A DNA stretch of 64,000 bases, from NCBI RefSeq assembly GCF_004795895.1, contig NZ_CP039250.1, forward strand, positions 1,550,001 through 1,614,000. The letters run 5' to 3'. Shown piece by piece: positions 1 to 64,000 of the stretch (positions within the stretch are counted from its first letter, which is position 1; each line of letters begins with the position of its first letter). This stretch comes from Sphingopyxis sp. PAMC25046. GTDB lineage: Bacteria > Pseudomonadota > Alphaproteobacteria > Sphingomonadales > Sphingomonadaceae. Below the pieces are notes generated by a model. That model did no database searches and was not told the DNA's origin. It worked only from the letters and a program-made list of their open reading frames with translations. The position numbers and the translations under genes were made by a program.

Positions 1-597
1 GATACCGACCAGCCGATCGAGTGCATCGCGGTCGCTGCGTCGACCGGCGGCATTCCCGCCTTCACCAATTTCCTCGCGCACCTCGATCCGCGGATCAGCG
101 CGCCGATCCTGCTGACCCAGCATCTGCCCGACGCGTTCATGGAATTTTATGCCAAGCAGATCGGAACGATGACGGCACGCCGGGTGCGCGTCGCGGAAGC
201 GGGGATGGCGATCGAGCCGAACTCTATCTATCTCGCGCCCGGCGACGCGCATCTGATCGTCGTCGAGAGCGGCCGCCGCCGCGAAATCGCGCTCGATCAC
301 CGCCCCGTCGACAATGGTTGCTGCCCGTCCGCTGACCCGATGCTTGATTCGGTCGCCGAAATCTATGGCAAGGGCGGTATCGCCGTGATCTTGAGCGGTA
401 TGGGCCGCGACGGCGCGCTCGGCGCGGGGCGGTTGAAGGATGCGGGCGGAACGATCTTCGCGCAGGCGCCCGAAAGCTGCGTGATCTGGGGCATGCCGGG
501 CGCGGTGGCGAAGTCGGGCATCGCCGCGGCAACGCTCAACCCCGACGCGATCGCGCTGATGCTCGGCAGCTTCCTGTCCGGAAGGAGCAAGTCATGA
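1..597 (+). CDS. cheB: Chemotaxis protein-glutamate methylesterase CheB, C-terminal part
   Basis: The gene runs in from the left edge, so only the C-terminal methylesterase domain (198 residues) is visible; the receiver domain would lie outside. CheB removes methyl groups from chemoreceptor glutamates in the cytoplasm. The catalytic triad of the family is visible: Ser in ASTGG at about residue 14 of the visible part, His in QHLP at about residue 41, and Asp in GMGRDGA at about residue 137. The stop overlaps the cheR start by 4 nt (ATGA), which indicates translational coupling and a chemotaxis operon. Confidence 0.93.
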   Translation, partial: DTDQPIECIAVAASTGGIPAFTNFLAHLDPRISAPILLTQHLPDAFMEFYAKQIGTMTARRVRVAEAGMAIEPNSIYLAPGDAHLIVVESGRRREIALDHRPVDNGCCPSADPMLDSVAEIYGKGGIAVILSGMGRDGALGAGRLKDAGGTIFAQAPESCVIWGMPGAVAKSGIAAATLNPDAIALMLGSFLSGRSKS

Positions 598-1463
598 TGG
601 GGGGCAGCGCGAGTGAATCGGCCTATCGCGTCCTGATGGGGGTGCTCGAATCACGCACGGGCCAGACGCTTTCGCCAAACCGCATCTGGCGGATCGAAAT
701 GTCGCTCAAGCCCGTGATGCAGCGGCATGGCATCGCCGATCTCGACGCACTGGTCGCCGCGCTCGTCACCTCGACCAGCCGGGCGCTGCTCGACGACACC
801 GTCGACGCCATGCTCAACAACGAGACCTATTTCTATCGCGAATACAGCGTTTTCGACGATATAACTGCGACAGCGCTCGAACAGATTCGCGAGATCAACA
901 AGCTACGCCGCCGGCTGACGATCTGGCATTGCGGGGTGTCGACGGGGCAGGAAGCCTATTCGATGGCGATGCTGATCGCCGAACAGGGCGCGAAATGGGC
1001 CGGGTGGCAGGTCGACATCGTCGGCACCGACGTCAGCCATCATGCGATCGGCCGCGCGCGCGTCGGCCTCTATACCCAGTTCGAGATTCAGCGCGGGCTG
1101 CCCGTCCAGCGGATGGTGCGCTGGTTCGACCAGACCGAGGGCGGCTGGCTCGCCAAGGCCGACCTTCGGCGCCGGATCGACTTTTCGGTGCAGAATATGC
1201 TCACCGACCGGCCGCCGCTGGCGAGTCCGGCCGACCTCATTTTCTGCCGCAACCTGCTACTCTATTTTTCGGCACCGATGCGCCAGAAAGCCTTCGCGCG
1301 GCTGCGCGCGATGGCGGCGCCGCAGAGCTTCCTCGTCCTCGGCGCCGGCGAAACGGTGCTCGGCCAGACCGACCAGTTCGTCGCAAGCCCGCGCCTGCGC
1401 GGCCTCTACGAGCCCGCCGATCAGCAGGTCCGCCGGCCCGATTCGCGCTCGATCGCCGCCTGA
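594..1463 (+). CDS. cheR: Chemotaxis protein methyltransferase CheR
   Basis: A 289-residue protein of normal CheR length. It has the N-terminal helical CheR domain, the signature NNETYFYRE at residues 75-83, an SAM-binding segment (WHCGVSTGQE, 111-120) and the FCRN motif at 217-220. It methylates chemoreceptor glutamates using SAM and opposes CheB. The start overlaps the cheB stop. The C-terminus lacks a VxxxP or pentapeptide-binding extension that I can recognise. Confidence 0.94.
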   Translation: MMGGSASESAYRVLMGVLESRTGQTLSPNRIWRIEMSLKPVMQRHGIADLDALVAALVTSTSRALLDDTVDAMLNNETYFYREYSVFDDITATALEQIREINKLRRRLTIWHCGVSTGQEAYSMAMLIAEQGAKWAGWQVDIVGTDVSHHAIGRARVGLYTQFEIQRGLPVQRMVRWFDQTEGGWLAKADLRRRIDFSVQNMLTDRPPLASPADLIFCRNLLLYFSAPMRQKAFARLRAMAAPQSFLVLGAGETVLGQTDQFVASPRLRGLYEPADQQVRRPDSRSIAA

Positions 1464-1530
1464 CCTTGCTTTTTGCGCCCCGCTGGCGCAATCGACGGAT
1501 TGGCAAGAACAGGACGGGCCCGCAAAGCGC

Positions 1531-2220
1531 ATGAGCGATTTTATCGAACGCTGGTCTCCCAATTTCGACGAGCGTTCGCTGCCCATTTCGATGATCATTC
1601 TCCACTATACCGGCATGAAGACCGGCGCCGAAGCCATTGATTGGCTTGCCAATCCCGAGGCGAAGGTGTCCGCGCACTATGTCGTCAGCGAAGACGGCCA
1701 GATCACCCATATGGTGCCCGAGGACAAGCGCGCCTGGCACGCCGGCAAATCGCACTGGCGCGGGGTCAGCGACATCAATTCGGCGAGCGTCGGGATCGAG
1801 ATCGTCAATCCGGGGCACGAATGGGGCTATGTGCCCTTTCCCGACCCGCAAGTCGCTTCGGTCGTCCGCCTCGTCCACATGATCAAGGACCGCCACGCGA
1901 TCACCCGCGGCAATGTTGTTGGCCATTCGGATATTGCGCCGACGCGCAAGCAGGACCCGGGCGAGCTTTTCCCTTGGGAGGAACTCGCGCGCCGCCGCCT
2001 CGCGCTGCCGCGCCCGACAAAGAAGCTCACCGATCCCTTGTGGACCGACGCGGGTTTCCTGCTCGCGCTCGAACGCTTCGGCTATGACGTGACCGACGGC
2101 TTCGCGGCGACGGTGGCGTTCCAGCGCCGCTTTCGCCCCGAACTGATCGACGGCACGATCGACGGCGAATGCCGCGCGATCCTCCTCGCGCTGCTGTTGC
2201 CGCAGCCCGAAGGCAATTGA
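1531..2220 (+). CDS. N-acetylmuramoyl-L-alanine amidase (Amidase_2, AmpD/AmiD-like)
   Basis: A 229-residue protein. Zinc ligands expected for the amidase_2 fold are visible: His25 in ILHYT, His132 in VGHSDIAP and Asp142 in KQDPG, with Glu90 in VGIEI as the likely catalytic residue. Residues about 175-225 resemble a peptidoglycan-binding helical repeat. It should cut the amide bond between N-acetylmuramate and the stem peptide. I see no signal peptide, so it may act in the cytoplasm on recycled muropeptides like AmpD. The ATG at 1531 is preferred because conserved sequence begins shortly after it; upstream codons belong to a shadow frame of cheR. Confidence 0.88.
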   Translation: MSDFIERWSPNFDERSLPISMIILHYTGMKTGAEAIDWLANPEAKVSAHYVVSEDGQITHMVPEDKRAWHAGKSHWRGVSDINSASVGIEIVNPGHEWGYVPFPDPQVASVVRLVHMIKDRHAITRGNVVGHSDIAPTRKQDPGELFPWEELARRRLALPRPTKKLTDPLWTDAGFLLALERFGYDVTDGFAATVAFQRRFRPELIDGTIDGECRAILLALLLPQPEGN

Positions 2221-2221
2221 C

Positions 2222-2250
2222 TGGTCAAACCTGGACGAAAGACTTATAAT
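2222..2250 (+). promoter_or_regulatory. Promoter of the RNase P RNA gene
   Basis: A perfect TATAAT sits at 2245-2250, about 6-8 nt before the presumed 5' end of rnpB. TGGTCA at 2222-2227 is a 4/6 match to the -35 consensus at 17-nt spacing. The amidase stop codon is at 2218-2220, so the promoter fits exactly between the genes. Confidence 0.7.
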
Positions 2251-2256
2251 CACCAG

Positions 2257-2645
2257 CGCCAGAGGGTCGGGCGATCGCCGCCGCGCAAGCGGGGGAGGAA
2301 AGTCCGGGCTCCACGGAAACCACGGTGCCGGATAACGTCCGGCGGGCCGGTCCGAAGGGCCGGTTCAGGGAAAGTGCCACAGAGAGCAGACCGCCAAAGG
2401 CTTCGGCCCGGCGAAAGGTGAAAGGGTGCGGTAAGAGCGCACCGCGCGGACGGTAACGGACGCGGCACGGCAAACCCCACCGGGAGCAAGGTCGAATAGG
2501 GATGGCACGGATTTATCCAGGGTCGGTTCCGGCCCCGCCGTCCGGGTTGACTGCTCGAGCGTTCGGGTAACCGTCCGCCTAGAGGAATGATCGCCTATCC
2601 CCGCAGGGGGTGGACAGAACCCGGCTTACAGACCCTCTGGCAACT
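2257..2645 (+). ncRNA. rnpB: RNase P RNA, bacterial class A
   Basis: The catalytic RNA of RNase P, which matures tRNA 5' ends. The universally conserved core is present: GAGGAAAGTCCGGGCTCC near 2290-2310, the GGAAAGTGCCACAGAGA region near 2368-2390, and AGAGGAATGATCGCC with GACAGAACCCGGCTTACAG near 2581-2630. Helix P1 is a perfect 10-bp pairing between 2259-2268 and 2631-2640, which fixes both ends within a few bases. The length of about 390 nt is normal for the group. A hairpin without a U-tract follows at about 2650-2690. Confidence 0.96.
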
Positions 2646-2718
2646 CTCTCCCGGCCCCGCGTGCGGGAACGCCCGCGCACGGGCCGCGTTCTGAAGGAAC
2701 CAGAAAGGGAGACGAACC

Positions 2719-2874
2719 ATGAAAGTCGTCGATGACCATGTCGAAGTGACGGAAACCGAGGCAAGCAGCGGGGTAAAGGGACATAATGTCCGCTATGTAC
2801 TGGCGATTTCGCTCATCGCGGTGATTGTCGTCCTGTCGGCCGTGTGGATCATTCCCGCGCTGCTGCAGCCGTGA
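2719..2874 (+). CDS. Small single-span membrane protein, 51 residues, unknown function
   Basis: A short open frame with a good ribosome binding site (GGGAGA about 6 nt before the ATG). The product has an acidic, polar N-terminus (residues 1-25), then one long hydrophobic segment (about 26-50: RYVLAISLIAVIVVLSAVWI) ending LLQP. This is a typical bitopic small membrane protein with the N-terminus probably inside. It lies just downstream of rnpB and before a REP-like hairpin. I do not recognise a named family. Confidence 0.6.
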   Translation: MKVVDDHVEVTETEASSGVKGHNVRYVLAISLIAVIVVLSAVWIIPALLQP

Positions 2875-2947
2875 TCGCGTAGGCGATCGACTCTCCGGTA
2901 CGGGGTGCCCTCCGGCTTTGGGTGGAGCGCGGACACTTGCTTGCTTC

Positions 2948-3022
2948 GTCATCCCGGACGTGATCCGGGATCCATTTTTCCAGAGGTTGGGTGAATGGAC
3001 CCCGGATCACGTCCGGGGTGAC
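2948..3022. repeat. REPIN-like inverted pair, family 1
   Basis: Two inverted arms beginning GTCATCCCGGACGTGATCCG and its complement, separated by a short spacer, so the whole unit can fold into one long hairpin. Related units lie at 29577-29641, 32038-32127 and 47331-47419, a single arm at 56714-56740, and two arms around the GIY-YIG gene at 61053-61445. It is intergenic and contains no gene. Confidence 0.85.
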
Positions 3023-3124
3023 GATAAGGGATAAGTCAGCTTCCGGCCAGAACGGTCGGTCCGTTGGGGGCAAGGGGAGCAGGGTTTCCTATGGACAAGT
3101 TTCGGCAAACGCGGTGAAGGTAGT

Positions 3125-3613
3125 TCAATTCACCGGATAGCCGACCGCCATCACTTCCCATTCCTTCGGCCCGGCGGGAAGCTGCACGGTGCGCAGATCG
3201 CCCACCGCCGCGCCGCGCAACGCGCGGGCGAGCGGGCTGTTCCAGCCGATCCGGCCTTCGCCAGCTTCGGCCTCGTCATCGCCCACCAATGTGACGACGC
3301 GCCGCGCATCGTCGTCGTCGGCAAGCTCGACCGTCGCGCCAAACCAGATGCGGCTCTTGTCGGGTTGGTCGGCGGGGTCGACGACGCGCGCCGCCTTCAT
3401 GCGCCGGGCAAGAAAGCCCAGGCGCCGGTCGATCTCGCGCAGCCGCTTGCGCCCATAGATATAGTCGCCATTCTCGCTGCGGTCGCCGTTGCCCGCAGCC
3501 CAGCTGATCACCTCGACCAGCTTGGGCCGCTCGTCGCCCAGCAGCGTGTCATATTCAGCCCGCAGCGCGGCATAGCCCGCCGGGCTGATGATGTTGGTCT
3601 TGTCCCCCGCCAT
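3125..3613 (-). CDS. greB: Transcription elongation factor GreB-type
   Basis: A 162-residue protein of the GreA/GreB family, which stimulates transcript cleavage by stalled RNA polymerase through its secondary channel. The N-terminal coiled coil (about residues 5-80) contains the basic GDRSENGDYIYGRKRLREIDRR stretch of the family with acidic tip residues, and the C-terminal half is the FKBP-like domain (IGWNSPLARALRGAAVGD). The YIYGRKRLREID wording favours GreB over GreA. It lies 7 nt upstream of the lytic transglycosylase stop, on the same strand and downstream of it. Confidence 0.88.
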   Translation of the reverse strand: MAGDKTNIISPAGYAALRAEYDTLLGDERPKLVEVISWAAGNGDRSENGDYIYGRKRLREIDRRLGFLARRMKAARVVDPADQPDKSRIWFGATVELADDDDARRVVTLVGDDEAEAGEGRIGWNSPLARALRGAAVGDLRTVQLPAGPKEWEVMAVGYPVN

Positions 3614-3620
3614 CCGGTTC

Positions 3621-5651
3621 TTACCCCGGCGTGCGCTTGCCGAGGTAGAAGCTCAGCGGGGCCTTCGTCCGCGCCGTGCCGCCGTCGCGCAGTGTGTCAT
3701 AGACCACCGCATTTTCGAGCACGCGCTGCACATAATTCTTCGTCTCGAAGATCGGGATCGCCTCGATCCAGTCGAGCATTTCGATCGATCCGGTGCGCGG
3801 ATCGCCATTGGCGCGCAGCCATTTGTTCACATTGCCGGGGCCGGCGTTATAGGCCGCGACCGCGAGCGGATAGCTGCCGCCGAAATAGCGCAGCATCTGC
3901 TGGAAATAGGTCGACCCCAAGGTCATATTGTAATTGGTGTCGCTGGTCAGCGACCCCGCGTCATAGCTCATCCCCAGCTTGCCCGCGACTTCGCGCGCGG
4001 TGCTGGGCATCAGCTGCATCATGCCGCGTGCGCCGGCATGGCTGATCGCGGCGCGGTCGAACTGGCTTTCCTGCCGCGTGATCGCGTGGATGAAGGTCCA
4101 GTTGCTTTCGTGGCCCGACGGCACGCGCACCGTCGGGAAGCCCGACACCTCGACCGCGTCGAGGCTGTTCGCCTGCGCGCTGCGGCCGATCATCACGCCG
4201 AGGTCGGGGCGCCCGATCTGCTTGGCAAGCTGCCCGGCGAGCACATGGTCGGCGGGCGAACTCGCCTGTTGCGCGAGCGCGCGCAGGAACGCCGACTGTT
4301 CGCGCCATGCGCCGATCTCGCCGAGCGCGCGCGCGGCGCGCACCAGCCGGTCGTCCTCGAACGCGCGGCGTTCGGCGCTGCTGACCGCGATCGTCGGATC
4401 CGGCGTCGGTTTGGGCTGCGGGCGGTTCAGCCGCTCGAGCGAGAGCTGGCCGTAGAATTGGTCGTAATGCTGCGCCGCATCGGTGAAATGCGCGTTCGCG
4501 CTGGTGCGGTCGCCCGCTGCCAGTGCCGCGCGGCCCGCCCAGTAAAAGCCCTTGGTACGCGTCTGCGCCGAGCGCGCGGCTTCGCCATAGGCGCGAAAAT
4601 GCCGCGCCGCCTCGGCCGGGCGGCGCAAGTCGTTCAGCGCGAGCTGTCCGGCGAGCCATGCGAGCGACGTATAATCGTCGCGCACGCCGAGCGGGGTTTC
4701 GCGAACGACAGTGCCGGGCGGCAGCGCGTCGTCGAGCTGCCGCGCGATATTATAAGCGGTCAGCTTGTCGCCGCCCGAATCGGCAAGCCGCGCGTTGGTG
4801 AGCAAGGTTTCCAGCCATTCCTCGGCGTCGGTCGGGGGTTTGGCCAGCGACCGCGGCGCGGCGAGCAGCGCGCGCGCTTCGCCGGCGCGGCCCGACGCGC
4901 GCAGCCAGGTCGCCTTGGCGGTGATATAGCCCGGGTCGGTGCGCGTCAGCGACGGGTTCGCGCTTTCGACCGCCGCCGCCTGAAAGGCCGCGTCGACCGC
5001 GCCGCTGCGCATCGCGAGCCGCGCCGCGAAGATGCTGCGCTGGGCGGGCGAGGTGTAGGCGAGCTGGCGGCTCGCCGCCGCGGTCGCGCCGAGCCACAGC
5101 AGCTTGTCCATGCGCACATCATGGTCGGCGGGGGTGATCGCGCCGGGGAACATGCTAAGCGCGCGGCTCGTTTCATAATCGTCGAGCGGCCCGCTCGTCC
5201 ACGCGCGGCGGACCGCGGCATTGGCGTCCTCGCGCCGGCCCGCCGCGTTGAGCGCGAGCGCGTAGCGAAGCTGCCCGCTCGCGGTCTGCGGCGGATAGGA
5301 CTGGAAATAGGCGAGGGTGCGCTGCGGATCATAGCTGTCGAGCGAGATCGCTTTCTCTGCGCGCGTGCGCAGTTTTTCGGCATCGGGCCAGCCGCGGTTC
5401 GCCATCAGAAAGCGCGAAAGCTGGTCGAACGACGCACCGGTGTTCGCTGTCAGGCGGCGCCATTCCATCACCGCGTCGCCGACCGAATTGGGCGACGGCG
5501 GCGGCCCCGATACCGACGCGAGCCCCATCTGGGCGCGATACCAGGCCATTTGTTCGGGGGTAAGTTCGCTCGCATGAGCGACGGTGGGGACGAGAAGAGA
5601 CGCGGCGAGCGCGAGGCGGGAGATACGGGACAGCGAGATCATACCGGCCAT
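3621..5651 (-). CDS. Soluble lytic murein transglycosylase (Slt70-like)
   Basis: A 676-residue periplasmic enzyme that cleaves the MurNAc-GlcNAc bond of peptidoglycan to give 1,6-anhydro products. There is a signal peptide (MAGMISLSRISRLALAASLLVPTVAHAS), a long alpha-helical superhelix (about 30-490) and a C-terminal SLT domain with catalytic Glu in TRQESQF (about residue 525), followed by GARGMMQLMP and YNAGPGNVNKW. The start at 5651 is chosen because it gives a clean signal peptide; a further 14 codons upstream are open. It lies just upstream of greB. Confidence 0.92.
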   Translation of the reverse strand: MAGMISLSRISRLALAASLLVPTVAHASELTPEQMAWYRAQMGLASVSGPPPSPNSVGDAVMEWRRLTANTGASFDQLSRFLMANRGWPDAEKLRTRAEKAISLDSYDPQRTLAYFQSYPPQTASGQLRYALALNAAGRREDANAAVRRAWTSGPLDDYETSRALSMFPGAITPADHDVRMDKLLWLGATAAASRQLAYTSPAQRSIFAARLAMRSGAVDAAFQAAAVESANPSLTRTDPGYITAKATWLRASGRAGEARALLAAPRSLAKPPTDAEEWLETLLTNARLADSGGDKLTAYNIARQLDDALPPGTVVRETPLGVRDDYTSLAWLAGQLALNDLRRPAEAARHFRAYGEAARSAQTRTKGFYWAGRAALAAGDRTSANAHFTDAAQHYDQFYGQLSLERLNRPQPKPTPDPTIAVSSAERRAFEDDRLVRAARALGEIGAWREQSAFLRALAQQASSPADHVLAGQLAKQIGRPDLGVMIGRSAQANSLDAVEVSGFPTVRVPSGHESNWTFIHAITRQESQFDRAAISHAGARGMMQLMPSTAREVAGKLGMSYDAGSLTSDTNYNMTLGSTYFQQMLRYFGGSYPLAVAAYNAGPGNVNKWLRANGDPRTGSIEMLDWIEAIPIFETKNYVQRVLENAVVYDTLRDGGTARTKAPLSFYLGKRTPG

Positions 5652-5751
5652 GCTAATGCCAAACTCCTTGCGGGGCGCTGAATAGACGTCCAATAGCGGC
5701 GCGCTGGCCGGATTCTACCGGTCGCAGCGGGTAGTTGTAAAGGAGCGGAGC

Positions 5752-6627
5752 ATGTTTTCGGGTTCGATTCCCGCCTTGGTGACGCCATTCCGCGATGGGG
5801 CGTTCGACGCGCCCGCCTTCGCGCGCCTCGTGGACTGGCAGATCAAAGAGGGCACCAGCGCGCTGGTCCCGTGCGGAACGACCGGCGAGAGCCCGACGCT
5901 CGGCTTCGACGAACATTATCAGGTCATCGACACCTGCATTCAGGCCGCGGCGGGGCGCGTGCCCGTGATCGCCGGCTGCGGGTCGAACGACACCGCGACC
6001 GCGATCCGCCACATGCGCCACGCGCAGGCCGCCGGCGCGACCGCTGCGCTCGTCGTGGCGCCCTATTACAACCGGCCGAGCCAGGAGGGGATGATCGCGC
6101 ATTTCCGGGCGCTCGCCGATGCGAGCGACCTGCCGATCGTCGTCTACAACGTCCCCGGCCGTACCGTCGCCGACATCAGCGCCGAGACGATGTGCAAGCT
6201 CGCCGAAATCGAGAGCGTCGTCGCGATCAAGGACGCGAGCGGCGACCTCGCGCGCGTGACGGTGCACCGCGCGGGCGCCGGAGCCGACTTCTGCCAGCTT
6301 TCGGGCAACGATGATCTCTGGCTCCCGCACGCGGTCATGGGCGGCGTGGGCTGCATCTCGGTCACCGCCAATGTCGCCCCGCGCCTCTGCGCCGATTTCG
6401 CTGCCGCCTGCGCCGCCGGGGACTGGGAGCGCGCGCTGACGCTGCACGACCGGCTGTTCGATCTCCACAAGGCGATGTTCTCCGACACCTCGCCCGGGCC
6501 GGTCAAATATGCGCTGTCGCGGCTCCATGACTGGTTTTCGCCCGAAGTACGCCTACCTATCATCCCGGCGTGCGGCGCATCGCGCGCCGCCGTCGACGCC
6601 GCATTGTCCGCGGCAGGAGTGATTTAA
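5752..6627 (+). CDS. dapA: 4-hydroxy-tetrahydrodipicolinate synthase
   Basis: A 291-residue TIM-barrel enzyme that condenses pyruvate with aspartate semialdehyde in lysine and diaminopimelate synthesis. Schiff-base Lys160 (VVAIKDASGDL), Tyr132 in YNVPGRT and Thr43-Thr44 in CGTTGES are all present. A strong ribosome binding site (AAAGGAG) precedes the ATG. It is followed after 9 nt by smpB, so the two are probably co-transcribed, as is common in alphaproteobacteria. Confidence 0.96.
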   Translation: MFSGSIPALVTPFRDGAFDAPAFARLVDWQIKEGTSALVPCGTTGESPTLGFDEHYQVIDTCIQAAAGRVPVIAGCGSNDTATAIRHMRHAQAAGATAALVVAPYYNRPSQEGMIAHFRALADASDLPIVVYNVPGRTVADISAETMCKLAEIESVVAIKDASGDLARVTVHRAGAGADFCQLSGNDDLWLPHAVMGGVGCISVTANVAPRLCADFAAACAAGDWERALTLHDRLFDLHKAMFSDTSPGPVKYALSRLHDWFSPEVRLPIIPACGASRAAVDAALSAAGVI

Positions 6628-6636
6628 GCTTTCGTC

Positions 6637-7122
6637 ATGGCCCGTCCGCAGTCCGCCGCCGAATTCGACAAGAAGAAAGTCGTCGCCGAGAACCGGCGCG
6701 CGCGCTTCGACTATGCCATCGAGCAGGTGTTCGAGGCCGGCATCGCGCTGCAGGGCACCGAAGTGAAGTCGCTCCGTTTCGGCGAAGGCACGATTGCCGA
6801 AAGCTATGCCGAGGTGACCGGCGGCGAGGTGTGGCTGATCAACGCCAACATCCCCGAATTCAGCCACGGCAACCGCTTCAACCACGAGCCGAAGCGCCCG
6901 CGCAAGCTGCTGCTCAACTGGCGCGAGATCAACAAGCTGCACGCCGGCGTGATGCGTCAGGGCATGACGCTCGTCCCGCTGAGCGTTTATTTCAACAGTC
7001 GCGGCCGCGCGAAGGTCGAGCTCGCGCTCGCCAAGGGCAAGAAGGCGCACGACAAGCGCGAGTCGATCAAGGAACGCGACTGGAAGCGCGACAAGCAGCG
7101 GCTGATGAAGGACCGCGGATGA
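6637..7122 (+). CDS. smpB: SsrA-binding protein SmpB
   Basis: A 161-residue protein that escorts tmRNA to stalled ribosomes in trans-translation. Family features are clear: [27 protein letters not shown] near the start, [12 protein letters not shown] in the middle, and a lysine/arginine-rich C-terminal tail ([20 protein letters not shown]) that enters the mRNA channel. The stop overlaps the next start by 4 nt. Confidence 0.97.
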
Positions 7123-7733
7123 GCGGCGGCAAACCCAAGGATAAGGCGGCGGTGATGAACTGGATCCGCCGCAACTCGCCGACGCGCGAGGAGCTGCTCG
7201 AAAGCCGCTTCATCAAGCCTTTTGCCCACCGGGTCGCGCATAGCCATTTGTGGCGCTTTACGCGCACCTCGGTGCCGCGCGGAACCGCGCTCGGGCTGTT
7301 CGTCGGCATTTTCTTCCTGATCCCCGGCGTGCAGATATTGGGCGTCGCGCTGCTCGCGCTGCCCTTCCGCGCGAACATTCCGATCGGCGCGGCGATGACT
7401 TTCCTCTCGAACCCGGTGACGACGCCCTTCATCATCCTTGCCTCGGTGTGGCTCGGCGACTGGCTCTTCGGACTCCACGCCAACAGCGCGACCTTTTCGG
7501 CGATGATCGAGCATGGCGCGTCGGCGGGCGAATGGGTGCGCTGGGTGTTTTCGGATGCGGCGCCCGCGATGCTTGCGGGGCTGTTCGTGATCTCGGTCGT
7601 CTCGGCGGCGGTGGGCTATGTGCTTGCGACGCTGTTCTGGGACAATTGGATTCGCCTCCGCTGGCGGCGCAAGCTGGCGCGCGCACGCGACCAACGACTT
7701 GAGGCATCGACGAGCGACACGGCCGCCGGTTGA
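7119..7733 (+). CDS. DUF2062 membrane protein
   Basis: A 204-residue protein with the DUF2062 pattern: an arginine-rich N-terminus, then [40 protein letters not shown] and a last hydrophobic segment near residues 150-175, giving about four membrane segments and a basic tail. The function is unknown. It overlaps smpB by 4 nt and so probably belongs to the dapA-smpB transcript. Confidence 0.82.
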
Positions 7734-7831
7734 ACCGCCCCAAAAGCCGGGCCTATAGCTGTCGCATCGCTGGTCCGCGGCGCTTTTCGATGGCGCGGAT
7801 CGTCGCTTCAAATCGATAATCGGGGAATATC

Positions 7832-9874
7832 ATGATTCACTTGAAACTCACTTCGCCGCTGCTGGCGACCGCCGCGCTTGGTGCGCTGATGCTCGCCGCC
7901 GTCCCGGCTACCGCGCAGGAACAGCCTGCGCCCGCCGCCAAGCCCGAAATCGGCGACTTCGGCTTCGATCTTTCGGGCATGGACAAGAGCGTCCAGCCGG
8001 GCGACGATTTCTATGCCTATGCCAACGGCACCTGGGCCAAGAACACGCAGATCCCGGCCGACAAGTCGAACTACGGCATGTTCACCGCTCTCGCCGACCT
8101 TTCGCAGAAGCGCACGCAGGAAATCCTCGAAGCGGCGAAGGCCGACCCGAACAGCATGATCGGGCGCGCCTATGCCTCCTATCTCGACGCGCCGGCGGTC
8201 GAGGCAAAGGGCCTCGCGCCGATCCAGCCCTGGCTGAACAAAATCCGCGCTGTCGACAAGGCTGGCCTCGCCAAGCTCCTCGCCGAAGCCGACCGCAGCG
8301 GCGTGCAGCATTTCTTCGGTGGCTATGTTGGACAGGACGACAAGAATCCCGAGGTTTACATCTATACGATGTTTCAGGGCGGCATCGGCATGCCCGACCG
8401 CGACTTCTACCTGAAGGAGAATGAGCGGAACACCAAGCTGCAGGCTGCCTATCTGAAGCATCTCGAAAATGTCCTGAGCCTCGCCGGCGAAGAGGATGCC
8501 GCGGCGCGCGCCAAGGCGATCTACGACTTCGAAAAGCGGGTCGCGACCGTCCATTGGGACAAGAACGACAGCAGCGACGCGACCAAGGTCTATAACAAGA
8601 TGACGATCGCCGAGCTGGCGCAGGCCGCGCCCGGTTTTGACTGGGCGATCTTCATTCGCGGCATCGGAGTCAATGAGGATTCGATCCTCGTGTCGCAGCC
8701 GAGCGCCTTCACCGGCGAGGCGAAGCTGCTCGCCGATGCGCCGATCGGCGTGATCCGCGACATGCTGGTCGTGCGTAGCCTCGACGGCTTTTCGGACGTG
8801 CTGCCCGATGCGGTCGCGCAGGAGGCTTTCTCCTTTTACGGCACCGCGCTGTCCGGCACGCCGCAGATGCAGGAGCGCTGGAAGCGCGCGGTCGACTTCA
8901 CCACGGGCAATATGGGTGAAGCCGTCGGCAAGGATTATGTCGCCAAATATTTCCCGCCCGAAACCAAGGCGGCGATGGACGTGCTCGTCAAGAATGTGCT
9001 CGCCGCGCTCGACACACGCATCACCAATCTGACGTGGATGCAGCCCGAAACAAAGGTGAAGGCGAAGAAGAAGCTCGCCAATTTCACCACCAAAATCGGC
9101 TATCCCGATCGTTGGAAAGATTATAGCAAGCTCGCAATCAAGACCGGCGACCTGTTCGGTAACGCGCTCCGCTCGAACCAGTTCGCGCACGACGACAATA
9201 TCAGCCGCCTCGGCGGCCCGATCCGCCGCTGGGAGTGGGGGATGACCCCGATGACGGTCAACGCCTATGCCAATTTCGGGATGAACGAGATTGTCTTTCC
9301 CGCCGCGATCCTCCAGCCGCCCTTCTTCGACCCCCACGCTGACGGTGCGATCAACTATGGAGGCATCGGCGCGGTGATCGGCCACGAAATCAGCCATCAT
9401 TTCGACGATCAGGGCGCGAAATATGACGAGACGGGCAAGCTCGCCGACTGGTGGACTCCGGCCGACGTCGCGGCGTTCGAGGCAGCGGGCAAGGCGCTGG
9501 TCGCGCAATATGACGCCTATGAAGTGCTTCCGGGCGAAAAGCTGGACGGCACCTTCACGCTGGGCGAGAATATCGGCGACCTCGCCGGCCTGACCATCGC
9601 CTATGATGCCTATAAAAAGTCGCTCGGCGGCAAGGCGGCGCCGGTGATCGACGGGCTGACCGGCGACCAGCGCTTCTTCCTCGGCTGGGCGCAGGTGTGG
9701 CGGCGCAACTATCGCGAACAGAATCTGTCGCAGCGCATCACGACCGATCCGCATTCGCCCTCGATCCAGCGGACTTGGGTCTCGCGCAATCTTGACCCTT
9801 GGTATAAGGCCTATCAGATCAAGCAGGGTCAGAAGCTCTATCTCGAGCCGAAAGACCGCGTCCGCATCTGGTGA
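7832..9874 (+). CDS. M13-family zinc metallopeptidase (neprilysin/PepO-like)
   Basis: A 680-residue exported peptidase. There is a signal peptide (about residues 1-28, ending ATAQE), an N-terminal M13 domain beginning DKSVQPGDDFYAYANGTW, and a C-terminal catalytic domain with HEISH at about residues 517-521 and the third ligand in ENIGDLAG at about 578. VNAYxNPxxNEIxFPAAILQ-type wording is present as VNAYANFGMNEIVFPAAI. It probably degrades peptides in the periplasm. It stands as a single gene ahead of cckA. Confidence 0.94.
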   Translation: MIHLKLTSPLLATAALGALMLAAVPATAQEQPAPAAKPEIGDFGFDLSGMDKSVQPGDDFYAYANGTWAKNTQIPADKSNYGMFTALADLSQKRTQEILEAAKADPNSMIGRAYASYLDAPAVEAKGLAPIQPWLNKIRAVDKAGLAKLLAEADRSGVQHFFGGYVGQDDKNPEVYIYTMFQGGIGMPDRDFYLKENERNTKLQAAYLKHLENVLSLAGEEDAAARAKAIYDFEKRVATVHWDKNDSSDATKVYNKMTIAELAQAAPGFDWAIFIRGIGVNEDSILVSQPSAFTGEAKLLADAPIGVIRDMLVVRSLDGFSDVLPDAVAQEAFSFYGTALSGTPQMQERWKRAVDFTTGNMGEAVGKDYVAKYFPPETKAAMDVLVKNVLAALDTRITNLTWMQPETKVKAKKKLANFTTKIGYPDRWKDYSKLAIKTGDLFGNALRSNQFAHDDNISRLGGPIRRWEWGMTPMTVNAYANFGMNEIVFPAAILQPPFFDPHADGAINYGGIGAVIGHEISHHFDDQGAKYDETGKLADWWTPADVAAFEAAGKALVAQYDAYEVLPGEKLDGTFTLGENIGDLAGLTIAYDAYKKSLGGKAAPVIDGLTGDQRFFLGWAQVWRRNYREQNLSQRITTDPHSPSIQRTWVSRNLDPWYKAYQIKQGQKLYLEPKDRVRIW

Positions 9875-9897
9875 TGCGTTAACTGGAAAGTCCATCT

Positions 9898-12342
9898 TTG
9901 ACCGTGCAAAGCCTGTCCTCCGCTGATGGTGACGTCATCAGGGGGGCGGGCCCTGCCGGGCCACTCGTGCCCCGGGCAGGCTTGTCGCAGCTCGACATCG
10001 GATTACTCGGCGGTCTTGCGCTGCTTTCGGCGGCGCTGTTGTTCTGGGCTACGGGCAGCGGGATACTGGCCGCGGGCTTCGTGGCGGGCTTGGCCGTCGC
10101 TGTCGGCGGCGTCGTGCTCGCGCGCCGCCTGTTCCCCGCAGCGGTATCGCGCGAAGCAGCCGCGCCCGACTGGACGATGCTGCGCCAGGCGGTCAATCAC
10201 GACGATGTCGCGATCGCAGTGACCGACCGCGCGGGGCGGATGGTCTGCGCGAACGACCTGTTCGGGACCTGGTTCAATGGCTTCGTGACGCCGCCGGGTC
10301 TGCCACTCGAAGGGCGCGGCGCCGAAGAGCTGAAAAATGCCGGCCGCATCGCATGGCGCGACGGCGAGGGCTATGCCGACGATATTGCGATCGGTCCGCT
10401 GCAGCTGCGCGCGCAGGTGACGCGCACGGGGCAGTCGGAGGATTATCTCGTCTGGCGCTTCTCGGCGCTCGAACGGCTCGACCTCGTCGCCGAAATCGTC
10501 CGGCATCTCGACGGTCCCGCGGGCCGCACGCTTGGTAATTCGGGGGTGATGGCGGCGCTCGTCAGCTCGGAAGGACGGCTGCGCGTCGCCAATCAGGCCT
10601 TCTTGCTTCGCGCGCTGGGCGAGGATGAGGCGGTTCATTATGCCGGCCGCGACGTCGCGCCGATGATCCGCCTCGATGATGCCGGCGCGCTCTATTTTGC
10701 GCGCGAAGGCGACCGCGCGACCCCGGTGCGCCTGATCCAGATCCCGCTCGCCCCCGCCGACAGCAACGCGCCGATGCTGCTCGCGCTGCTCGACGAGGAA
10801 ATGGGGCCGACCGACCGCGGCACCGCGCAGACCTATGTCGAAACCCTGCTGTCGCTGCTGCCTTTCGGGCTCGCGATGGTCGATCGCGACGGGCGCTTCC
10901 TTTACATGAACCGCGCCTTCGTCCGCGCGGCGAGCCTGCCCGAAGGCAAGATGCCGCGCTATCCCGGCGACATCGTTGTCGGCGAGGACAAGGGGCCGCT
11001 GGCCGACATGATCCGCCGCCACAGCAGCGGGCAGCAGGTCGGCGGCGACCTGTCGATCCGCCTCGCGGGACAGAGCGGCGATCCCGTGTCGATGCGCGTC
11101 GTTGGCGTGCGCGGGCTGGGCGAAGCGGCGGTGCTCCTGAGTCTCAAGGATTCGAGCGAGGAATCGCGGCTCAAGCGCCAGGTCGCGCAGGCGTCGAAGA
11201 TGCAGGCGGTCGGCCAGCTCGCGGGCGGCGTCGCGCATGATTTCAACAATATCCTGACCGCGGTGCTCGGCGCCTGCGACCTGATGCTGATGCGCCATAC
11301 GCCGGGCGACAGCGATTATGACGACATCCAGCAGATCCGCAGCAACGCCAACCGTGCCGCCAGTCTGACGCGGCAATTGCTCGCCTTCTCGCGCCAGCAG
11401 ACACTGCGCCCGCAAATATTGCAGCTTCCCGACGTGATTTCGGAGGTTTCACACCTCCTGAAGCGGCTGATCGGCGAGACGGTCCAGCTCTCGGTGCATC
11501 ACGGCCGCGGGCTCGGCGCGGTGCGCGCGGACCCCGGGCAGCTCGAACAAGTGATCATCAACCTCGCGGTCAATGCGCGCGATGCGATGCCGGGCGGCGG
11601 GACGCTGACGATCGAAACCTATCCGGTCTCGGCCGCCGACGTGCGCCAGATGGGCAATGAATTCATGCCGCCCGCCGATTATTGCGCGCTCAAGGTCAGC
11701 GACACCGGCACGGGCATTCCCGCCGATGTGCTACCCAAGATTTTCGAACCCTTTTTCACGACGAAGGATGTCGGCAAGGGGACCGGGCTCGGGCTTTCGA
11801 CCGTCTACGGGATCATCAAACAGTCGGCGGGCTTCATCTTCGCCGACAGCAAGCCGGGGCAGGGGACGAGCTTTTCGATCTATCTGCCGGTCCATCGCGC
11901 CGGCGGCGATACACCTGCGGTCGTGCCGCCGCCCGCCAAGCCGAAGAAGAGCCAGTGGGGCACCGGCACGATCCTGCTGGTCGAGGATGAGGATATGGTA
12001 CGCGCCGTCGCGGAACGCGCGCTGACCCGTGCGGGTTATAATGTCGTCACCGCTTCGCAGGGCGAAGAGGGGCTCGAACGCTTTGCGAAGATGGAGAAGG
12101 TCGATTTGATCATCAGCGACGTCGTGATGCCGACGATGGACGGCCCGGCCATGGTGCGCACGATGCGCGCCAGGCGGCCCGATCTGCCGGTTCTTTTCAT
12201 GTCGGGCTATGCCGAGGAGCAGTTGCGCCAGTCGATCGACATCGATGATGTCTCCTTCCTGCCCAAGCCTTTCTCGGTAGCGCAGCTTGCCGAGGCGACG
12301 TCAGCGGCGCTCGACGACGCGGCGCATCGGGGCGTCCAGTGA
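9898..12342 (+). CDS. cckA: Cell-cycle hybrid histidine kinase CckA
   Basis: An 814-residue kinase: two membrane segments (about 34-75), PAS-like regions (about 90-430), a HisKA domain with the phospho-acceptor in GGVAHDFNNILT (His about 447), a HATPase domain (NLAVNARDAMP, FEPFFTTKDVGKGTGLGLSTVYG) and a C-terminal receiver (Asp about 741 in ISDVVMP). This order and the extended H-box are those of CckA, which phosphorylates CtrA through ChpT in alphaproteobacteria and also influences GTA production in Rhodobacter. The start is a TTG after a GGAAAG site. The stop overlaps the next receiver gene by 4 nt. Confidence 0.88.
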   Translation: MTVQSLSSADGDVIRGAGPAGPLVPRAGLSQLDIGLLGGLALLSAALLFWATGSGILAAGFVAGLAVAVGGVVLARRLFPAAVSREAAAPDWTMLRQAVNHDDVAIAVTDRAGRMVCANDLFGTWFNGFVTPPGLPLEGRGAEELKNAGRIAWRDGEGYADDIAIGPLQLRAQVTRTGQSEDYLVWRFSALERLDLVAEIVRHLDGPAGRTLGNSGVMAALVSSEGRLRVANQAFLLRALGEDEAVHYAGRDVAPMIRLDDAGALYFAREGDRATPVRLIQIPLAPADSNAPMLLALLDEEMGPTDRGTAQTYVETLLSLLPFGLAMVDRDGRFLYMNRAFVRAASLPEGKMPRYPGDIVVGEDKGPLADMIRRHSSGQQVGGDLSIRLAGQSGDPVSMRVVGVRGLGEAAVLLSLKDSSEESRLKRQVAQASKMQAVGQLAGGVAHDFNNILTAVLGACDLMLMRHTPGDSDYDDIQQIRSNANRAASLTRQLLAFSRQQTLRPQILQLPDVISEVSHLLKRLIGETVQLSVHHGRGLGAVRADPGQLEQVIINLAVNARDAMPGGGTLTIETYPVSAADVRQMGNEFMPPADYCALKVSDTGTGIPADVLPKIFEPFFTTKDVGKGTGLGLSTVYGIIKQSAGFIFADSKPGQGTSFSIYLPVHRAGGDTPAVVPPPAKPKKSQWGTGTILLVEDEDMVRAVAERALTRAGYNVVTASQGEEGLERFAKMEKVDLIISDVVMPTMDGPAMVRTMRARRPDLPVLFMSGYAEEQLRQSIDIDDVSFLPKPFSVAQLAEATSAALDDAAHRGVQ

Positions 12343-12692
12343 CCGATGATCGCCGCATCCTGCTCGTTGAGGACGATGTGCTGATCGGCATGATGCTTGC
12401 CGACATGTTCGATGCGCTGGATTTGCCCGAACCCGCACAGGCGACGAGCAATGAGGAAGCGCTCGCGCTGATCGCCTCGGAGGCACTCGCTGGCGCGCTC
12501 GTCGACATCAACCTTGGCGACGAAAAGGGCTGGCCTGTCGCCGATGCGCTTGCCGCAAAAAACATTCCATTCGCCTTCACCTCGGGCGGGGGGGATGTCA
12601 TTCCGCCCACGCACGCGCACCGCAAGCTGATCACCAAGCCGTTCCGGATCAGCGATATCGAGGCGGCCCTCGAGGAATTCGAAGCCAAATAG
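12339..12692 (+). CDS. Single-domain response regulator
   Basis: A 117-residue stand-alone receiver domain with acidic pocket Glu11/Asp12/Asp13, phospho-acceptor Asp56 in ALVDINLG and the conserved Lys100 in ITKPF. There is no output domain. It overlaps cckA by 4 nt, so it is probably made together with it and could act as a phosphate sink or an extra partner for this kinase. That role is inference. Confidence 0.88.
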   Translation: MTDDRRILLVEDDVLIGMMLADMFDALDLPEPAQATSNEEALALIASEALAGALVDINLGDEKGWPVADALAAKNIPFAFTSGGGDVIPPTHAHRKLITKPFRISDIEAALEEFEAK

Positions 12693-12735
12693 CGAAAGCG
12701 CCGCCCGCACAAAGGCGGGCGTCGAAGAATATTTT

Positions 12736-12750
12736 GTTCCCCTCTTGTTC
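12736..12750 (+). promoter_or_regulatory. LexA-binding SOS box of recA
   Basis: GTTC at 12736-12739 and GTTC at 12747-12750, separated by exactly 7 nt, match the alphaproteobacterial LexA operator GTTC-N7-GTTC. It lies 77 nt before the recA start codon, in the expected place for repression of recA by LexA. Confidence 0.85.
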
Positions 12751-12827
12751 CACTGGAACAAATGTGGCACATGGTTCCGGCGTTGCGATGCTTCCGCTGT
12801 CGCTCTAGAGCTGGAAAGGGACGGCAA

Positions 12828-13907
12828 ATGGCCGGACAATTGTCACTCGTCGAATCGGGGAAATCAGTGAACAACACGGATAGGCAGAAGGCGCTTGACG
12901 CCGCGCTCGCGCAGATCGATCGCGCGTTTGGCAAGGGCTCGGTGATGAAATTGGGCTCGAAAGAAGCGATGCAGGTCGAAGCGATCTCGACGGGCTCGCT
13001 CGGCCTCGACATCGCGCTCGGCGTCGGCGGGTTGCCGCGCGGCCGCGTCATCGAAATCTACGGCCCCGAAAGCTCGGGCAAGACCACCCTCGCGCTCCAC
13101 ACGCTCGCCGAGGCGCAGAAGACCGGCGGCACCGTCGCGTTCGTCGACGCCGAACATGCGCTCGACCCGGTCTATGCGCGCAAGCTCGGCGTCAACATCG
13201 ATGAACTCATCGTGTCGCAGCCCGACACCGGCGAACAGGCGCTCGAAATCGTCGATACGCTCGTGCGCTCGAACGCGATCGACGTGCTTGTCGTCGACTC
13301 GGTCGCCGCGCTCGTCCCGCGCGCCGAAATCGAAGGCGAAATGGGCGACAGCCACGTCGGCCTTCAGGCGCGTCTGATGTCGCAAAGCTTGCGCAAGCTC
13401 ACCGGCTCGATCAGCCGCTCGCGCTGCATGGTGATCTTCATCAACCAGCTGCGCATGAAGATCGGCGTGATGTACGGCAACCCCGAAACCACGACCGGCG
13501 GCAATGCGCTCAAATTCTACGCCTCGGTCCGCCTCGACATCCGTCGCACCGGCCAGATCAAGAATGGCGACGAGATCGTCGGCAACACGACCCGCGTCAA
13601 GGTCGTCAAGAACAAGGTCGCGCCGCCGTTCAAGCAGGTCGAATTCGACATCATGTACGGGCAGGGCATTTCGAAGATCGGCGAAATACTCGACATCGGC
13701 GTCAAGGCCGGGCTGGTCGAGAAGTCGGGCGCCTGGTTCAGCTATGATTCGATCCGTATCGGGCAGGGCCGCGAAAATGCGAAGAATTTCCTGACCGAAA
13801 ACCCCGAACTGCGCGAGCGGCTCGAAGCCGCGATCCGCGGCCGCACCGACGAAGTGGCCGAGGAAATGATGGCCGGCCCCGACGAAGAGGGCGACGACGA
13901 CATCTGA
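12828..13907 (+). CDS. recA: Recombinase RecA
   Basis: A 359-residue DNA strand-exchange and LexA co-protease protein. Walker A GPESSGKT is at residues 79-86; other landmarks are VDAEHALDP, the L2-region [36 protein letters not shown], and an acidic tail (DEEGDDDI). The ATG at 12828 is chosen because a GGAAAGGG site precedes it by about 8 nt; an upstream in-frame ATG at 12762 lies within 12 nt of the SOS box and would not fit. Confidence 0.98.
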
Positions 13908-13920
13908 TGATGATTGCCAT

Positions 13921-13951
13921 CCGGCCGGTTCGCCTTGCTCGAACCGGCCGG
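13921..13951 (+). terminator. Stem-loop after recA
   Basis: A perfect 12-bp stem (13921-13932 with 13940-13951) and a 7-nt loop, 14 nt after the recA stop. There is no U-tract, so it may be an attenuator or mRNA-stabilising hairpin rather than a strong intrinsic terminator. Confidence 0.55.
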
Positions 13952-14063
13952 CCGACGGCGGCGGGCCACCAGCCCCTTTGACCTGCGCTCTCCCCCTCCC
14001 AAGCAGGTCGGCCCGCCCGCCGTTGATCCTTGCGTGGACCTTGGCAGCGACTACAAGCAGCCC

Positions 14064-14879
14064 ATGCCCGCGATCCGCCTCTTCGGCCTGCCCACCGACA
14101 TCAATAGCAGCTTCGAACGCGGCGCTGCCGCCGGCCCCGCCGCGATCCGCGCCATGCTGTGGAGCGATCGCGGCAATAGGGCGAGCGAGCTCGGCCGAGA
14201 AATCGGGGTCGACATCGCCCTTACCGACGACGGCGACCTTTCGCTGACCGAGGACACGGCGCAGGACGATGCAATGATCCGCCGCCACGTCGCTTATGTG
14301 CACGAAGATGGAGAAATTCCGCTCGCCCTCGGGGGCGATCACGCCGTGACCTTTCCGCTCGTCGAAGCGACCGCCGCATGCCACGGCCCGGTGACGATCC
14401 TCCACTTCGACGCGCATCCCGATCTCTACGACGATTTCGCAGGCAACCCGCGTAGCCACGCCTCGCCCTTCGCGCGTATCTGCGAGAGCGGTCACGCGAA
14501 GCGGTTGGTGCAGGTCGGCATCCGCACCCTCACCAATCATTGCCGCGAACAGGCGGCGCGTTTCGGTGTCGAAATCGTGCCGATGACCGATTTCTCGCCC
14601 GACCGCGTTCCGGTTCTGGGCGGTCCGCTCTATATCTCGATCGACCTCGACGGCCTCGACCCGTCGGCGGCGCCCGGGGTGGCGCATCCCGAACCGGGCG
14701 GCCTGACGGTGCGCGAATTGCTCGCGGTGTTGTACAAGCAGACCGTGCCGATTGTCGGAGCGGACATCGTCGAACTTCATCCCGGTCGCGACGTCGGCGG
14801 CGTTACCGCCATCCTCGGCGCCAAACTCGTCCGCGAACTCGCGGCGCTGATCGATCGCAACGGCCCCTATCGGCCCTGA
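14064..14879 (+). CDS. Arginase/agmatinase-family ureohydrolase
   Basis: A 271-residue enzyme with the binuclear manganese motifs of the ureohydrolase family: GGDHA (90-94), HFDAHPDLYD (114-123) and SIDLDGLDP (about 200-208). It hydrolyses a guanidino compound to urea and an amine. The substrate (arginine, agmatine, guanidinobutyrate or other) cannot be told from the motifs. The ATG at 14064 is used because conserved sequence (IRLFGLPTD) follows at once. A GST gene follows 15 nt downstream. Confidence 0.88.
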   Translation: MPAIRLFGLPTDINSSFERGAAAGPAAIRAMLWSDRGNRASELGREIGVDIALTDDGDLSLTEDTAQDDAMIRRHVAYVHEDGEIPLALGGDHAVTFPLVEATAACHGPVTILHFDAHPDLYDDFAGNPRSHASPFARICESGHAKRLVQVGIRTLTNHCREQAARFGVEIVPMTDFSPDRVPVLGGPLYISIDLDGLDPSAAPGVAHPEPGGLTVRELLAVLYKQTVPIVGADIVELHPGRDVGGVTAILGAKLVRELAALIDRNGPYRP

Positions 14880-14894
14880 TCCAAAGGAAAGCCC

Positions 14895-15521
14895 ATGAGC
14901 CTGATCGTCCACCATCTGAATAACAGCCGCTCGCAGCGCATTCTTTGGCTGCTGGAGGAAATCGGCGCGGCATACGAGATCAAATATTACGACCGCGATC
15001 CCGTCACCAATCTCGCTCCGCCCGAGCTGGTCGCAGTGCATCCGCTCGGCAAGTCGCCGGTGATCGAGGATGGAAGTCGCGTCATCACCGAATCGGGAGC
15101 GATCACCGAATATCTCTGCGAGCGGCACGGCGGCGGGCATCTGGTTCCCGAACGCGGCAGCGACGATTATATCAGCCACCTCGAATGGCTGCACTTCGCC
15201 GAAGGGTCGGCGATGACGCCGATCCTGCTGCGTATCTACACCGCGCGGCTCGGCGAAGCCGCGGCGCCGCTCGAGCCGCGCATCGCGCAGCAGCTCGACG
15301 CGCATTTCGCCTATATGGAAAGCCGCGTCGGCGAGAATGGTCATTTTATCGGCGACGACCTGTCGGCGGCCGACATCATGCTGAGCTTCCCCGCCGAAAT
15401 CGCGATTATGCAGGGCATGGCGCCGCGCTACCCCAAGCTCGCCGCCTTTGTGAACGCGTGTCACGACCGGCCGGCGTGGCGCCGGGCGCGCGAAAAGGGC
15501 GGCGCCTATTATGGCTATTGA
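14895..15521 (+). CDS. Glutathione S-transferase family protein
   Basis: A 208-residue protein. The N-terminal thioredoxin-like domain is seen in SLIVHHLNNSRSQRILWLLEE and HPLGKSPVIEDG, the latter including the cis-Pro and the ESGAI glutathione-contact turn. The C-terminal helical domain holds AADIMLSFP, the family N-capping motif. A ribosome binding site (AAAGGAAA) precedes the start. The last 11 nt overlap the next gene, suggesting coupling. Confidence 0.9.
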   Translation: MSLIVHHLNNSRSQRILWLLEEIGAAYEIKYYDRDPVTNLAPPELVAVHPLGKSPVIEDGSRVITESGAITEYLCERHGGGHLVPERGSDDYISHLEWLHFAEGSAMTPILLRIYTARLGEAAAPLEPRIAQQLDAHFAYMESRVGENGHFIGDDLSAADIMLSFPAEIAIMQGMAPRYPKLAAFVNACHDRPAWRRAREKGGAYYGY

Positions 15522-16104
15522 TTTTCGGGGCCGCGTGCTGTTCGCCGGCGCGGCCTTGATGGCGGCGACCCCGGCCGCAGTGGCGGCACCGCCGGCGCTC
15601 GCGCCCGATGTCGAGCGCGAGGTTGTCGCTCCCGAGGGCGTCACGTTCCAGCCGTCGCCGTCCGACGAGGAAGGCGCGGTTGACCGGTTCGCCGAATATA
15701 CGCTCGCGCTTGAAAAGCGCGATTTCGCGGCCGCCTATGCGATGTTCCGCCTGTCGTTCCAGGCGTCGAACCCGCGGCTCGAATGGGAAATGAACCAACG
15801 CAAGCGGGCAACCCTGTGGGCCGACGGGCAGATCCGCCCGCTGCGTCTTAGCTGGTATCTCGATCCCGCGGGGCAGCCCGGCGGGCTTTATGCCGCCTTC
15901 GACTTTCGCGGTGACCGCAAGGACGGCACGATGGACTGCGGCTATGTCGTGGTTCACCGCGCAGAGCCCGGCGCCGGCTGGACGGTCGTGCGCACCGACA
16001 CGTCCGAGGTGCCGCCCGACCTGATCGAAGACGGCGTGCCCAAGGTCGACGTGCTGCGACAGCTCCCATGCTACCTTGGAAAAGGCATCGCAACGGCCCT
16101 GTGA
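15511..16104 (+). CDS. Secreted protein of unknown function, DUF4019-like
   Basis: A 197-residue protein with a signal peptide (about residues 1-26, ending AVAAP). The middle (about 55-165) has the layout of the DUF4019 domain: a helical segment of about 35 residues, a WEMNQRKRATLW stretch, then beta strands ending in a YVVV...WTVVRTDTSEV pattern. I recognise only a general resemblance. It overlaps the GST by 11 nt. The following secreted gene has a similar layout, so the two may be paralogues. Confidence 0.5.
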   Translation: MAIDFRGRVLFAGAALMAATPAAVAAPPALAPDVEREVVAPEGVTFQPSPSDEEGAVDRFAEYTLALEKRDFAAAYAMFRLSFQASNPRLEWEMNQRKRATLWADGQIRPLRLSWYLDPAGQPGGLYAAFDFRGDRKDGTMDCGYVVVHRAEPGAGWTVVRTDTSEVPPDLIEDGVPKVDVLRQLPCYLGKGIATAL

Positions 16105-16206
16105 TCCCAAGCGAAATTTGGGCTTGTCTGCTCGCGCCCGCCTGAGCACGATCGCGGGCAGGATGCGGCGCCGGGGGGCGATGCGCAAAGAGGTGGGGAA
16201 CAGATT

Positions 16207-16947
16207 ATGTCGGCGATTTTCGTGGCGGCCTTGCTTGCGGCTGCACAGGGGGCACCTGAGATCAAGATCGAGACGGTGCCGGGGCGCGGCTATGCCGCGA
16301 CGGTTCCAGTGATCGACGAGAACCAATATACGCCGGTCATCGAGCGGATAAAGCTGATGGCGGCCGAGCGATGCGGGCGGCAGAGCGTCCGGTTCGGGCG
16401 TTTCTTTTTCGACAATGAGATCGATGTCGAGCGCGGTGTCACGATCATCAAGGATTTCCGTCAGGCCTTTTCCTGCTTCGATCCCGCCACCGATCCCTAC
16501 AAGCCCGTGCCGGCCGACTGGAAGGCAAGCGCGGCCGAGACCGCAGCCGCGACCCAATATGTGACGCGCTTTCTGGGCAATCTCGACACCGGCAACGGGC
16601 GCGCGCTGGCGGCGATGATGGATCCGCAGCTTGAAGCAACCACCGAGGACATGAATCGGTTCAGCGGTGAAGCGAAAATGCATCAGACGGGTGAGGGCAG
16701 CTTTACGGCGCGGCTCGATGGCTGGCTCAACAATCCCCCGGACGCTAGCTATCCCGGTGCCTATGCCTATTTCGCGGTCCTCAGTTCGCACCCCGGAATT
16801 GCGGGGACCTGTGGCGGGCTGCTGGTCTATCGGGTCAGCGAGGGCAAATATCAGATCGCGCAATATGACGTGCGCTATGTTTCGCAGAAGCTGATCGACG
16901 AGGAGGGGATGAGCGACGAGGAACTCGATCGCCTTTGTCGCCGCTAG
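16207..16947 (+). CDS. Secreted hypothetical protein
   Basis: A 246-residue protein with a short hydrophobic N-terminus (MSAIFVAALLAAAQGAP) that looks like a signal peptide. Two regions can be seen: residues 20-95 with a CGRQ...FSCF cysteine pair, and residues 100-240 with a helical segment followed by strands that resemble the preceding gene (YPGAYAYFAVLSSHPG, GGLLVYRVSEGKYQIAQYDVRYV). The function is unknown. It is separated from the previous gene by about 100 nt. Confidence 0.55.
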   Translation: MSAIFVAALLAAAQGAPEIKIETVPGRGYAATVPVIDENQYTPVIERIKLMAAERCGRQSVRFGRFFFDNEIDVERGVTIIKDFRQAFSCFDPATDPYKPVPADWKASAAETAAATQYVTRFLGNLDTGNGRALAAMMDPQLEATTEDMNRFSGEAKMHQTGEGSFTARLDGWLNNPPDASYPGAYAYFAVLSSHPGIAGTCGGLLVYRVSEGKYQIAQYDVRYVSQKLIDEEGMSDEELDRLCRR

Positions 16948-17007
16948 ACGCCGCATGGTCGCACCATCACGCTTGAGAAACGCGTCGTTCCGCACTAGAT
17001 CGCGCGC

Positions 17008-19650
17008 ATGATATCGACCAACGACATTCGCCGCTCTTTCCTCGACTATTTCGGGGGAGCGGGCCATCATATCGAACCGTCGGCGCCGCTGGTGCCGTAT
17101 AACGACCCGACGCTGATGTTCGTCAACGCGGGCATGGTGCCGTTCAAGAATGTCTTCACGGGGCTCGAAAAGCGCCCATACAGCACCGCCGTGTCGGCGC
17201 AGAAGTGCGTGCGGGCGGGCGGCAAGCATAATGATCTCGACAATGTCGGCTATACCGCGCGGCACCATACTTTCTTTGAAATGCTGGGGAATTTCTCCTT
17301 CGGCGACTATTTCAAGGAACAGGCGATCCACTATGCGTGGACGCTGATCACCAAGACCTGGGGCCTCGCGCCCGAGAAGCTGACCGCAACCGTCTATCAC
17401 ACCGACGACGAAGCGTTCGATCTGTGGAAGAAGATCGCCGGCCTGCCCGACGAGCGGATCATCCGTATCGCAACGAGCGACAATTTCTGGTCGATGGGCG
17501 ACACCGGGCCGTGCGGGCCGTGCAGCGAAATCTTCTATGACCATGGCGACCATATCTGGGGCGGTCCGCCGGGCTCGCCTGAAGAGGACGGCGATCGTTT
17601 CGTCGAGATATGGAACCTCGTGTTCATGCAATATGAGCAGATGCCGGGCGGCGAGCGCGTTGACCTGCCGCGGCCGAGCATCGACACCGGCATGGGACTC
17701 GAGCGCGTCGCCGCGGTGATGCAGGGCGTCCACGACAATTACGACACCGACACGTTCCAAGCGCTGATCGCGGCATCGGTCGACCTGACCGGCGTGCCGG
17801 CCGAAGGCGGAAGCCAAGCCAGCCACCGCGTGATCGCCGATCACCTTCGCGCGTCGAGCTTCCTCGTCGCCGACGGGGTGCTGCCGTCGAACGAAGGTCG
17901 CGGCTACGTGCTGCGCCGGATCATGCGCCGCGCGATGCGTCACGCGCATCTGCTCGGCGCGAAGGATCCGCTGATGCACCGGCTGCTGCCGTCACTGACC
18001 GCCGAGATGGGCGCCGCCTATCCCGAACTGATCCGCGCGCAACCGCTGATCGCCGAGACGCTCGAACGCGAGGAAACCAAGTTCCGCCAGACGCTCGACA
18101 AGGGGCTCAAGCTGCTCGACGAGGCGACCGTGGGCATGGGTAAGGGCGATACGCTGGCGGGCGACGTCGCGTTCAAGCTCTACGACACCTATGGTTTCCC
18201 CTATGACCTGACCGAGGACGCGCTGCGCACGCAGGATATCGCGGTCGACCGCGCGGGTTTCGACGCGGCGATGGCGCAGCAGAAGGCGGCGGCCCGCGCG
18301 GCGTGGAAGGGCAGCGGCGAGAAGGCGTCGGACGAAATCTGGTTCGACCTGGCCGAGACGAACGGTAGCACCGAATTCACCGGCTATACCTCGACCGCGG
18401 GCGAGGCGACCGTGATCGGGCTCGTCAAGGACGGCAAGCCGGTCGATGAGGTGAGGGCGGGCGACGAGGTCGTCGTGCTGACGAATCAGACGCCCTTTTA
18501 TGGCGAGAGCGGCGGCCAGATGGGTGACGCGGGCACGATCGCGACGCTCGAAGGCGCAAAGGCGTCGGTGAGCGACACCGGCAAGCCGCTCGGCCGCCTG
18601 CACACGCATCAGGCGAAGCTCGAAGCCGGGACGCTGAAGGTCGGCGACACGGTGCAGCTGATCGTCGATGCCGAACGCCGCGACCGCATCCGCGCCAATC
18701 ACAGCGCGACGCACCTGCTGCACGCCGCTCTCCGCAACCGGCTCGGCGGGCATGTGACGCAGAAGGGCAGCCTTGTGGCCGAGGACCGTTTCCGCTTCGA
18801 CTTTTCGCACCCGAAGGCGCTGAGCGCCGAGGAGATCGCGCAGATCGAAGCCGATGTTAATGCGCAGATCCGCGGCAACGAGGCGGTGTCGACGCGGCTG
18901 ATGACGCCCGACGACGCGGTTGCGGCGGGGGCGTTGGCGTTGTTCGGCGAAAAGTACGGCGATGAAGTGCGCGTGCTTTCGATGGGGGCGGCCGACGATC
19001 ATCATTATTCGGTCGAGCTTTGCGGCGGGACGCACGTCCGCGCGTTGGGCGACATCGCGCTGTTCAAGATCGTCAGCGAAAGCGCGGTTTCCTCGGGCGT
19101 GCGGCGCATCGAGGCGCTGACCGGCGAGGCGGCGCGCGTCTGGCTCAACGGCCGCGACGAGGCGCTCAAAAGCGCGGCGGCGGCGCTCAAGACCTCGCCC
19201 GACGAAGTGCCCGCGCGCGTCGCGGCGCTCGCCGAGCAGCTCAAGAAGGCCGAGCGCGAGCTGGCCGATGCGAAGAAGGCGCTCGCGATGGGCGGCGGCG
19301 GTTCGGCTGCCGGGCCGGCGGTCGAGCAGGTCGGCGATGTGGCGTTTCTCGCGCAGGTAGTCGACGGGCTTGATCCTAAGGAATTGCGCGGCACGGTTGA
19401 CGGCCTCAAGAAACAGGTCGGCAGCGGCGTCGCAATGCTCGTCGCGGTCAACGACGGTCGCGCCTCGGTCGCGGTCGGGGTGACCGACGACAGGACGGGC
19501 AGCCATAGCGCGGTCGATCTGGTCAAGGCGGCGGTCGCGGCGCTCGGCGGGCAGGGCGGCGGCGGCCGGCCCGACATGGCGCAGGGCGGCGGGCCCGATG
19601 GCGGCGCGGCGAACGATGCCGTGGCGGCGGTCAAAGCCGCGCTCGCCTGA
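17008..19650 (+). CDS. alaS: Alanyl-tRNA synthetase
   Basis: An 880-residue enzyme that charges tRNA-Ala. Class II aminoacylation core at the N-terminus ([51 protein letters not shown]), tRNA-recognition domain, then the editing domain with [11 protein letters not shown] and CGGTHV zinc ligands, a coiled coil ([21 protein letters not shown]) and a C-Ala domain ending in a glycine-rich stretch. The length is normal. Confidence 0.98.
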
Positions 19651-19661
19651 AGCCTGCGGAC

Positions 19662-20135
19662 TTGAAACCCACCAAGAAGACGCGGCGCACCGATCATGCC
19701 GAACGGCTGATCGCGGCGCCGCTGGTCGACGTGTTCGCGGCCTTCACCAGCGCCGACAAGCTGGCGCGCTGGCTGCCGCCCGAGGGCGCGACGGGCGCGT
19801 TCGAGCATTGCGACCTGCGGGCGGGCGGGGGCTTTCGGCTGCGGCTCACCTTCGACGACCCGGATGTCGAGACCAAGAGCGACGACGACAGCGATGTCGT
19901 CGAAGTGCATATCCCGACACTCGACGAGGGACGCCTGATCGTTTGGGAGGTCGAATTCGAATCCGACGATCCGCGCTTTTCGGGGACGATGGCGATGCAC
20001 TGGTATCTTTCGCGCAAGGGCGGCGGCACGCTGGTCACGATCGATGCGCACCAGGTGCCGCCGGGGATTTCGGCGAAGGATCACGAAGCGGGGCTCAATA
20101 GCTCGCTCGCGAATTTGGCGCGGATCTTGGAATAA
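19662..20135 (+). CDS. SRPBCC / AHSA1 family protein
   Basis: A 157-residue START-like protein of the Activator-of-Hsp90-ATPase-homologue 1 group: ERLIAAPLVDVFAAFTSADKLARWLPPEGATGAFEHCDLRAGGGFRL is the typical opening and GGGTLVTIDAHQVP the closing strands. The family binds hydrophobic ligands; its role here is unknown. The most likely start is TTG at 19662, 11 nt after alaS, as no ATG is available near the conserved N-terminus. Confidence 0.78.
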   Translation: MKPTKKTRRTDHAERLIAAPLVDVFAAFTSADKLARWLPPEGATGAFEHCDLRAGGGFRLRLTFDDPDVETKSDDDSDVVEVHIPTLDEGRLIVWEVEFESDDPRFSGTMAMHWYLSRKGGGTLVTIDAHQVPPGISAKDHEAGLNSSLANLARILE

Positions 20136-20136
20136 T

Positions 20137-20275
20137 CGTCGCCCCCGCGAAGGCGGGGACCGCCATGAGCATTGCGCAAGTTTGCCAGCGGTCAGTTAAG
20201 GGTTAGACATGCCCCCGGGCATGTCTAAGGGTTGTCCGGGGGACAACCCGACCCTTCACTCCTTCGCGGGGACGA
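20137..20275. repeat. Intergenic palindromic element with nested hairpins
   Basis: The outer arms are GTCGCCCCCGCGAAGG (left) and the complement CCTTCGCGGGGACGAC (right). Inside are two perfect stem-loops: 20205-20214 with 20217-20226 (10 bp, loop CC) and 20229-20237 with 20241-20249 (9 bp, loop GGG). It fills the space between the SRPBCC gene and the convergent holin gene, so it could also stop transcription from both sides. Confidence 0.7.
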
Positions 20276-20285
20276 CGATTGATCA

Positions 20286-20699
20286 TCAGGCTTCTGTGCC
20301 CTTCGCTTTCCCCCACGCCCTGGCCGCAGTATACCCAAGATAACCCGTCCCGAAGAGCGCGTAGAGCGGCTCGGGGAGGCCCGCTAGATAAGCGTTCATG
20401 CCCTCCGCGATGCCCTTTGCCATCTCGGGCCGCGCGGCGGCGATCAGGCCCATCGGGATCGCCCAGAGCAAGAGTGCGTACATGACGTAGAGGAAGCTCG
20501 GCCGCGCGCGGCTGGTCCAGGGGTCGGCGCTGTTCGCCTCGGCGACGATCGCCGTCATCCGGGTGCGGATCGCCTCCATTTCCTGGCTGCCCTCGAGCTT
20601 GATGAGTTCGAGCTTGGCGCGGTCGCGCGCTTCGGGATCGGGGATGATCTTGTCGATCAGTTTGGCGATGGGGCCGATCAGGCCTTCGATGATGCTCAT
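20286..20699 (-). CDS. GTA-type holin (3TM holin family)
   Basis: A 137-residue protein with an amphipathic N-terminal half (residues 1-60: IEGLIGPIAKLIDKIIPDPEARDRAKLELIKLEGSQEMEA) and hydrophobic segments around 68-88 and 108-125. This is the pattern of the 'holin of 3TMs, for gene-transfer release' family. Such holins permeabilise the membrane so the endolysin can reach the wall. It lies 61 nt downstream of the GH108 endolysin on the same strand, as in GTA lysis cassettes. Confidence 0.8.
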   Translation of the reverse strand: MSIIEGLIGPIAKLIDKIIPDPEARDRAKLELIKLEGSQEMEAIRTRMTAIVAEANSADPWTSRARPSFLYVMYALLLWAIPMGLIAAARPEMAKGIAEGMNAYLAGLPEPLYALFGTGYLGYTAARAWGKAKGTEA

Positions 20700-20760
20700 G
20701 ATAATGCTCCTTCAGGTTCAAAGTTCAGGGAAGTTCAGCCCAATGGCGCGCCGAGAGGCA

Positions 20761-21330
20761 TCAGCCGTTGCCGATGCGGTTCGCGAGCCAGCCATAGAGA
20801 AAGGCCTCCTGGCTCGGGCGGCGTTCGGCGAGCGCGATGTAGCGTTCGCCCTGCAGCGCCTCCATCGCGCGGAGGAGGACGGTTTCGCCGCCCCTGCCGC
20901 GCGCCTTCAAAAAGCCGTCGAGCGCCGACAGGGTACGTGGGCCGATCTCGCGGTCGACCGCGATGTCGGGATAGTCGCGCGCGGCGCGGTTGAGCGCGTT
21001 GAGCGCGCGCTGAAGGAAGCCGGCGGCGGTGCCGGTGCCCATGTTGACGCCGGTGTCGAACAGTTCGGCGGCGATCTTCGGCGCGCGCAGCGCGACCCTG
21101 TCGAAGCCGGGACGCAGCCAATAGAGGCGGCGATAGATCGACGCCGCATCGGCGCGCGGCAGGTCGCGCATCGCGCCGGCATAGCCCTCGGCCCGCGCGA
21201 CGGCTTCGGTGATTCCCCAACAGGTCGGGCCGCCGCGATCGGCGGGGTGGTTTACATAGCGGCCTTCGCGGTCGATGACGGCGTCGATCAACGCGTCGGC
21301 ATCGCTGGCGAGGGGGTCGGGTCGTGGCAT
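20761..21330 (-). CDS. GTA-type endolysin, glycoside hydrolase family 108 N-acetylmuramidase
   Basis: A 189-residue lysin. Residues 12-100 show the GH108 hallmark with catalytic Glu22 in VIDREGRYVNHPADRGGPTCWGIT and the helical core with YRRLYWLRPGFD. Residues 100-189 match the small C-terminal peptidoglycan-binding domain (VDREIGPRTLSAL, then ERYIALAERRPSQEAFLYGWLANR). There is no signal peptide, consistent with holin-dependent release. The gene is followed by the holin gene and preceded by the TGTAGGAAAG motif at 21382-21391. Confidence 0.88.
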   Translation of the reverse strand: MPRPDPLASDADALIDAVIDREGRYVNHPADRGGPTCWGITEAVARAEGYAGAMRDLPRADAASIYRRLYWLRPGFDRVALRAPKIAAELFDTGVNMGTGTAAGFLQRALNALNRAARDYPDIAVDREIGPRTLSALDGFLKARGRGGETVLLRAMEALQGERYIALAERRPSQEAFLYGWLANRIGNG

Positions 21331-21364
21331 GATTCGCTCCTCTGGTTGGTTAAACAGGAATAAC

Positions 21365-21391
21365 GAACCATATTGGGATATTGTAGGAAAG
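21365..21391 (-). promoter_or_regulatory. Shared promoter-proximal motif upstream of the endolysin-holin pair
   Basis: On the + strand GAACCATAT (21365-21373), 8 nt, then TGTAGGAAAG (21382-21391). The same two blocks with the same 8-nt spacing occur at 43823-43849 before the terminase-like gene. The inner block is 51 nt from the endolysin start codon. The divergent gene at 21402 begins only 10 nt away, so the site most likely serves the minus strand. Confidence 0.6.
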
Positions 21392-21401
21392 GCTTTTCGC
21401 C

Positions 21402-22379
21402 ATGCGGGCTTTGCAGGTACGTGAATTGCTCCCCGACCATGGCGGCGCAGGGCTGGCCGATCTAGCGGTGCCGGTGCCCGGGCCCGACGAAGTGCGCGTG
21501 CGCGTGCGCGCGGCGGCGGTGAATTTCCCCGACCTGTTGATGACGTCGGGCGGCTATCAGCTGAAGCCCGATCTTCCCTTTGTGTCGGGGCTGGAATTTG
21601 CCGGCGAGGTCGACTCGGTGGGCGAGGGGGTGGCCGGCTGGGTCACGGGCGATGCGGTGGTCGGCGGCAACCGTTTTGGCGCGATGGCCGAATATGCCGT
21701 CGTTCCCGCGAGCGCGTTGCGCGCGAAGCCGGGCGGTTTGAGCTGGGACGAGGCGGCCGCCTATCCGGTGGCTTATCTGACCGCCTATGTCGCGCTCGTC
21801 CGCTGCGCGCGGATCGAGCCCGGCGAGTGGCTGCTCGTTCACGGCGCGGCGGGCGGCGTCGGGTTGGCGACGGTCGATCTGGCGAAGGCATTGGGCGCGC
21901 GCGTGATCGCGGCGGCGAGCAGCGAAGAAAAGCGCGAAGCGGTGTCGCGGCTTTATTCGCCCGATGCGGTGATCGCGGCGGGGCCGGGGTTCCGCGACGA
22001 GGTGAAGGCGCTGACCGGGGGCAAGGGCGCCGATGTGATCTTCGATCCGGTCGGCGGCGATGTCTTCGACGAATCGACGCGCTGCATCGCTTTCGGGGGA
22101 CGCCTGCTTGTCGTCGGCTTTGCCTCGGGCCGGATTCCCGAGCTGTCGGTCAACATGCCGCTGATCAAGGGTTTCTCGGTCGTCGGGGTGCGCGCGGGCG
22201 AATATGGCCGGCGCTTTCCCGAGCGCGGCGTGGAGAATGTCGCGGCGATCGACGCGCTGGCGAATGAAGGAAAGATCCGGCCGCACGTCCATGCCGCGCT
22301 CGATCTTGCCGACTGGCGCGAGGGCTTTGCGATGCTCGAGCGGCGCGCGGTGGTGGGGAAGGTCGTGCTGAAACCGTGA
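21402..22379 (+). CDS. NADPH:quinone oxidoreductase family protein (MDR superfamily)
   Basis: A 325-residue medium-chain dehydrogenase/reductase without zinc ligands. The GroES-like domain (1-120; VNFPDLLMTSGGYQLKPDLPFVSGLEFAGEV) is followed by a Rossmann domain with LLVHGAAGGVGLATVDLAKALGARVIAAASS. This is the quinone reductase or enoyl reductase type. It is divergent from the GTA endolysin with 71 nt between start codons. Confidence 0.88.
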   Translation: MRALQVRELLPDHGGAGLADLAVPVPGPDEVRVRVRAAAVNFPDLLMTSGGYQLKPDLPFVSGLEFAGEVDSVGEGVAGWVTGDAVVGGNRFGAMAEYAVVPASALRAKPGGLSWDEAAAYPVAYLTAYVALVRCARIEPGEWLLVHGAAGGVGLATVDLAKALGARVIAAASSEEKREAVSRLYSPDAVIAAGPGFRDEVKALTGGKGADVIFDPVGGDVFDESTRCIAFGGRLLVVGFASGRIPELSVNMPLIKGFSVVGVRAGEYGRRFPERGVENVAAIDALANEGKIRPHVHAALDLADWREGFAMLERRAVVGKVVLKP

Positions 22380-22480
22380 CGGCTCGAGCGGTGCTGGGAC
22401 AATTTTGCGACATCGCGCCGTCATTGGGTTGACGCCGGGGCGTCGCGGCGGGGTCGCCGCATCATTCGAGAGGATATGAC

Positions 22481-22816
22481 GTGAAGACAGCTATCTGGAT
22501 TGCCGCTTCGCTGGGTCTGGCGCTGCCCGCCATCGCTGCCGCGCAGCCGCCGCAGGGCGGCGGGCGCATGTTCGAGCGGATGGACGCCAATGGCGACGGC
22601 AAGCTCGACAAGGCCGAAATCACCAAGATGATGGAGATGCGCGCCGAACGGCGCGGCGACGCGGGCCTGAAGAGCCCAGAAAAGATCGACGCCTTCATCA
22701 AGCGCGCTGATGCCAATGGCGATGGCGCGGTCGACAAGGCCGAAATGCAGGCCACCCGCAAGAAGCGCGCCGCGCCGCCACCGACGACGGAGGGCGACGG
22801 CGAGGGCGAGCCCTAA
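22481..22816 (+). CDS. Secreted EF-hand calcium-binding protein
   Basis: A 111-residue protein with a signal peptide (about 1-22) and two EF-hand loops of the DxNGDGxxDxxE type: MDANGDGKLDKAE (about residues 34-46) and ADANGDGAVDKAE (about 74-86). It probably binds Ca2+ in the periplasm. The end overlaps the convergent TSUP gene by a few bases. Confidence 0.85.
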   Translation: MKTAIWIAASLGLALPAIAAAQPPQGGGRMFERMDANGDGKLDKAEITKMMEMRAERRGDAGLKSPEKIDAFIKRADANGDGAVDKAEMQATRKKRAAPPPTTEGDGEGEP

Positions 22817-23586
22817 AACAGATCCCAGAGCGGATTGGCGGGGTCGGCGAGCAGCTTTGCGGTGAGCGCGAAGGACATGACGACGAGCAGCGGCCGCACC
22901 CCGCGCCCGCCGAAGCGGATCGCGAGCCGCGCGCCGAGCTGATTGCCCGCGACATTGGCGGCGGCCATCGACAGGCCGAGCAGCCAGAGGACGTGGCCGC
23001 CGACGATCATCGCGAGCAGCCCCGCGATATTGGTCGAAAGGTTGAGGAGCTTCGTGTTGCCGATCGCGCGGACGAGCCCGAGCCCGCCGAGCGCGACGAG
23101 CGTCAGCGTCAGGAACGAGCCGGTGCCCGGGCCGAAAAAGCCGTCGTAGAAGCCGAGCGCGGCCACGATGAGGGTGAGACCGAGCGGGCCGGCCCGCGCG
23201 TGGAGATCGACACTGCTCATCGGCGGCGCGAGCAGGAAATAAAGTCCCATCGCGATCAGGAGGACGGGCACGAAGGCGGCGAGAAAATCCGAGCCGACAT
23301 ATTGAACCGCCGTCGCGCCGAGTACCGAGCCGGCGAAGGCGCCCGCCGCGGGCCAGGCGAAACGGCGGAGGTCGACGTGCCCCGCGCGCCAGAAGGTCGC
23401 AAACGCGGATCCGGTGCCGATCGTGCTTTGCAGCTTGTTCGTCGCGAGCGCCGACACCGGCGGCACGCCTGCGGCCATCAGCGCCGGGATCGTGAGGAGG
23501 CCGCCGCCGCCCGCCATCGCGTCGATCGTCCCCGCAAGAAAGGCAACGGCGATCAGGAAGGCGAAGATTTCGGGAGCAAATTCCAT
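22813..23586 (-). CDS. TSUP family membrane permease (TauE/SafE-like)
   Basis: A 257-residue polytopic membrane protein. The family signature is present in AGTIDAMAGGGGLLTIPALMAAGVPPVSALATNKLQSTIGT at residues 17-57 and again in the second half (GFYDGFFGPGTGSFLTL). TSUP proteins export or import sulfite and organosulfonates; the substrate here is not known. The ATG at 23586 is preferred over an upstream in-frame start because the first membrane segment follows directly. Confidence 0.88.
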   Translation of the reverse strand: MEFAPEIFAFLIAVAFLAGTIDAMAGGGGLLTIPALMAAGVPPVSALATNKLQSTIGTGSAFATFWRAGHVDLRRFAWPAAGAFAGSVLGATAVQYVGSDFLAAFVPVLLIAMGLYFLLAPPMSSVDLHARAGPLGLTLIVAALGFYDGFFGPGTGSFLTLTLVALGGLGLVRAIGNTKLLNLSTNIAGLLAMIVGGHVLWLLGLSMAAANVAGNQLGARLAIRFGGRGVRPLLVVMSFALTAKLLADPANPLWDLF

Positions 23587-23618
23587 GCGGGCGCTCGTAG
23601 TGCGCCGTATCGCAATGC

Positions 23619-23794
23619 TCAAGCGGCGGCGATCCAGATCGCCTGATAGAGGAAGGTCGCGCCGATGATCGTGACGATCCAGCGGCGGCTCGCGCGAAAA
23701 TGCGCCTCGCTGATGCGGCCGAGGATATGACCGCCGATCATGATGCCGCCATCGATGCGAGCACCGCGAGCGCGGTGACGGACAGCGGGATGAT
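23619..23794 (-). pseudogene. C-terminal remnant of a second TSUP permease
   Basis: On the minus strand the last about 40 codons (MIGGHILGRISEAHFRASRR...TFLYQAIWI) read like the final helix and loop of a TSUP permease. Upstream, the matching helix ([15 protein letters not shown]) is in a different frame, so a frameshift separates them. No longer open frame exists before the tRNA gene 40 nt away. I infer a decayed fragment. Confidence 0.5.
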
Positions 23795-23833
23795 CTGATG
23801 CTGTCAGCAAGCTGTCAATGTGTTTGGCAAAAT

Positions 23834-23910
23834 TGGTCGGGACGAGAGGATTCGAACCTCCGACCCCCACACCCCCAGTGTGATGCGCTACCAGGCTGCG
23901 CTACGTCCCG
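23834..23910 (-). tRNA. tRNA-Pro (anticodon GGG)
   Basis: The minus strand folds as a 77-nt tRNA: acceptor CGGGACG/CGTCCCG, D-arm GCGC-AGCCTGGTA-GCGC, anticodon stem TCACA/TGTGG with loop CTGGGGG giving anticodon GGG, T-loop TTCGAAT, and an encoded CCA at 23834-23836. It closely matches bacterial tRNA-Pro. Confidence 0.95.
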
Positions 23911-24165
23911 ACCGGCCCGATTGGGCAGGCGAGGCCCCTAGCGCGCCTTGGCGGGGGATGCAAGACGCGATGGCGGCTTTTCGACCGGATCGAAGCCGCG
24001 GGCTTGGCCTCGCCGCCGCGGACCCCATTTCGGGCGCGCTTGCCACGGGGGAGGGGCGCGCACGACCGGTTGCGCGCAAGGCCCCTGCATGATAGGCGCC
24101 GCGCCATATTTGCGCGCTCGCTCCGGAGGGGAACGGGCGCTGCCTGTAACGAAAGTTTTTCATCC

Positions 24166-24495
24166 ATGTCGACGCAATTGTTTCTGACCCAGGCGGCCGG
24201 ATCGGGCGGCGGGGCTGCCGGTTTCCTGATGCTGGTCCCCTACCTGCTGATTTTCGCGGTGTTCTGGTTCTTCCTGATCCGTCCGCAGCAGGTGCGCGCC
24301 AAGGAACATCGCGCCAAGGTCGCGGCGGTCAAGCCGCGCGACCAGGTCGTGACCGGCGGCGGCATCGTCGGCAAGATCACGCGCGTCGACGATGATTTCG
24401 TCGATGTCGAAATCGCACAGGGGGTGAAGATCAAGGTCGTGAAGTCGACCCTGGCCGACGTCCTGCAGCCCGGTGGCAAGCCCGCCAACGACTGA
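24166..24495 (+). CDS. yajC: Preprotein translocase subunit YajC
   Basis: A 109-residue protein of the SecDF-YajC complex. There is one membrane helix (about 20-42: GFLMLVPYLLIFAVFWFFLIRPQQ) with the diagnostic FFLIRPQQ motif, then a small cytosolic domain (VVTGGGIVGKITRVDDDFVDVEIAQGVKIKVVKSTL). It precedes secD by 56 nt and secF after that, the standard order. The 255 nt between the tRNA and yajC hold no gene that I can support. Confidence 0.95.
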   Translation: MSTQLFLTQAAGSGGGAAGFLMLVPYLLIFAVFWFFLIRPQQVRAKEHRAKVAAVKPRDQVVTGGGIVGKITRVDDDFVDVEIAQGVKIKVVKSTLADVLQPGGKPAND

Positions 24496-24551
24496 CGCGG
24501 CGGGGCCGGCTCTCCCGCGGCCCCCGCTCTTGCTATCGGATCTTCAAGACT

Positions 24552-26165
24552 ATGCTCGATTTTCCACGCTGGAAGACCATCGGCATCAGCATCATCCTGC
24601 TGCTCGGTATTGTCTTTTCCATCCCCAGTTTCCTGCCGACCAAGGCGTTCGAAAGCCTGCCGGGCTTTGCGCAGGCGAAGGTCAATCTGGGGCTCGACCT
24701 GGCCGGTGGTAGCCACCTCTTGCTCGAGGCAGATATCGCCGACCTCAGGAAGACGCAGCTCACCAACATGGAAAAGACGGTCCGCACCGCGATGCGTGGT
24801 GACAGCGGCCCGGATGACGACATCGCGATCGGCGAGCTGTCGAACGCGGGCGGCGGGATCAGCTTCCTCGTTCGCGATCAGGCGCAACTCGACGAGGCGC
24901 GCGAGCGGCTGTTCAGCGAGACGCGAGGCGCGGGCCTTACCGGCCAGCGCGACTGGAACATCAATGTCGTCGATTCGCAGCGTATCGTGCTGACCCCGAC
25001 GAGCGCGGGACAGACGCAGGCGGTCGCGAACGCGATGGATACCGCGCGCGACATCATCGACAAACGCGTCAACGCGCTCGGCACACGCGAGCCGACGATC
25101 ATCCGTGAAGGCGACGACCGTGTCGTCGTGCAGGTTCCCGGGTTGCAGGATCCGGCCGCGCTCAAGGAACTGATCGGCAAGACCGCGCGCCTTGAATTCC
25201 GCATGGTCGACACCAATGCCGACCCGGCCGAAGCCGCAGCCGGTCGCGTGCCGGTGGGCAGCGAAATCGTCCCCTATGCCGAGGGCGAGGGCAGTGGCGC
25301 GCCGTTCGAGGTCCTGCGCCGTCAGGTGATGATCAGCGGCGAGCAGTTGATCAACGCCCAGCAAAGCTATGACCCGCAATCCGGGCAGCCGGTCGTTTCG
25401 ATTCGTTTCGATTCGGGCGGATCGAGCACCTTTGCCAAGGTGACCGCGCAGAATGTCGGCAAACGGTTTGCGATGGTGCTCGACGGCAAGGTGCTGTCGG
25501 CGCCGTCGATCAACGAACCGATCCTGGGCGGCAGCGCGCAGATTTCGGGCAGCTTCAGCGTCGCGAGCGCCAACGCGCTGGCGATCTCGCTTCGGTCGGG
25601 CGCCTTGCCGGTGAAGATGACGGTCGTCGAAGAGCGCACCGTTTCGCCCGAACTTGGCCAGGATTCGATCGAAAAGGGCGTGCTGGCGGGGATCATCGCG
25701 ACGGTTTCCGTGCTGACGCTGATGCTCGTCGTCTATGGCCGTTTCGGCGTCTATGCGAACCTCGCGCTTGTCTTCAACGTCTTCCTGATCATCGCGATCA
25801 TGGCCGCGTTCAACGCGACGCTGACTCTGCCGGGCATCGCAGGCTTCGTGCTGACCGTCGGCGCGGCGGTCGATGCGAACGTGCTGATCAACGAGCGCAT
25901 CCGCGAGGAATTGAAACGCGGGCGGCGACCGTTCCAGGCGGTCGAGCTCGGCTATACCGAAGCGAGTCGCGCGATTTTCGACGCCAACGTCACCAATGTC
26001 ATCGCCGCGGGGCTGATGTTCTGGTTCGGCTCCGGTCCGATCAAGGGCTTTGCGGTGGTGCTGACCATCGGCATTGTCACCAGCGTCTTCACCGCCGTCA
26101 CCGTCACGCGCATGTTCGTCGCCCACTGGCTGCGGACCAATCGCCCGACGTCGATCAATATCTAA
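24552..26165 (+). CDS. secD: Protein translocase subunit SecD
   Basis: A 537-residue inner-membrane protein that helps pull preproteins across the membrane using the proton gradient. It has an N-terminal membrane helix, LGLDLAGGSHLLLEAD (about residues 51-66), a large periplasmic region, and a C-terminal six-helix RND-type domain with the NVLINERIREELKRGR stretch. secF follows after 14 nt with a GGAGGGAG ribosome binding site. Confidence 0.97.
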   Translation: MLDFPRWKTIGISIILLLGIVFSIPSFLPTKAFESLPGFAQAKVNLGLDLAGGSHLLLEADIADLRKTQLTNMEKTVRTAMRGDSGPDDDIAIGELSNAGGGISFLVRDQAQLDEARERLFSETRGAGLTGQRDWNINVVDSQRIVLTPTSAGQTQAVANAMDTARDIIDKRVNALGTREPTIIREGDDRVVVQVPGLQDPAALKELIGKTARLEFRMVDTNADPAEAAAGRVPVGSEIVPYAEGEGSGAPFEVLRRQVMISGEQLINAQQSYDPQSGQPVVSIRFDSGGSSTFAKVTAQNVGKRFAMVLDGKVLSAPSINEPILGGSAQISGSFSVASANALAISLRSGALPVKMTVVEERTVSPELGQDSIEKGVLAGIIATVSVLTLMLVVYGRFGVYANLALVFNVFLIIAIMAAFNATLTLPGIAGFVLTVGAAVDANVLINERIREELKRGRRPFQAVELGYTEASRAIFDANVTNVIAAGLMFWFGSGPIKGFAVVLTIGIVTSVFTAVTVTRMFVAHWLRTNRPTSINI

Positions 26166-26179
26166 GGAGGGAGCGAAAG

Positions 26180-27160
26180 ATGCGCCTGCTCAAACTCGTC
26201 CCCGACGACACCAATTACGACTTTTTGAAGTGGCGCAAGCTCGCCTCCTTCATGAGCTTTTTTCTGGTCGTGGTCTCGATCGCGCTGGTGGCGGTGAAGG
26301 GCCTGAACCTTGGCATCGACTTCGTCGGCGGCCAGTCGGTCCGCGTCGAGTTCACCCAAACCATGCCGCCGATCGAGGATATCCGCGAAGCCGTAGGCGA
26401 GATCGGCGTCGGCGAGGCGACGATCCAGCAATTCGGGTCGGACAGCGCGGTGTCGATCCGCACCGCGCTTCCCGATGGCGACAAGGCGGCAGCCGAACGC
26501 GCGGGGCAACAGCTTGTCGCCGGCATCCAGAAGGCTTTCCCGACCGCGCGGACCGGATCGGTTGAGACCGTGTCGGGCAAGGTGTCGGAAGAGCTGCTGC
26601 GCACCGGCGCGATCAGCCTGGCGCTCGCGATGCTCGGGATCTCGATCTATATCTGGATCCGCTTCGAATGGCAGTTCGGCGTCGGCGCGCTCGGGCGCCT
26701 GTTTCACGAAGTCGCGCTGACCTTCGGCTTTTTCGCGATCACCCAGTTGCAATTCGACCTGAACAGCGTTGCAGCGCTGCTTACGATCGTCGGTTATTCG
26801 CTGAATGACACGATTGTGGTTTATGACCGCATTCGCGAGAATCTGAAAAAATATCGCAAGATGGACATTGTCCCGCTCCTGAACCTCAGCATCAACGAAA
26901 CCTTGGCGCGCACCGTGATGACCAGCGTATCGATCCTGCTCGCGCTGGGCGTGCTGCTGGTGATGGGCCCCGACGTCATTTTCGGGTTCACCGCTGCGAT
27001 GCTGTTCGGCGTGTTCGTCGGTACCTATTCGTCGATCCTGATGTCGACGCCGGTGCTGGTGTGGCTGAAGGTCGGTCCGCACAGCTTTGTGCCGCGCACC
27101 GTCGCGGGGATCGAGGGCGGCGAGCGCGTCGAGCGCAAGGACGACGGCGCGGTCGTCTAA
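26180..27160 (+). CDS. secF: Protein translocase subunit SecF
   Basis: A 326-residue partner of SecD. Landmarks are NLGIDFVGGQSVRVEF (about 40-55), the periplasmic P4 domain, and the six-helix RND domain with YSLNDTIVVYDRIRENLKKYRK and the closing SSILMSTPVLVWLK. It is translated from the yajC-secD-secF operon. Confidence 0.97.
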   Translation: MRLLKLVPDDTNYDFLKWRKLASFMSFFLVVVSIALVAVKGLNLGIDFVGGQSVRVEFTQTMPPIEDIREAVGEIGVGEATIQQFGSDSAVSIRTALPDGDKAAAERAGQQLVAGIQKAFPTARTGSVETVSGKVSEELLRTGAISLALAMLGISIYIWIRFEWQFGVGALGRLFHEVALTFGFFAITQLQFDLNSVAALLTIVGYSLNDTIVVYDRIRENLKKYRKMDIVPLLNLSINETLARTVMTSVSILLALGVLLVMGPDVIFGFTAAMLFGVFVGTYSSILMSTPVLVWLKVGPHSFVPRTVAGIEGGERVERKDDGAVV

Positions 27161-27186
27161 TCGTCGACATTTTAGGGATGACCGGC

Positions 27187-27213
27187 GCCGGTCCGCTCCG
27201 CGAGCGGGCCGGC
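27187..27213. terminator. Bidirectional stem-loop between secF and the glycosyltransferase
   Basis: A 12-bp stem (27187-27198 with 27202-27213, one G-U pair) and a 3-nt loop between two convergent genes. It has no clear U-tract in either direction, so efficiency is uncertain. Confidence 0.55.
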
Positions 27214-27223
27214 GTTGGCGTAT

Positions 27224-28399
27224 CTAGGCCCCGGCGCAGCGACGCAGATGATCGGCGAGTTCGCGGCCGTTGCGGTCCCAATCGAAGCGTCCGGCCAGGC
27301 TGGCGGCGACTTCGGCGGGAGCGGGCGGCGCGGCGAATATGGTCTTCACCGCTTCGGCGATTGCCTGCGGCGTGCGCTCGACGATGCGGACGGCGACTGG
27401 CGAAGTAACGAGTTCGGCGGCCCCGCCCGCGCCACTGATCACGATCGGCGTGCCGCAGGCGAGCGCTTCGACCCATGCATTGGCTAGGCCTTCGCTCGCG
27501 GACGGCATGACGACTGCGTCGGCTGCCCGATAAAGCTGCGGCAGGTCGGCGTTGGCGACGGGGCCGAGGAAATGGACGCGGGTTTCGACGCCGAGTTCGC
27601 GGGCGAGCGCGCGGTAGCGCGCCTCTTCTTCGCCCGCGCCGGCGAGCCAGTAGTGGACGCCGGGCAGCGCGGGCAGCGCCGCGATCACCAGTGCCTGTCC
27701 CTTGCGTGGGATGAGGGCGCCGACGGTCAGGATCGCGGGGGCATCGTCCATGCCGAGCGCGGCGCGCGCCGCGGCGTGGTCGCCGGGGTGGAAGCGCGCG
27801 ATGTCGATGCCGGTGTAATGGACCGCTACCTTTTGCGCGTCGATGCCGATCGCCGCCATTTCGCCGCGCATCGCTTCGGACACCGCGAGCAGACCCGCGG
27901 CTTTCACCCCGGCCTCGATCACTTGCAATCTTGTCGCGGGATCATGGCCGAAATGGCTGATGTCGGCGCCGCGCGCCTTGGCCGAAAAGGGAAGGCCGAG
28001 TGCGTCGGCGACGCGCATCGCGGCGGGACCGTCGGGGTAGAAGAATTGCGCGTCGACGACATGGAATTTGCGATCGCGCACCGCGCCGAGGACCGCGCGC
28101 GCGACTCGCGCGGGGTTGAAGCGCGCGCCGTAGCGCGGGATCAGCGTGAAGCGCGGGCGAAAGATGGTGAGGCCGTTCCGTTGCTCTGTCGTCGGCAGCT
28201 CACGAAGCGCGCGATAGCGCCGGTGCAGCGACAGCGGAAAGGGCGGCAGTCCGACCGGTGCGACGATGGTGAGTTCGATTCCTCGCTGTGCGGCGAGCGC
28301 GCGCAGGCTTTTCTCGACGAAGAGGCCGAAGTTCGGCCGCGCGGCGTCGGGGAAGAGCGTCGCGATGCTGAGGACGCGGAGGGGGGAGGGCACGGGCAC
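27224..28399 (-). CDS. Glycosyltransferase family 4 protein
   Basis: A 391-residue GT-B fold glycosyltransferase. The N-terminal domain starts LRVLSIATLFPDAARPNFGLFVEKSLRAL; the C-terminal donor domain has ILTVGALIPRKGQ, VHFLGPVANADLPQLYRAADAVVMPSASEGLANAWVEALACGTPIV with the E-x7-E catalytic-type motif. It probably transfers a sugar in cell-surface polysaccharide or lipid synthesis. The GTG start follows the XRE gene stop with no gap, so the two are co-transcribed. Confidence 0.9.
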   Translation of the reverse strand: MPVPSPLRVLSIATLFPDAARPNFGLFVEKSLRALAAQRGIELTIVAPVGLPPFPLSLHRRYRALRELPTTEQRNGLTIFRPRFTLIPRYGARFNPARVARAVLGAVRDRKFHVVDAQFFYPDGPAAMRVADALGLPFSAKARGADISHFGHDPATRLQVIEAGVKAAGLLAVSEAMRGEMAAIGIDAQKVAVHYTGIDIARFHPGDHAAARAALGMDDAPAILTVGALIPRKGQALVIAALPALPGVHYWLAGAGEEEARYRALARELGVETRVHFLGPVANADLPQLYRAADAVVMPSASEGLANAWVEALACGTPIVISGAGGAAELVTSPVAVRIVERTPQAIAEAVKTIFAAPPAPAEVAASLAGRFDWDRNGRELADHLRRCAGA

Positions 28400-28960
28400 T
28401 CAGAGCGTGCGGAGCAGACGGACGGCGACGGCGGCCCAGGGCGGATTGCTGACGACCTGCTGGCGCTGGCCGGTACCGAGCGGGAGCAGGTGCAGCTTTT
28501 CGCCATCGACGTTGAGCAGGCGCGCGAAAAAGAAGCGGCCGGCGGGGCGGGGCACGAGCAGGTCGCGGTTGAGCGCGCTGGCCCAGTCCCCCTCGATCCG
28601 GCGGCACCAGATTTCGTCGCCGGCGCGGTAATCGCCGATCGACGAGGTAACGCGCACCGCGACCATATCCTCGCCCGGGCGGGCGGTCAGCGCCTGCTCG
28701 ATGCGCGTCGGCGCCTGCGCGCCCTCGGCGCCGAGCAGCGCGGTGATCGTGAGCTGGGTATCTTGCGGCAGCTGGACCAGTTCGGCGGCATCGACCCCGA
28801 GCGCGGCGGCAATGCGGTTCATCCAACCGAGCGACAGCGTGCGCGTGCCCGTTTCGAGGCGGCCGATCGTCTGCGCGGTGGTCGGCGGAACGCAGCGCTG
28901 GCCGACCTCCTCGAGCGTCAGGCCCTTGGCGCGGCGGACGGAGCGAATGCTGTTGATCAT
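28400..28960 (-). CDS. XRE-family regulator with C-terminal S24/LexA-like domain
   Basis: A 186-residue repressor-like protein. The N-terminal HTH_XRE spans about residues 3-60 (SIRSVRRAKGLTLEEVGQRC...TIGRLETGTRTLSLGWMNRIAAALGV). The rest (about 75-185) resembles an S24-type beta domain (VAVRVTSSIGDYRAGDEIWCRR...DLLVPRPAGRFFFARLLNVDGEKLHLLPL), although I cannot point to an intact Ser-Lys pair. The start at 28960 is used because AAGGA lies 8 nt before it; an ATG 9 nt upstream abuts that site. It is divergent from the DUF6456 gene, with 88 nt between. Confidence 0.82.
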   Translation of the reverse strand: MINSIRSVRRAKGLTLEEVGQRCVPPTTAQTIGRLETGTRTLSLGWMNRIAAALGVDAAELVQLPQDTQLTITALLGAEGAQAPTRIEQALTARPGEDMVAVRVTSSIGDYRAGDEIWCRRIEGDWASALNRDLLVPRPAGRFFFARLLNVDGEKLHLLPLGTGQRQQVVSNPPWAAVAVRLLRTL

Positions 28961-28994
28961 ATGGCTCATCCTTGAATAACCAAATCGGTTTTTT

Positions 28995-29004
28995 CTTTCC
29001 TACA
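28995..29004 (+). promoter_or_regulatory. Shared promoter-proximal motif upstream of the DUF6456 gene
   Basis: CTTTCCTACA, identical over 10 bases to the motif before the endolysin (21382-21391, complement) and the terminase-like gene (43840-43849, complement). It points towards the DUF6456 start codon, 44 nt away. The outer GAACCATAT half seen at the other two loci is not conserved here. An imperfect inverted repeat AACC-N5-GGTT lies just left at 28978-28990 and may be an operator for the XRE regulator. Confidence 0.55.
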
Positions 29005-29048
29005 AAATAATCCAATGTCAAGCCCCGCGCGCAGCAAAGGAGAATCGC

Positions 29049-29531
29049 ATGACCACACGCCGCCTCGAAACGCGCATCCATCCCGACGACCGGATCGATC
29101 CGGGCAAGGCGGGGCCGCAGGTGATGCGGCATGTAACGGTGAATGTCGGCGAGAGTCCGATCGCCTGGCTGGCGTCGCGCGGAATGCTGACGGCGGCGCA
29201 GCTCGGGGCGGGCGAACGGCTTCGCAGCGATTATGAGCGCGCGGGATTGTCGGCGCGGGTGACGATGCACTGGGATGCCGCGCCGCCGGGAAAGAGCCGC
29301 GGCGGCGCGCGCGCGTCCGACGCATCGCTGGCGCGGATCGACGCGCACCGGCGCTTTCACGCGGCGCTCGATGCGGCGGGGCCGGGGCTGGCCGATATAT
29401 GCTGGCGGGTGATCTGCGCCGGGGAAGGGATCGGGGGCGTGGAGAAGGCGATGGGTTGGCCCGCGCGGTCGGGGAAACTGGTGCTCGGTCTGGCGCTCGA
29501 CCGTTTGGCGCGGTTTTACGGGACGGGTTAG
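29049..29531 (+). CDS. DUF6456 protein, candidate GTA activator component
   Basis: A 160-residue protein that reads as a stand-alone DUF6456 domain: PIAWLASRGMLTAAQLGAGERLRSDYERAGL (37-67), then ARIDAHRRFHAALDAAGPGLADICWRVICAGEGI (about 94-127) and GWPARSGKLVLGLALDRLARFYG at the C-terminus. To my knowledge this domain occurs in the GafA/GafZ-type activators of gene transfer agents; the assignment of this protein to that role is inference. A strong AAAGGAG lies 6 nt before the ATG. It is divergent from an XRE regulator and carries the shared CTTTCCTACA motif upstream. Confidence 0.75.
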   Translation: MTTRRLETRIHPDDRIDPGKAGPQVMRHVTVNVGESPIAWLASRGMLTAAQLGAGERLRSDYERAGLSARVTMHWDAAPPGKSRGGARASDASLARIDAHRRFHAALDAAGPGLADICWRVICAGEGIGGVEKAMGWPARSGKLVLGLALDRLARFYGTG

Positions 29532-29576
29532 GAGCCGCGCTGAGCGGTTTCGACCGGAAGTTGCCCCTCTTACATC

Positions 29577-29641
29577 GTCACCCCCGACTGGAGTCCATGA
29601 CGTCAGCGCCGCAATGGATCCCGGATCAAGTCCGGGATGAC
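29577..29641. repeat. Degenerate REPIN-like unit, family 1
   Basis: The right arm is intact (complement begins GTCATCCCGGACTTGATCCG); the left arm, starting GTCACCCCCGACTGGAGTCC at 29577, has diverged. It lies between the DUF6456 gene and the convergent nitronate monooxygenase gene. Confidence 0.7.
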
Positions 29642-29712
29642 GAAGGAGAGGAAGCGAACGTCCGCTCACCAGCCCAAAACAGCCGTTGCCGGCTGGCCGG
29701 GCTATTTCGGTC

Positions 29713-30684
29713 CTAAAGTCGGACCTTGGCTTCGAGCTCGCGGCGGGCGGCGAGATATTGCTCTTCGAGTTCGGCTACGAATTCGGCGACGGGGCGCACG
29801 GCGGTGACGGGGCCGATGCCCTGGCCCGAGCCCCAGATATCCTTCCACGCTTTTGCCTTGGTATTGCCGCCCGACCCGAAGTTCATCGTCTTCAAATCGC
29901 CCTCAGGCAGATTGTCGGGGTCCATGCCCGCCGCGACGATCGACTGGCGGAGATAATTGCCGTGGACGCCGGTGAAGAGGTTCGAATAGACGATGTCGGC
30001 TGCGCGACCCTCGACTATGCCGTTCTTGTAGCCGTCCTCGGCATTGGCTTCGGACGTCGCGATGAAGGCGCTGCCGATGTAGGCGAGATCGGCGCCGCAC
30101 GCCTGCGCCGCAAGGATCGAGCGGCCGTGGCCGATCGCGCCCGACAGCGCGACGGGGCCGTCGAACCATTCGCGGATTTCCTGCACGAGAGCGAAGGGCG
30201 ACTGGCGGCCGGCATGGCCGCCCGCGCCCGCCGCGACGGGAATCAGGCCGTCGGCGCCCTTTTCGACCGCCTTGCGCGCGAAACGGTCGTCGATGACGTC
30301 GTGGAGGGTGATGCCGCCCCAGCCGTGCACCGCCTGATTAAGCTCCTCGCGCGCGCCCAGGGAGGTGATCGTGATCGGCACCTTCCACTTGGCGCAGGTC
30401 GCGATATCCTGTTCGAGCCGGTCGTTCGATTTATGGACGATCTGATTCACCGCATAGGGCGCCGAGAGGCGGTCGGGATTGTCGCGGTCCCACGCGGCAA
30501 GCTCTTCGGTGATTTGATGCAGCCATTCGTCGAGCAAGGATTGCGGGCGCGCGTTCAATGCGGGGAAGCTGCCGACGATGCCCGCCTTGCACTGGGCGAT
30601 GACGAGATCGGGGCCCGATACGATGAACAGTGGCGAGCCGATGACGGGCAGGCGCAGGCGGTCGAAAATCGGGGGAAGGGCCAT
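29713..30684 (-). CDS. Nitronate monooxygenase family protein (2-nitropropane dioxygenase-like)
   Basis: A 323-residue FMN-dependent TIM-barrel protein. Family stretches are LPVIGSPLFIVSGPDLVIAQCKAGIVGSFP (13-42), PVAAGAGGHAGRQSPFALVQEIREWFDGPVALSGAIGHGRSILAAQACGADLAYIGSAFIAT and the active-site-region HG. It oxidises nitronates or acts as a related flavin oxidoreductase. It is a single gene. Confidence 0.9.
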   Translation of the reverse strand: MALPPIFDRLRLPVIGSPLFIVSGPDLVIAQCKAGIVGSFPALNARPQSLLDEWLHQITEELAAWDRDNPDRLSAPYAVNQIVHKSNDRLEQDIATCAKWKVPITITSLGAREELNQAVHGWGGITLHDVIDDRFARKAVEKGADGLIPVAAGAGGHAGRQSPFALVQEIREWFDGPVALSGAIGHGRSILAAQACGADLAYIGSAFIATSEANAEDGYKNGIVEGRAADIVYSNLFTGVHGNYLRQSIVAAGMDPDNLPEGDLKTMNFGSGGNTKAKAWKDIWGSGQGIGPVTAVRPVAEFVAELEEQYLAARRELEAKVRL

Positions 30685-30762
30685 GAATCACACTCTCCGG
30701 TTGCTTTGTGCAACTGACCTTAACGTAAACGGAAGGCTGCGCAAGATGCTAGGGTCAGGACC

Positions 30763-31182
30763 CTAGTCGAAGGCGGGGCCCTTGAGTTCGACGATATTGC
30801 CTTCGGGGTCGCTGATGTAGATCGACGGACCTTCGCCTTCGGCGCCGTAGCGCGGGCCGGCTTGTTCGATCGCGACATCGTGACGGGCGAGATGAACTCG
30901 AATGGCCGCGTCGTCGAAGGGGGCGACGGTGATTGCGAAATGGTCGACGTTGCGGCCCTCCGGTCCGGGTGCCGCGCCTCCCATCGCGCCAAGCTTGCCG
31001 TCGATGGTGACAAGATCGATCAGCGAACTGCCGGCGCGCAGCTGGAAGAGTCCGATTTCCGGTTGCGCGCGCTCGTCGGTGCAGCCGAGAACCTCGCGGT
31101 AAAAACCCGTCATGCGATCGAGATCGACAACCCGAAGTACGACATGATCGATTGCGCGAAGGGCAAAGGGGGGTGTCGTCAT
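30763..31182 (-). CDS. VOC (glyoxalase-fold) family protein
   Basis: A 139-residue protein with the paired beta-alpha-beta-beta-beta modules of the vicinal oxygen chelate fold: IDHVVLRVVDLDRMTGFYREVLG (11-33), VDHFAITV and SIYISDPEGNIVELKGP. Metal-ligand type positions His13, His80 (approx.) and Glu near the end are present. The substrate is unknown. It is divergent from the AraC gene with a short shared upstream region. Confidence 0.88.
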   Translation of the reverse strand: MTTPPFALRAIDHVVLRVVDLDRMTGFYREVLGCTDERAQPEIGLFQLRAGSSLIDLVTIDGKLGAMGGAAPGPEGRNVDHFAITVAPFDDAAIRVHLARHDVAIEQAGPRYGAEGEGPSIYISDPEGNIVELKGPAFD

Positions 31183-31316
31183 GGCAATCGCTCCTCGATT
31201 TTTTGTGCGCGGCCGGAGCCTTCTAGTTGGTGAGCGCCCCTGCTGTCCATCGACCGGTAACGGGGGTTGATCCGGAGGCGGTTGCGGTCGGCCGTGCGGC
31301 GCGACAGGGTGGGACC

Positions 31317-31988
31317 ATGCAGTTGCTCCAGCCCAGCCTGTTGCCCGCCGCCGCCGAGATCGCACGGCACCACCACCGCGAACCCTATGCAACATTGGTA
31401 TTGGCCGGAGCTTATGAGGAAGCCGGCGATGCCGGGCGGATCGCGGTGCAAGAGGGCGCAGTGCTGCTTCACGGGCCTTTTTCGGCGCATCGTGACCGGG
31501 TTTCCGCGAAACGGACGGTCGTGCTCGACCTGCCGCTGCCGTTCGACGGGCGCGATTGGCCGGCACGCGCGGACATCGCCGATCCCGACCGGATCGTCCG
31601 GCTGGCCGGGCACGACCCGGTCGAGGCGGTTGCCGCGCTGCTCGACGGCCTTGTTCCGACGACCGTGCCCGAAGACGGCGACCTGCCCGACCGGTTGTCG
31701 GCGGCGCTTCGGACATCGGCGTCGCTGCGGATCGGCGAATGGGCCGCGACGCACGGGCAATCGCGCGAGCATGTGTCGCGCAGCTTCGAGAAGCTCTATG
31801 GCGTGTCGCCCGCCGCCTATCGCGCCGATTGCCGGGCGAAGCGGGCGTGGCGGAGGATCGTAGCGGGTGACGACAGCCTTGCCGGGATCGCGGTCGAGGC
31901 GAGTTATGCCGACCAGGCGCATATGACGCGCGCGGTGACGCGATTGACCGGGATGTCGCCGCGGCGATGGCGGGTCGGGGCGGGGTAG
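31317..31988 (+). CDS. AraC-family transcriptional regulator
   Basis: A 223-residue regulator. The N-terminal half (about 1-125) contains RHHHREPYATLVLAGAYEEAGDAGR and HGPFSAHRD, a cupin-type sensor. The C-terminal AraC DNA-binding domain is at about 130-222 (RIGEWAATHGQSREHVSRSFEKLYGVSPAAYRADCRAKRAWRRI...SYADQAHMTRAVTRLTGMSPRRWR). The ATG at 31317 is chosen; an upstream TTG frame is open but lacks conserved sequence. It may regulate the divergent VOC gene. Confidence 0.87.
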   Translation: MQLLQPSLLPAAAEIARHHHREPYATLVLAGAYEEAGDAGRIAVQEGAVLLHGPFSAHRDRVSAKRTVVLDLPLPFDGRDWPARADIADPDRIVRLAGHDPVEAVAALLDGLVPTTVPEDGDLPDRLSAALRTSASLRIGEWAATHGQSREHVSRSFEKLYGVSPAAYRADCRAKRAWRRIVAGDDSLAGIAVEASYADQAHMTRAVTRLTGMSPRRWRVGAG

Positions 31989-32037
31989 CGGATGGCGGTT
32001 TTGGGGCGGAGAGCTGTCGTTGCTCTCCTCCACTTCC

Positions 32038-32127
32038 GTCATCCCGGGCTTGACCCGGGATCCCGCTTTTTGGGGCGTCGACCGGTCTTCGGCATCAAGC
32101 GGGACCCCGGATCAAGTCCGGGGTGAC
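32038..32127. repeat. REPIN-like inverted pair, family 1
   Basis: Two inverted arms (GTCATCCCGGGCTTGACCCG on the left; complement of the GTCACCCCGGACTTGATCCG type on the right) around a spacer of about 30 nt. It is nearly identical to the unit at 47331-47419, including the GGGATCCCGCTTTTT and TCAAGCGGGACCCC shoulders. Confidence 0.88.
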
Positions 32128-32204
32128 GAATAAAGAGACGGCAGCAGCCGGTCGTTTCCAGACACGCCCGGCGAGTGTGACGGAACCTCGAAGGCATCCC
32201 GATG

Positions 32205-32594
32205 TCAGGGCGCTTGTTCCCGCGTACGCTGGGTCCACAGAATGCTGGGGATTTCCCTTTTTCCGTCGTGGACGGTGAAGCGCGTAAGGTCGAAAATCTC
32301 GGTCCGTCGGTCGATCTGCGCCTCGCCGACCTGCTCCCCCTCCATCCAGTGCGTCAGTCTGACGTCGAAACCGCAACGCCATGACCGGGGCGCCTGCTCC
32401 GACTTGTCCACTTCCTCGCAAACGACATTGCTGACGGCATAACGGGTGTTGAAACGTATCTGCCGCCCTTCGTGATCGCTGCACCCGTCGACAGTGACGG
32501 TACAATATTCCTTCCTGAGCAAAAGATACTCGATGACGCTCGCGTCGGGTGGGCCGGCCGGCGCGGTGCTCAGGGCGATCAGCACCGCGATCAT
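32205..32594 (-). CDS. Secreted hypothetical protein, 129 residues
   Basis: A short signal-peptide-like N-terminus (MIAVLIALSTAPAGPPDAS), then a small domain with four cysteines (EYCTVTVDGCSDHEG, NVVCEEVD, SWRCGFD), possibly two disulfides, and a C-terminal RRTEIFDLTRFTVHDGKREI segment. I recognise no family. The start at 32594 is chosen for the signal peptide; the frame is open upstream. Confidence 0.5.
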   Translation of the reverse strand: MIAVLIALSTAPAGPPDASVIEYLLLRKEYCTVTVDGCSDHEGRQIRFNTRYAVSNVVCEEVDKSEQAPRSWRCGFDVRLTHWMEGEQVGEAQIDRRTEIFDLTRFTVHDGKREIPSILWTQRTREQAP

Positions 32595-32801
32595 GACGGC
32601 CGGGTGCCGCAGTTTGCGGCCTGCTCCGCGTCCCGGCTCATCAGCGTGCGATATCGGGTGAGTATCGTAATCACGCGCGCCTCCCTTTTTGACAGCGTCG
32701 ATGGCATCCCGCGCCATCCGGACGTCCGAGTCAATACCTCCCTCCGACACACATCACATTCGTTCAAGAAGCGCGCGACGCTTCGCGCCTACACCCGGCG
32801 C

Positions 32802-33578
32802 ATGACAGGTCTCTCTCCCGCTTCGCCGCGCCCGTTTGTGGCGCTTACCGGTTTTCGCTTCCGCCTGTGGCCGATACTGCTCGCCGCGGTGCTGATGCAG
32901 GCCATACTCGAGCTCGGCCGCGTCACCGCGCGCGAAATCTATTTTGCCGGAGCGCCGCTCTGGGACGGCTATATATCGGTTTTCCTGCTCCTCGCGATCG
33001 CGTTTCAGGCGCTGCTCGGGTTGGTCGCGATCCTTGTCATGCGCCGATTGCTGCCCGTCGCCGACCCACACCTGCGCTGGCCGCCGGGCGCGAGCTATGT
33101 CGGGATCGCCGCGTTGATCGGGATCGGCATGGGGCTGGTGATGCTCGCCGCCGATTATTGGCCCGCGCTCACCGCGCAGACGCCGCCAAATATGAGCTAT
33201 TCGAAGGCGCCGCTCGATTCCGCGGGATATCTGCTCGGGATGATCACAACGGGGCTGGCGGAGGAGACGATCTTTCGCGGGCTGCTCGTCGGGATGCTCG
33301 TCGTGCTAGTGCCGGGGCGGCTGCGGATCGGGGCGCTCGACCTGCCCATCGCCGCCTATCTGGTCGCGCTGATGTTCGGGCTGGCGCACTGGAAGTCGTT
33401 TACCGTCGATCCCTTTTACCAAGCGATGGCGCAGCAGATCTATGCGTTCGTCTGGGGCCTCGTCTATGTCTGGCTGATGGAGCGATCGCGGAGCCTGCTG
33501 GCGCCGATCGTCGCGCACGGGCTGGGCAATTTTACCGAAGTCGGGATCGTGATCGCGCTCAACGCGATATGGTCCTGA
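32802..33578 (+). CDS. CPBP family intramembrane metalloprotease
   Basis: A 258-residue membrane protein of the Rce1/CPBP (Abi) family with about eight hydrophobic segments. The catalytic motif EETIFRG is at residues 154-160 (Glu154, Glu155, Arg159), the second motif FGLAHWKS follows, and the third, IVAHGLGNF, lies near the C-terminus. Substrates are unknown. The ATG at 32802 is the first before a polar start leading to the first helix. Confidence 0.88.
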   Translation: MTGLSPASPRPFVALTGFRFRLWPILLAAVLMQAILELGRVTAREIYFAGAPLWDGYISVFLLLAIAFQALLGLVAILVMRRLLPVADPHLRWPPGASYVGIAALIGIGMGLVMLAADYWPALTAQTPPNMSYSKAPLDSAGYLLGMITTGLAEETIFRGLLVGMLVVLVPGRLRIGALDLPIAAYLVALMFGLAHWKSFTVDPFYQAMAQQIYAFVWGLVYVWLMERSRSLLAPIVAHGLGNFTEVGIVIALNAIWS

Positions 33579-33583
33579 CGCGA

Positions 33584-33609
33584 CAAGGGCGGCCAAACGG
33601 CCGCCCTTG
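33584..33609. terminator. Bidirectional terminator
   Basis: An 11-bp perfect stem (33584-33594 with 33599-33609), loop AAAC, between the convergent CPBP protease gene and the next membrane protein gene. The outer GCGAC...GTCGC bases extend the stem beyond a bulge. Confidence 0.65.
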
Positions 33610-33626
33610 GGTCGCTTCGGGGCCGG

Positions 33627-34121
33627 TCAGGCCGCAATCGGACGACGGCTCGCCTTGACCGCGACATATCCGAACAGGATCGCGGCGAGGAAGAGGGCGC
33701 CTTGTGCCGCGGCGAAGGGCGGTTCGGTGCCGTTCGGGGCGAGTGCGTTGAGCGCGGGGACTTTCAGGAAGGACTGCACGACCAGCACGAACATGTTGAG
33801 GTAGAGCGCGAAGGTGGCGGTCACGGCGTAGACCGTTGCGGCGCGGCCTGCGAGCCTGTGGCGATACCAGGCCGAAAAGGTCACGACGAGGATCAGCGTC
33901 GAGAGGATGCCGAAGCCGAGCGCCGGGGTGAAGGCGACGATCGGGAAGAGGAAGCCGGTGAGGCTGGTGAGGAGCGTCGCCCAGAGGAAGATGTCGGTGG
34001 TGCGGCGGAGAATGCGGCCGCGGGCGAAGGCGGGAAGGGCGATCAGGCCCGCACCGATGCCGATCAGGCTGATCGCGACATGGAGTGCGGTGAACTGCGA
34101 TATGGTGAGGCCGAGGATCAT
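33627..34121 (-). CDS. Four-helix membrane protein of unknown function
   Basis: A 164-residue protein with four hydrophobic segments (about 10-32, 45-67, 70-88, 100-122) and possibly a fifth near the end (AAQGALFLAAILFGYVAV). It contains ILRRTTDIFLWATLLTSLTGFLFP. I do not recognise the family with certainty. It lies 56 nt downstream of the hydrolase gene on the same strand, hinting at co-transcription. Confidence 0.65.
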   Translation of the reverse strand: MILGLTISQFTALHVAISLIGIGAGLIALPAFARGRILRRTTDIFLWATLLTSLTGFLFPIVAFTPALGFGILSTLILVVTFSAWYRHRLAGRAATVYAVTATFALYLNMFVLVVQSFLKVPALNALAPNGTEPPFAAAQGALFLAAILFGYVAVKASRRPIAA

Positions 34122-34177
34122 GGTCTTTACTCCCTGTTGGAAGGGGGCGGCGAACGCGTCGCCGCCCGTCCGTTCGT

Positions 34178-35005
34178 TCAGCTGTTGATGAAGTCGAGAA
34201 GGTCGGCGTTGAACCGGTCCTGTTCGGTGACGGTGAGGCCGTGGCTGCCGCCCTTGTAGACCTTGAGCACCGCCTGCTTGACGATCTTGACGGTCGAGAG
34301 CGCCGCGGCGCCGATCGGCACGATCTGGTCGTCGTCGCCGTGGAGGACGAGGGTCGGCTTGTCGAACTTCTTCAAATCTTCATTGAAGTCGCTTTCCGAG
34401 AAGGCGCGGATGCTGTCGAGCAGGCCCTTTAGGCCGCCGTTCATGCCCTGCCGCACGAATTCGTCGCGCACCGCTTCGCTGACGGTCGCGCCGTCGCGGT
34501 TATAGCCATAGAAAGGCAGCGTCAGATCCTTGAAGAATTGCGGGCGGTTGTCGAATGTGCCCTTGCGGATGCCGTCGAAGACGTCGAGCGGCAGGCCGTC
34601 GGGGTTGGCTTCGGTCTTGAGCATCAGCGGGGGGACGGCGCCAATCAGCGCGACCTTGGCGACCCGCGACGTGCCGTGACGGCCGATATAGCGGGTGACT
34701 TCGCCGCCGCCGGTCGAATGGCCTACGAGGATGACGTCCTTGAGGTCGAGCTGTTCGATCAGTTCGGCGAGGTCGTCGGCATATTGGTCCATATTATTAT
34801 TGTCCCAGACCTGGTCCGAACGGCCGTGGCTGCGGCGATCGTGCGCGATGGTGCGGAAGCCCTGATTGGCGAAAAATACCATCTGCGCGTCCCAGGCGTC
34901 GGCCGACAGCGGCCAGCCGTGCGAGAAGATGATCGGCTGGCCGTCTTTCGGGCCCCAGTCCTTGAAAAAGATGTTGATGCCGTCCTTGGTCGTGATCGTA
35001 GTCAT
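34178..35005 (-). CDS. Alpha/beta hydrolase (non-haem chloroperoxidase/esterase type)
   Basis: A 275-residue hydrolase. The oxyanion segment is [12 protein letters not shown] (27-38), the nucleophile elbow GHSTGG has Ser97, the acid lies in [10 protein letters not shown], and the His in GGSHGLT. The sequence [19 protein letters not shown] is characteristic of the cofactor-free haloperoxidase/aryl esterase group. The GlxA-type regulator is divergent upstream and may control it. Confidence 0.9.
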
Positions 35006-35132
35006 GTCATGGTTCCTTTCGTTTCGAAGGGGCGGGGTGTCCGTCCCGATGAGAGGGAGATACGCCGCCTCGTCCTTGCGCGGGATTGGCGGACGCGACA
35101 TTATGCGGGCCGATTCCGACAAAGGAGCCACC

Positions 35133-36143
35133 ATGCCCAGATTGAAGGTGCCCGATGCGCCGCCGGCGCTCGTCGAAGTCGGGATGATGCTTTATCCCGA
35201 CTGCCAGATCGGCATGGTCCACGGAATTACCGACCTGTTCGACGTTGCCGGGCGGTTCGCGATCGATCATGGGCGCCGCCCGATCCGGGCGAGCCACTGG
35301 CGCTTGCAGGCGAGCGGGGGTTTCGCGCGCTGTTTCGACAGCCATGCGGACGAGCCGGCGAGCAATTCGCCCGCGGTGCTGATCGCGCCCGGGAGCCTTC
35401 ACAAGCTGCTCGATCCCGACGAGGTCGCGCCCTACGCACGCTGGCTGGTAGACCGGCACGCGCAGGGCACCGTGCTCGCGTCGAATTGCGGCGGGGCCTT
35501 TGCGCTGGCCGCGACGGGATTGCTCGCGGGGCGGCCGGCGACGACGCACTGGTTCTTTGCCGAGGAGTTCCGGACGCGCTTTCCCGAAGTGCGGCTGGAG
35601 GCCGACCGGATGGTGGTCGACGACGGCGATATCGTCACCGCAGGCGGGCTGATGGCGTGGACCGACCTGGGGCTGCGCATCGTAGAGCGGCTTCTCGGTC
35701 CGACGGTGATGATGGAAACCGCGCGTTTCTTCCTGATCGATCCGGCGGGCCGCGAACAGAAAAATTATGCGAGCTTCGCACCGCGGCTGACGCATGGCGA
35801 CGAGGCGGTCCTGAAGGTGCAACATTGGCTGCAGGCGAAAGGCACCGGACCGGTCGCGGTCGCCGAGATGGCGCGCGAAGCGGGGATGGAGGAACGCACC
35901 TTTCAGCGCCGCTTCAAGGCGGCGACGGGCATGACGCCGGTCGAATATGTCCAGCATCTGCGCGTCGGAAAGGCGCGCGAACTGCTCGAATTCACGCGGC
36001 GGACGGTCGACCAGATCGCGTGGAGCGTCGGATATGAGGATGCGGCGGCGTTCCGCAAATTGTTTCACCGCCTGATCGGCTTGTCGCCGGGCGAATATCG
36101 CCAGCGTTTCTCGACGCCGCAGTCGCTGGCGGAGGTCGCCTGA
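35133..36143 (+). CDS. GlxA-family transcriptional regulator (DJ-1/PfpI + AraC)
   Basis: A 336-residue regulator. Residues about 10-190 form a DJ-1/PfpI-like domain with the nucleophile-elbow segment [28 protein letters not shown]; residues about 225-330 form an AraC HTH ([86 protein letters not shown]). The ATG at 35133 has AAAGGAG 6 nt upstream; an ATG at 35103 is less well placed. It is divergent from the alpha/beta hydrolase. Confidence 0.9.
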
Positions 36144-36233
36144 AAATTTTTTGCGGCTCGTGTCGATTTGGCGACGGCTCGTTCGTCGTGTTGACAGGAG
36201 CCGCTGTTGGCCCGTTCGAAAAGGAGATGGAAA

Positions 36234-36665
36234 ATGCGCGTAATGGTTTTCGTGAAAGCGACCGAGGACAGCGAAAAGGGCCTGCCGCCCACCGAAGAAA
36301 TGACCGCGATGTTCGAGGCGATGGGCAAGTTTAACGAGGAACTGGTGAACGCCGGCGTGATGGTCGACGGCGACGGGCTGAAGCCCTCTTCGCACGGCAA
36401 GCGCATCGCGTTCGACGGGCCGAGCCGCTCGGTGATCGACGGACCGTTCGCCGAAACGCGCGAGCTGGTCGCGGGATATTGGGTCTGGGAAGTCAAGGAC
36501 ATGGACGAGGCGGTCGCCTGGGCCAAGCGCTGCCCCAATCCGATGCCGGGGCCGAGCGAGCTCGAAATCCGGCCCTTTTATGAAATGGAGGATTTCGGCG
36601 ACGCGCTGACCCCCGAACTCGCCGAGCAGGAACAGAAGCTGCGCGAGCGGCTGAGCGGCGAATAA
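36234..36665 (+). CDS. YciI-family (DGPF domain) protein, ECF42 partner
   Basis: A 143-residue protein with the YCII/DGPF signature SVIDGPFAETRELVAGYWVWEVKDMDEAVAWAKRCPNP (about 66-102). DGPF proteins are encoded next to ECF42 sigma factors, which is the case here: the sigma gene starts 3 nt after this stop. The ATG at 36234 follows AAGGAG by 7 nt. Confidence 0.9.
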   Translation: MRVMVFVKATEDSEKGLPPTEEMTAMFEAMGKFNEELVNAGVMVDGDGLKPSSHGKRIAFDGPSRSVIDGPFAETRELVAGYWVWEVKDMDEAVAWAKRCPNPMPGPSELEIRPFYEMEDFGDALTPELAEQEQKLRERLSGE

Positions 36666-36668
36666 GCC

Positions 36669-37982
36669 ATGTCCACCGCCATGCTTGCCTCCCCGGCTCC
36701 CTTGCCCGAGAAGGCAGGCATGGCGAAGGACGAGACCCATCGGGCGATCGAAGCGGTGTTCCGGATCGAGCGCGCGCGGCTGATCGCCGCGCTCGCCCGG
36801 ATGACGCGCGACGTCGACCGGGCCGAGGAACTGGCGCAGGAGGCGCTGCTGATCGCATTGACCGAATGGCCGAAGCGCGGCGTGCCGGACCAGCCGGGTG
36901 CGTGGCTGACGGCGGCGGCGAAGCGGCGGCTGATCGACGGGGCGCGACACGACGCGATGCGGTCGCGCAAACATGCCGAAATCGCCCGCGAACTCGACGA
37001 GGAACCGGATATGCGCGTGGAAGCCGCCGAGGCGGCGCTCGACGATCCGCTGGGCGACGAACTGCTCGGGCTGATCTTCGCCGCCTGTCACCCCCTGATC
37101 TCTCCCGAGGCGCGCGCCGCGCTGACGCTGCGGCTGGTCGGCGGGCTGACCGTCGAGGAAATCGCACGCGCCTTCCTGTCGAACGACGCAACGATCGCAG
37201 CGCGGATCACGCGCGCCAAGAAGGCGATCGCCAAGGCGGGCGCCCAGTTCGAGGTGCCGCGCGGCGCCGAACTGGCGGCGCGGCTCGGTTCGGTGCTTGA
37301 AGTCGTCTATCTGATCTTCAACGAAGGCTATGCCGCGACCGCGGGGCCGTCGCTCGTCCGCCCGCCGCTCTGCGCCGAGGCGCAACGGCTGGCCCGCGTC
37401 CTCGCCGGGTTGATGCCCGAGCAGCCCGAGGTGCTGGGATTGCTGGCGCTGGTCGAGATCCAGGCATCGCGGCTGACGGCGCGCGCAGGGCCCGACGGGC
37501 GGTTCGTACCGCTGACCGATCAGAACCGCGCGCGCTGGGACCAACTGCTGATACGGCGCGGGTTGAACGCGCTGAACCGCGCCGAGGCGCTGGACGGCGC
37601 CGACGGTCCCTATGCGTTGCAGGCGGCGCTTGCGGCGTGCCATGCGAGGGCGCGCACGGCGGAGGCAACGGACTGGCGGCGTATCGCCACGCTCTATGAC
37701 CGGCTCGGGCAGGTGATGCCGTCGCCCGTGGTCGAACTCAACCGCGCGGTCGCGCACAGCATGGCATTCGGCCCCGAGGCGGGATTACGGCTGGTCGACG
37801 ATATCGCCGACGCGGCGATGCTGCGAAACTATGCCCCGCTTCCCGCCGCGCGGGGCGATTTCCTGCTTCGCGCCGGTCGCCGCGATGAGGCGCGGGTCGC
37901 CTTCGAGGCCGCCGCGGCGCTGACTGGGAATGAGCGCGAGCGCGACTTCCTGCTCGAACGCGCGGCGGCGTGCGGCGAATGA
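36669..37982 (+). CDS. ECF42-type RNA polymerase sigma factor
   Basis: A 437-residue sigma factor. Sigma region 2 (about 25-90: VFRIERARLIAALARMTRDVDRAEELAQEALLIALTEWP) and region 4 (about 140-185: ALTLRLVGGLTVEEIARAFLSNDATIAARITRAKKAI) are followed by a long helical, TPR-like C-terminal extension (about 205-437, with YLIFNEGYAATAG) characteristic of the ECF42 group, which lacks a membrane anti-sigma factor. It is coupled to the DGPF gene upstream and overlaps the next gene by 4 nt. Confidence 0.92.
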   Translation: MSTAMLASPAPLPEKAGMAKDETHRAIEAVFRIERARLIAALARMTRDVDRAEELAQEALLIALTEWPKRGVPDQPGAWLTAAAKRRLIDGARHDAMRSRKHAEIARELDEEPDMRVEAAEAALDDPLGDELLGLIFAACHPLISPEARAALTLRLVGGLTVEEIARAFLSNDATIAARITRAKKAIAKAGAQFEVPRGAELAARLGSVLEVVYLIFNEGYAATAGPSLVRPPLCAEAQRLARVLAGLMPEQPEVLGLLALVEIQASRLTARAGPDGRFVPLTDQNRARWDQLLIRRGLNALNRAEALDGADGPYALQAALAACHARARTAEATDWRRIATLYDRLGQVMPSPVVELNRAVAHSMAFGPEAGLRLVDDIADAAMLRNYAPLPAARGDFLLRAGRRDEARVAFEAAAALTGNERERDFLLERAAACGE

Positions 37983-38650
37983 CGGACATGCGCATCGAGA
38001 CGATCGGCACCGAGGGGCAGCCGCTCGTCGTGCTCGACGATTTCGCGCCCGATCCCGCTGGCCTGCGCGATTTCGCAGCAGCCGCGGATTTTTCCCCGGC
38101 GCACAACCATTATCCGGGGGTGCGCGCGCCGCTGCCCGAGGCCTATCTGGCTACGCAGCTCCCGCTTATCGCCGAGGCTGCGGCGGCCGCCTTCGAAAGG
38201 CGGCGGGCGCTGCGCGTCGTCGATGCGAGCTTTTCGATCGTGTCGACCCCGCCCGGCGCGCTAACGATTCCGCAGCGCCTGCCGCATGTCGACGCCTTCA
38301 CCGAGGACCGCATCGCGCTGGTCCATTATCTGTCGATCGAGAACGGTGACGGAACCGCTTTCTTCCGCCACCGCGCGACGGGGTTCGAGACGGTCACCGA
38401 GGCCCGGCGCGATCTCTTCTTCCGCCATCTAGACACCGAGATGCGCCATGGCGGGGTGCCGTCGCCCGGATATCCGCTGGGTGACACGCCGCTGTTCGAA
38501 TCGATCCACACCGAGCCCGCGCGCTACAATCGCGCGCTGCTCTATCGCAGCTGGAACCTGCATAGCGGGGCGATTTCGTCAGCCAGCGCGCTGTCGCCCG
38601 ATCCGGTTCGGGGGCGGTTGACGGTGACGGCATTCCTGTCGATCGGTTGA
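37979..38650 (+). CDS. DUF6445 family protein
   Basis: A 223-residue protein. Segments LVVLDDFAPDPAGLRDFAAAADFSP (near 17-41), LPHVDAFTEDRIALVHYLS and GDGTAFFRHRATGFE read like the DUF6445 family, whose layout (HVD...H/R) recalls 2-oxoglutarate/Fe(II) oxygenases; the enzymatic role is inference. ATGA overlap with the sigma gene makes it part of the ECF42 operon. Confidence 0.7.
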   Translation: MTDMRIETIGTEGQPLVVLDDFAPDPAGLRDFAAAADFSPAHNHYPGVRAPLPEAYLATQLPLIAEAAAAAFERRRALRVVDASFSIVSTPPGALTIPQRLPHVDAFTEDRIALVHYLSIENGDGTAFFRHRATGFETVTEARRDLFFRHLDTEMRHGGVPSPGYPLGDTPLFESIHTEPARYNRALLYRSWNLHSGAISSASALSPDPVRGRLTVTAFLSIG

Positions 38651-38748
38651 CGAACGCCTGCCGCGAATTTCCCACGACCCTTCGCCGAAAATAGACTGAT
38701 GTTCCGGAACGGGACAACGGGTCGTCGTACTTCGGTGTAAGGGAGAGG

Positions 38749-39909
38749 ATGGACCTTCTATGGGCGCCGGCGCTTCACTCCTTTAAACATTGGATCAAAC
38801 TCGTGCCTTTTCAGACCCGCATGTTGATTTCCGCCGCGCTCGCCGCGACCGCGCTGACGATCCCGGCGCTCGCGCAAAGCAACTCGATTACCGGTATCGA
38901 TGCGCTGCGCGAGTGGAATCTCGTCGTGCTCGGCAATCTCGAATCCTCGTCCGAGGTCGAGGGGCGAACCTTCGTCGGCGGCAATTTGACGGGCAATTCG
39001 TCGAATTACGGTATCCGCGCCACGACCTCGCCGAACGGCCAGCCGGGGCTGACCGTCGTCGGCAACGTCACGGGCAGCCACAAGAATCTGAACAACGGGT
39101 CGGGCGCTGTCGTCGGGGGCAATGTGACGAGCGGCTTCAACCTCAACGGTCCGAATCAGACGGTGAAGGTCGGCGGCACGATCAGCAACACCAACGTCAA
39201 CCAGAACAGCGTCCTGGCGAATCTCGACCGGAGCAACCCGGCGTTCGGCCTGGGACTGCAGCAGCAGAAGGCCGACCTCAAGAGCAGCCTCGGCAGCCTG
39301 TCGTTCGACATGGGCACGCTGGCCGCCAACAGCCAGATGACGGTTCAGGGCAACCGCGGCATTTTCAACGCGCAGCCGAACGCTCAGGGGCTCGCGGTGT
39401 TCAACATCGCCGCTGCCGACCTCGACAGGATCGGCGAGATCCAGTTCAATCTGGGCGGCGCCGATACCGCGATCGTCAACGTCAGCGGCCGGTCGATCAA
39501 TCTCAATGACAACTTCCTCGGCGGCACCAACAATCTTGGCGAACGGGTGATATGGAACTTTCCCGATGCCGAGGAACTGAAGCTGACCACCGCCTGGGGC
39601 GGGTCGGTGCTCGCGCCGCTCGCCGATGCCGAGACGCGCAATTATATTCAGGGTTCGGGGGTGTTCGGCAATCTCAAGCAGAATGGCGAGATGCACGTCG
39701 GTATCTTCAAGGGCGGCTATGTGACCCAGCCGTCGGGCGGCACATCGACCGGCGGCGACAGCTCGACCGGGGGCGGGGCGCCCGGCGGCGGCGGATCGAC
39801 CGGCGGGGCGGTGCCGGTGCCCGAGCCGGGGATGTTCGGCCTGTTCGGGCTGGGGGTCGCGGGGTTGATCCTGTGGCGTCGCCGCCGCGCCAGCCGGGAT
39901 GACGGATAA
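38749..39909 (+). CDS. Choice-of-anchor A family protein with PEP-CTERM anchor
   Basis: A 386-residue exported protein. After a signal sequence (core MLISAALAATALTIPALAQ, from 38821) comes the choice-of-anchor A domain (about 45-320; LREWNLVVLGNLESSSEVEGRTFVGGNLTG ... WGGSVLAPLAD), a glycine/serine/threonine-rich linker, and the PEP-CTERM signal VPEPGMFGLFGLGVAGLILWRRRR for sorting by an exosortase. The ATG at 38749 follows GGGAG closely; a GTG at 38803 would give a more compact signal peptide, so the start is uncertain. Confidence 0.87.
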   Translation: MDLLWAPALHSFKHWIKLVPFQTRMLISAALAATALTIPALAQSNSITGIDALREWNLVVLGNLESSSEVEGRTFVGGNLTGNSSNYGIRATTSPNGQPGLTVVGNVTGSHKNLNNGSGAVVGGNVTSGFNLNGPNQTVKVGGTISNTNVNQNSVLANLDRSNPAFGLGLQQQKADLKSSLGSLSFDMGTLAANSQMTVQGNRGIFNAQPNAQGLAVFNIAAADLDRIGEIQFNLGGADTAIVNVSGRSINLNDNFLGGTNNLGERVIWNFPDAEELKLTTAWGGSVLAPLADAETRNYIQGSGVFGNLKQNGEMHVGIFKGGYVTQPSGGTSTGGDSSTGGGAPGGGGSTGGAVPVPEPGMFGLFGLGVAGLILWRRRRASRDDG

Positions 39910-40149
39910 CCGTCAAGTCGTTTGTCGATTCGAACGCGCTGCTCGTCGAAGGAGAAGGCGGGCGAACGCGCGCTATATGGCAATGAAATAATGTATCTTT
40001 TCCGGAACGCCGTGGTTTGCGGGACGATCCGATCATACCCGTGCGCCCAAAGGAGATGTGTCGCCGACCCAATTTCGCCCCGGCGGCGGTCATGGCCGAA
40101 CAAGCCCACGCGATCGCCCCCTTCGTTTCCCCCACCGAAGGCTCTTCCC

Positions 40150-40443
40150 ATGAAATTCTCCCCTGCCGCCAGCGGCCAGAAGGACAGCGATTGCGACTGT
40201 CTGCCGCGCCCCGAAACTTCCGCGAATGCGAGCGCTCTGACGCCCTTCCTTCTGCGCTATCGCGATGCCTGGTTCGGGATGGAGAAGCGCGTGGCGTTCG
40301 AGGCCGAGGATGTCGCCGCGGCGCTAGCGATGATGGAGCGCGAGCCGATCGGCGAATGGGCCGAATTGTCGAGCGGGGACGAGGTGATTTGCCGCCGTGG
40401 GTACGAACCGGGCGGGGCGGCCGATTACTGGGTCGTCGACTGA
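40150..40443 (+). CDS. Hypothetical protein, 97 residues
   Basis: A small protein with DCDC near residue 14-17 and a compact second half (FLLRYRDAWFGMEKRVAFEAEDVAAALAMMEREPIGEWAELSSGDEVICRR). No family recognised. The 240 nt between the PEP-CTERM gene and this start hold nothing else that I can support. Confidence 0.5.
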   Translation: MKFSPAASGQKDSDCDCLPRPETSANASALTPFLLRYRDAWFGMEKRVAFEAEDVAAALAMMEREPIGEWAELSSGDEVICRRGYEPGGAADYWVVD

Positions 40444-40465
40444 CCCGCCCGCATGCGGCTTGCCG

Positions 40466-40840
40466 TCAGCGGCAGCGAAGCTCGCCGCGATCGATCGCGC
40501 GGCCCAGCAGCGCGCCGCCGGCAGCGCCGATGATCGTGCCCACCGTTCGGTCGCGACCGCCGTCGAGTTCGCGGCCGACGAGCGCACCGACGGCGCCGCC
40601 GATGATCAGCCCGGTCGTCCCGTTGTCGCGGCGGCAATGATAACGGCCATCGTCGCCGCGCCAGATCCGCGAGCCGCGATCGAGCCGGCGCGGCTCATAA
40701 TAGCGGCCATAATTGTCGTAGAGGGCGGCCTGTTTGGCGCGTTTTCCGTGCGCGGGGGCCCAAGGCGGCGGGTCGGCGAGCGCCGGCGCGGCGGGAAGGG
40801 CGATGGCCGCCATCATGGCGGCGATAAGGGTCTTGCGCAT
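40466..40840 (-). CDS. Glycine-zipper 2TM-domain protein
   Basis: A 124-residue exported protein: signal peptide (about 1-22, ending APALA), a proline- and tyrosine-rich middle (KQAALYDNYGRYYEPRRLDRGSRIWRGDDGRYHCRRDNGTTG) and a glycine zipper (GLIIGGAVGALVGRELDGGRDRTVGTIIGAAGGALLGRAIDR) of the outer-membrane or surface type. The start at 40840 is set by the signal peptide. Confidence 0.85.
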   Translation of the reverse strand: MRKTLIAAMMAAIALPAAPALADPPPWAPAHGKRAKQAALYDNYGRYYEPRRLDRGSRIWRGDDGRYHCRRDNGTTGLIIGGAVGALVGRELDGGRDRTVGTIIGAAGGALLGRAIDRGELRCR

Positions 40841-40940
40841 CTTGGATCCTTTCCTTGGCACGGCCAATCGTGCCACGATCGACCATAACCCGGGCTGAAC
40901 GGCGAAAACGTCGCATCGGCCTTTCGGTTCCCCGTGGCGG

Positions 40941-41489
40941 TCAATCGAGCGCCTTTCCCATGCGGACCAGCGGCACGGCGACGCCGTTCGGGCCGGGCGC
41001 CGCGACCTGTTCGATGGCGGTGTAGCCGCAGGCGCGGTAGAGCGGCTCGCCCGACAGCGTCGCCATCATTTCGGCGCGGCGGAAGCCCGCGGCGCGCGCC
41101 GCATCCTCGCACAGCGCCATGACAAGGCGCCCGACGCCGCGGCGGGCGAAGTCGGGGTGGGTGTACATGGCGCGGATGCGCGCCGCGTCGACCGCGGGGT
41201 CGAGCGGGGCGGGGTCGCGGAGATCCTTGCTGTGGTCGCCGCCATAGAGCGTCGCGCGGTGCGACCAGCCGCCGCAGCCGGCGATCCGGCCATCCTCCTC
41301 GACGATGAAATAGGTGCCGTCGGCGACGAGCTGGGTATCGAGCCCCATCACCGCATGGCTCGCGGCGATCTGTTCGGGGCCGAGAAAACCCTTCTGCAGC
41401 TCGGCGATGGCGCGCGCCATCACGGCGCGGAGGGCTTCGAGGTCGGCGGGGGTGGCGATACGGTGAGTGAAGGGGCGGGGCGTGAACAT
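40941..41489 (-). CDS. GNAT-family N-acetyltransferase
   Basis: A 182-residue acetyltransferase. The acetyl-CoA loop is seen in MYTHPDFARRGVGRLVMALCEDAARAAGF (motif A, RRGVGR), with motif B in EPLYRACGYTAIEQV. The substrate is unknown. The start at 41489 gives MFTPRPFTHRIATPADLEALRAV, a typical N-terminus. Confidence 0.9.
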   Translation of the reverse strand: MFTPRPFTHRIATPADLEALRAVMARAIAELQKGFLGPEQIAASHAVMGLDTQLVADGTYFIVEEDGRIAGCGGWSHRATLYGGDHSKDLRDPAPLDPAVDAARIRAMYTHPDFARRGVGRLVMALCEDAARAAGFRRAEMMATLSGEPLYRACGYTAIEQVAAPGPNGVAVPLVRMGKALD

Positions 41490-41521
41490 GACCCTGCCAT
41501 GACCTGCCGCCGGACCTCGCG

Positions 41522-41719
41522 TCAACCGCCGTGCGCGGCCGCCATCGCGGCGTTCTTTTCGGCGCGGAGCTGTTCGGTGTGGAGCAGCTTGTCGGCCATC
41601 GCCTGCCACGCCGCCGCGGCGCGCAAATTGCGGTCGCGGACCTGCGTCAGCGCCGAGGCTTCGGCCTCCGCGGTGCATTTTTCGGCCTGTGCGACATAGA
41701 ATTCGATCGTGGCCGACAT
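41522..41719 (-). CDS. Small helical protein, 65 residues
   Basis: An alanine- and glutamate-rich alpha-helical protein (MSATIEFYVAQAEKCTAEAEASALTQVRDRN..WQAMADKLLHTEQLRAEKN). A GGAG site lies shortly before the start. Proteins of this look occur widely in sphingomonads as uncharacterised small proteins. It shares direction with the preceding 50-residue gene. Confidence 0.55.
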   Translation of the reverse strand: MSATIEFYVAQAEKCTAEAEASALTQVRDRNLRAAAAWQAMADKLLHTEQLRAEKNAAMAAAHGG

Positions 41720-41746
41720 GGCTGCTCCTTTAAAGATTTGGGTCGA

Positions 41747-41902
41747 TCAATCGACCATATCGGCGATCAGGCGCCTAAGCTCGCGGCGCGACAGCGTCGG
41801 GCGGCGGCGGCGCGGCGGGATCGCCGTCTGCGCCTTGCCGGCCAGCGACAGCGCGGGCAGAGCGGGGAAAATTGCATTGTTGTTATTGAATGGTGTCATC
41901 AT
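41747..41902 (-). CDS. Small basic protein, about 51 residues
   Basis: A short frame giving MMTPFNNNNAIFPALPALSLAGKAQT, then a basic stretch (AIPPRRRRPTLSRRELRRLIADMVD). Codon use in the second half matches the GC-rich host. The upstream 40 nt are AT-rich and could be a promoter. The function is unknown. Confidence 0.45.
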   Translation of the reverse strand: MMTPFNNNNAIFPALPALSLAGKAQTAIPPRRRRPTLSRRELRRLIADMVD

Positions 41903-41966
41903 CTTTATCTTTGATTTCGAGTGTTTTGCTTGTTGGAAGCCGGCGCGGTTCGCCGGTCTTCTTCGT

Positions 41967-42230
41967 TCAGAGCCCGCGCCTCTTGCGCTGGCTCGGCGGA
42001 ACCGGCCCGCCCCCGCGTTCGCGGTAGACAAGGCGGCCCTTGGTCAGGTCATAGGGCGTCATTTCGACGCGCACGGCGTCGCCGACGACCGACCGGATGC
42101 GGAAACGCCGCATCCGGCCTGCCGTATAGACGATCACCCGATGGCCATTTTCGAGGACGACGCCGAAGCGTCCGTCGGGCAGGATCTCGTCGATCTGCCC
42201 CTCGAAGGTCATCAGCTCCTCTTTGGCCAA
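41967..42230 (-). CDS. infA: Translation initiation factor IF-1
   Basis: An 87-residue S1/OB-fold protein that binds the ribosomal A site in initiation. It aligns with IF-1 through [73 protein letters not shown], with a basic 13-residue C-terminal extension ([11 protein letters not shown]) beyond the usual 72. It starts 3 nt after the cspA stop, so the two are one transcript. Confidence 0.92.
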
Positions 42231-42233
42231 TAA

Positions 42234-42440
42234 TCAGGCCGACTGGAGGTTGATCGCCGAGACCTTGCCATTGCGGCCGGTTTCGAGTTCGTAGGAGACG
42301 CGCTGCTCCTTGTTGAGCGTGTCCATGCCCGCGGCCTGGACCGCGGTGATGTGGACGAAGCTGTCGCCCGAGCCGTCTTCATTTTCGATGAAGCCATAGC
42401 CCTTGTCGGCGTTGAAGAATTTTACGGTGCCGATCGGCAT
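42234..42440 (-). CDS. Cold-shock protein, CspA family
   Basis: A 68-residue single-stranded nucleic-acid-binding protein with both RNP motifs: KGYGFIEN (RNP1, about 13-20) and SFVHITAV (RNP2, about 27-34). It leads a two-gene transcript with infA. The about 130 nt before its start could be the long 5' leader typical of cold-shock mRNAs. Confidence 0.95.
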   Translation of the reverse strand: MPIGTVKFFNADKGYGFIENEDGSGDSFVHITAVQAAGMDTLNKEQRVSYELETGRNGKVSAINLQSA

Positions 42441-42626
42441 GAGGTGTTTCCTTTCACGAGAAACGGGAATCCAGCGGCAACAGCGCCGCTGAAGCTGGTA
42501 GCGAGTGAAGGGAAGATAGTACCCCGAAGGGCCGTAAATTTCCGTCGCAGGCGACGATAGCCTCGCGAATATGGCGGTCTTGCTTGAAAAGTCAAGGTTG
42601 GCAGAATTTTGGCGCGCCCAAAGTTT

Positions 42627-42751
42627 CGTAATCCCGCGGAACCGAAGGCGGCGCGTAGCGCCTAAGCGGGGACCCGGTTGCGGCGTTTCGATACAGCGCT
42701 GCCGCGCTGTTTCACTCGTTTCGCTGGGTCCCCGCCTGCGCGGGGATGACG
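42627..42751. repeat. Palindromic element, family 2
   Basis: Outer arms of the GTCATCCCCGCG type (right arm intact at about 42739-42751, left arm partly altered), with an inner CCCGGTTGCG-type segment that is also found at 54733-54826. It occupies most of the 326 nt between cspA and the terminase-like gene. Confidence 0.65.
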
Positions 42752-42766
42752 AAGGGAGGGAGGGGA

Positions 42767-43786
42767 TCATCCGCTCGCACTTTTGCGCGCCCGTTTGCCC
42801 TCCGGCGCCGGGTCGTTGGCGGGATCGGGGAGGGCGAAGAAGGCGCGGCGGGCGGTTTCGCCGGCGCGGCGCAGCGGGGCGAAGGCTTCGGTGCGCGCGT
42901 TTTCCCACGCCGCTTCCTCGTCGATGTCGAGCGTGCGTTCATAATCCTCGTCGCCGAACAGGCCTTCCTCGATGCCGGTGAAATCGTCGGGCGGCGGGAA
43001 ATTGGTGCGCCATTCGCCCTGCTCCTCGTCGTGCCAGACGGTCATCGCGGCCGCCTCTTCCTCGGGGGTCGGTTCGGCGTCGGGTTCTTCGTCGCAATCG
43101 GCGGAAATCCGCGCAACTTCATTCGCGATTGCCGTGCCGCGCCAGAGCGAGACGAGGGGGTTGGCGCGGTTGTCGCTGCCGGCGAGCCAGAGCGCGAGCG
43201 CGGCGGCCATGCCTTCGGTCGCGGGTGCGGGCGCGGTTTCGGCGGTGCCTTCGGGCGCCTCTTCGGATGCGGCGTCGGGGGCGGCGGTGCGCTCGGCTTC
43301 GGCCCCGCCGCGTGCGGCTTCGGCGGCGTCGAAGAGCGACAGGAAGCCCGGCCAGTCGCCGGCGATGGTCTGCGCGAGCATCTCTTCGCCCGCTTTAGCG
43401 CGCGTTTCGACCATGCGGTCGAGCCGCGCGAGCATCGCGAGGCCGAGGCGGCTGTCGATGCGGCGGCGCTTGTAAAGGCTGCGGTCCTCCTCGCGCATTA
43501 CGGTGGTCAGCTCGTCATGCCCCCAGATCGCGCGGTCGAGCAGCTCGTCGACGAGCCGCCCGCGCGCGATCAGCAGCGCCGCGGCGCAGCCAAGCTTGAA
43601 CGCCGCACCCTCGGGCCGCTGCTTGAGCTGATAGACGGCGGCGGGCGACATGCCGACCTTCGCCGCCGAAATCTTCACCGACCCGTTGGTGGCGAAAGCC
43701 TCCAGAAACTCGCGCTGGAGCCGCGGCGTCCAGTGATAGCTGCCGGGGGCGGGGATATGCGCGGGATAGTGCGGGAAGTCGTCCAT
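42767..43786 (-). CDS. HTH protein resembling a phage/GTA small terminase
   Basis: A 339-residue acidic protein. Residues about 20-60 form a helix-turn-helix of the small-terminase sort (LQREFLEAFATNGSVKISAAKVGMSPAAVYQLKQRPEGAAFKLG); the middle is helical (RLVDELLDRAIWG...LYKRRRIDSRLGLAMLARLDRM), and the rest is low-complexity, Ala/Glu/Pro-rich. I cannot assign it to a named family. The upstream region is nearly superimposable on that of the GTA endolysin (shared motif at 43823-43849 plus similar sequence down to the start codon). Confidence 0.55.
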   Translation of the reverse strand: MDDFPHYPAHIPAPGSYHWTPRLQREFLEAFATNGSVKISAAKVGMSPAAVYQLKQRPEGAAFKLGCAAALLIARGRLVDELLDRAIWGHDELTTVMREEDRSLYKRRRIDSRLGLAMLARLDRMVETRAKAGEEMLAQTIAGDWPGFLSLFDAAEAARGGAEAERTAAPDAASEEAPEGTAETAPAPATEGMAAALALWLAGSDNRANPLVSLWRGTAIANEVARISADCDEEPDAEPTPEEEAAAMTVWHDEEQGEWRTNFPPPDDFTGIEEGLFGDEDYERTLDIDEEAAWENARTEAFAPLRRAGETARRAFFALPDPANDPAPEGKRARKSASG

Positions 43787-43822
43787 CGATTCGTCCTTTC
43801 GGTTTGGTGAAGCCGACAGAAT

Positions 43823-43849
43823 GAACCATATAGGTGAAATGTAGGAAAG
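43823..43849 (-). promoter_or_regulatory. Shared promoter-proximal motif upstream of the terminase-like gene
   Basis: On the + strand GAACCATAT (43823-43831), 8 nt, TGTAGGAAAG (43840-43849), the same blocks and spacing as 21365-21391. The inner block is 53 nt from the start codon at 43786. It is AT-richer than its surroundings. Confidence 0.6.
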
Positions 43850-43909
43850 GGGATTTTACCCTGCTCCGCAGACCCTTCTGTAGATTAAGGGTTAGGCCTC
43901 ATTCGCATC

Positions 43910-44317
43910 TCAAACGGGTTGGGGCGTCGCTTCAGAGGCGTCTTCTACAACACGAACCCCTACCGTCCACCTCGCAAACCTTTCATCATCAATCATGATG
44001 TCGAAATGAATTTGCTCACACTCATTGACGGTAAAATTTCCAATCTCAATTATTGCGCGCGTCCGAACTAATCCACTGAATTGAATGGCAAAACTACCCT
44101 GCAGGGTTAGCTCGTTGCCGCACCTTATCTCAAGCTTAGCCGCCTTCTCGTCATCATCGTTATCTTCACGCTCAATCATAACTACGGCTGTCAAATTTCC
44201 CGCTATGAAAGGGAAACTCGGCGTCTGATATTCTTCAGAGACATTAACGATGGAAGCGCGGTTAGTACGAGCATCGACTACGACAGTTTCTGCGACGGTA
44301 AAGACTTTCAGGAACAT
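43910..44317 (-). CDS. DUF6941-like small protein in AT-rich island
   Basis: A 135-residue predicted all-beta protein: MFLKVFTVAETVVVDARTNRASIVNVSEEYQTPSFPFIAGNLTAVVMIERE resembles the opening of the DUF6941 family, which has a conserved cell of strands with a 'tg..sl.nv.e.i....fP' pattern. The family function is unknown. It is the last gene of a three-gene set with overlapping ends (1 nt with the gene before it). Base composition is markedly less GC-rich than in neighbours. Confidence 0.5.
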   Translation of the reverse strand: MFLKVFTVAETVVVDARTNRASIVNVSEEYQTPSFPFIAGNLTAVVMIEREDNDDDEKAAKLEIRCGNELTLQGSFAIQFSGLVRTRAIIEIGNFTVNECEQIHFDIMIDDERFARWTVGVRVVEDASEATPQPV

Positions 44318-44766
44318 TATGCGACCTTAGCTCGGGTGACTGCTGCAGGAATAATCGCAAAATCACTGGCGAGCAGATCGATGTCGTCAGTGTTCATTTG
44401 ACGATCAAGGCCAATTCTCGCCTCGGTAGCGGCTGATGGCTGCTGCTCGATGAGGCCGGAAATCATATCTGAAAGCCATCCAAAATGATGGAGATCGAGA
44501 GTCGCCATCTGCTTGAGGGCAGGCGTGTCCTGTTTGAGTGCGGCCGCGACCGCTAACGCGAATGGGTAGACCTGCTCACGCAAACTGGCAGGCTCTGAAC
44601 TCACCCGATTTACAAATTCAGCGAACAAAGCATCGGCATCATTGTGCAGGGCGATATTGAGAATGGCCGGATCTTCTCGGAGTTTGCGAGCGATATACAT
44701 CGGCACATTCGCGAGCGCGAAGTGCGCTTTCGCTGCATTGAGATTGATCGCTTCCAAATCGATCAT
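44317..44766 (-). CDS. Helical hypothetical protein in AT-rich island
   Basis: A 149-residue, mainly alpha-helical protein (MIDLEAINLNAAKAHFALANVPMYIARKLREDP...). No family recognised and no signal peptide. It overlaps the upstream gene by 4 nt (ATGA) and the downstream one by 1 nt, so all three are made as a unit. Confidence 0.6.
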   Translation of the reverse strand: MIDLEAINLNAAKAHFALANVPMYIARKLREDPAILNIALHNDADALFAEFVNRVSSEPASLREQVYPFALAVAAALKQDTPALKQMATLDLHHFGWLSDMISGLIEQQPSAATEARIGLDRQMNTDDIDLLASDFAIIPAAVTRAKVA

Positions 44767-45245
44767 TGCTTCATCCTAAAATACCGAATTGTACGTAAGC
44801 TATATGGGCAATCGTTGAAAAAATGCACTACCTCGTGGCACGAGCCCCATTTGCTCAACACTTTCGGCGTTGGGACCAGTAACGCGCTATCGTCCGCTCG
44901 CTTGGCAATCTCCACGACGATGCCGGAATGATCAGCGTCGCCTTGCTCATCAAAATAAACGATGATGTCCCCTGGCTCGACATGAGGAGGGAAGACTTCG
45001 TGATACCCATCGTCGGCTAATATTTTGCGAACCTCTGCAGGTCTATAGATACGAGTTCTTCGCGCTCCGAACGTCAGTCCGTGACAATTGTAAGTGTCTG
45101 TTGGCTCGGTTGATCTATGAAATGCGGTAGGATAGCGTCGTTTATAGTCGTCGCTCACTGCGGTAATCCCATGCGTTCTTGCATTCGGATCGCAGATATT
45201 CCCAACTTGATTTGATTGACGGGTATGCAGCGCCAGCTCAGTCAC
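44763..45245 (-). CDS. Predicted cysteine-peptidase-fold protein (NlpC/P60 or CHAP-like)
   Basis: A 160-residue protein. The arrangement Cys54 in TYNCHGLTFG, a GDIIVYFD turn at about 92-99, His106 in DADHSGIVVE and a later WGSCHEVVHFF resembles the papain-like NlpC/P60-CHAP layout (Cys nucleophile, His after a GDxxxF/Y turn). This is a fold-level guess. It has no signal peptide. It is the first gene of the three-gene island, with 210 nt of AT-rich, gene-free DNA upstream (45246-45455). Confidence 0.5.
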   Translation of the reverse strand: MTELALHTRQSNQVGNICDPNARTHGITAVSDDYKRRYPTAFHRSTEPTDTYNCHGLTFGARRTRIYRPAEVRKILADDGYHEVFPPHVEPGDIIVYFDEQGDADHSGIVVEIAKRADDSALLVPTPKVLSKWGSCHEVVHFFNDCPYSLRTIRYFRMKQ

Positions 45246-45455
45246 GCGCGGTATCCAACGACGACTTAAGATAGTTCACAATTCCTCCCCCTCTGAATTT
45301 CCACGCCGTTTCACGGAAGAGCGAGTCGGTCAAACTGAATCGTGATCATTTTGATGCGGTCAACCAAACTGACAATCGTCAGCAGCTTGCATCTATGTGC
45401 GCCTAATTCTGGATTGAAACACTACACCGATAGGAGAGAGAAGCTCCGTTGTGTT

Positions 45456-47132
45456 CTAGCTGGCCCCATTCGCCGCCGACAAAATCGCCCGAACACTCGC
45501 CGTCGCCACGTCGGTGTCCAGTCCGCAGCCGAACAGGCTCTTCCCGTCGGCGGTGCGGCATTCGACGTATGCCGCGGCCTGCACATTGCTGCCCTGGCCG
45601 ATCGCGTGCTCGCTATAGTCGACGATGTCCATCAGCGGACCTCCTGACTCGGCGAGCGCCGCGATCACGCTCGACATCAGGCCGTTGCCGCGGCCGCTGA
45701 CGCTGCGAGGGGTGCCGTCGATGGTGAGCTTGCCGGCGAAGATGCGGTCGGCGCCGCTGTGCGTCTCATGCCAGTCGACGAGCTGGAAGCGCTTGGCTTC
45801 GGTCGCCAGATACTGGCCCTCGAACGCGTGCCAGATATCCTCGGCGCCGAGTTCGCGGCTCGTCCGGTCGGCGAGGGCCTGCACGATATGGCTGAAACTC
45901 GCCTGCATTTTCTTGGGGAGCTTGAGGCCCTTGTCCTGTTCGAGCACCCACGCGACGCCGCCCTTGCCCGACTGGCTGTTGACGCGGATCACCGCTTCAT
46001 AGCTGCGGCCCAAATCGGCGGGGTCGATGGGCAGATAGGGCACTTCCCAGCGCTCGTCATTCTGGCGTTCGCGCGCGGCGAAGCCCTTTTTGATCGCGTC
46101 CTGATGGCTGCCCGAAAAGGCGGTGTAGACGAGTTCGCCGCCATAGGGGTGGCGCGGGTGGACGGGCAGGTTGTTGCAATATTCGACCGTCGCGATGACC
46201 TCGTCGATGTTCGAGAAGTCGAGTTCGGGATCGACGCCCTGCGTGTACATGTTGAGCGCGACGGTGACGAGGCAGGTGTTGCCGGTGCGCTCGCCATTGC
46301 CGAACAGGCAGCCCTCGACGCGGTCGGCGCCCGCGAGCAGGCCGAGCTCGGCCGCCGCGACGCCGGTGCCGCGGTCGTTGTGGGTGTGCAGCGAGATGAT
46401 CGCGCGGTCGCGGTTGGGCAAGTTCTTGCAGAAATATTCGATCTGGTCGGCGTAGATGTTCGCCGTCGACGCCTCGACCGTCGCGGGGAGGTTGAGGATG
46501 ATCGGCTTGTCGGTGGTGGGTTGCAGGATGTCCATCACCGCTTCGCAGCAGGCGATGCTGAAATCGAGCTCGGCGGTCGAGAAGGTTTCGGGGCTATATT
46601 CGAAGCGCCAGTCGGTGCCGGGCAGGCGCGCGGCATTGTCGCGGAGCTGCTTTGCGCCCTCGATCGCGATGCCCTTGATCTCGTCCATCTCCATGCCGAA
46701 GACGATCTTGCGCCACGCGGGGCTGACCGCGTTATAGACGTGGACGATCGCGGTTTTCGCGCCTTCGAGGCTGTCGAAGCTGGTGCGGATGAGGTCGGCG
46801 CGGCTTTGCGTCAGGACTTGGGGCGTCACATCGTCGGGGATGCGGCCGTTCTTCACGAGGCCCGAGATGAAGTCGAATTCGGTCGCGCCCGCGCTGGGGA
46901 AGCCGACCTCGATCTCCTTGAACCCGCATTTGACGAGCAGGTCGAAGAAGCGCGCCTTTTTCTCGGCATCCATCGGGTCGATCAGCGACTGGTTGCCGTC
47001 GCGCATGTCGGTGGAGAGCCAGATCGGCGCGCTGGTGGTGACGCGGCCGGGCCATTCGCGGTTCGTCAGGGGAACCTGCGGGAAGGCGCTATATTTGACC
47101 GAGGGGTCGCGGAGCATGGTCATGGGGTTCAA
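45456..47132 (-). CDS. leuA: 2-isopropylmalate synthase
   Basis: A 558-residue enzyme that condenses acetyl-CoA with 2-oxoisovalerate, the first step of leucine synthesis. The HMGL-type TIM barrel holds STDMRDGNQSLIDPM (about 40-54), ISLHTHNDRGTGVAAAELG (about 245) and GCLFGNGERTGN; the C-terminal regulatory domain spans about 430-550. The length and order fit the LeuA type 2 (fungal-like) form. A leucine-rich leader peptide lies 74 nt upstream. Confidence 0.96.
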   Translation of the reverse strand: MNPMTMLRDPSVKYSAFPQVPLTNREWPGRVTTSAPIWLSTDMRDGNQSLIDPMDAEKKARFFDLLVKCGFKEIEVGFPSAGATEFDFISGLVKNGRIPDDVTPQVLTQSRADLIRTSFDSLEGAKTAIVHVYNAVSPAWRKIVFGMEMDEIKGIAIEGAKQLRDNAARLPGTDWRFEYSPETFSTAELDFSIACCEAVMDILQPTTDKPIILNLPATVEASTANIYADQIEYFCKNLPNRDRAIISLHTHNDRGTGVAAAELGLLAGADRVEGCLFGNGERTGNTCLVTVALNMYTQGVDPELDFSNIDEVIATVEYCNNLPVHPRHPYGGELVYTAFSGSHQDAIKKGFAARERQNDERWEVPYLPIDPADLGRSYEAVIRVNSQSGKGGVAWVLEQDKGLKLPKKMQASFSHIVQALADRTSRELGAEDIWHAFEGQYLATEAKRFQLVDWHETHSGADRIFAGKLTIDGTPRSVSGRGNGLMSSVIAALAESGGPLMDIVDYSEHAIGQGSNVQAAAYVECRTADGKSLFGCGLDTDVATASVRAILSAANGAS

Positions 47133-47206
47133 ACTTCTTCTGGTGGTTGCGAGTGCTTGTCGATCGGACCCTTGAGCGGGTGGCCGCGACTAGCGCGCAG
47201 CCAGTG

Positions 47207-47257
47207 TCACGCCCAAGGGCGTGTAAGTCGCAGAAGAAGAAGGGCGTTGCCGCGCAT
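47207..47257 (-). CDS. leuA leader peptide (attenuation control)
   Basis: A 16-codon frame upstream of leuA on the same strand: MRGNALLLLRLTRPWA. Five of the sixteen residues are leucine (CTT CTT CTT CTG, then CTT after one Arg). This is what a ribosome-mediated attenuation leader for a leucine gene looks like. Within it a 7-bp stem (CACGCCC/GGGCGTG at 47209-47224) overlaps the end of the frame. I see no classic U-tract terminator before leuA, so the exact mechanism is open. Confidence 0.7.
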   Translation of the reverse strand: MRGNALLLLRLTRPWA

Positions 47258-47330
47258 GGCGGCTCTAGTGATGCAAAATGTCGCCGGATGCAAGGGGGGA
47301 ATGCGAAAATTGCGTGGCTGCCACGCTTTC

Positions 47331-47419
47331 GTCATCCCGGGCTTGACCCGGGATCCCGCTTTTTTCTGCTCGCACCGGCTTCGACGTCAAGCGGGACCCC
47401 GGATCAAGTCCGGGGTGAC
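47331..47419. repeat. REPIN-like inverted pair, family 1
   Basis: Inverted arms GTCATCCCGGGCTTGACCCG (left) and the complement of the GTCACCCCGGACTTGATCCG type (right), nearly identical to 32038-32127. It lies between the leuA leader region and the rhodanese gene. Confidence 0.88.
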
Positions 47420-47431
47420 GAGTAGAGGGGC

Positions 47432-47917
47432 TCAGCCAGCCACCCACTCGACCTTCGGGTCGTGGAAATCGACGACATCGGCGAGTTCGCGGACGTTCGG
47501 ATAGCCATAGCCGACGAGGTTGATGAAGGTCTGGATATTGAGCGCGAGCGGGGCGCGCTTGAGCGGCACGGGGCTCTTGTGGTTCGAGAAATTATTGTTG
47601 CAATAGATGAGGATGGGGCGGTTCGGGTCGGCGCCGATCACCGCGGCGAGGCTCTCCGCGGTGAAGTCGGTGAGCGGGAGGTTGACCGCGCCCTTGATGT
47701 GGCCGCGCTGAAAGGCGTCCTTCGAGCGCGCGTCGAGGAGGAGCGTGCCGGGCCTTGCCGCCTCGGCCTTGAAAGCGTCGAAGGCGATCAGGCGCTGCGC
47801 GCGTTCGGGGGCGACGCTGGCGGTGAGCGCCTGAAAAGCCGGATAGTCGATCTGCGGGTTGGCCTGGGCCAGCGCGGGCGTGGACGTAAGGGCGAGAGCG
47901 AGTAGCAGGCTGCGCAT
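47432..47917 (-). CDS. Exported rhodanese-like protein
   Basis: A 161-residue protein with a signal peptide (about 1-18, ending PALAQ) and one rhodanese domain (about 45-155). The active-site loop has Cys106 in LIYCNNNFSN, and LLDARSKDAFQRGHIKGAVNLPL is the CDC25-type opening. It probably transfers sulfane sulfur, or another thiol-based activity, in the periplasm. Confidence 0.87.
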   Translation of the reverse strand: MRSLLLALALTSTPALAQANPQIDYPAFQALTASVAPERAQRLIAFDAFKAEAARPGTLLLDARSKDAFQRGHIKGAVNLPLTDFTAESLAAVIGADPNRPILIYCNNNFSNHKSPVPLKRAPLALNIQTFINLVGYGYPNVRELADVVDFHDPKVEWVAG

Positions 47918-48047
47918 GAGGATCCTCCCTTGAATGCAAGGGAGGCTAGGCCGCTTTGGCTGGCTCTGCGATGAACCGAAAAATGTCGCCGGGCCGCGAA
48001 GAGACCCGCGGCCCGGCGTAGTGCAGGGGATGGTTGCGGAGCGGGCC

Positions 48048-48413
48048 TCAGGCGGCTTCGCTCTCGTCGTCCTCGTCCCACGGTTCGTAGACCTCGTCCT
48101 CGATCAGATTGTCGACCGCGTGGACGCGCACGCCGATGCACCAGTCCTCGAGCGGGCCTTCCCATCCGGCCTCGACTTCGCTCAGCGCCTCGGCGGCGTC
48201 CGAAGGATTGGGGGCAGGGCGGTCGCCGACGAGGTCGAAATCCTGCACGCCGTCGTCGGGCGGGGTGATATAGACATGCGGGTCGAGCCGGACGTTGGTC
48301 CAGCCCGCGGTGGGGGCGAGGCCCTCGGCTTCGACCACCAGCAGCGGATTTTCCTCGTCGCCGTCGATCCCGGCGTTCACTTCGACGATTTCGCGGACCA
48401 GTTCGCTCATCAC
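48048..48413 (-). CDS. Acidic hypothetical protein, 121 residues
   Basis: A very acidic protein with a C-terminal DEDDESEAA tail and the segments GWTNVRLDPHVYITPPDDGVQDFDLVGDRP and WCIGVRVHAVDNLIEDEVYEPW. No family recognised, no signal peptide. A second Met one codon in may be the true start. Confidence 0.55.
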   Translation of the reverse strand: MMSELVREIVEVNAGIDGDEENPLLVVEAEGLAPTAGWTNVRLDPHVYITPPDDGVQDFDLVGDRPAPNPSDAAEALSEVEAGWEGPLEDWCIGVRVHAVDNLIEDEVYEPWDEDDESEAA

Positions 48414-48428
48414 ATGGGCTCCTTGTGC

Positions 48429-48466
48429 GAAAAGGGGCGGGACCAGCGTTGGTCCCGCCCCTTTTC
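48429..48466 (-). terminator. Intrinsic terminator of the yceI gene
   Basis: A perfect 16-bp stem (48429-48444 with 48451-48466) and 6-nt loop, with UUUU at the 3' side for minus-strand transcripts, 34 nt after the YceI stop. Confidence 0.88.
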
Positions 48467-48499
48467 ATACGCGGCGCGTGTGACAGATTGGATGCGCGC

Positions 48500-49141
48500 T
48501 TACTGCTTTTCGAAGGCGGCGTGGATTTCGAGTTCGACCTCGTCGCTGACCATCGGAATGCCCATCGAGATGCCGAAGTCGCTGCGCTTGATCGTGGTTT
48601 CGGCCTCGAAACCGACCGTTTCCTTCTTGGTCATGCCCATGCCCGCGCCGTGGAAATCGACGTCGAGGGTGACGGGCTTGGTGACGCCGTTGAGCGTGAG
48701 GTTGCCGGTGACCTGCGCCTCGTCGCCCTCGGCATCGACGACGACGCTGGTCGAGACGAATTTGGCGTCGGCGGGATTGGCGCCGAAGAAGTCGGGCTTG
48801 CCGCCGTCCTTGCCTGCGCGGAGGAGGTGGCTGGTGAGCCCGGCGCTGGCGGTCGTGACCTTCGACACCGGGATCGTCACATCGACCCTGGCCGCGGCGG
48901 GATTGGCGGGGTCGATGACGAGCGTGCCGGTCACGTCGCCGAAGATGCCGCTATATTTGCTGAAGCCGAGATGGTCGACTTCCCACACGACCATCGTGTG
49001 GCCGGGATCGGCGGCATAGGTGCCCGCGGTGACGCGCGACTTGTCGGGCGCGCCGGGGGCGGAGCCGCCCTGGGCGACGACGATCGGGGTCGCGACGGCG
49101 GCGATGAAGGCGATGGCGGCGAGGGGGGCAATGCGGCGCAT
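48500..49141 (-). CDS. YceI family protein
   Basis: A 213-residue periplasmic lipid-binding lipocalin-like protein. It has a signal peptide (about 1-23) and the YceI pattern: AGTYAADPGHTMVVWEVDHLGFSKYSGIFGDVTGTLVIDP, then FVSTSVVVDAEGDEAQVTGNLTLNGVTKPVTLDVDF and RSDFGISMGIPMVSDEVELEI. It binds an isoprenoid or similar lipid. Confidence 0.93.
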   Translation of the reverse strand: MRRIAPLAAIAFIAAVATPIVVAQGGSAPGAPDKSRVTAGTYAADPGHTMVVWEVDHLGFSKYSGIFGDVTGTLVIDPANPAAARVDVTIPVSKVTTASAGLTSHLLRAGKDGGKPDFFGANPADAKFVSTSVVVDAEGDEAQVTGNLTLNGVTKPVTLDVDFHGAGMGMTKKETVGFEAETTIKRSDFGISMGIPMVSDEVELEIHAAFEKQ

Positions 49142-49232
49142 GAACGATCTCCTGCTGGGGAAGCGGAAGCTAGGCGACAGCGAGGGACGGCGTCAACAAG
49201 CGGCGGAGAAACGCAAGGTTTCGGTTTTTGCG

Positions 49233-49646
49233 TCAAGGCGCGCGGCGCGCCTCGAACCAGTCGCGCAGCGCCGCGGCGGCGCAGCCGGTGAAGCCATAGC
49301 TGCCCACGGGCGAGCAGCTGTTAGGGCGGCTCGCGCGCGCGACATTTTCATAGCCCTCGACCTTGGAGGCCCAGCTGCCGCCGCCGACGGCCTCTTCCTC
49401 CTTCAGCTCCTCGCGCAATTCCTTGGGCACGCGGTAGCGTTCGGTTTCGGGCTGCTGGGCACAGACGACGATCTCGCCCTCCTGCGCTTCGGGGCAGGGT
49501 TCGTCGCCATAGGTATAGAGTATCGAGGTGCGCTCGGGCGGCGTGCTCGACTGCGCGAGGCTGCCGCCATCCTCTTGCGCGAGTGCCGGCGCGGCCAGCG
49601 CGAGCGCCGCGAGGAGGGGGAGGAGGGCGGTTTTTTTCTTCGTCAC
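49233..49646 (-). CDS. Exported hypothetical protein with C-terminal cysteines
   Basis: A 137-residue protein with a signal peptide (MTKKKTALLPLLAALALAAPALAQ from a GTG start), a proline/acid-rich middle and PNSCSPVGSYGFTGCAAAALRDWFEARR at the end. Proteins with this EIVVCAQQPETERYRVPKELRE look are common, uncharacterised, in sphingomonads. Confidence 0.65.
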   Translation of the reverse strand: MTKKKTALLPLLAALALAAPALAQEDGGSLAQSSTPPERTSILYTYGDEPCPEAQEGEIVVCAQQPETERYRVPKELREELKEEEAVGGGSWASKVEGYENVARASRPNSCSPVGSYGFTGCAAAALRDWFEARRAP

Positions 49647-49816
49647 AAAATCGCGTTCCCAAGCCCCGGTTCCCCGCGTTGCAGATGGAGCCCCGCAGAT
49701 GAACCTAATCCGAACTGCCCCCTGCAACAATTGCCGTAACCCTTTGCGCTTTCGGCGCGAACTGGGTGGCGACGGAGGCCGGCGCGGGGCCGATGCCTTC
49801 CAGATGGAGATTGCTT

Positions 49817-50302
49817 ATGAAAAACCAAGCCTTTTTCGCGCTGCTCGCCGCGGTGCTCGCTCCGCTGTCGGTCGCGGCGTTCACGCCGCAGGCCTATGCG
49901 AAGCCGGTGTATGTCGGTGTTGACGGTGGCAACATCGCGGTGAGCGGCTATGACGCGGTGAGCTATTTCGAAGAGGACGGCGTGCCGATGAAGGGCGACG
50001 CGGCCTTTGCCGTCGAGCATGGCGGCGCGGTCTATCATTTCGCAAGCGCCGAACATGCCGCGAAATTCCGGGCCGATCCGGCGGCGTTCATGCCGCAATA
50101 TGGCGGCCATTGCGCGTGGGCGATGTCGCGCGGCTATCTCGCGCCGGGCGACCCGCTCGCCTATGCGATCGTCGACGGCAAGCTTTACCTGAACTTCAAT
50201 CAGGAGGTGAAGGCGAAGTGGGACAAGGATCGCGCGGGCTTTATCGCGGCGGCCGAGGAGAATTGGGCGGCGATGCCCGACGACGCCAAATTCGGCGAGT
50301 GA
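49817..50302 (+). CDS. Secreted YHS-domain protein
   Basis: A 161-residue protein: signal peptide (about 1-28, ending AYAKP) and a YHS-like domain (about 40-110; VSGYDAVSYFEEDGVPMKGDAAFAVEHGGAVYHFASAEHAAKFRADPAAFMPQYGGHCAWAMSRG). YHS domains bind metal. The role is unknown. Confidence 0.87.
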   Translation: MKNQAFFALLAAVLAPLSVAAFTPQAYAKPVYVGVDGGNIAVSGYDAVSYFEEDGVPMKGDAAFAVEHGGAVYHFASAEHAAKFRADPAAFMPQYGGHCAWAMSRGYLAPGDPLAYAIVDGKLYLNFNQEVKAKWDKDRAGFIAAAEENWAAMPDDAKFGE

Positions 50303-50310
50303 GGGCGGGC

Positions 50311-50347
50311 AGGGGAGCGGCATTTTCGTTCCCCGCTTCCCCTTTTT
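50311..50347 (+). terminator. Intrinsic terminator of the YHS gene
   Basis: A stem of about 10 bp with one bulge (50311-50320 with 50333-50343) and a run of T at 50343-50347, 8 nt after the stop. Confidence 0.75.
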
Positions 50348-50528
50348 ATCGATCCGCGCACGAAAAAAATTTCGATTATGCGCCATGGCCTTATCGGCTT
50401 GCCGTGCGAAACGGCCGACGACTTGCGCAACTTTCGCCCGATCCACGAGTATTCATGTGCCAGAACGGGCCACGTCAACGGGCGGGTTCGAGCTGCGGGG
50501 GCAGCTGGTTCAATTGAAGGAGTAGGGT

Positions 50529-51407
50529 ATGGGTGCCGTTTCGAAGAGCTCGGGCGCGATGCTGATGCTGGCGATGCTCGCCGCACCGGCGACGGGCAGC
50601 CTGGCGGCGCAGGAGCAGGATGCGTCCGGCAACGAAGTGATGGCGACCGTTTACGGACAGCTGCCGTCGCCTGAAGAGATGACCAAGGGGCCCAAGGTCG
50701 AAGGCATCATCTCGGCGCGCAGCGACGGCCGTATGCAGGTCACGACCGCCGACGGGAACAACACGGCGATCGCGATCGCCGACTATACGAAGATCAAGAG
50801 CAGCGGCGGCTTCCTTGGCCTCGACCGCGACAAGCTCGCGGCGAATTCGCTGCTTAACGGCCTTCCGGTCAGCGTCGACACCCTGCAGTGGGACGGCGGA
50901 CTGGTCGCGAATGAAGTCAACCTCAAGAGCAAGGATTTGCGCACCGCGTCGATGATCCACACCGGCACCGACCAGCGCTTCGCCGAGCAGACGGCGGCGA
51001 CCGAGGCGCTGCGCGGCCGCGTGGGCGACATCGACCAGTATAACGTCAAGGCCACGACGAACGTGAACTTCGACACCGGCAAGGCCGTGCTGTCCGAACA
51101 GGCGAAGGCCGATCTGTGCGCCGCGGCGAACCAGGCCGAAGGCATGGACAACGCGCTGCTGCTCGTCGTCGGCTACACCGATTCCACGGGCAGCCAGGAA
51201 CTTAACCAGGTCCTGAGCGAAAAGCGCGCCGGCCGCGTTGTCAACCATCTGCAGCAGGCCTGCGGCTGGAAACCCTATCGGATGCTCACCCCGACCGGCA
51301 TGGCCGAAGCCGACCCGGCGGCGGACAATAGCACGCCCGAAGGCAAGGCGCAGAACCGCCGCGTCGCGGTGAATATTCTGGTCAGCAAGGCGACCGACGG
51401 TCTGTAA
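50529..51407 (+). CDS. OmpA-family outer-membrane protein
   Basis: A 292-residue protein with a signal peptide (about 1-26), an N-terminal region with VEGIISARSDGRMQVTTADGNNTAIAIADYTKIKS, and a C-terminal OmpA domain (about 170-290: VNFDTGKAVLSEQAKADL, VVGYTDSTGSQELNQVLSEKRAGRVVNHLQ, NRRVAVNIL) that binds peptidoglycan non-covalently. Confidence 0.92.
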   Translation: MGAVSKSSGAMLMLAMLAAPATGSLAAQEQDASGNEVMATVYGQLPSPEEMTKGPKVEGIISARSDGRMQVTTADGNNTAIAIADYTKIKSSGGFLGLDRDKLAANSLLNGLPVSVDTLQWDGGLVANEVNLKSKDLRTASMIHTGTDQRFAEQTAATEALRGRVGDIDQYNVKATTNVNFDTGKAVLSEQAKADLCAAANQAEGMDNALLLVVGYTDSTGSQELNQVLSEKRAGRVVNHLQQACGWKPYRMLTPTGMAEADPAADNSTPEGKAQNRRVAVNILVSKATDGL

Positions 51408-51430
51408 GCCTTGATGGCGGACAAGATATG

Positions 51431-51462
51431 CGGGGCGAGCCCTTGGCTCGCCCCGTTTTTTT
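51431..51462 (+). terminator. Intrinsic terminator of the OmpA-family gene
   Basis: A perfect 10-bp GC-rich stem (51431-51440 with 51446-51455), 5-nt loop and seven T residues (51456-51462), 23 nt after the stop. Confidence 0.93.
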
Positions 51463-51476
51463 GAGCCGTCCTAAGC

Positions 51477-51610
51477 TCCTCCCTGTCGCGAAGCGATGCG
51501 GAGGTGGCAGCGCGAAGCACTGAGGGAGGGGCCAATGGCGCGACGTCGCGGCCCCTCCACCACCGCCTGCGGCGGTGGTCCCCCTCCCCATCGCTTCGCC
51601 ACAGGGAGGA
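51477..51610. repeat. 134-bp palindromic element, family 3 (copy 1)
   Basis: Begins TCCTCCCTGTCGCGAAGCGA and ends with the inverted counterpart ATCGCTTCGCCACAGGGAGGA. The inner parts (GGAGGTGGCAGCGCGAAGC, GGCCCCTCCACCAC, GGTCCCCCTCCCC) match copy 2 at 55504-55641. Gene-free, between the OmpA and bioA genes. Confidence 0.9.
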
Positions 51611-51647
51611 TCGGCGAAGGGCCGGGTGATAGTTTAAATAAGGGCTT

Positions 51648-52913
51648 CTAGCCGGCCTCGAGGCTATCCAGCGACGCGCCGATCGCATCCCATACCTGCG
51701 CCAGTTCGTCCGCAGTAATGCAATAGGGCGGCATGACGTAGAGCGTGTTGCCGAGCGGGCGGAGCAGGATGCCGCGGTCGCGATAGAAAGCGATCAGGCG
51801 CGGCGCGAGATTCGAGAGATACCCCGCGTCGGGGACCGCTATGTCGAGCGCGGCGATCGTGCCGAGGCGACGTGACTTTTGGGCGCGCGGGTCGTGAGAG
51901 AGCAGCGACAGATGCGCGGCCTGTGCGTCGGCGAGCGCGTCGATGCGCTGCTGCACCGGCTCGTCGCGCCAGATATCGAGATTGGCGTTGGCGGCGGCAC
52001 AGGCGATCGGGTTGGCCGTGTAACTGCTTGAATGATAGAAGGTCTTCGCGCGGTCGGTCGAATAATGCGCTGCGAAGATCGGCTCGATGCAGAGGGTGAC
52101 CGCGAGCGGCAGGCTGCCGCCGGTGAGGCCTTTCGAGAGACAGACGATGTCGGGGATCACCCCCGCCTGGTCGCATGCGAAGCGCGTGCCGGTGCGGCCC
52201 CAGCCGGTCATCACTTCGTCGGCGATGAAGAGGACATTGTGGCGCGCGCAGATGGCGCGCATTTCGGCGAGCACCCATGCGGGATAGATGAGCATGCCGC
52301 CCGCGCCGAGGATCAGCGGTTCGACGATGAAGGCGGCGGGCTTTTGGGCGCACGCCGCTTCGAGTGCGTCGAGCGTGGCCTGTTCGAGCCCCTCGTGCGG
52401 GAAGGGGATGGTGTCGACGTCGAAGAGCAGGGGCTGCCACGCGCGGTTGTAGACCCCGCGCTCGCCCACCGACATGGTGCCGATCGTGTCACCATGATAG
52501 CTATGTTCGAGGACGAGGATGCGGCTGCGCGCCTCGCCGATGTTATACCAATAGCCGAGCGCCATCTTGAGCGCGACCTCGACGCTGGTCGACCCCGAGT
52601 CCGAAAAGAAGACGCGCGTGAGCGGGGCGGGGGTGATGCGGACCAGCTCGGCGGCGAGCGCCTCGGCGGGTGCGTGCGTCCAGCCGGCGAAAATGAGCTG
52701 GTCGAGCGTTTCGGCCTGCCGGGCGATCGCGGCCATGATGCGCGGGTGCGCGTGGCCGTGGGTGGTGACCCACCAGCTCGATATGGCGTCGATCCAGCTA
52801 TTGCCCCCAGCGTCGTAGAGTTTGCTGTCTTTGGCGTGCGAAATCAGCGGGATGGAATCACCGAGGCCGTGCTGGGTGAAGGGGTGCCAGACGGGGGAGT
52901 TGGGCGTGCTCAT
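51648..52913 (-). CDS. bioA: Adenosylmethionine-8-amino-7-oxononanoate aminotransferase
   Basis: A 421-residue PLP enzyme of biotin synthesis (KAPA to DAPA with SAM as amino donor). PLP-fold features are PVWHPFTQHG (7-16), FSDSGSTSVEVALKMALGYWYN, EHSYHGDTIGTMSVG, FIADEVMTGWGRTG and the Schiff-base Lys in CLSKGLTGGSLPLAVTL. It is the last gene of the bioF-bioD-bioA set, 62 nt after bioD. Confidence 0.95.
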   Translation of the reverse strand: MSTPNSPVWHPFTQHGLGDSIPLISHAKDSKLYDAGGNSWIDAISSWWVTTHGHAHPRIMAAIARQAETLDQLIFAGWTHAPAEALAAELVRITPAPLTRVFFSDSGSTSVEVALKMALGYWYNIGEARSRILVLEHSYHGDTIGTMSVGERGVYNRAWQPLLFDVDTIPFPHEGLEQATLDALEAACAQKPAAFIVEPLILGAGGMLIYPAWVLAEMRAICARHNVLFIADEVMTGWGRTGTRFACDQAGVIPDIVCLSKGLTGGSLPLAVTLCIEPIFAAHYSTDRAKTFYHSSSYTANPIACAAANANLDIWRDEPVQQRIDALADAQAAHLSLLSHDPRAQKSRRLGTIAALDIAVPDAGYLSNLAPRLIAFYRDRGILLRPLGNTLYVMPPYCITADELAQVWDAIGASLDSLEAG

Positions 52914-52975
52914 GGCGTGTCCCTATACGCATTCGTCACTCGCGCGAAAGACAGAACCCCGGGGTGCACGATGGG

Positions 52976-53584
52976 TCAGAGGAAGTCGGCGATCTGGAAG
53001 TTTGCTTTGAACGCCGCTGCCAGCGTTGCGCTGTCCAGCGGGTCGATGATCGGCAGGCGGCCCAGCCGGCGGACGCCGCCGAGCTTCGCGATGATCGCCT
53101 CGCTGTCCTCGACCGCGTCGCCGAGGAAAGCGACGCCGTGGAGCGGGACGCCCCGCGATTTGAACGCCTCGATCGTGAGCAGGCTGTGGTTGATCGTGCC
53201 GAGCGCGGTGCGCGCGCACACGATCACCGGGATTTGCCAGCGCGCGAAAAGGTCGGCGTAGAGCGTCGTGCGCGTGACCGGGACGAGCGCGCCACCCGCA
53301 CCCTCGACGATCAGATCGCCGGGGGGCGGAGTCAGCGTTTCCGTGTCGATGTTAACGCCGTCAATTTCGGCGGCGATATGCGGCGAGGCGGGGGTGACGA
53401 GGCGGTAGGCTTCGGGGCGGACCGGCACCCCGGCGAGGCGCGCGACGACCGCGCTGTCGGTTTCGTCTTCGAGTCCCGACTGGATCGGTTTCCAGTAAGG
53501 TGCGCCGGTGGCCTGCGCCAGAGCGGCGGAAAAGATGGTTTTTCCGATGCCGGTGTCGGTGCCGGTGACGACGAAGCGCGTCAT
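52976..53584 (-). CDS. bioD: Dethiobiotin synthetase
   Basis: A 202-residue ATP-dependent ligase that closes the ureido ring of dethiobiotin. P-loop-type [19 protein letters not shown] (4-22), WKPIQSG and [10 protein letters not shown] are the family motifs. It overlaps bioF by 4 nt. Confidence 0.95.
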
Positions 53585-54717
53585 GCCGCGGCCATCGCCT
53601 GCGCGAGCGCGTCCGCCATATCGTCTATGTTGGCTTCGTTAACATTGAGCGTGATGGCGATGCGGAGGCGCGCGCTTCCCTCAGCCACCGTCGGCGGGCG
53701 GATACCGCGGATGTCGAAGCCGGCGTCCTGAAGGCTGCCCGCGATGCGCATCGTGCGTTCGTTGTCGCCGATGATCACGGGTAGGATCTGCGTGCCGCTG
53801 GCGGGGATGCCGAGCGGCACGAGCCGCTCGGTGGCGTGGCGGACGAGCGCGTGGAGGCGCGCCTGGCGCTCGGGCTCGTTCGCGACGATCTCGATCGCCT
53901 GCCGAACGAGCCACGCCATCAGGGGTGAGGGGGCGGTCGAGAAGATGAAGGGACGCCCGCGGTTGACGAGGAAGTCGGTTGCGATCGCGGGGGCGCAGAG
54001 CAGCGCGCCTTCGGCGCCGAGCGCCTTGCCGCAGGTGTGGAGGGTGACGAGATTGTCGCGGCGCGGCAGCGCATGCGCAAGGCCGGCGCCGCCGGGGCCG
54101 AAGACGCCGGTCGCGTGCGCTTCGTCGACCACGAGCACGGCGTCGTGGCGGTCGGCGACCGCGGCGAGCTGCGCCAGCGGGGCGCGGTCGCCGTCCATGC
54201 TGTAGAGGCTTTCGACCGCGATCCACGGCGTCCCGGCGCCGCCGCCGGCGCGCCAGCGCGAAATGATGTCCTCGAACGCCTGCGCGTCGTTGTGCGCGGC
54301 GGCGACGTGGCCGGCGCGGCCGAGCTTCATCCCGTCGTGCGCGCTCGCGTGGATCAGTTCGTCGTGGACGACGAGGTCGCCGCGCTGCGGCAGTGTCGCG
54401 AAGAGCGCGGCGTTGGCGGCGAAGCCGGTCGCGAAGAAGAGCGCCGCCTCGCTGCCATAGTGGCGCGCGGCGTGCGCTTCGAGCGCTTCATGCTCGGCGT
54501 GATTGCCGCGCAGCAGGCGTGAACCGCCCGAGCCGGCGGGGAGACCGCGCGCAATGCCCGCGGCGAGGGCATCGCGGAGTGCTTCGCTGTCGGCGAGGCC
54601 GAGATAGTCGTTCGACGCGAAATCGCGGCCGGCGCGCGGCGCGAGCTTGCGGCGGCGGCTGTCGTGCGCGAGCGCCGCGAGATCGGCGCGATGGGCGGTA
54701 AAAGGGGAGATCACCAT
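53581..54717 (-). CDS. bioF: 8-amino-7-oxononanoate synthase
   Basis: A 378-residue PLP enzyme that condenses alanine with a pimeloyl thioester. Landmarks are [55 protein letters not shown] and the PLP Lys in [16 protein letters not shown]. It is the first gene of the biotin set; bioB and bioC are not in this window. The ATG at 54717 is the natural family start. Confidence 0.95.
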
Positions 54718-54732
54718 CTTCTTCCTTCTCTC

Positions 54733-54826
54733 GTCATTCCCGCGAAAGCGGGAACCCGGTTGCGACGCCGGCTCGCTGGGTTCTGCTCGGAGCCACGTGT
54801 CTCCGGACACCTTTCGCGGGAATGAC
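54733..54826. repeat. Palindromic element, family 2
   Basis: Perfect outer inverted arms GTCATTCCCGCGAAAG (54733-54748) and complement (54811-54826), inner GGAACCCGGTTGCGACGCCGG. It lies directly upstream of bioF, in the gap to the DUF6151 gene. Confidence 0.85.
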
Positions 54827-54832
54827 GAATTT

Positions 54833-55441
54833 TTAGTCTGTGCGGCTGGCGCCTCTTAGCGCCGACCGTTCTTCGCCGGTCAATCGGTGAGGTTTGGCGA
54901 TCGGTTCGAGCGTTGCGGCGTCGAAGAGCGGCGATCGCCGGCGGTCGCCCGAGATGAAATCCTTGATCGCGCGCCAGAAGAAGCGACGCATCAGCGTCGG
55001 GGTGCCCATTTTGGGCAGGTGGCTGGCGTCGCCGATGGCTTCGTGCGTGAAGAGATGGCCGCGCGGCGGGCCGAGCATGTCGGCGCGCCTTACCGGATCG
55101 CAGGCGGCGATCAGGATCGTGACGAAGGGGAGCTTGCCGTTCTTGAAGGTGTTGAACAGCGGTGTGCGGCAGCAGGCGGCGTACCAGCGCAGCGTCGGCG
55201 CGTCGGTCAGGTGGAGGCAGGCGAGCCGCTCGCGGCCGGAGTCGATCCGCATCCGCGCGCATCGCGTCTGATAGAGCGGCGTGCCGCCGTGCGCGTCGAG
55301 CAGATGCGCGTGACCGAGATGGTGGGTGAGATTCTGGCAATCAGTGCAGTGGCAGACGACATGGTCGCCCTCGCCGGATACGACGCGCATCGTTCCGGTG
55401 ACGGTGCCGCAGTCGCAGGCGAAGGAGAGATCGGATGCCAT
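54833..55441 (-). CDS. DUF6151 (GFA-like zinc-binding) protein
   Basis: A 202-residue protein whose first third carries the cysteine pattern of glutathione-dependent formaldehyde-activating-like folds: FACDCGTVTG (about 7-16), VCHCTDCQNLTHHLG (about 28-42) and AACCRTPLFNTFK (about 88-100). These would bind zinc. The function is unknown. Confidence 0.75.
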   Translation of the reverse strand: MASDLSFACDCGTVTGTMRVVSGEGDHVVCHCTDCQNLTHHLGHAHLLDAHGGTPLYQTRCARMRIDSGRERLACLHLTDAPTLRWYAACCRTPLFNTFKNGKLPFVTILIAACDPVRRADMLGPPRGHLFTHEAIGDASHLPKMGTPTLMRRFFWRAIKDFISGDRRRSPLFDAATLEPIAKPHRLTGEERSALRGASRTD

Positions 55442-55503
55442 GATCCGGCCCTAGCTCTTCGCCCGCGACTGGGGAAGGTATATCGGAGCAGGCTTGCATG
55501 CGA

Positions 55504-55641
55504 TCCTCCCTGTGGCGAAGCCATGGGGAGGTGGCAGCGCGAAGCGATGACGGAGGGGCTAATGGCGCGAGGTTGCGGCCCCTCCACCACTCGCTTTCAG
55601 CGAGCGGTCCCCCTCCCCATGGCCTGCGGCCACAGGGAGGA
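55504..55641. repeat. 138-bp palindromic element, family 3 (copy 2)
   Basis: Begins TCCTCCCTGTGGCGAAGCCA and ends GGCCTGCGGCCACAGGGAGGA; matches copy 1 (51477-51610) along its length. It lies directly after the ilvC stop (55649). Confidence 0.9.
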
Positions 55642-55648
55642 TTTTTCG

Positions 55649-57285
<1,637 letters not shown>

Positions 57286-57289
57286 GTGC

Positions 57290-59044
57290 TTACACCAGCG
57301 CCTTGGCTTCGTCGTCCATCGTGCCGGTGATGTCGTTCGGCTGGAGGATCATGTCGGTGTGCGCCGCGCCCGACGGGATCATCGGGAAGCAGTTGGCGAG
57401 TTTGGCGACGCGGCAGTCGACGATCACCGGTCCCGGCGTGTCGATCATCTTGCTGATGCCCGCCTCGAGCTCGCCCAGCGTGTCGATGCGCAGGCCCGTC
57501 CAGCCATAAGCCTCGGCGAGCTTCACGAAATCGGGCAGGCTGTCCGAATAGCTGTTCGAATAGCGGCTCTCGTAAGTGAGTTCCTGCCACTGGCGGACCA
57601 TCCCCATCCATTCATTGTTGAGGATGAAGATCTTCACCGGCAGGCGGTACTGGCTGACCGTGCCCATTTCCTGGATGTTCATCTGCAGGCTGGCTTCGCC
57701 CGCGATGCAGATGACGAGGCGGTTCGGGTTGGCGATCTGCGCGCCGACCGCGGCGGGGAAGCCATAACCCATCGTGCCGAGGCCGCCCGAGGTGAGCCAG
57801 CGATTGGGCGCCGAGAAGCCGAAATGCTGTGCCGCCCACATTTGGTGCTGGCCGACCTCGGTCGTGATGATCGGGTCGCGGCCGCGCGTCGCGTCGAACA
57901 GCGCCTTCACCGCGCGTTGCGGCATGATGTCGGCGTCCGGTTCCTTCTTTTCGGGGAAGTCGAGGCAGCGCGTCGCGCGCCAGCCGTCGACGCGGCGCCA
58001 CCATTCGCCAAGGTCGCGCGCCTTGTGCCCCTTGGCCTGCCACGCTGCGATCAGCGCGTCGAGCGCGCGGCCGGCGTCGCCGACCACCGCGAGGTCGACG
58101 GGGACGATCTTGTTGATCGAGCTGCGGTCGATGTCGATGTGGATCTTCTTCGCCTCGGGCGCGAAGGCGTCGAGGCGGCCGGTGACGCGGTCGTCGAAGC
58201 GCGCGCCGACCGCGATGATCAGGTCGGCACGGTTCATCGCCATGTTCGATTCATAGGTGCCGTGCATGCCGAGCATGCCGAGCCATTTGGGATCGTCGGC
58301 GGGGAAGGCGCCGAGCCCCATCAGCGTCGAGGTGATCGGCGCGCCGGTCAGGCTGACGAGCTGGCGCAGTGCCGCGCTCGCATCGGGCCCTGCGTTGATC
58401 ACGCCGCCGCCGGTGTAGAAGACCGGGCGTTCGGCCGCGGCGATCATGTCGATCGCCTGGGCAATCGCATCGGCGTCGGGTTCGACCTGCGGGCGATAGC
58501 TGTTGTGCTGGATGAATTCGGGCACCGAATAGGTGCCGGTCGCGACCTGCACATTCTTCGGAATGTCGATCACCACCGGACCGGGGCGGCCGTGGGTCGC
58601 GATATGGAACGCCTCGTGCATGATCGGGCCGAGACGGTCGGGGTCCATCACGAGATAATTATGCTTGGTGCAATGGCGCGTGATGCCGACGGTGTCGCAT
58701 TCCTGGAAGGCGTCGGTACCGATCAGCGTCGTCGGCACCTGCCCCGTCAGCACGACCATCGGGATCGAATCGAGCAAGGCGTCGGTGATGCCGGTGACGG
58801 CATTCGTGGCGCCGGGCCCCGAGGTGACGAGCACGACGCCGGGCTTGCCGGTCGAGCGCGCATAGCCTTCGGCCGCGTGCGTTGCCGCCTGTTCGTGGCG
58901 GACGAGGATATGTTTGATCGTCGGGTGTTTGTAGAGCGCGTCATAGATCGGAAGGACCGCGCCGCCCGGATAGCCGAACACCGTATCGACCCCGAGGTCG
59001 ACCAGCGCCTGAACCACCATGTCGGCACCACTCATTTCCGTCAC
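57290..59044 (-). CDS. ilvB: Acetolactate synthase large (catalytic) subunit
   Basis: A 584-residue thiamine-diphosphate enzyme that joins two pyruvates, or pyruvate with 2-oxobutyrate. The catalytic Glu is in LVRHEQAATHAAEGYAR (about 50), VTSGPGATNAVTGI follows, and the ThDP motif GEASLQMNIQEMGT...NNEWMGMVRQ is in the C-terminal third. The GTG start at 59044 follows AAAGGAG by 7 nt. Confidence 0.97.
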   Translation of the reverse strand: MTEMSGADMVVQALVDLGVDTVFGYPGGAVLPIYDALYKHPTIKHILVRHEQAATHAAEGYARSTGKPGVVLVTSGPGATNAVTGITDALLDSIPMVVLTGQVPTTLIGTDAFQECDTVGITRHCTKHNYLVMDPDRLGPIMHEAFHIATHGRPGPVVIDIPKNVQVATGTYSVPEFIQHNSYRPQVEPDADAIAQAIDMIAAAERPVFYTGGGVINAGPDASAALRQLVSLTGAPITSTLMGLGAFPADDPKWLGMLGMHGTYESNMAMNRADLIIAVGARFDDRVTGRLDAFAPEAKKIHIDIDRSSINKIVPVDLAVVGDAGRALDALIAAWQAKGHKARDLGEWWRRVDGWRATRCLDFPEKKEPDADIMPQRAVKALFDATRGRDPIITTEVGQHQMWAAQHFGFSAPNRWLTSGGLGTMGYGFPAAVGAQIANPNRLVICIAGEASLQMNIQEMGTVSQYRLPVKIFILNNEWMGMVRQWQELTYESRYSNSYSDSLPDFVKLAEAYGWTGLRIDTLGELEAGISKMIDTPGPVIVDCRVAKLANCFPMIPSGAAHTDMILQPNDITGTMDDEAKALV

Positions 59045-59101
59045 GACGAAACTCCTTTCAACGCAAAAGTGCCGCGCTTGTGCGCTGCAACAGGGTTGCG
59101 G

Positions 59102-59130
59102 GCAATAGGTGTATGATTCTATCCTGTCAA
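59102..59130 (-). promoter_or_regulatory. Promoter of ilvB-ilvN-ilvC
   Basis: On the minus strand TTGACA (59130-59125) is a perfect -35 hexamer; TATTGC (59107-59102) is a weaker -10 at 17-nt spacing. The -35 box lies inside the last codons of miaA. I see no leader peptide between the promoter and ilvB. Confidence 0.6.
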
Positions 59131-60081
59131 CAGACTATCACGTAATATTATTACTAATTGACCAATAGAATCGACGTTTAATGACTCTTCGTGGCGCGAC
59201 CAATCGGCGGGCGGCTGGTGGCGGAACCACGTATATTGGCGCTTCGCATATTGACGGGTCGCCGCCTGCGCCGCTTCGAGCGCGTCGGCGCGGCTGATTT
59301 CGCCGCGGAGAAAAGCGGCGATCTGCGGCACGCCGATCGCACGCATCGCGGGAAGATCGGGGTCGAGGTGACGTGCGAGCAGGGCCTCGACTTCTTCGAT
59401 CGCGCCGCCCTCGAACATCTGGATCAGGCGGGTATCGCAGCGGGTACGAAGCCAGTCGCGCGGGGGGAGGAGGATCATCGGGGCGAGGGCGATGGTATCG
59501 GCGATGCCGCCTTCGCGCGCCTGCTGCCAGTCGGCGAGAGTGCGGCCGGTCGCGCGCACGACCTCGAGCGCGCGCGCGACGCGCGTGGTGTCGGCGGGGT
59601 TGAGGCGTTCGGCGGCTGCAGGGTCGGAGATCGCCAGCGCGGCATGAGCCTCGGCCACCGGAAGCGCGCGCACGGCTTCGCGGACCTGCGGGTCGATTTC
59701 TGGGACGGGTGCGATGCCATAAAGCAGGGTGCGCAGGTAAAGGCCGGTGCCGCCGACGAGGATCGGGACCCGGCCCGCAGCATGTGCCTCGGCGATGACA
59801 TTGCGCGCTTCGGCCGCCCAGCGCGCGGCATTATGCGCGTCGGCGGCATCGATATGGCCGAACAGGCGGTGCGGCACGCCGTCCATCTCCTCGTCGGTCG
59901 GGCGCGCCGAAAGGATCGCGAGGTCGGCGTAGACCTGGCTCGCGTCGGCATTGACGACGATCCCATTTTCGAGCGTTTTTGCGAGCGAGACCGCCAAAGC
60001 GCTCTTGCCGCTGGCGGTGGGTCCGGCGATAAGTGCCACGGGCAGCCGCGCTTTGGCGGTCGAGATAAAAGGAGATGCCAT
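59119..60081 (-). CDS. miaA: tRNA dimethylallyltransferase
   Basis: A 320-residue enzyme that isopentenylates A37 of tRNAs reading U-starting codons. P-loop GPTASGKS (20-27), [20 protein letters not shown] with the DSQ-like motif as [18 protein letters not shown], and the C-terminal [15 protein letters not shown] are seen. The start ATG (60081-60079) overlaps the divergent serB start ATG (60080-60082), and no good ribosome binding site precedes it. Confidence 0.94.
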
Positions 60082-60964
60082 GTTCGTCGCGACGCTGATA
60101 GCAGCCGGGAAGCTGACCGACGAGGTGGTTCGCGAAGGTATAGACCGGCTGGCGGCGACGGGGCACGATGTCGGCGCGCCGCACTGGCTCGACGAGCATG
60201 ATGCGGCCGACATCGTCTTTCACGGCAGCCTGGTGAGCGCGCGCAAGGAACTGGCGCATATGGACCATGGCGCGCTCGACATCGTCGTCCAGCCGCTGGG
60301 CGATCGCACCAAGAAACTGATCATCGCCGACATGGATTCGACGATGATCACCGTCGAGTGCATCGACGAACTGGCCGATTATGCCGGGTTGAAGCCGCAA
60401 ATCGCGGCGATCACCGAACGCGCGATGCGCGGCGAGCTCGATTTCCGCGCCGCGCTGACCGAGCGCGTCGGGCTGCTCGGCGGGATGGCGGAGAGCACGC
60501 TGGTCGATTGCCGGATGGAGCGCGTGCGGTTGACGCGCGGCGCGCGCACGCTGGTGCAGACGATGAAAGCGCATGGCGCATATTCGGTGCTGGTGTCGGG
60601 CGGCTTCATGCCCTTCGCCGGGCCGGTGGCCGAGGCGATCGGCTTCGACAAGGTCGTCGCGAACGAGCTGGAGATTTCAGGCGGCAAGCTGACCGGCAAG
60701 GTGCTGGAGCCGATCGTCGACAGTTCGGCGAAGCTCGAGACGCTGAAGGCCGAGGCGGCGCGACACGGCCTGCCGCTCGCCGAGACGCTGGCCGTGGGTG
60801 ACGGCGCGAACGACATTCCGATGATCACGAGCGCGGGGCTGGGGATCGGATATTACCCGCATCCCGCCGCGGGCGAGGCGGCCGCGGCGGTAATCCGGCA
60901 TCATGATTTGACGGCGCTGCTATGGGCGCAGGGCTATTCGCGGCGGCAGTGGGTGATGGGGTAG
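60080..60964 (+). CDS. serB: Phosphoserine phosphatase
   Basis: A 294-residue HAD phosphatase for the last step of serine synthesis. The catalytic DMDST is at residues 84-88 (Asp84 nucleophile, Asp86), motif II is the SGGF stretch, and motif III-IV is [12 protein letters not shown] strong AAAGGAG (60068-60074) supports the ATG at 60080, although it lies inside miaA. Confidence 0.95.
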
Positions 60965-61052
60965 GGGTGGCCGGATTGCGGGCGCTTCCGGTCGTTCTTG
61001 CCAATCCGGACCCTATGACCGGTTTCGGGCGATAGCGGACGTTGCACTTCTC

Positions 61053-61083
61053 GTCACCCCGGGCTTGACCCGGGGCCTGCCTT
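61053..61083 (+). repeat. Left inverted REP arm flanking the GIY-YIG gene
   Basis: A 31-bp arm (starts GTCACCCCGGGCTTGACCCG) whose inverted partner is 61415-61445, with 3 mismatches by my count. It matches the family 1 arms at 32038 and 47331. Confidence 0.85.
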
Positions 61084-61099
61084 GTCTTTTTCTGGCGCT

Positions 61100-61444
61100 A
61101 TGGAACGTTATCCCTGCGTCTATATTCTTGCGCGTTCGTCGCATGGGACATTCTACACCGGGGTCACCTCGAACCTTGTCCAGCGGATCCATCAACATCG
61201 TGAAGGGACATTCGGCGGCTACACGAAGGACTATGGAATCAAGCGCCTCGTCTGGTTCGAACGCCACGAGATGATGGATACGGCAATCCTTCGAGAGAAA
61301 CGCATCAAGCGGTGGCTGCGTACATGGAAATACGAACTGATCAACGCGATGAACCCGACATGGCGCAATCTCGCCGAGGATTTCGGGTTCGAACCTTTGC
61401 CCTTGGCAAGAAGGAAGGCGGGTCCCGGGTCAAGCCCGGGATGA
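61100..61444 (+). CDS. GIY-YIG nuclease-family protein within a REP-flanked unit
   Basis: A 114-residue single-domain GIY-YIG protein. The motif pair is YIL (8-10) and YTG (19-21) in VYILARSSHGTFYTGVTSNLVQRIHQHR, with Arg29 and Glu66 (ILREKRIKRWLR) as the expected catalytic residues, followed by the NPTWRNLAEDFG stretch. The last codons (AGPGSSPG) and the stop are encoded by the right REP arm. The ATG at 61100 is used; a TTG frame is open 18 nt earlier, inside the left arm. It may nick or cut DNA, but the target is unknown. Confidence 0.88.
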   Translation: MERYPCVYILARSSHGTFYTGVTSNLVQRIHQHREGTFGGYTKDYGIKRLVWFERHEMMDTAILREKRIKRWLRTWKYELINAMNPTWRNLAEDFGFEPLPLARRKAGPGSSPG

Positions 61445-61445
61445 C
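61415..61445 (-). repeat. Right inverted REP arm flanking the GIY-YIG gene
   Basis: The inverted partner of 61053-61083, 31 bp. It contains the stop codon (61442-61444) of the GIY-YIG gene. Confidence 0.85.
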
Positions 61446-61487
61446 GAAAGCGACGTCCGCTCTCCACCCCAAAGCAGATTATCTGCC

Positions 61488-62192
61488 TTAACGCTTCACA
61501 TGCTGCCTATCGCCCCACAGGATTGCGCGGTGCTCGTCGGTGAAGCCGGTGAGGCCGCCCTCGATGGTTTCGGCGCGCGCGACGCCGACCGTCATGCCCT
61601 CCGCGACCGCGGGGCGTGCGAGCATCGCAGCGCCCCAGCGATCGACATTCGGAAACCGGCCGGCCTTTTCGATGAGCTGGCGGCGCAGATAGGGCAGGGT
61701 CGCCATGTCGGCGATGCTATACTCCTCGCCCGCGAGCCATTCGGCTTCGCCAAGGCGCTTGTCGAGCACCATCATCAGCCGGTCGACCTCGCGGCTGTAA
61801 CGCGCGATCGCATATTCGTGCCGGTCCTTGGCATAATGGGTGAAATGCGCTTCTTGCCCGAACATCGGGCCGACGCCCGACAGCTGGAACATCAGCCACT
61901 GCCAGCAGATCGCGCGCTTCACCGGATCGGCGGGCAGGAAACGCCCGGTCTTTTCGGCGAGGTAGAGGAGGATCGCGCCGGTTTCCCAAAGCACGAAGCG
62001 TTCGCCATCGGGCCCCTCGTCGTCGACGATCACCGGCGTCTTGTTGTTCGGGTTGAGTGCGAGAAATTCGGGGGTAAGCTGGTCGCCCGCGAGGATGTCG
62101 ATATATTCGAGCCGCCAGTCGAGTTCCATTTCGAGGAGCGCGATCGCGATCTTGCGCGCGTTGGGGGTCGGGCCGCCATAGAGGGTGATCAT
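61488..62192 (-). CDS. Glutathione S-transferase family protein
   Basis: A 234-residue protein: thioredoxin-like domain ITLYGGPTPNARKIAIALLEMELDWRLEYIDILAGDQLTPEFLALNPNNKTPVIVDDEG (2-60), ETGAILLYLAE, and a helical domain with YSIADMATLPYL. The NPNNKTPVI wording fits the Ure2p/nu-type glutathione enzymes. It lies 4 nt after the CoA transferase gene, so it is co-transcribed with it. Confidence 0.9.
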   Translation of the reverse strand: MITLYGGPTPNARKIAIALLEMELDWRLEYIDILAGDQLTPEFLALNPNNKTPVIVDDEGPDGERFVLWETGAILLYLAEKTGRFLPADPVKRAICWQWLMFQLSGVGPMFGQEAHFTHYAKDRHEYAIARYSREVDRLMMVLDKRLGEAEWLAGEEYSIADMATLPYLRRQLIEKAGRFPNVDRWGAAMLARPAVAEGMTVGVARAETIEGGLTGFTDEHRAILWGDRQHVKR

Positions 62193-62196
62193 CGCC

Positions 62197-63360
62197 TCAG
62201 TCCTCTCGCCCGAGCCAGCGTTTGAGCACGTCGGCGCCATCCTGACCGACCGTCAGCGGGGCAGGGCGGCGGACGCTGCCCGGCGTCGCCGACAGCTTGG
62301 GGAAAACGCCCTGCATCGTGACTTCGCCCAATTCGGCATCCTCGACGGTGACGAGCGCCTCGCGCGCGGCGAAATGCGGATCGGCGAGCATATCCTCGGC
62401 ATCGAACACCCGGCCCGCGGGCACGCCGGCCTCGACCATCCTCGTCTCGAGTTCCTCGATGGTCAGCGTCCGCGTCCATTCTCCGATCAGCGCGTCGAGT
62501 TCCTCCTGACGCGCGCCGCGCGCGCGGTGCGTCGCATAGCGTTCGTCGCTCGCCAGTTCGGGGCGGCCCATCGCGGCGGCGAGCCTTGCGAAGACGCCGT
62601 CCTGATTGGCGCCGATCAGATATTCGCCATCCTTGCACGGATAGACGTTCGACGGCGCGATGCCGGGCAGCGTCGATCCGGTGCGGCGACGCTTGGTGCC
62701 GCTCGCCGAATAGTCCGACACGGTCGATTCCATCACCTGCAGCACCGCCTCATAGAGCGCGGAGTCGACGATCTGCCCTTCGCCAGTCTTGCCGCGATGG
62801 TGAAGCGCGGCGAGCGCGCCCATGCAGCCGTAGGTCGCGGCGAGCGTGTCGCCGATCGACACGCCCATGCGAGCAGGGGGGAGGTCGGGATAGCCGACGA
62901 TGCCGCGCCAGCCCCCCATCGCTTCGCCGATCCCGCCGAAACCCGCACGCGCCGAATAGGGGCCGGTCTGGCCATAGCCCGACACGCGCACGACGATCAG
63001 CCCGGGGTTCGCCTTGCGAAGCTCGGCGGGGTCGAGATTCCATTTCTCAAGCGTGCCGGGACGGAAATTCTCGATCAATATGTCGGCCTTGGCGATCAGC
63101 TCGCGCGCGAGCGCCTGGCCTTCTTCGGAGCGCAGGTCGACCGCGACCGAATATTTGTTGCGCGCGATGACGCGCCACCAGCTCGGCTTGTCGCCCTGGC
63201 CCCAGTTGCGCATCTGGTCGCCGGTCACCGGGGGTTCGAGCTTGACGATCTCGGCGCCCATGTCGCCGAGCAATTGGCCGCAAAATGGGCCGGCGATGAG
63301 CTGCCCCATCTCGACCACCCTGATGCCCTCCAGCGCGCCCCCGCTGCCCGTCTCGCTCAT
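62197..63360 (-). CDS. CaiB/BaiF family CoA transferase (class III)
   Basis: A 387-residue class III CoA transferase. LEGIRVVEMGQLIAGPFCGQLLGDMGAEIVKLEPP (10-44) and NWGQGDKPSWW are diagnostic; the catalytic Asp is in SIGDTLAATYG. It moves CoA between carboxylic acids. The HMG-CoA-lyase-like gene is divergent 118 nt away, suggesting a shared acyl-CoA degradation pathway. Confidence 0.92.
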   Translation of the reverse strand: MSETGSGGALEGIRVVEMGQLIAGPFCGQLLGDMGAEIVKLEPPVTGDQMRNWGQGDKPSWWRVIARNKYSVAVDLRSEEGQALARELIAKADILIENFRPGTLEKWNLDPAELRKANPGLIVVRVSGYGQTGPYSARAGFGGIGEAMGGWRGIVGYPDLPPARMGVSIGDTLAATYGCMGALAALHHRGKTGEGQIVDSALYEAVLQVMESTVSDYSASGTKRRRTGSTLPGIAPSNVYPCKDGEYLIGANQDGVFARLAAAMGRPELASDERYATHRARGARQEELDALIGEWTRTLTIEELETRMVEAGVPAGRVFDAEDMLADPHFAAREALVTVEDAELGEVTMQGVFPKLSATPGSVRRPAPLTVGQDGADVLKRWLGRED

Positions 63361-63478
63361 ATCATTCCTTTCGCGGCCGACTCTGGTAAGACGACCTGCC
63401 TCGCCCATGGCCTTTGTATACTTAGAATGCTATGTAATTTTCAACCTGCTAAATGACTCGGGACAATCGGGACGCAAG

Positions 63479-64000
63479 ATGTTGAAAAATCAAGCCGTGG
63501 AACTGGTGGAAGTCGGCCCGCGCGACGGGCTGCAGAACGAGGCGGCCACCATATCGACCGCCGACAAGCTCCAACTGATCCGCCGCGCGATCGACTATGG
63601 GATCCGGCGTATCGAGGTGACGAGTTTCGTCAATCCGAAGAAGGTGCCGCAGCTTGCCGACGCCGAGGAGCTGGTGGCGATGCTGCCGGCGCGCGATGAC
63701 ATGACCTATATCGGCCTCGTGCTCAATCGCCGCGGCGCCGAGCGCGCGCTCGCAACGGCGCGGATCGACGAGCTTGGTGCGGTGTGCGTGACGAGCGATA
63801 GCTTCGGCATCCGCAACCAGGGGCAAAGCTCGGACGAATCGCTCGCCGCGGCGATGGAGATCGTCGCGCTTGCCAAAGAAGCCGGTCGTAGCGGACAGAT
63901 CACCATCGCCACCGCTTTCGGCTGTCCGTTCGAGGGCAGGGTGGCGATCGACCGCGTCGTCGAGATGGTGAAGCGCGCGGCCGACGCGCGCCCGCGCGAA
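63479..64000 (+). CDS. Hydroxymethylglutaryl-CoA lyase family protein, N-terminal part
   Basis: The gene is cut by the window edge (174 codons seen). It starts MLKNQAVELVEVGPRDGLQNEAATIS, the HMGL TIM-barrel opening with the metal-binding Asp in GPRDGLQNE, and continues with IRRIEVTSFVNPKKVPQLADAEEL. It cleaves HMG-CoA or a related 3-hydroxy-3-methyl acyl-CoA. It is divergent from the CoA transferase, with an AT-rich intergenic region. Confidence 0.9.
   Translation, partial: MLKNQAVELVEVGPRDGLQNEAATISTADKLQLIRRAIDYGIRRIEVTSFVNPKKVPQLADAEELVAMLPARDDMTYIGLVLNRRGAERALATARIDELGAVCVTSDSFGIRNQGQSSDESLAAAMEIVALAKEAGRSGQITIATAFGCPFEGRVAIDRVVEMVKRAADARPRE

Follow-up and report, generated by a model that had tools for sequence, protein, structure and literature searches.

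Enzymes of the RAYT type (TnpA-REP) are mostly inherited vertically, and each is matched to its own REP. RAYTs cleave REPs in single-stranded form, with the GTAG tag being crucial in E. coli and the requirement more tolerant elsewhere (available part of PMC8266576). Two REP superfamilies have been described in bacteria, and REPs tagged with CGTC or TGTC make up one of them. In the available part of their paper, Di Nocera et al. (2013, PMC3733652) define the CGTC REPs by a stem of 8-9 bp, a loop of 4-5 nt and a 3-bp tail, most fitting CCA; report that a dedicated transposase is lacking and that no CGTC units flank RAYT genes; and suggest that CGTC REPtrons may have disappeared, leaving the mover open. 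No paper linking GIY-YIG genes with REPs was seen among those listed in searches of an open-access library; bioRxiv and most subscription journals lay outside the scope of these searches, and an earlier description is therefore possible. At the locus analysed here, a small GIY-YIG nuclease gene lies exactly between two CGTC-tagged REPs, and many related genes in other bacteria are enclosed likewise by matching hairpins of their own. The nuclease is accordingly a strong candidate for the mover that a large family of bacterial REPs has lacked.

A nuclease gene between REP arms, and its short relatives

The window is the whole 64,000-nt stretch that was analysed, comprising bases 1550001-1614000 of the 4.50-Mb single-contig genome of Sphingopyxis sp. 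PAMC25046. Its relevant features are as follows.

61052..61446, + strand: gene-bearing unit of 395 nt, bounded by a CGTC tag (left) and a GACG tag (right)
61052..61084, + strand: left arm, a CGTC-tagged REP (61051-61083 by the inverted-repeat call), with the tag at 61052-61055, a 7-bp stem and a CTTGA loop
61414..61446, - strand: right arm, a CGTC-tagged REP in inverted orientation (61415-61447 by the inverted-repeat call), defined by inverted repeat and tag pattern
61100..61444, + strand: GIY-YIG nuclease gene (PF01541) of 114 aa, ATG at 61100, TGA at 61442-61444
61031..61045, + strand: left part of an outer inverted pair, 15 nt, outside the tags, 87% complementary to the right part
61450..61464, - strand: right part of the outer inverted pair, 15 nt, outside the tags
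2946..3024, no strand: gene-free REPIN of a related type, CCCGGACGTGATCCGGG in both arms
29619..29642, - strand: CGTC REP with a CCCGGACTTGATCCGGG core, no second arm by the tagged-core pattern
32037..32127, no strand: gene-free REPIN of a sister type, one CCCGGGCTTGACCCGGG arm and one CCCGGACTTGATCCGGG arm, one core in common exactly; end from the initial annotation
47330..47419, no strand: gene-free REPIN of a sister type, one CCCGGGCTTGACCCGGG arm and one CCCGGACTTGATCCGGG arm, one core in common exactly; end from the initial annotation
56719..56735, + strand: REP core CCCGGACGTGATCCGGG, no second arm by the core pattern

The initial annotation had described a complete GIY-YIG open reading frame nested between inverted REP arms, and an inverted-repeat search confirmed this layout, with two arms of 33 nt that are inverted, 91% complementary and 331 nt apart; the limits of the element, given as 61053-61445, had to be moved to the tags at 61052-61446. 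The annotation was also right that the right arm supplies the end of the gene: this arm contains the final seven codons (GPGSSPG), and its GACG tag shares bases with the TGA stop. Both arms begin with CGTC, unpaired at the foot of the hairpin, followed by a predicted 7-bp stem and 5-nt loop, with CCT/CCC rather than CCA after the stem; the outermost stem pair is absent from the window arms and present in sister REP types. As single-stranded DNA, the left arm has a predicted folding energy of -9.7 kcal/mol (z -2.8) and the right arm -8.8 kcal/mol (z -3.2). Chance is a poor source of such sequences, with 10 occurrences of CCCGGGCTTGACCCGGG at up to three mismatches in the window against 0.6 expected, and six of a 24-mer comprising the arm core plus tag against 0.00 expected.

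The encoded protein has the domain, fold and conserved residues of the GIY-YIG superfamily. A 120-aa version, beginning at an alternative TTG start at 61082, scores 51 bits against PF01541 (cut-off 22.6), and Y19, G21, R29, H33, E66 and N85, which we take to be the catalytic residues, are invariant over 17 aligned rows. The structure model has a pLDDT of 88, and its best fold matches are weak (UPF0213 BH0048, Slx1 and the UvrC N-domain, none at E<=0.001). NCBIfam and PHROG contained no match for the window protein, and the one NCBIfam match among four other family members fell far below the cut-off. Labels in the source records of close relatives read 'GIY-YIG nuclease family protein', 'endonuclease' or 'putative endonuclease', and the closest organism-named protein matches are mostly Sphingopyxis.

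The same genome contains a second copy of the gene at 484 kb, 1.13 Mb from the window unit, with 98% protein identity and an identical arm type. Two substitutions and one indel separate the units (395 and 394 nt), which have 17 nt left of the tag in common and lie beside different genes. Four PF01541 matches were found in this genome, comprising three small non-UvrC genes and a 698-codon open frame that is presumably uvrC; this name, like tadA, serB, gst and sirtuin below, is one we assume from protein sequence rather than annotation. There was no match in this genome to Y1_Tnp, the RAYT domain (PF01797), and RAYT matches occur in only 11 of 60 genus genomes, which fits the suggestion of the initial annotation that a GIY-YIG enzyme takes the place of a RAYT. 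At the eight RAYT loci examined, of 12 matches, there was no inverted tagged-hairpin pair, and at most one tagged hairpin each; RAYT was rejected as the mover on these grounds.

Two REP families were counted in this genome. The core of family A, TTGACCCGGG, has 50 copies in the genome against two for its reversed control, and forms 18 neighbouring inverted pairs: 12 are short REPINs no more than 130 nt apart, two, the window unit and the 484-kb unit, are 358-359 nt apart, and four exceed 1 kb. Family B (CGAGCGAAGTCGAG) has 59 cores, with none for its reversed control. It forms 23 close pairs and a single stretched one of 498 nt, with the third small GIY-YIG gene inside. Only three inverted neighbouring pairs defined by exact cores lie 131-1000 nt apart, two of family A and one of family B, and these hold the three non-UvrC GIY-YIG genes.

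The three gene-free hairpins of the window, taken by the initial annotation to have the same two arms as the gene unit, are REPIN-like family members, but of sister or related types (CCCGGGCTTGACCCGGG/CCCGGACTTGATCCGGG and CCCGGACGTGATCCGGG). Elsewhere in the genome, short family-A REPINs have asymmetric arms identical in kind to those of the gene unit, and some have exactly its two arms (L007, L009, L012, L016, L018). Overall, the initial annotation's reading of an autonomous element with short non-autonomous relatives is supported, with mobility an inference, as it had said. Inside the arms, REPINs share with the gene unit 15 (left) and 9 (right) of 20 bases at L007, 15 and 13 at L011, and 12 and 17 at L015, with 5 and 6 at the sister-type L020. 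This inner similarity would fit REPINs being internal-deletion derivatives of the unit, and would equally fit a gene inserted between REPIN halves.

Several short REPINs in the genome also have about 25 nt beyond each tag in common, which would mean either that the mobile unit can reach beyond its tags or that REPINs insert into an outer repeat of one kind. REPINs of different types, and unrelated repeats such as CCCTCCCCT..AGGGGAGGG, also have similar outer surroundings, close to TTTGGGGTGGAGAGCGGACGTT ... AACGTCCGCTTCCGGTCGAAA; this context is seen at 61031-61045 / 61450-61464 in the window and at L280, L283, L286, L290, L301, L303, L306 and L311. It is possible that this context represents a docking or target palindrome.

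Repeats around GIY-YIG genes in the genus and beyond

The genus census consisted of the matches listed by a protein search of 60 genus genomes, with weaker matches outside it. The family was present in at least 52 of these genomes, with eight lacking a family match among the matches listed, and 140 of the 153 gene matches were usable once 13 with short flanks, a low score or a missing N-terminus had been left out. Upstream and downstream flanks were compared for inverted repeats with a local score of at least 16, which became the main test because an earlier tagged-hairpin detector missed several REP types.

GIY-YIG genes are associated with flanking inverted repeats throughout this census, at 128 of the 140 genes among the matches listed (130 with direct repeats counted). 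In the controls, the threshold was reached by 4 of 1481 far-flank comparisons and by 2 of 56 ORFs of the window, a set limited to lengths of 250 aa or more and including some spurious frames. Inverted pairs flanked none of 30 tadA genes and one of 30 gst genes in the same genomes (sampled from the 59 and 36 genomes carrying them, respectively), neither control being a small intergenic gene family. Upstream flanks matched the downstream flanks of other GIY-YIG loci at threshold in 293 of 1500 comparisons, as would be expected of loci with a REP type in common. By their outer flanks, the 140 genes among the matches listed represent 41 sites, 38 with repeats, and many subfamilies occupy one conserved site in several species, such that most copies look inherited. 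A narrower test for a CGTC/TGTC hairpin was positive in either flank of 94 of these 140 genes and in both flanks of 75 (control 16/700); some other subfamilies have hairpins with other tags.

The association is also specific to the subfamily. The protein tree contains many subfamilies, each with its own hairpin and similar spacing, examples being ACCCCCGCGAAGGCGGGGGT, ATGCTGAACTTGTTTCAGCAT, ATCCCAGCGAAAGCTGGGAT, TTCCCGCGAAAGCGGGAA and the window's CCCGGGCTTGACCCGGG, with GCTGAACTTGTTTCAGC being the REP type of another. Among protein pairs from different sites in different genomes, a REP was in common in 286 of 325 that were more than 70% identical, and in 250 of 4566 that were less than 50% identical. 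Within one genome, the corresponding figures were 3 of 3 and 8 of 121, leading us to reject one dominant REP type per genome as the cause of the match. On these comparisons, it is the protein subfamily, not the genome, that REP sequence follows. The match is close rather than strictly one to one, since clades 1 and 4 are distant in the tree and yet have an identical REP core. The initial annotation had named, as one refuting outcome, arms in other genomes that are unrelated to the genome-wide REP family. The arms found there are REPs, and their type goes with the protein subfamily; this check did not refute its proposal.

The annotation had also asked whether REPIN number tracks with gene presence, which proved partly true only. 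For each of the 60 genus genomes, exact cores of types A and D were counted, with the gene's own arms subtracted and reversed controls giving 0; genomes were treated as independent, and none of the tests is corrected for relatedness. Type-D cores had a median of 10 in genomes with the matching gene (n=8) against 1 in those without (n=52; p=0.0018, uncorrected for relatedness), and type-A cores a median of 16 with a clade-1 gene (n=8) against 2 without (n=52; p=0.0006, likewise uncorrected). However, type-A cores did not differ significantly with the clade-4 gene across the 60 genomes (p=0.12), and in the cross controls type D was flat in clade-1 genomes (p=0.75), while type A was raised in genomes with the type-D gene (p=0.03). 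There were also exceptions: G005 (L085, L095-L098) has 97 type-A cores, with neither of its two listed family matches in clade 1 or 4; G048 (81% complete) has 27 type-D cores and three weak family matches outside the fetched loci; and other genomes without a detected matching gene have 10-23 cores. Gene loss after REP expansion is possible in G005. Strict tracking of REP number with the gene was therefore rejected.

Beyond the genus, most of the relatives tested are nested in repeats, more weakly than within it. A scan of named records gave at least 578 confirmed places, of which the best 80 were taken and 77 were usable (three with short flanks were left out); their titles include sphingomonads, other alpha-, beta-, gamma- and delta-proteobacteria, Nitrospirae, Planctomycetota, Omnitrophus and others. 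Among these best 80 of at least 578, 46 of the 77 usable loci passed the inverted-repeat test and 31 fell below threshold (control 3/730), with a CGTC/TGTC hairpin in at least one flank of 70 and both flanks of 43 (control 11/385). Outside Sphingomonadales, in the same best-80 set, the inverted-repeat test was passed by 23 of 36 loci, and a tagged hairpin flanked 31 of 36 on one side or both (control 11/180). The family was found in 47 of 200 genomes of a phylum sample at E<=1e-10; at the best-match loci, one of 30 being left out as the genome's own copy, 16 of 29 passed the inverted-repeat test, 13 of 29 fell below threshold, and 19 of 29 had a tagged hairpin (control 5/145). Arms were not seen at the genes of Rhizobium K1/93 and Photobacterium GJ3, among 11 plasmid-collection loci that were read.

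A GIY-YIG gene lies between CGTC arms in records of Novosphingobium aromaticivorans, Azospirillum lipoferum, Sinorhizobium meliloti and Neisseria gonorrhoeae, all named as CGTC carriers, as organisms or groups, in the available part of PMC3733652. The repeats flanking the GIY-YIG match of N. gonorrhoeae (L325), ATTCCCGC..GCGGGAAT, resemble dRS3, a repeat assigned to CGTC-1 by Di Nocera et al. (PMC3733652, available part); this 2.17-Mb record is filed as a plasmid, although its size suggests a chromosome. On plasmid p1 of Planktothrix agardhii (L330), the neighbours of a GIY-YIG homologue are a type IIL restriction-modification gene on one side and the DISARM gene drmA on the other. Two loci of family f9, genus g17 (L372, L374), have GIY-YIG genes in CTAGAATCC-type inverted repeats, with no CGTC/TGTC hairpin detected there; these repeats may represent an additional class of REP within this system.

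Occupied and empty sites, and the explanations they allow

Eight clade-1 units, at eight sites in six genomes, measure 394-396 nt from tag to tag, and their flanks beyond the tags are largely unrelated; a ninth (L027), which is outside this count, also has both arms. The units thus have defined ends and copies at unrelated sites, with the qualification that the genome's own short REPINs share sequence beyond the tags.

The sites are also polymorphic. Empty alleles in relatives, proposed as a check by the initial annotation, were found in gene-less form at three sites (tadA-sirtuin, Sphingobium fnrL and Azospirillum suf), and less cleanly beside gst, such that its second refuting outcome, a gene at the same site in all relatives, did not occur either. 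Firstly, the copy at 484 kb has tadA and a sirtuin gene as its neighbours. This pair is kept in 22 of 29 other loci, with the GIY-YIG gene in none of the 22; a CGTC REP occurs there in five of these relatives, being of other types in four and a single window-type REP in the fifth (L265), which leaves 21 with neither window-type REP nor gene. Secondly, the fnrL-side unit of Sphingobium megaplasmids is present in seven records and absent in four: in TYG64 (L338), the gap between fnrL and the response regulator holds a lone palindrome, CGTCACCCCGGGTCAAGCCCGGGGTGACG, with tags at both ends and no gene; TYG74 has a decayed palindrome; and TYG72 and TYG65 have neither palindrome nor gene. The TYG64 palindrome is either a deletion scar or a pre-insertion target. 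Thirdly, A. lipoferum 4B has the gene and four REPs between sufB and sufC, where neither such a REP nor the gene is present in A. ramasamyi (97.9% identity over the aligned parts), A. oryzae, A. sp. B510 and A. thermophilum. At the window site, none of 29 other gst loci had the gene, or a window-type REP in the 220 nt examined, and six had different REPIN pairs beside gst; serB lay outside the stretch examined in all 29, and no base-resolution empty allele was obtained. A search for target sites found no exactly alignable empty site, and an outer motif common to several REPIN types; no target duplication could be defined at the sites compared. Neither a nucleotide search of a plasmid collection with the 395-nt unit nor a phage search with the GIY-YIG protein gave a match.

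Across 27 pairs of clade-1 genes, dN/dS was estimated at 0.03-0.17, with dS approaching or exceeding 1 in many of them; the ratio was undefined for the genome's own two copies (dS 0). On these values, the GIY-YIG proteins are under purifying selection.

The association of gene and REPs, and its specificity to the subfamily, are well shown. With considerable confidence, we regard it as likely that the GIY-YIG nuclease acts on REPs. We also think it probable that the gene encodes a dedicated REP-associated nuclease of CGTC-tagged REPs, with the role that RAYT (TnpA-REP) has for GTAG-tagged REPs. The 395-nt unit, with its nuclease gene and two inverted REP ends, would then be an autonomous element, and REPINs of about 77-92 nt with the same kind of ends would be non-autonomous relatives moved in trans. 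In the mechanism that we propose, the arms would form hairpins when the DNA is single-stranded or cruciform, the nuclease would recognise the stem-loop of its own subfamily together with the CGTC tag and nick at or near this tag, and the freed unit would be copied or inserted elsewhere by host polymerase and ligase. Hydrolysis of DNA by GIY-YIG enzymes involves no covalent bond between protein and DNA, and therefore joining would need host repair, unlike in HUH chemistry. That the nuclease mobilises REPs is the best single reading, and somewhat more likely than not: against it stand genomes that are rich in REPs but have no cognate gene detected, distant genes that lack arms, and the genome's own REPINs sharing sequence beyond the tags.

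The alternative that survives best, though unlikely, is that a selfish GIY-YIG gene of homing type cuts REPs or REPINs and inserts between the arms, the REPINs being its target and moved by something else. GIY-YIG is a known homing-endonuclease fold, the arms match the genome's own gene-free REPINs, and these outnumber the genes. The gene-less Sphingobium sites, with a lone palindrome of the same type in TYG64 and a decayed one in TYG74, could be read in the same way; and because of the single window-type REP at L265 and the sequence common beyond the tags, this explanation gains and mobilisation by the nuclease is weakened. However, the absence of window-type REP and gene from 21 of 22 tadA-sirtuin relatives, and from the 220 nt read at 29 gst-side loci, means that arms and gene may arrive together; the subfamily-by-subfamily match would require the gene to follow each REP family closely; and no other mover of CGTC REPs is reported in the available part of PMC3733652.

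Slightly less probable, though also a live rival, is a domesticated housekeeping nuclease, resolving replication-stalling REP hairpins for the benefit of the host, with the flanking REPs acting in regulation or as substrate and no mobilisation. Such a function would accord with the strong purifying selection, the conserved sites of several subfamilies across species and the weak fold similarity to Slx1 and UvrC nucleases, and TnpA-REP has itself been termed a domesticated transposase in the literature, in the portion available. It sits poorly with two almost identical copies at unrelated sites, a constant unit length at eight sites, the site polymorphism in Sphingobium and Azospirillum, and the eight of 60 genus genomes without a match among the matches listed. 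That REPs merely gather in intergenic space as terminators, and flank small genes by chance, is very improbable: the left arm is terminator-like in a terminator scan, and a CGTC REP lies just downstream of tadA in 5 of 30 loci and of gst in 8 of 30, but such accumulation is largely refuted by the scarcity of inverted pairs at these same control genes, by REP type tracking protein subfamily even inside one genome, and by the similar spacing within subfamilies.

Comparison with known systems

A nuclease that mobilises REPs would resemble the GIY-YIG homing endonucleases of the I-TevI class in that selfish spread is driven by a GIY-YIG nuclease; it differs in having no intron, no separate DNA-binding domain that could be found, multi-copy palindromic ends and many short gene-free relatives. 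The small GIY-YIG proteins of UPF0213 (1zg2, 1ywl) have the same domain and a similar size. Among them the window protein finds its top PDB match by sequence (E 1.1e-8) and its top match by fold (E 1.3e-3); it differs in lacking an NCBIfam or PHROG model match.

With the CGTC superfamily, as characterised in the available part of PMC3733652, the locus shares the CGTC tag, a short GC-rich stem (predicted at 7 bp here, against 8-9 bp there) with a 4-5-nt loop, inverted dimers, an alpha-proteobacterial bias and REPs inside gene ends; whereas a dedicated transposase is absent in that account, here a GIY-YIG gene lies between such arms. Hence a concrete enzyme family can be named inside the CGTC REPs of many bacteria, with enzyme subfamily and hairpin closely matched. 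Whether CGTC/TGTC REPs in general are transposable elements driven by GIY-YIG nucleases of about 90-115 aa, with each subfamily spreading its own hairpin by nicking and host repair, we regard as evenly balanced. If true, they would be a class of bacterial transposable elements with a GIY-YIG nuclease as the only protein, its chemistry unrelated to that of RAYT and other transposases.

The layout is that of the REPtron (RAYT/TnpA-REP), with a small enzyme gene between palindromic REPs, a tetranucleotide tag at the foot of the hairpin and many short gene-free REPINs (available part of PMC8266576). However, the enzyme is of the GIY-YIG type rather than an HUH/Y1 tyrosine transposase (PF01797), the tag is CGTC/TGTC rather than GTAG, and covalent strand-transfer chemistry is not expected of a GIY-YIG enzyme, in a host genome without a Y1_Tnp match. 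The two RAYT-defining features tested, the HUH enzyme and the GTAG tag, are thus both lacking despite the REPtron layout. If the GIY-YIG enzyme mobilises CGTC REPs, two unrelated classes of enzyme would have reached the same REP lifestyle in bacteria.
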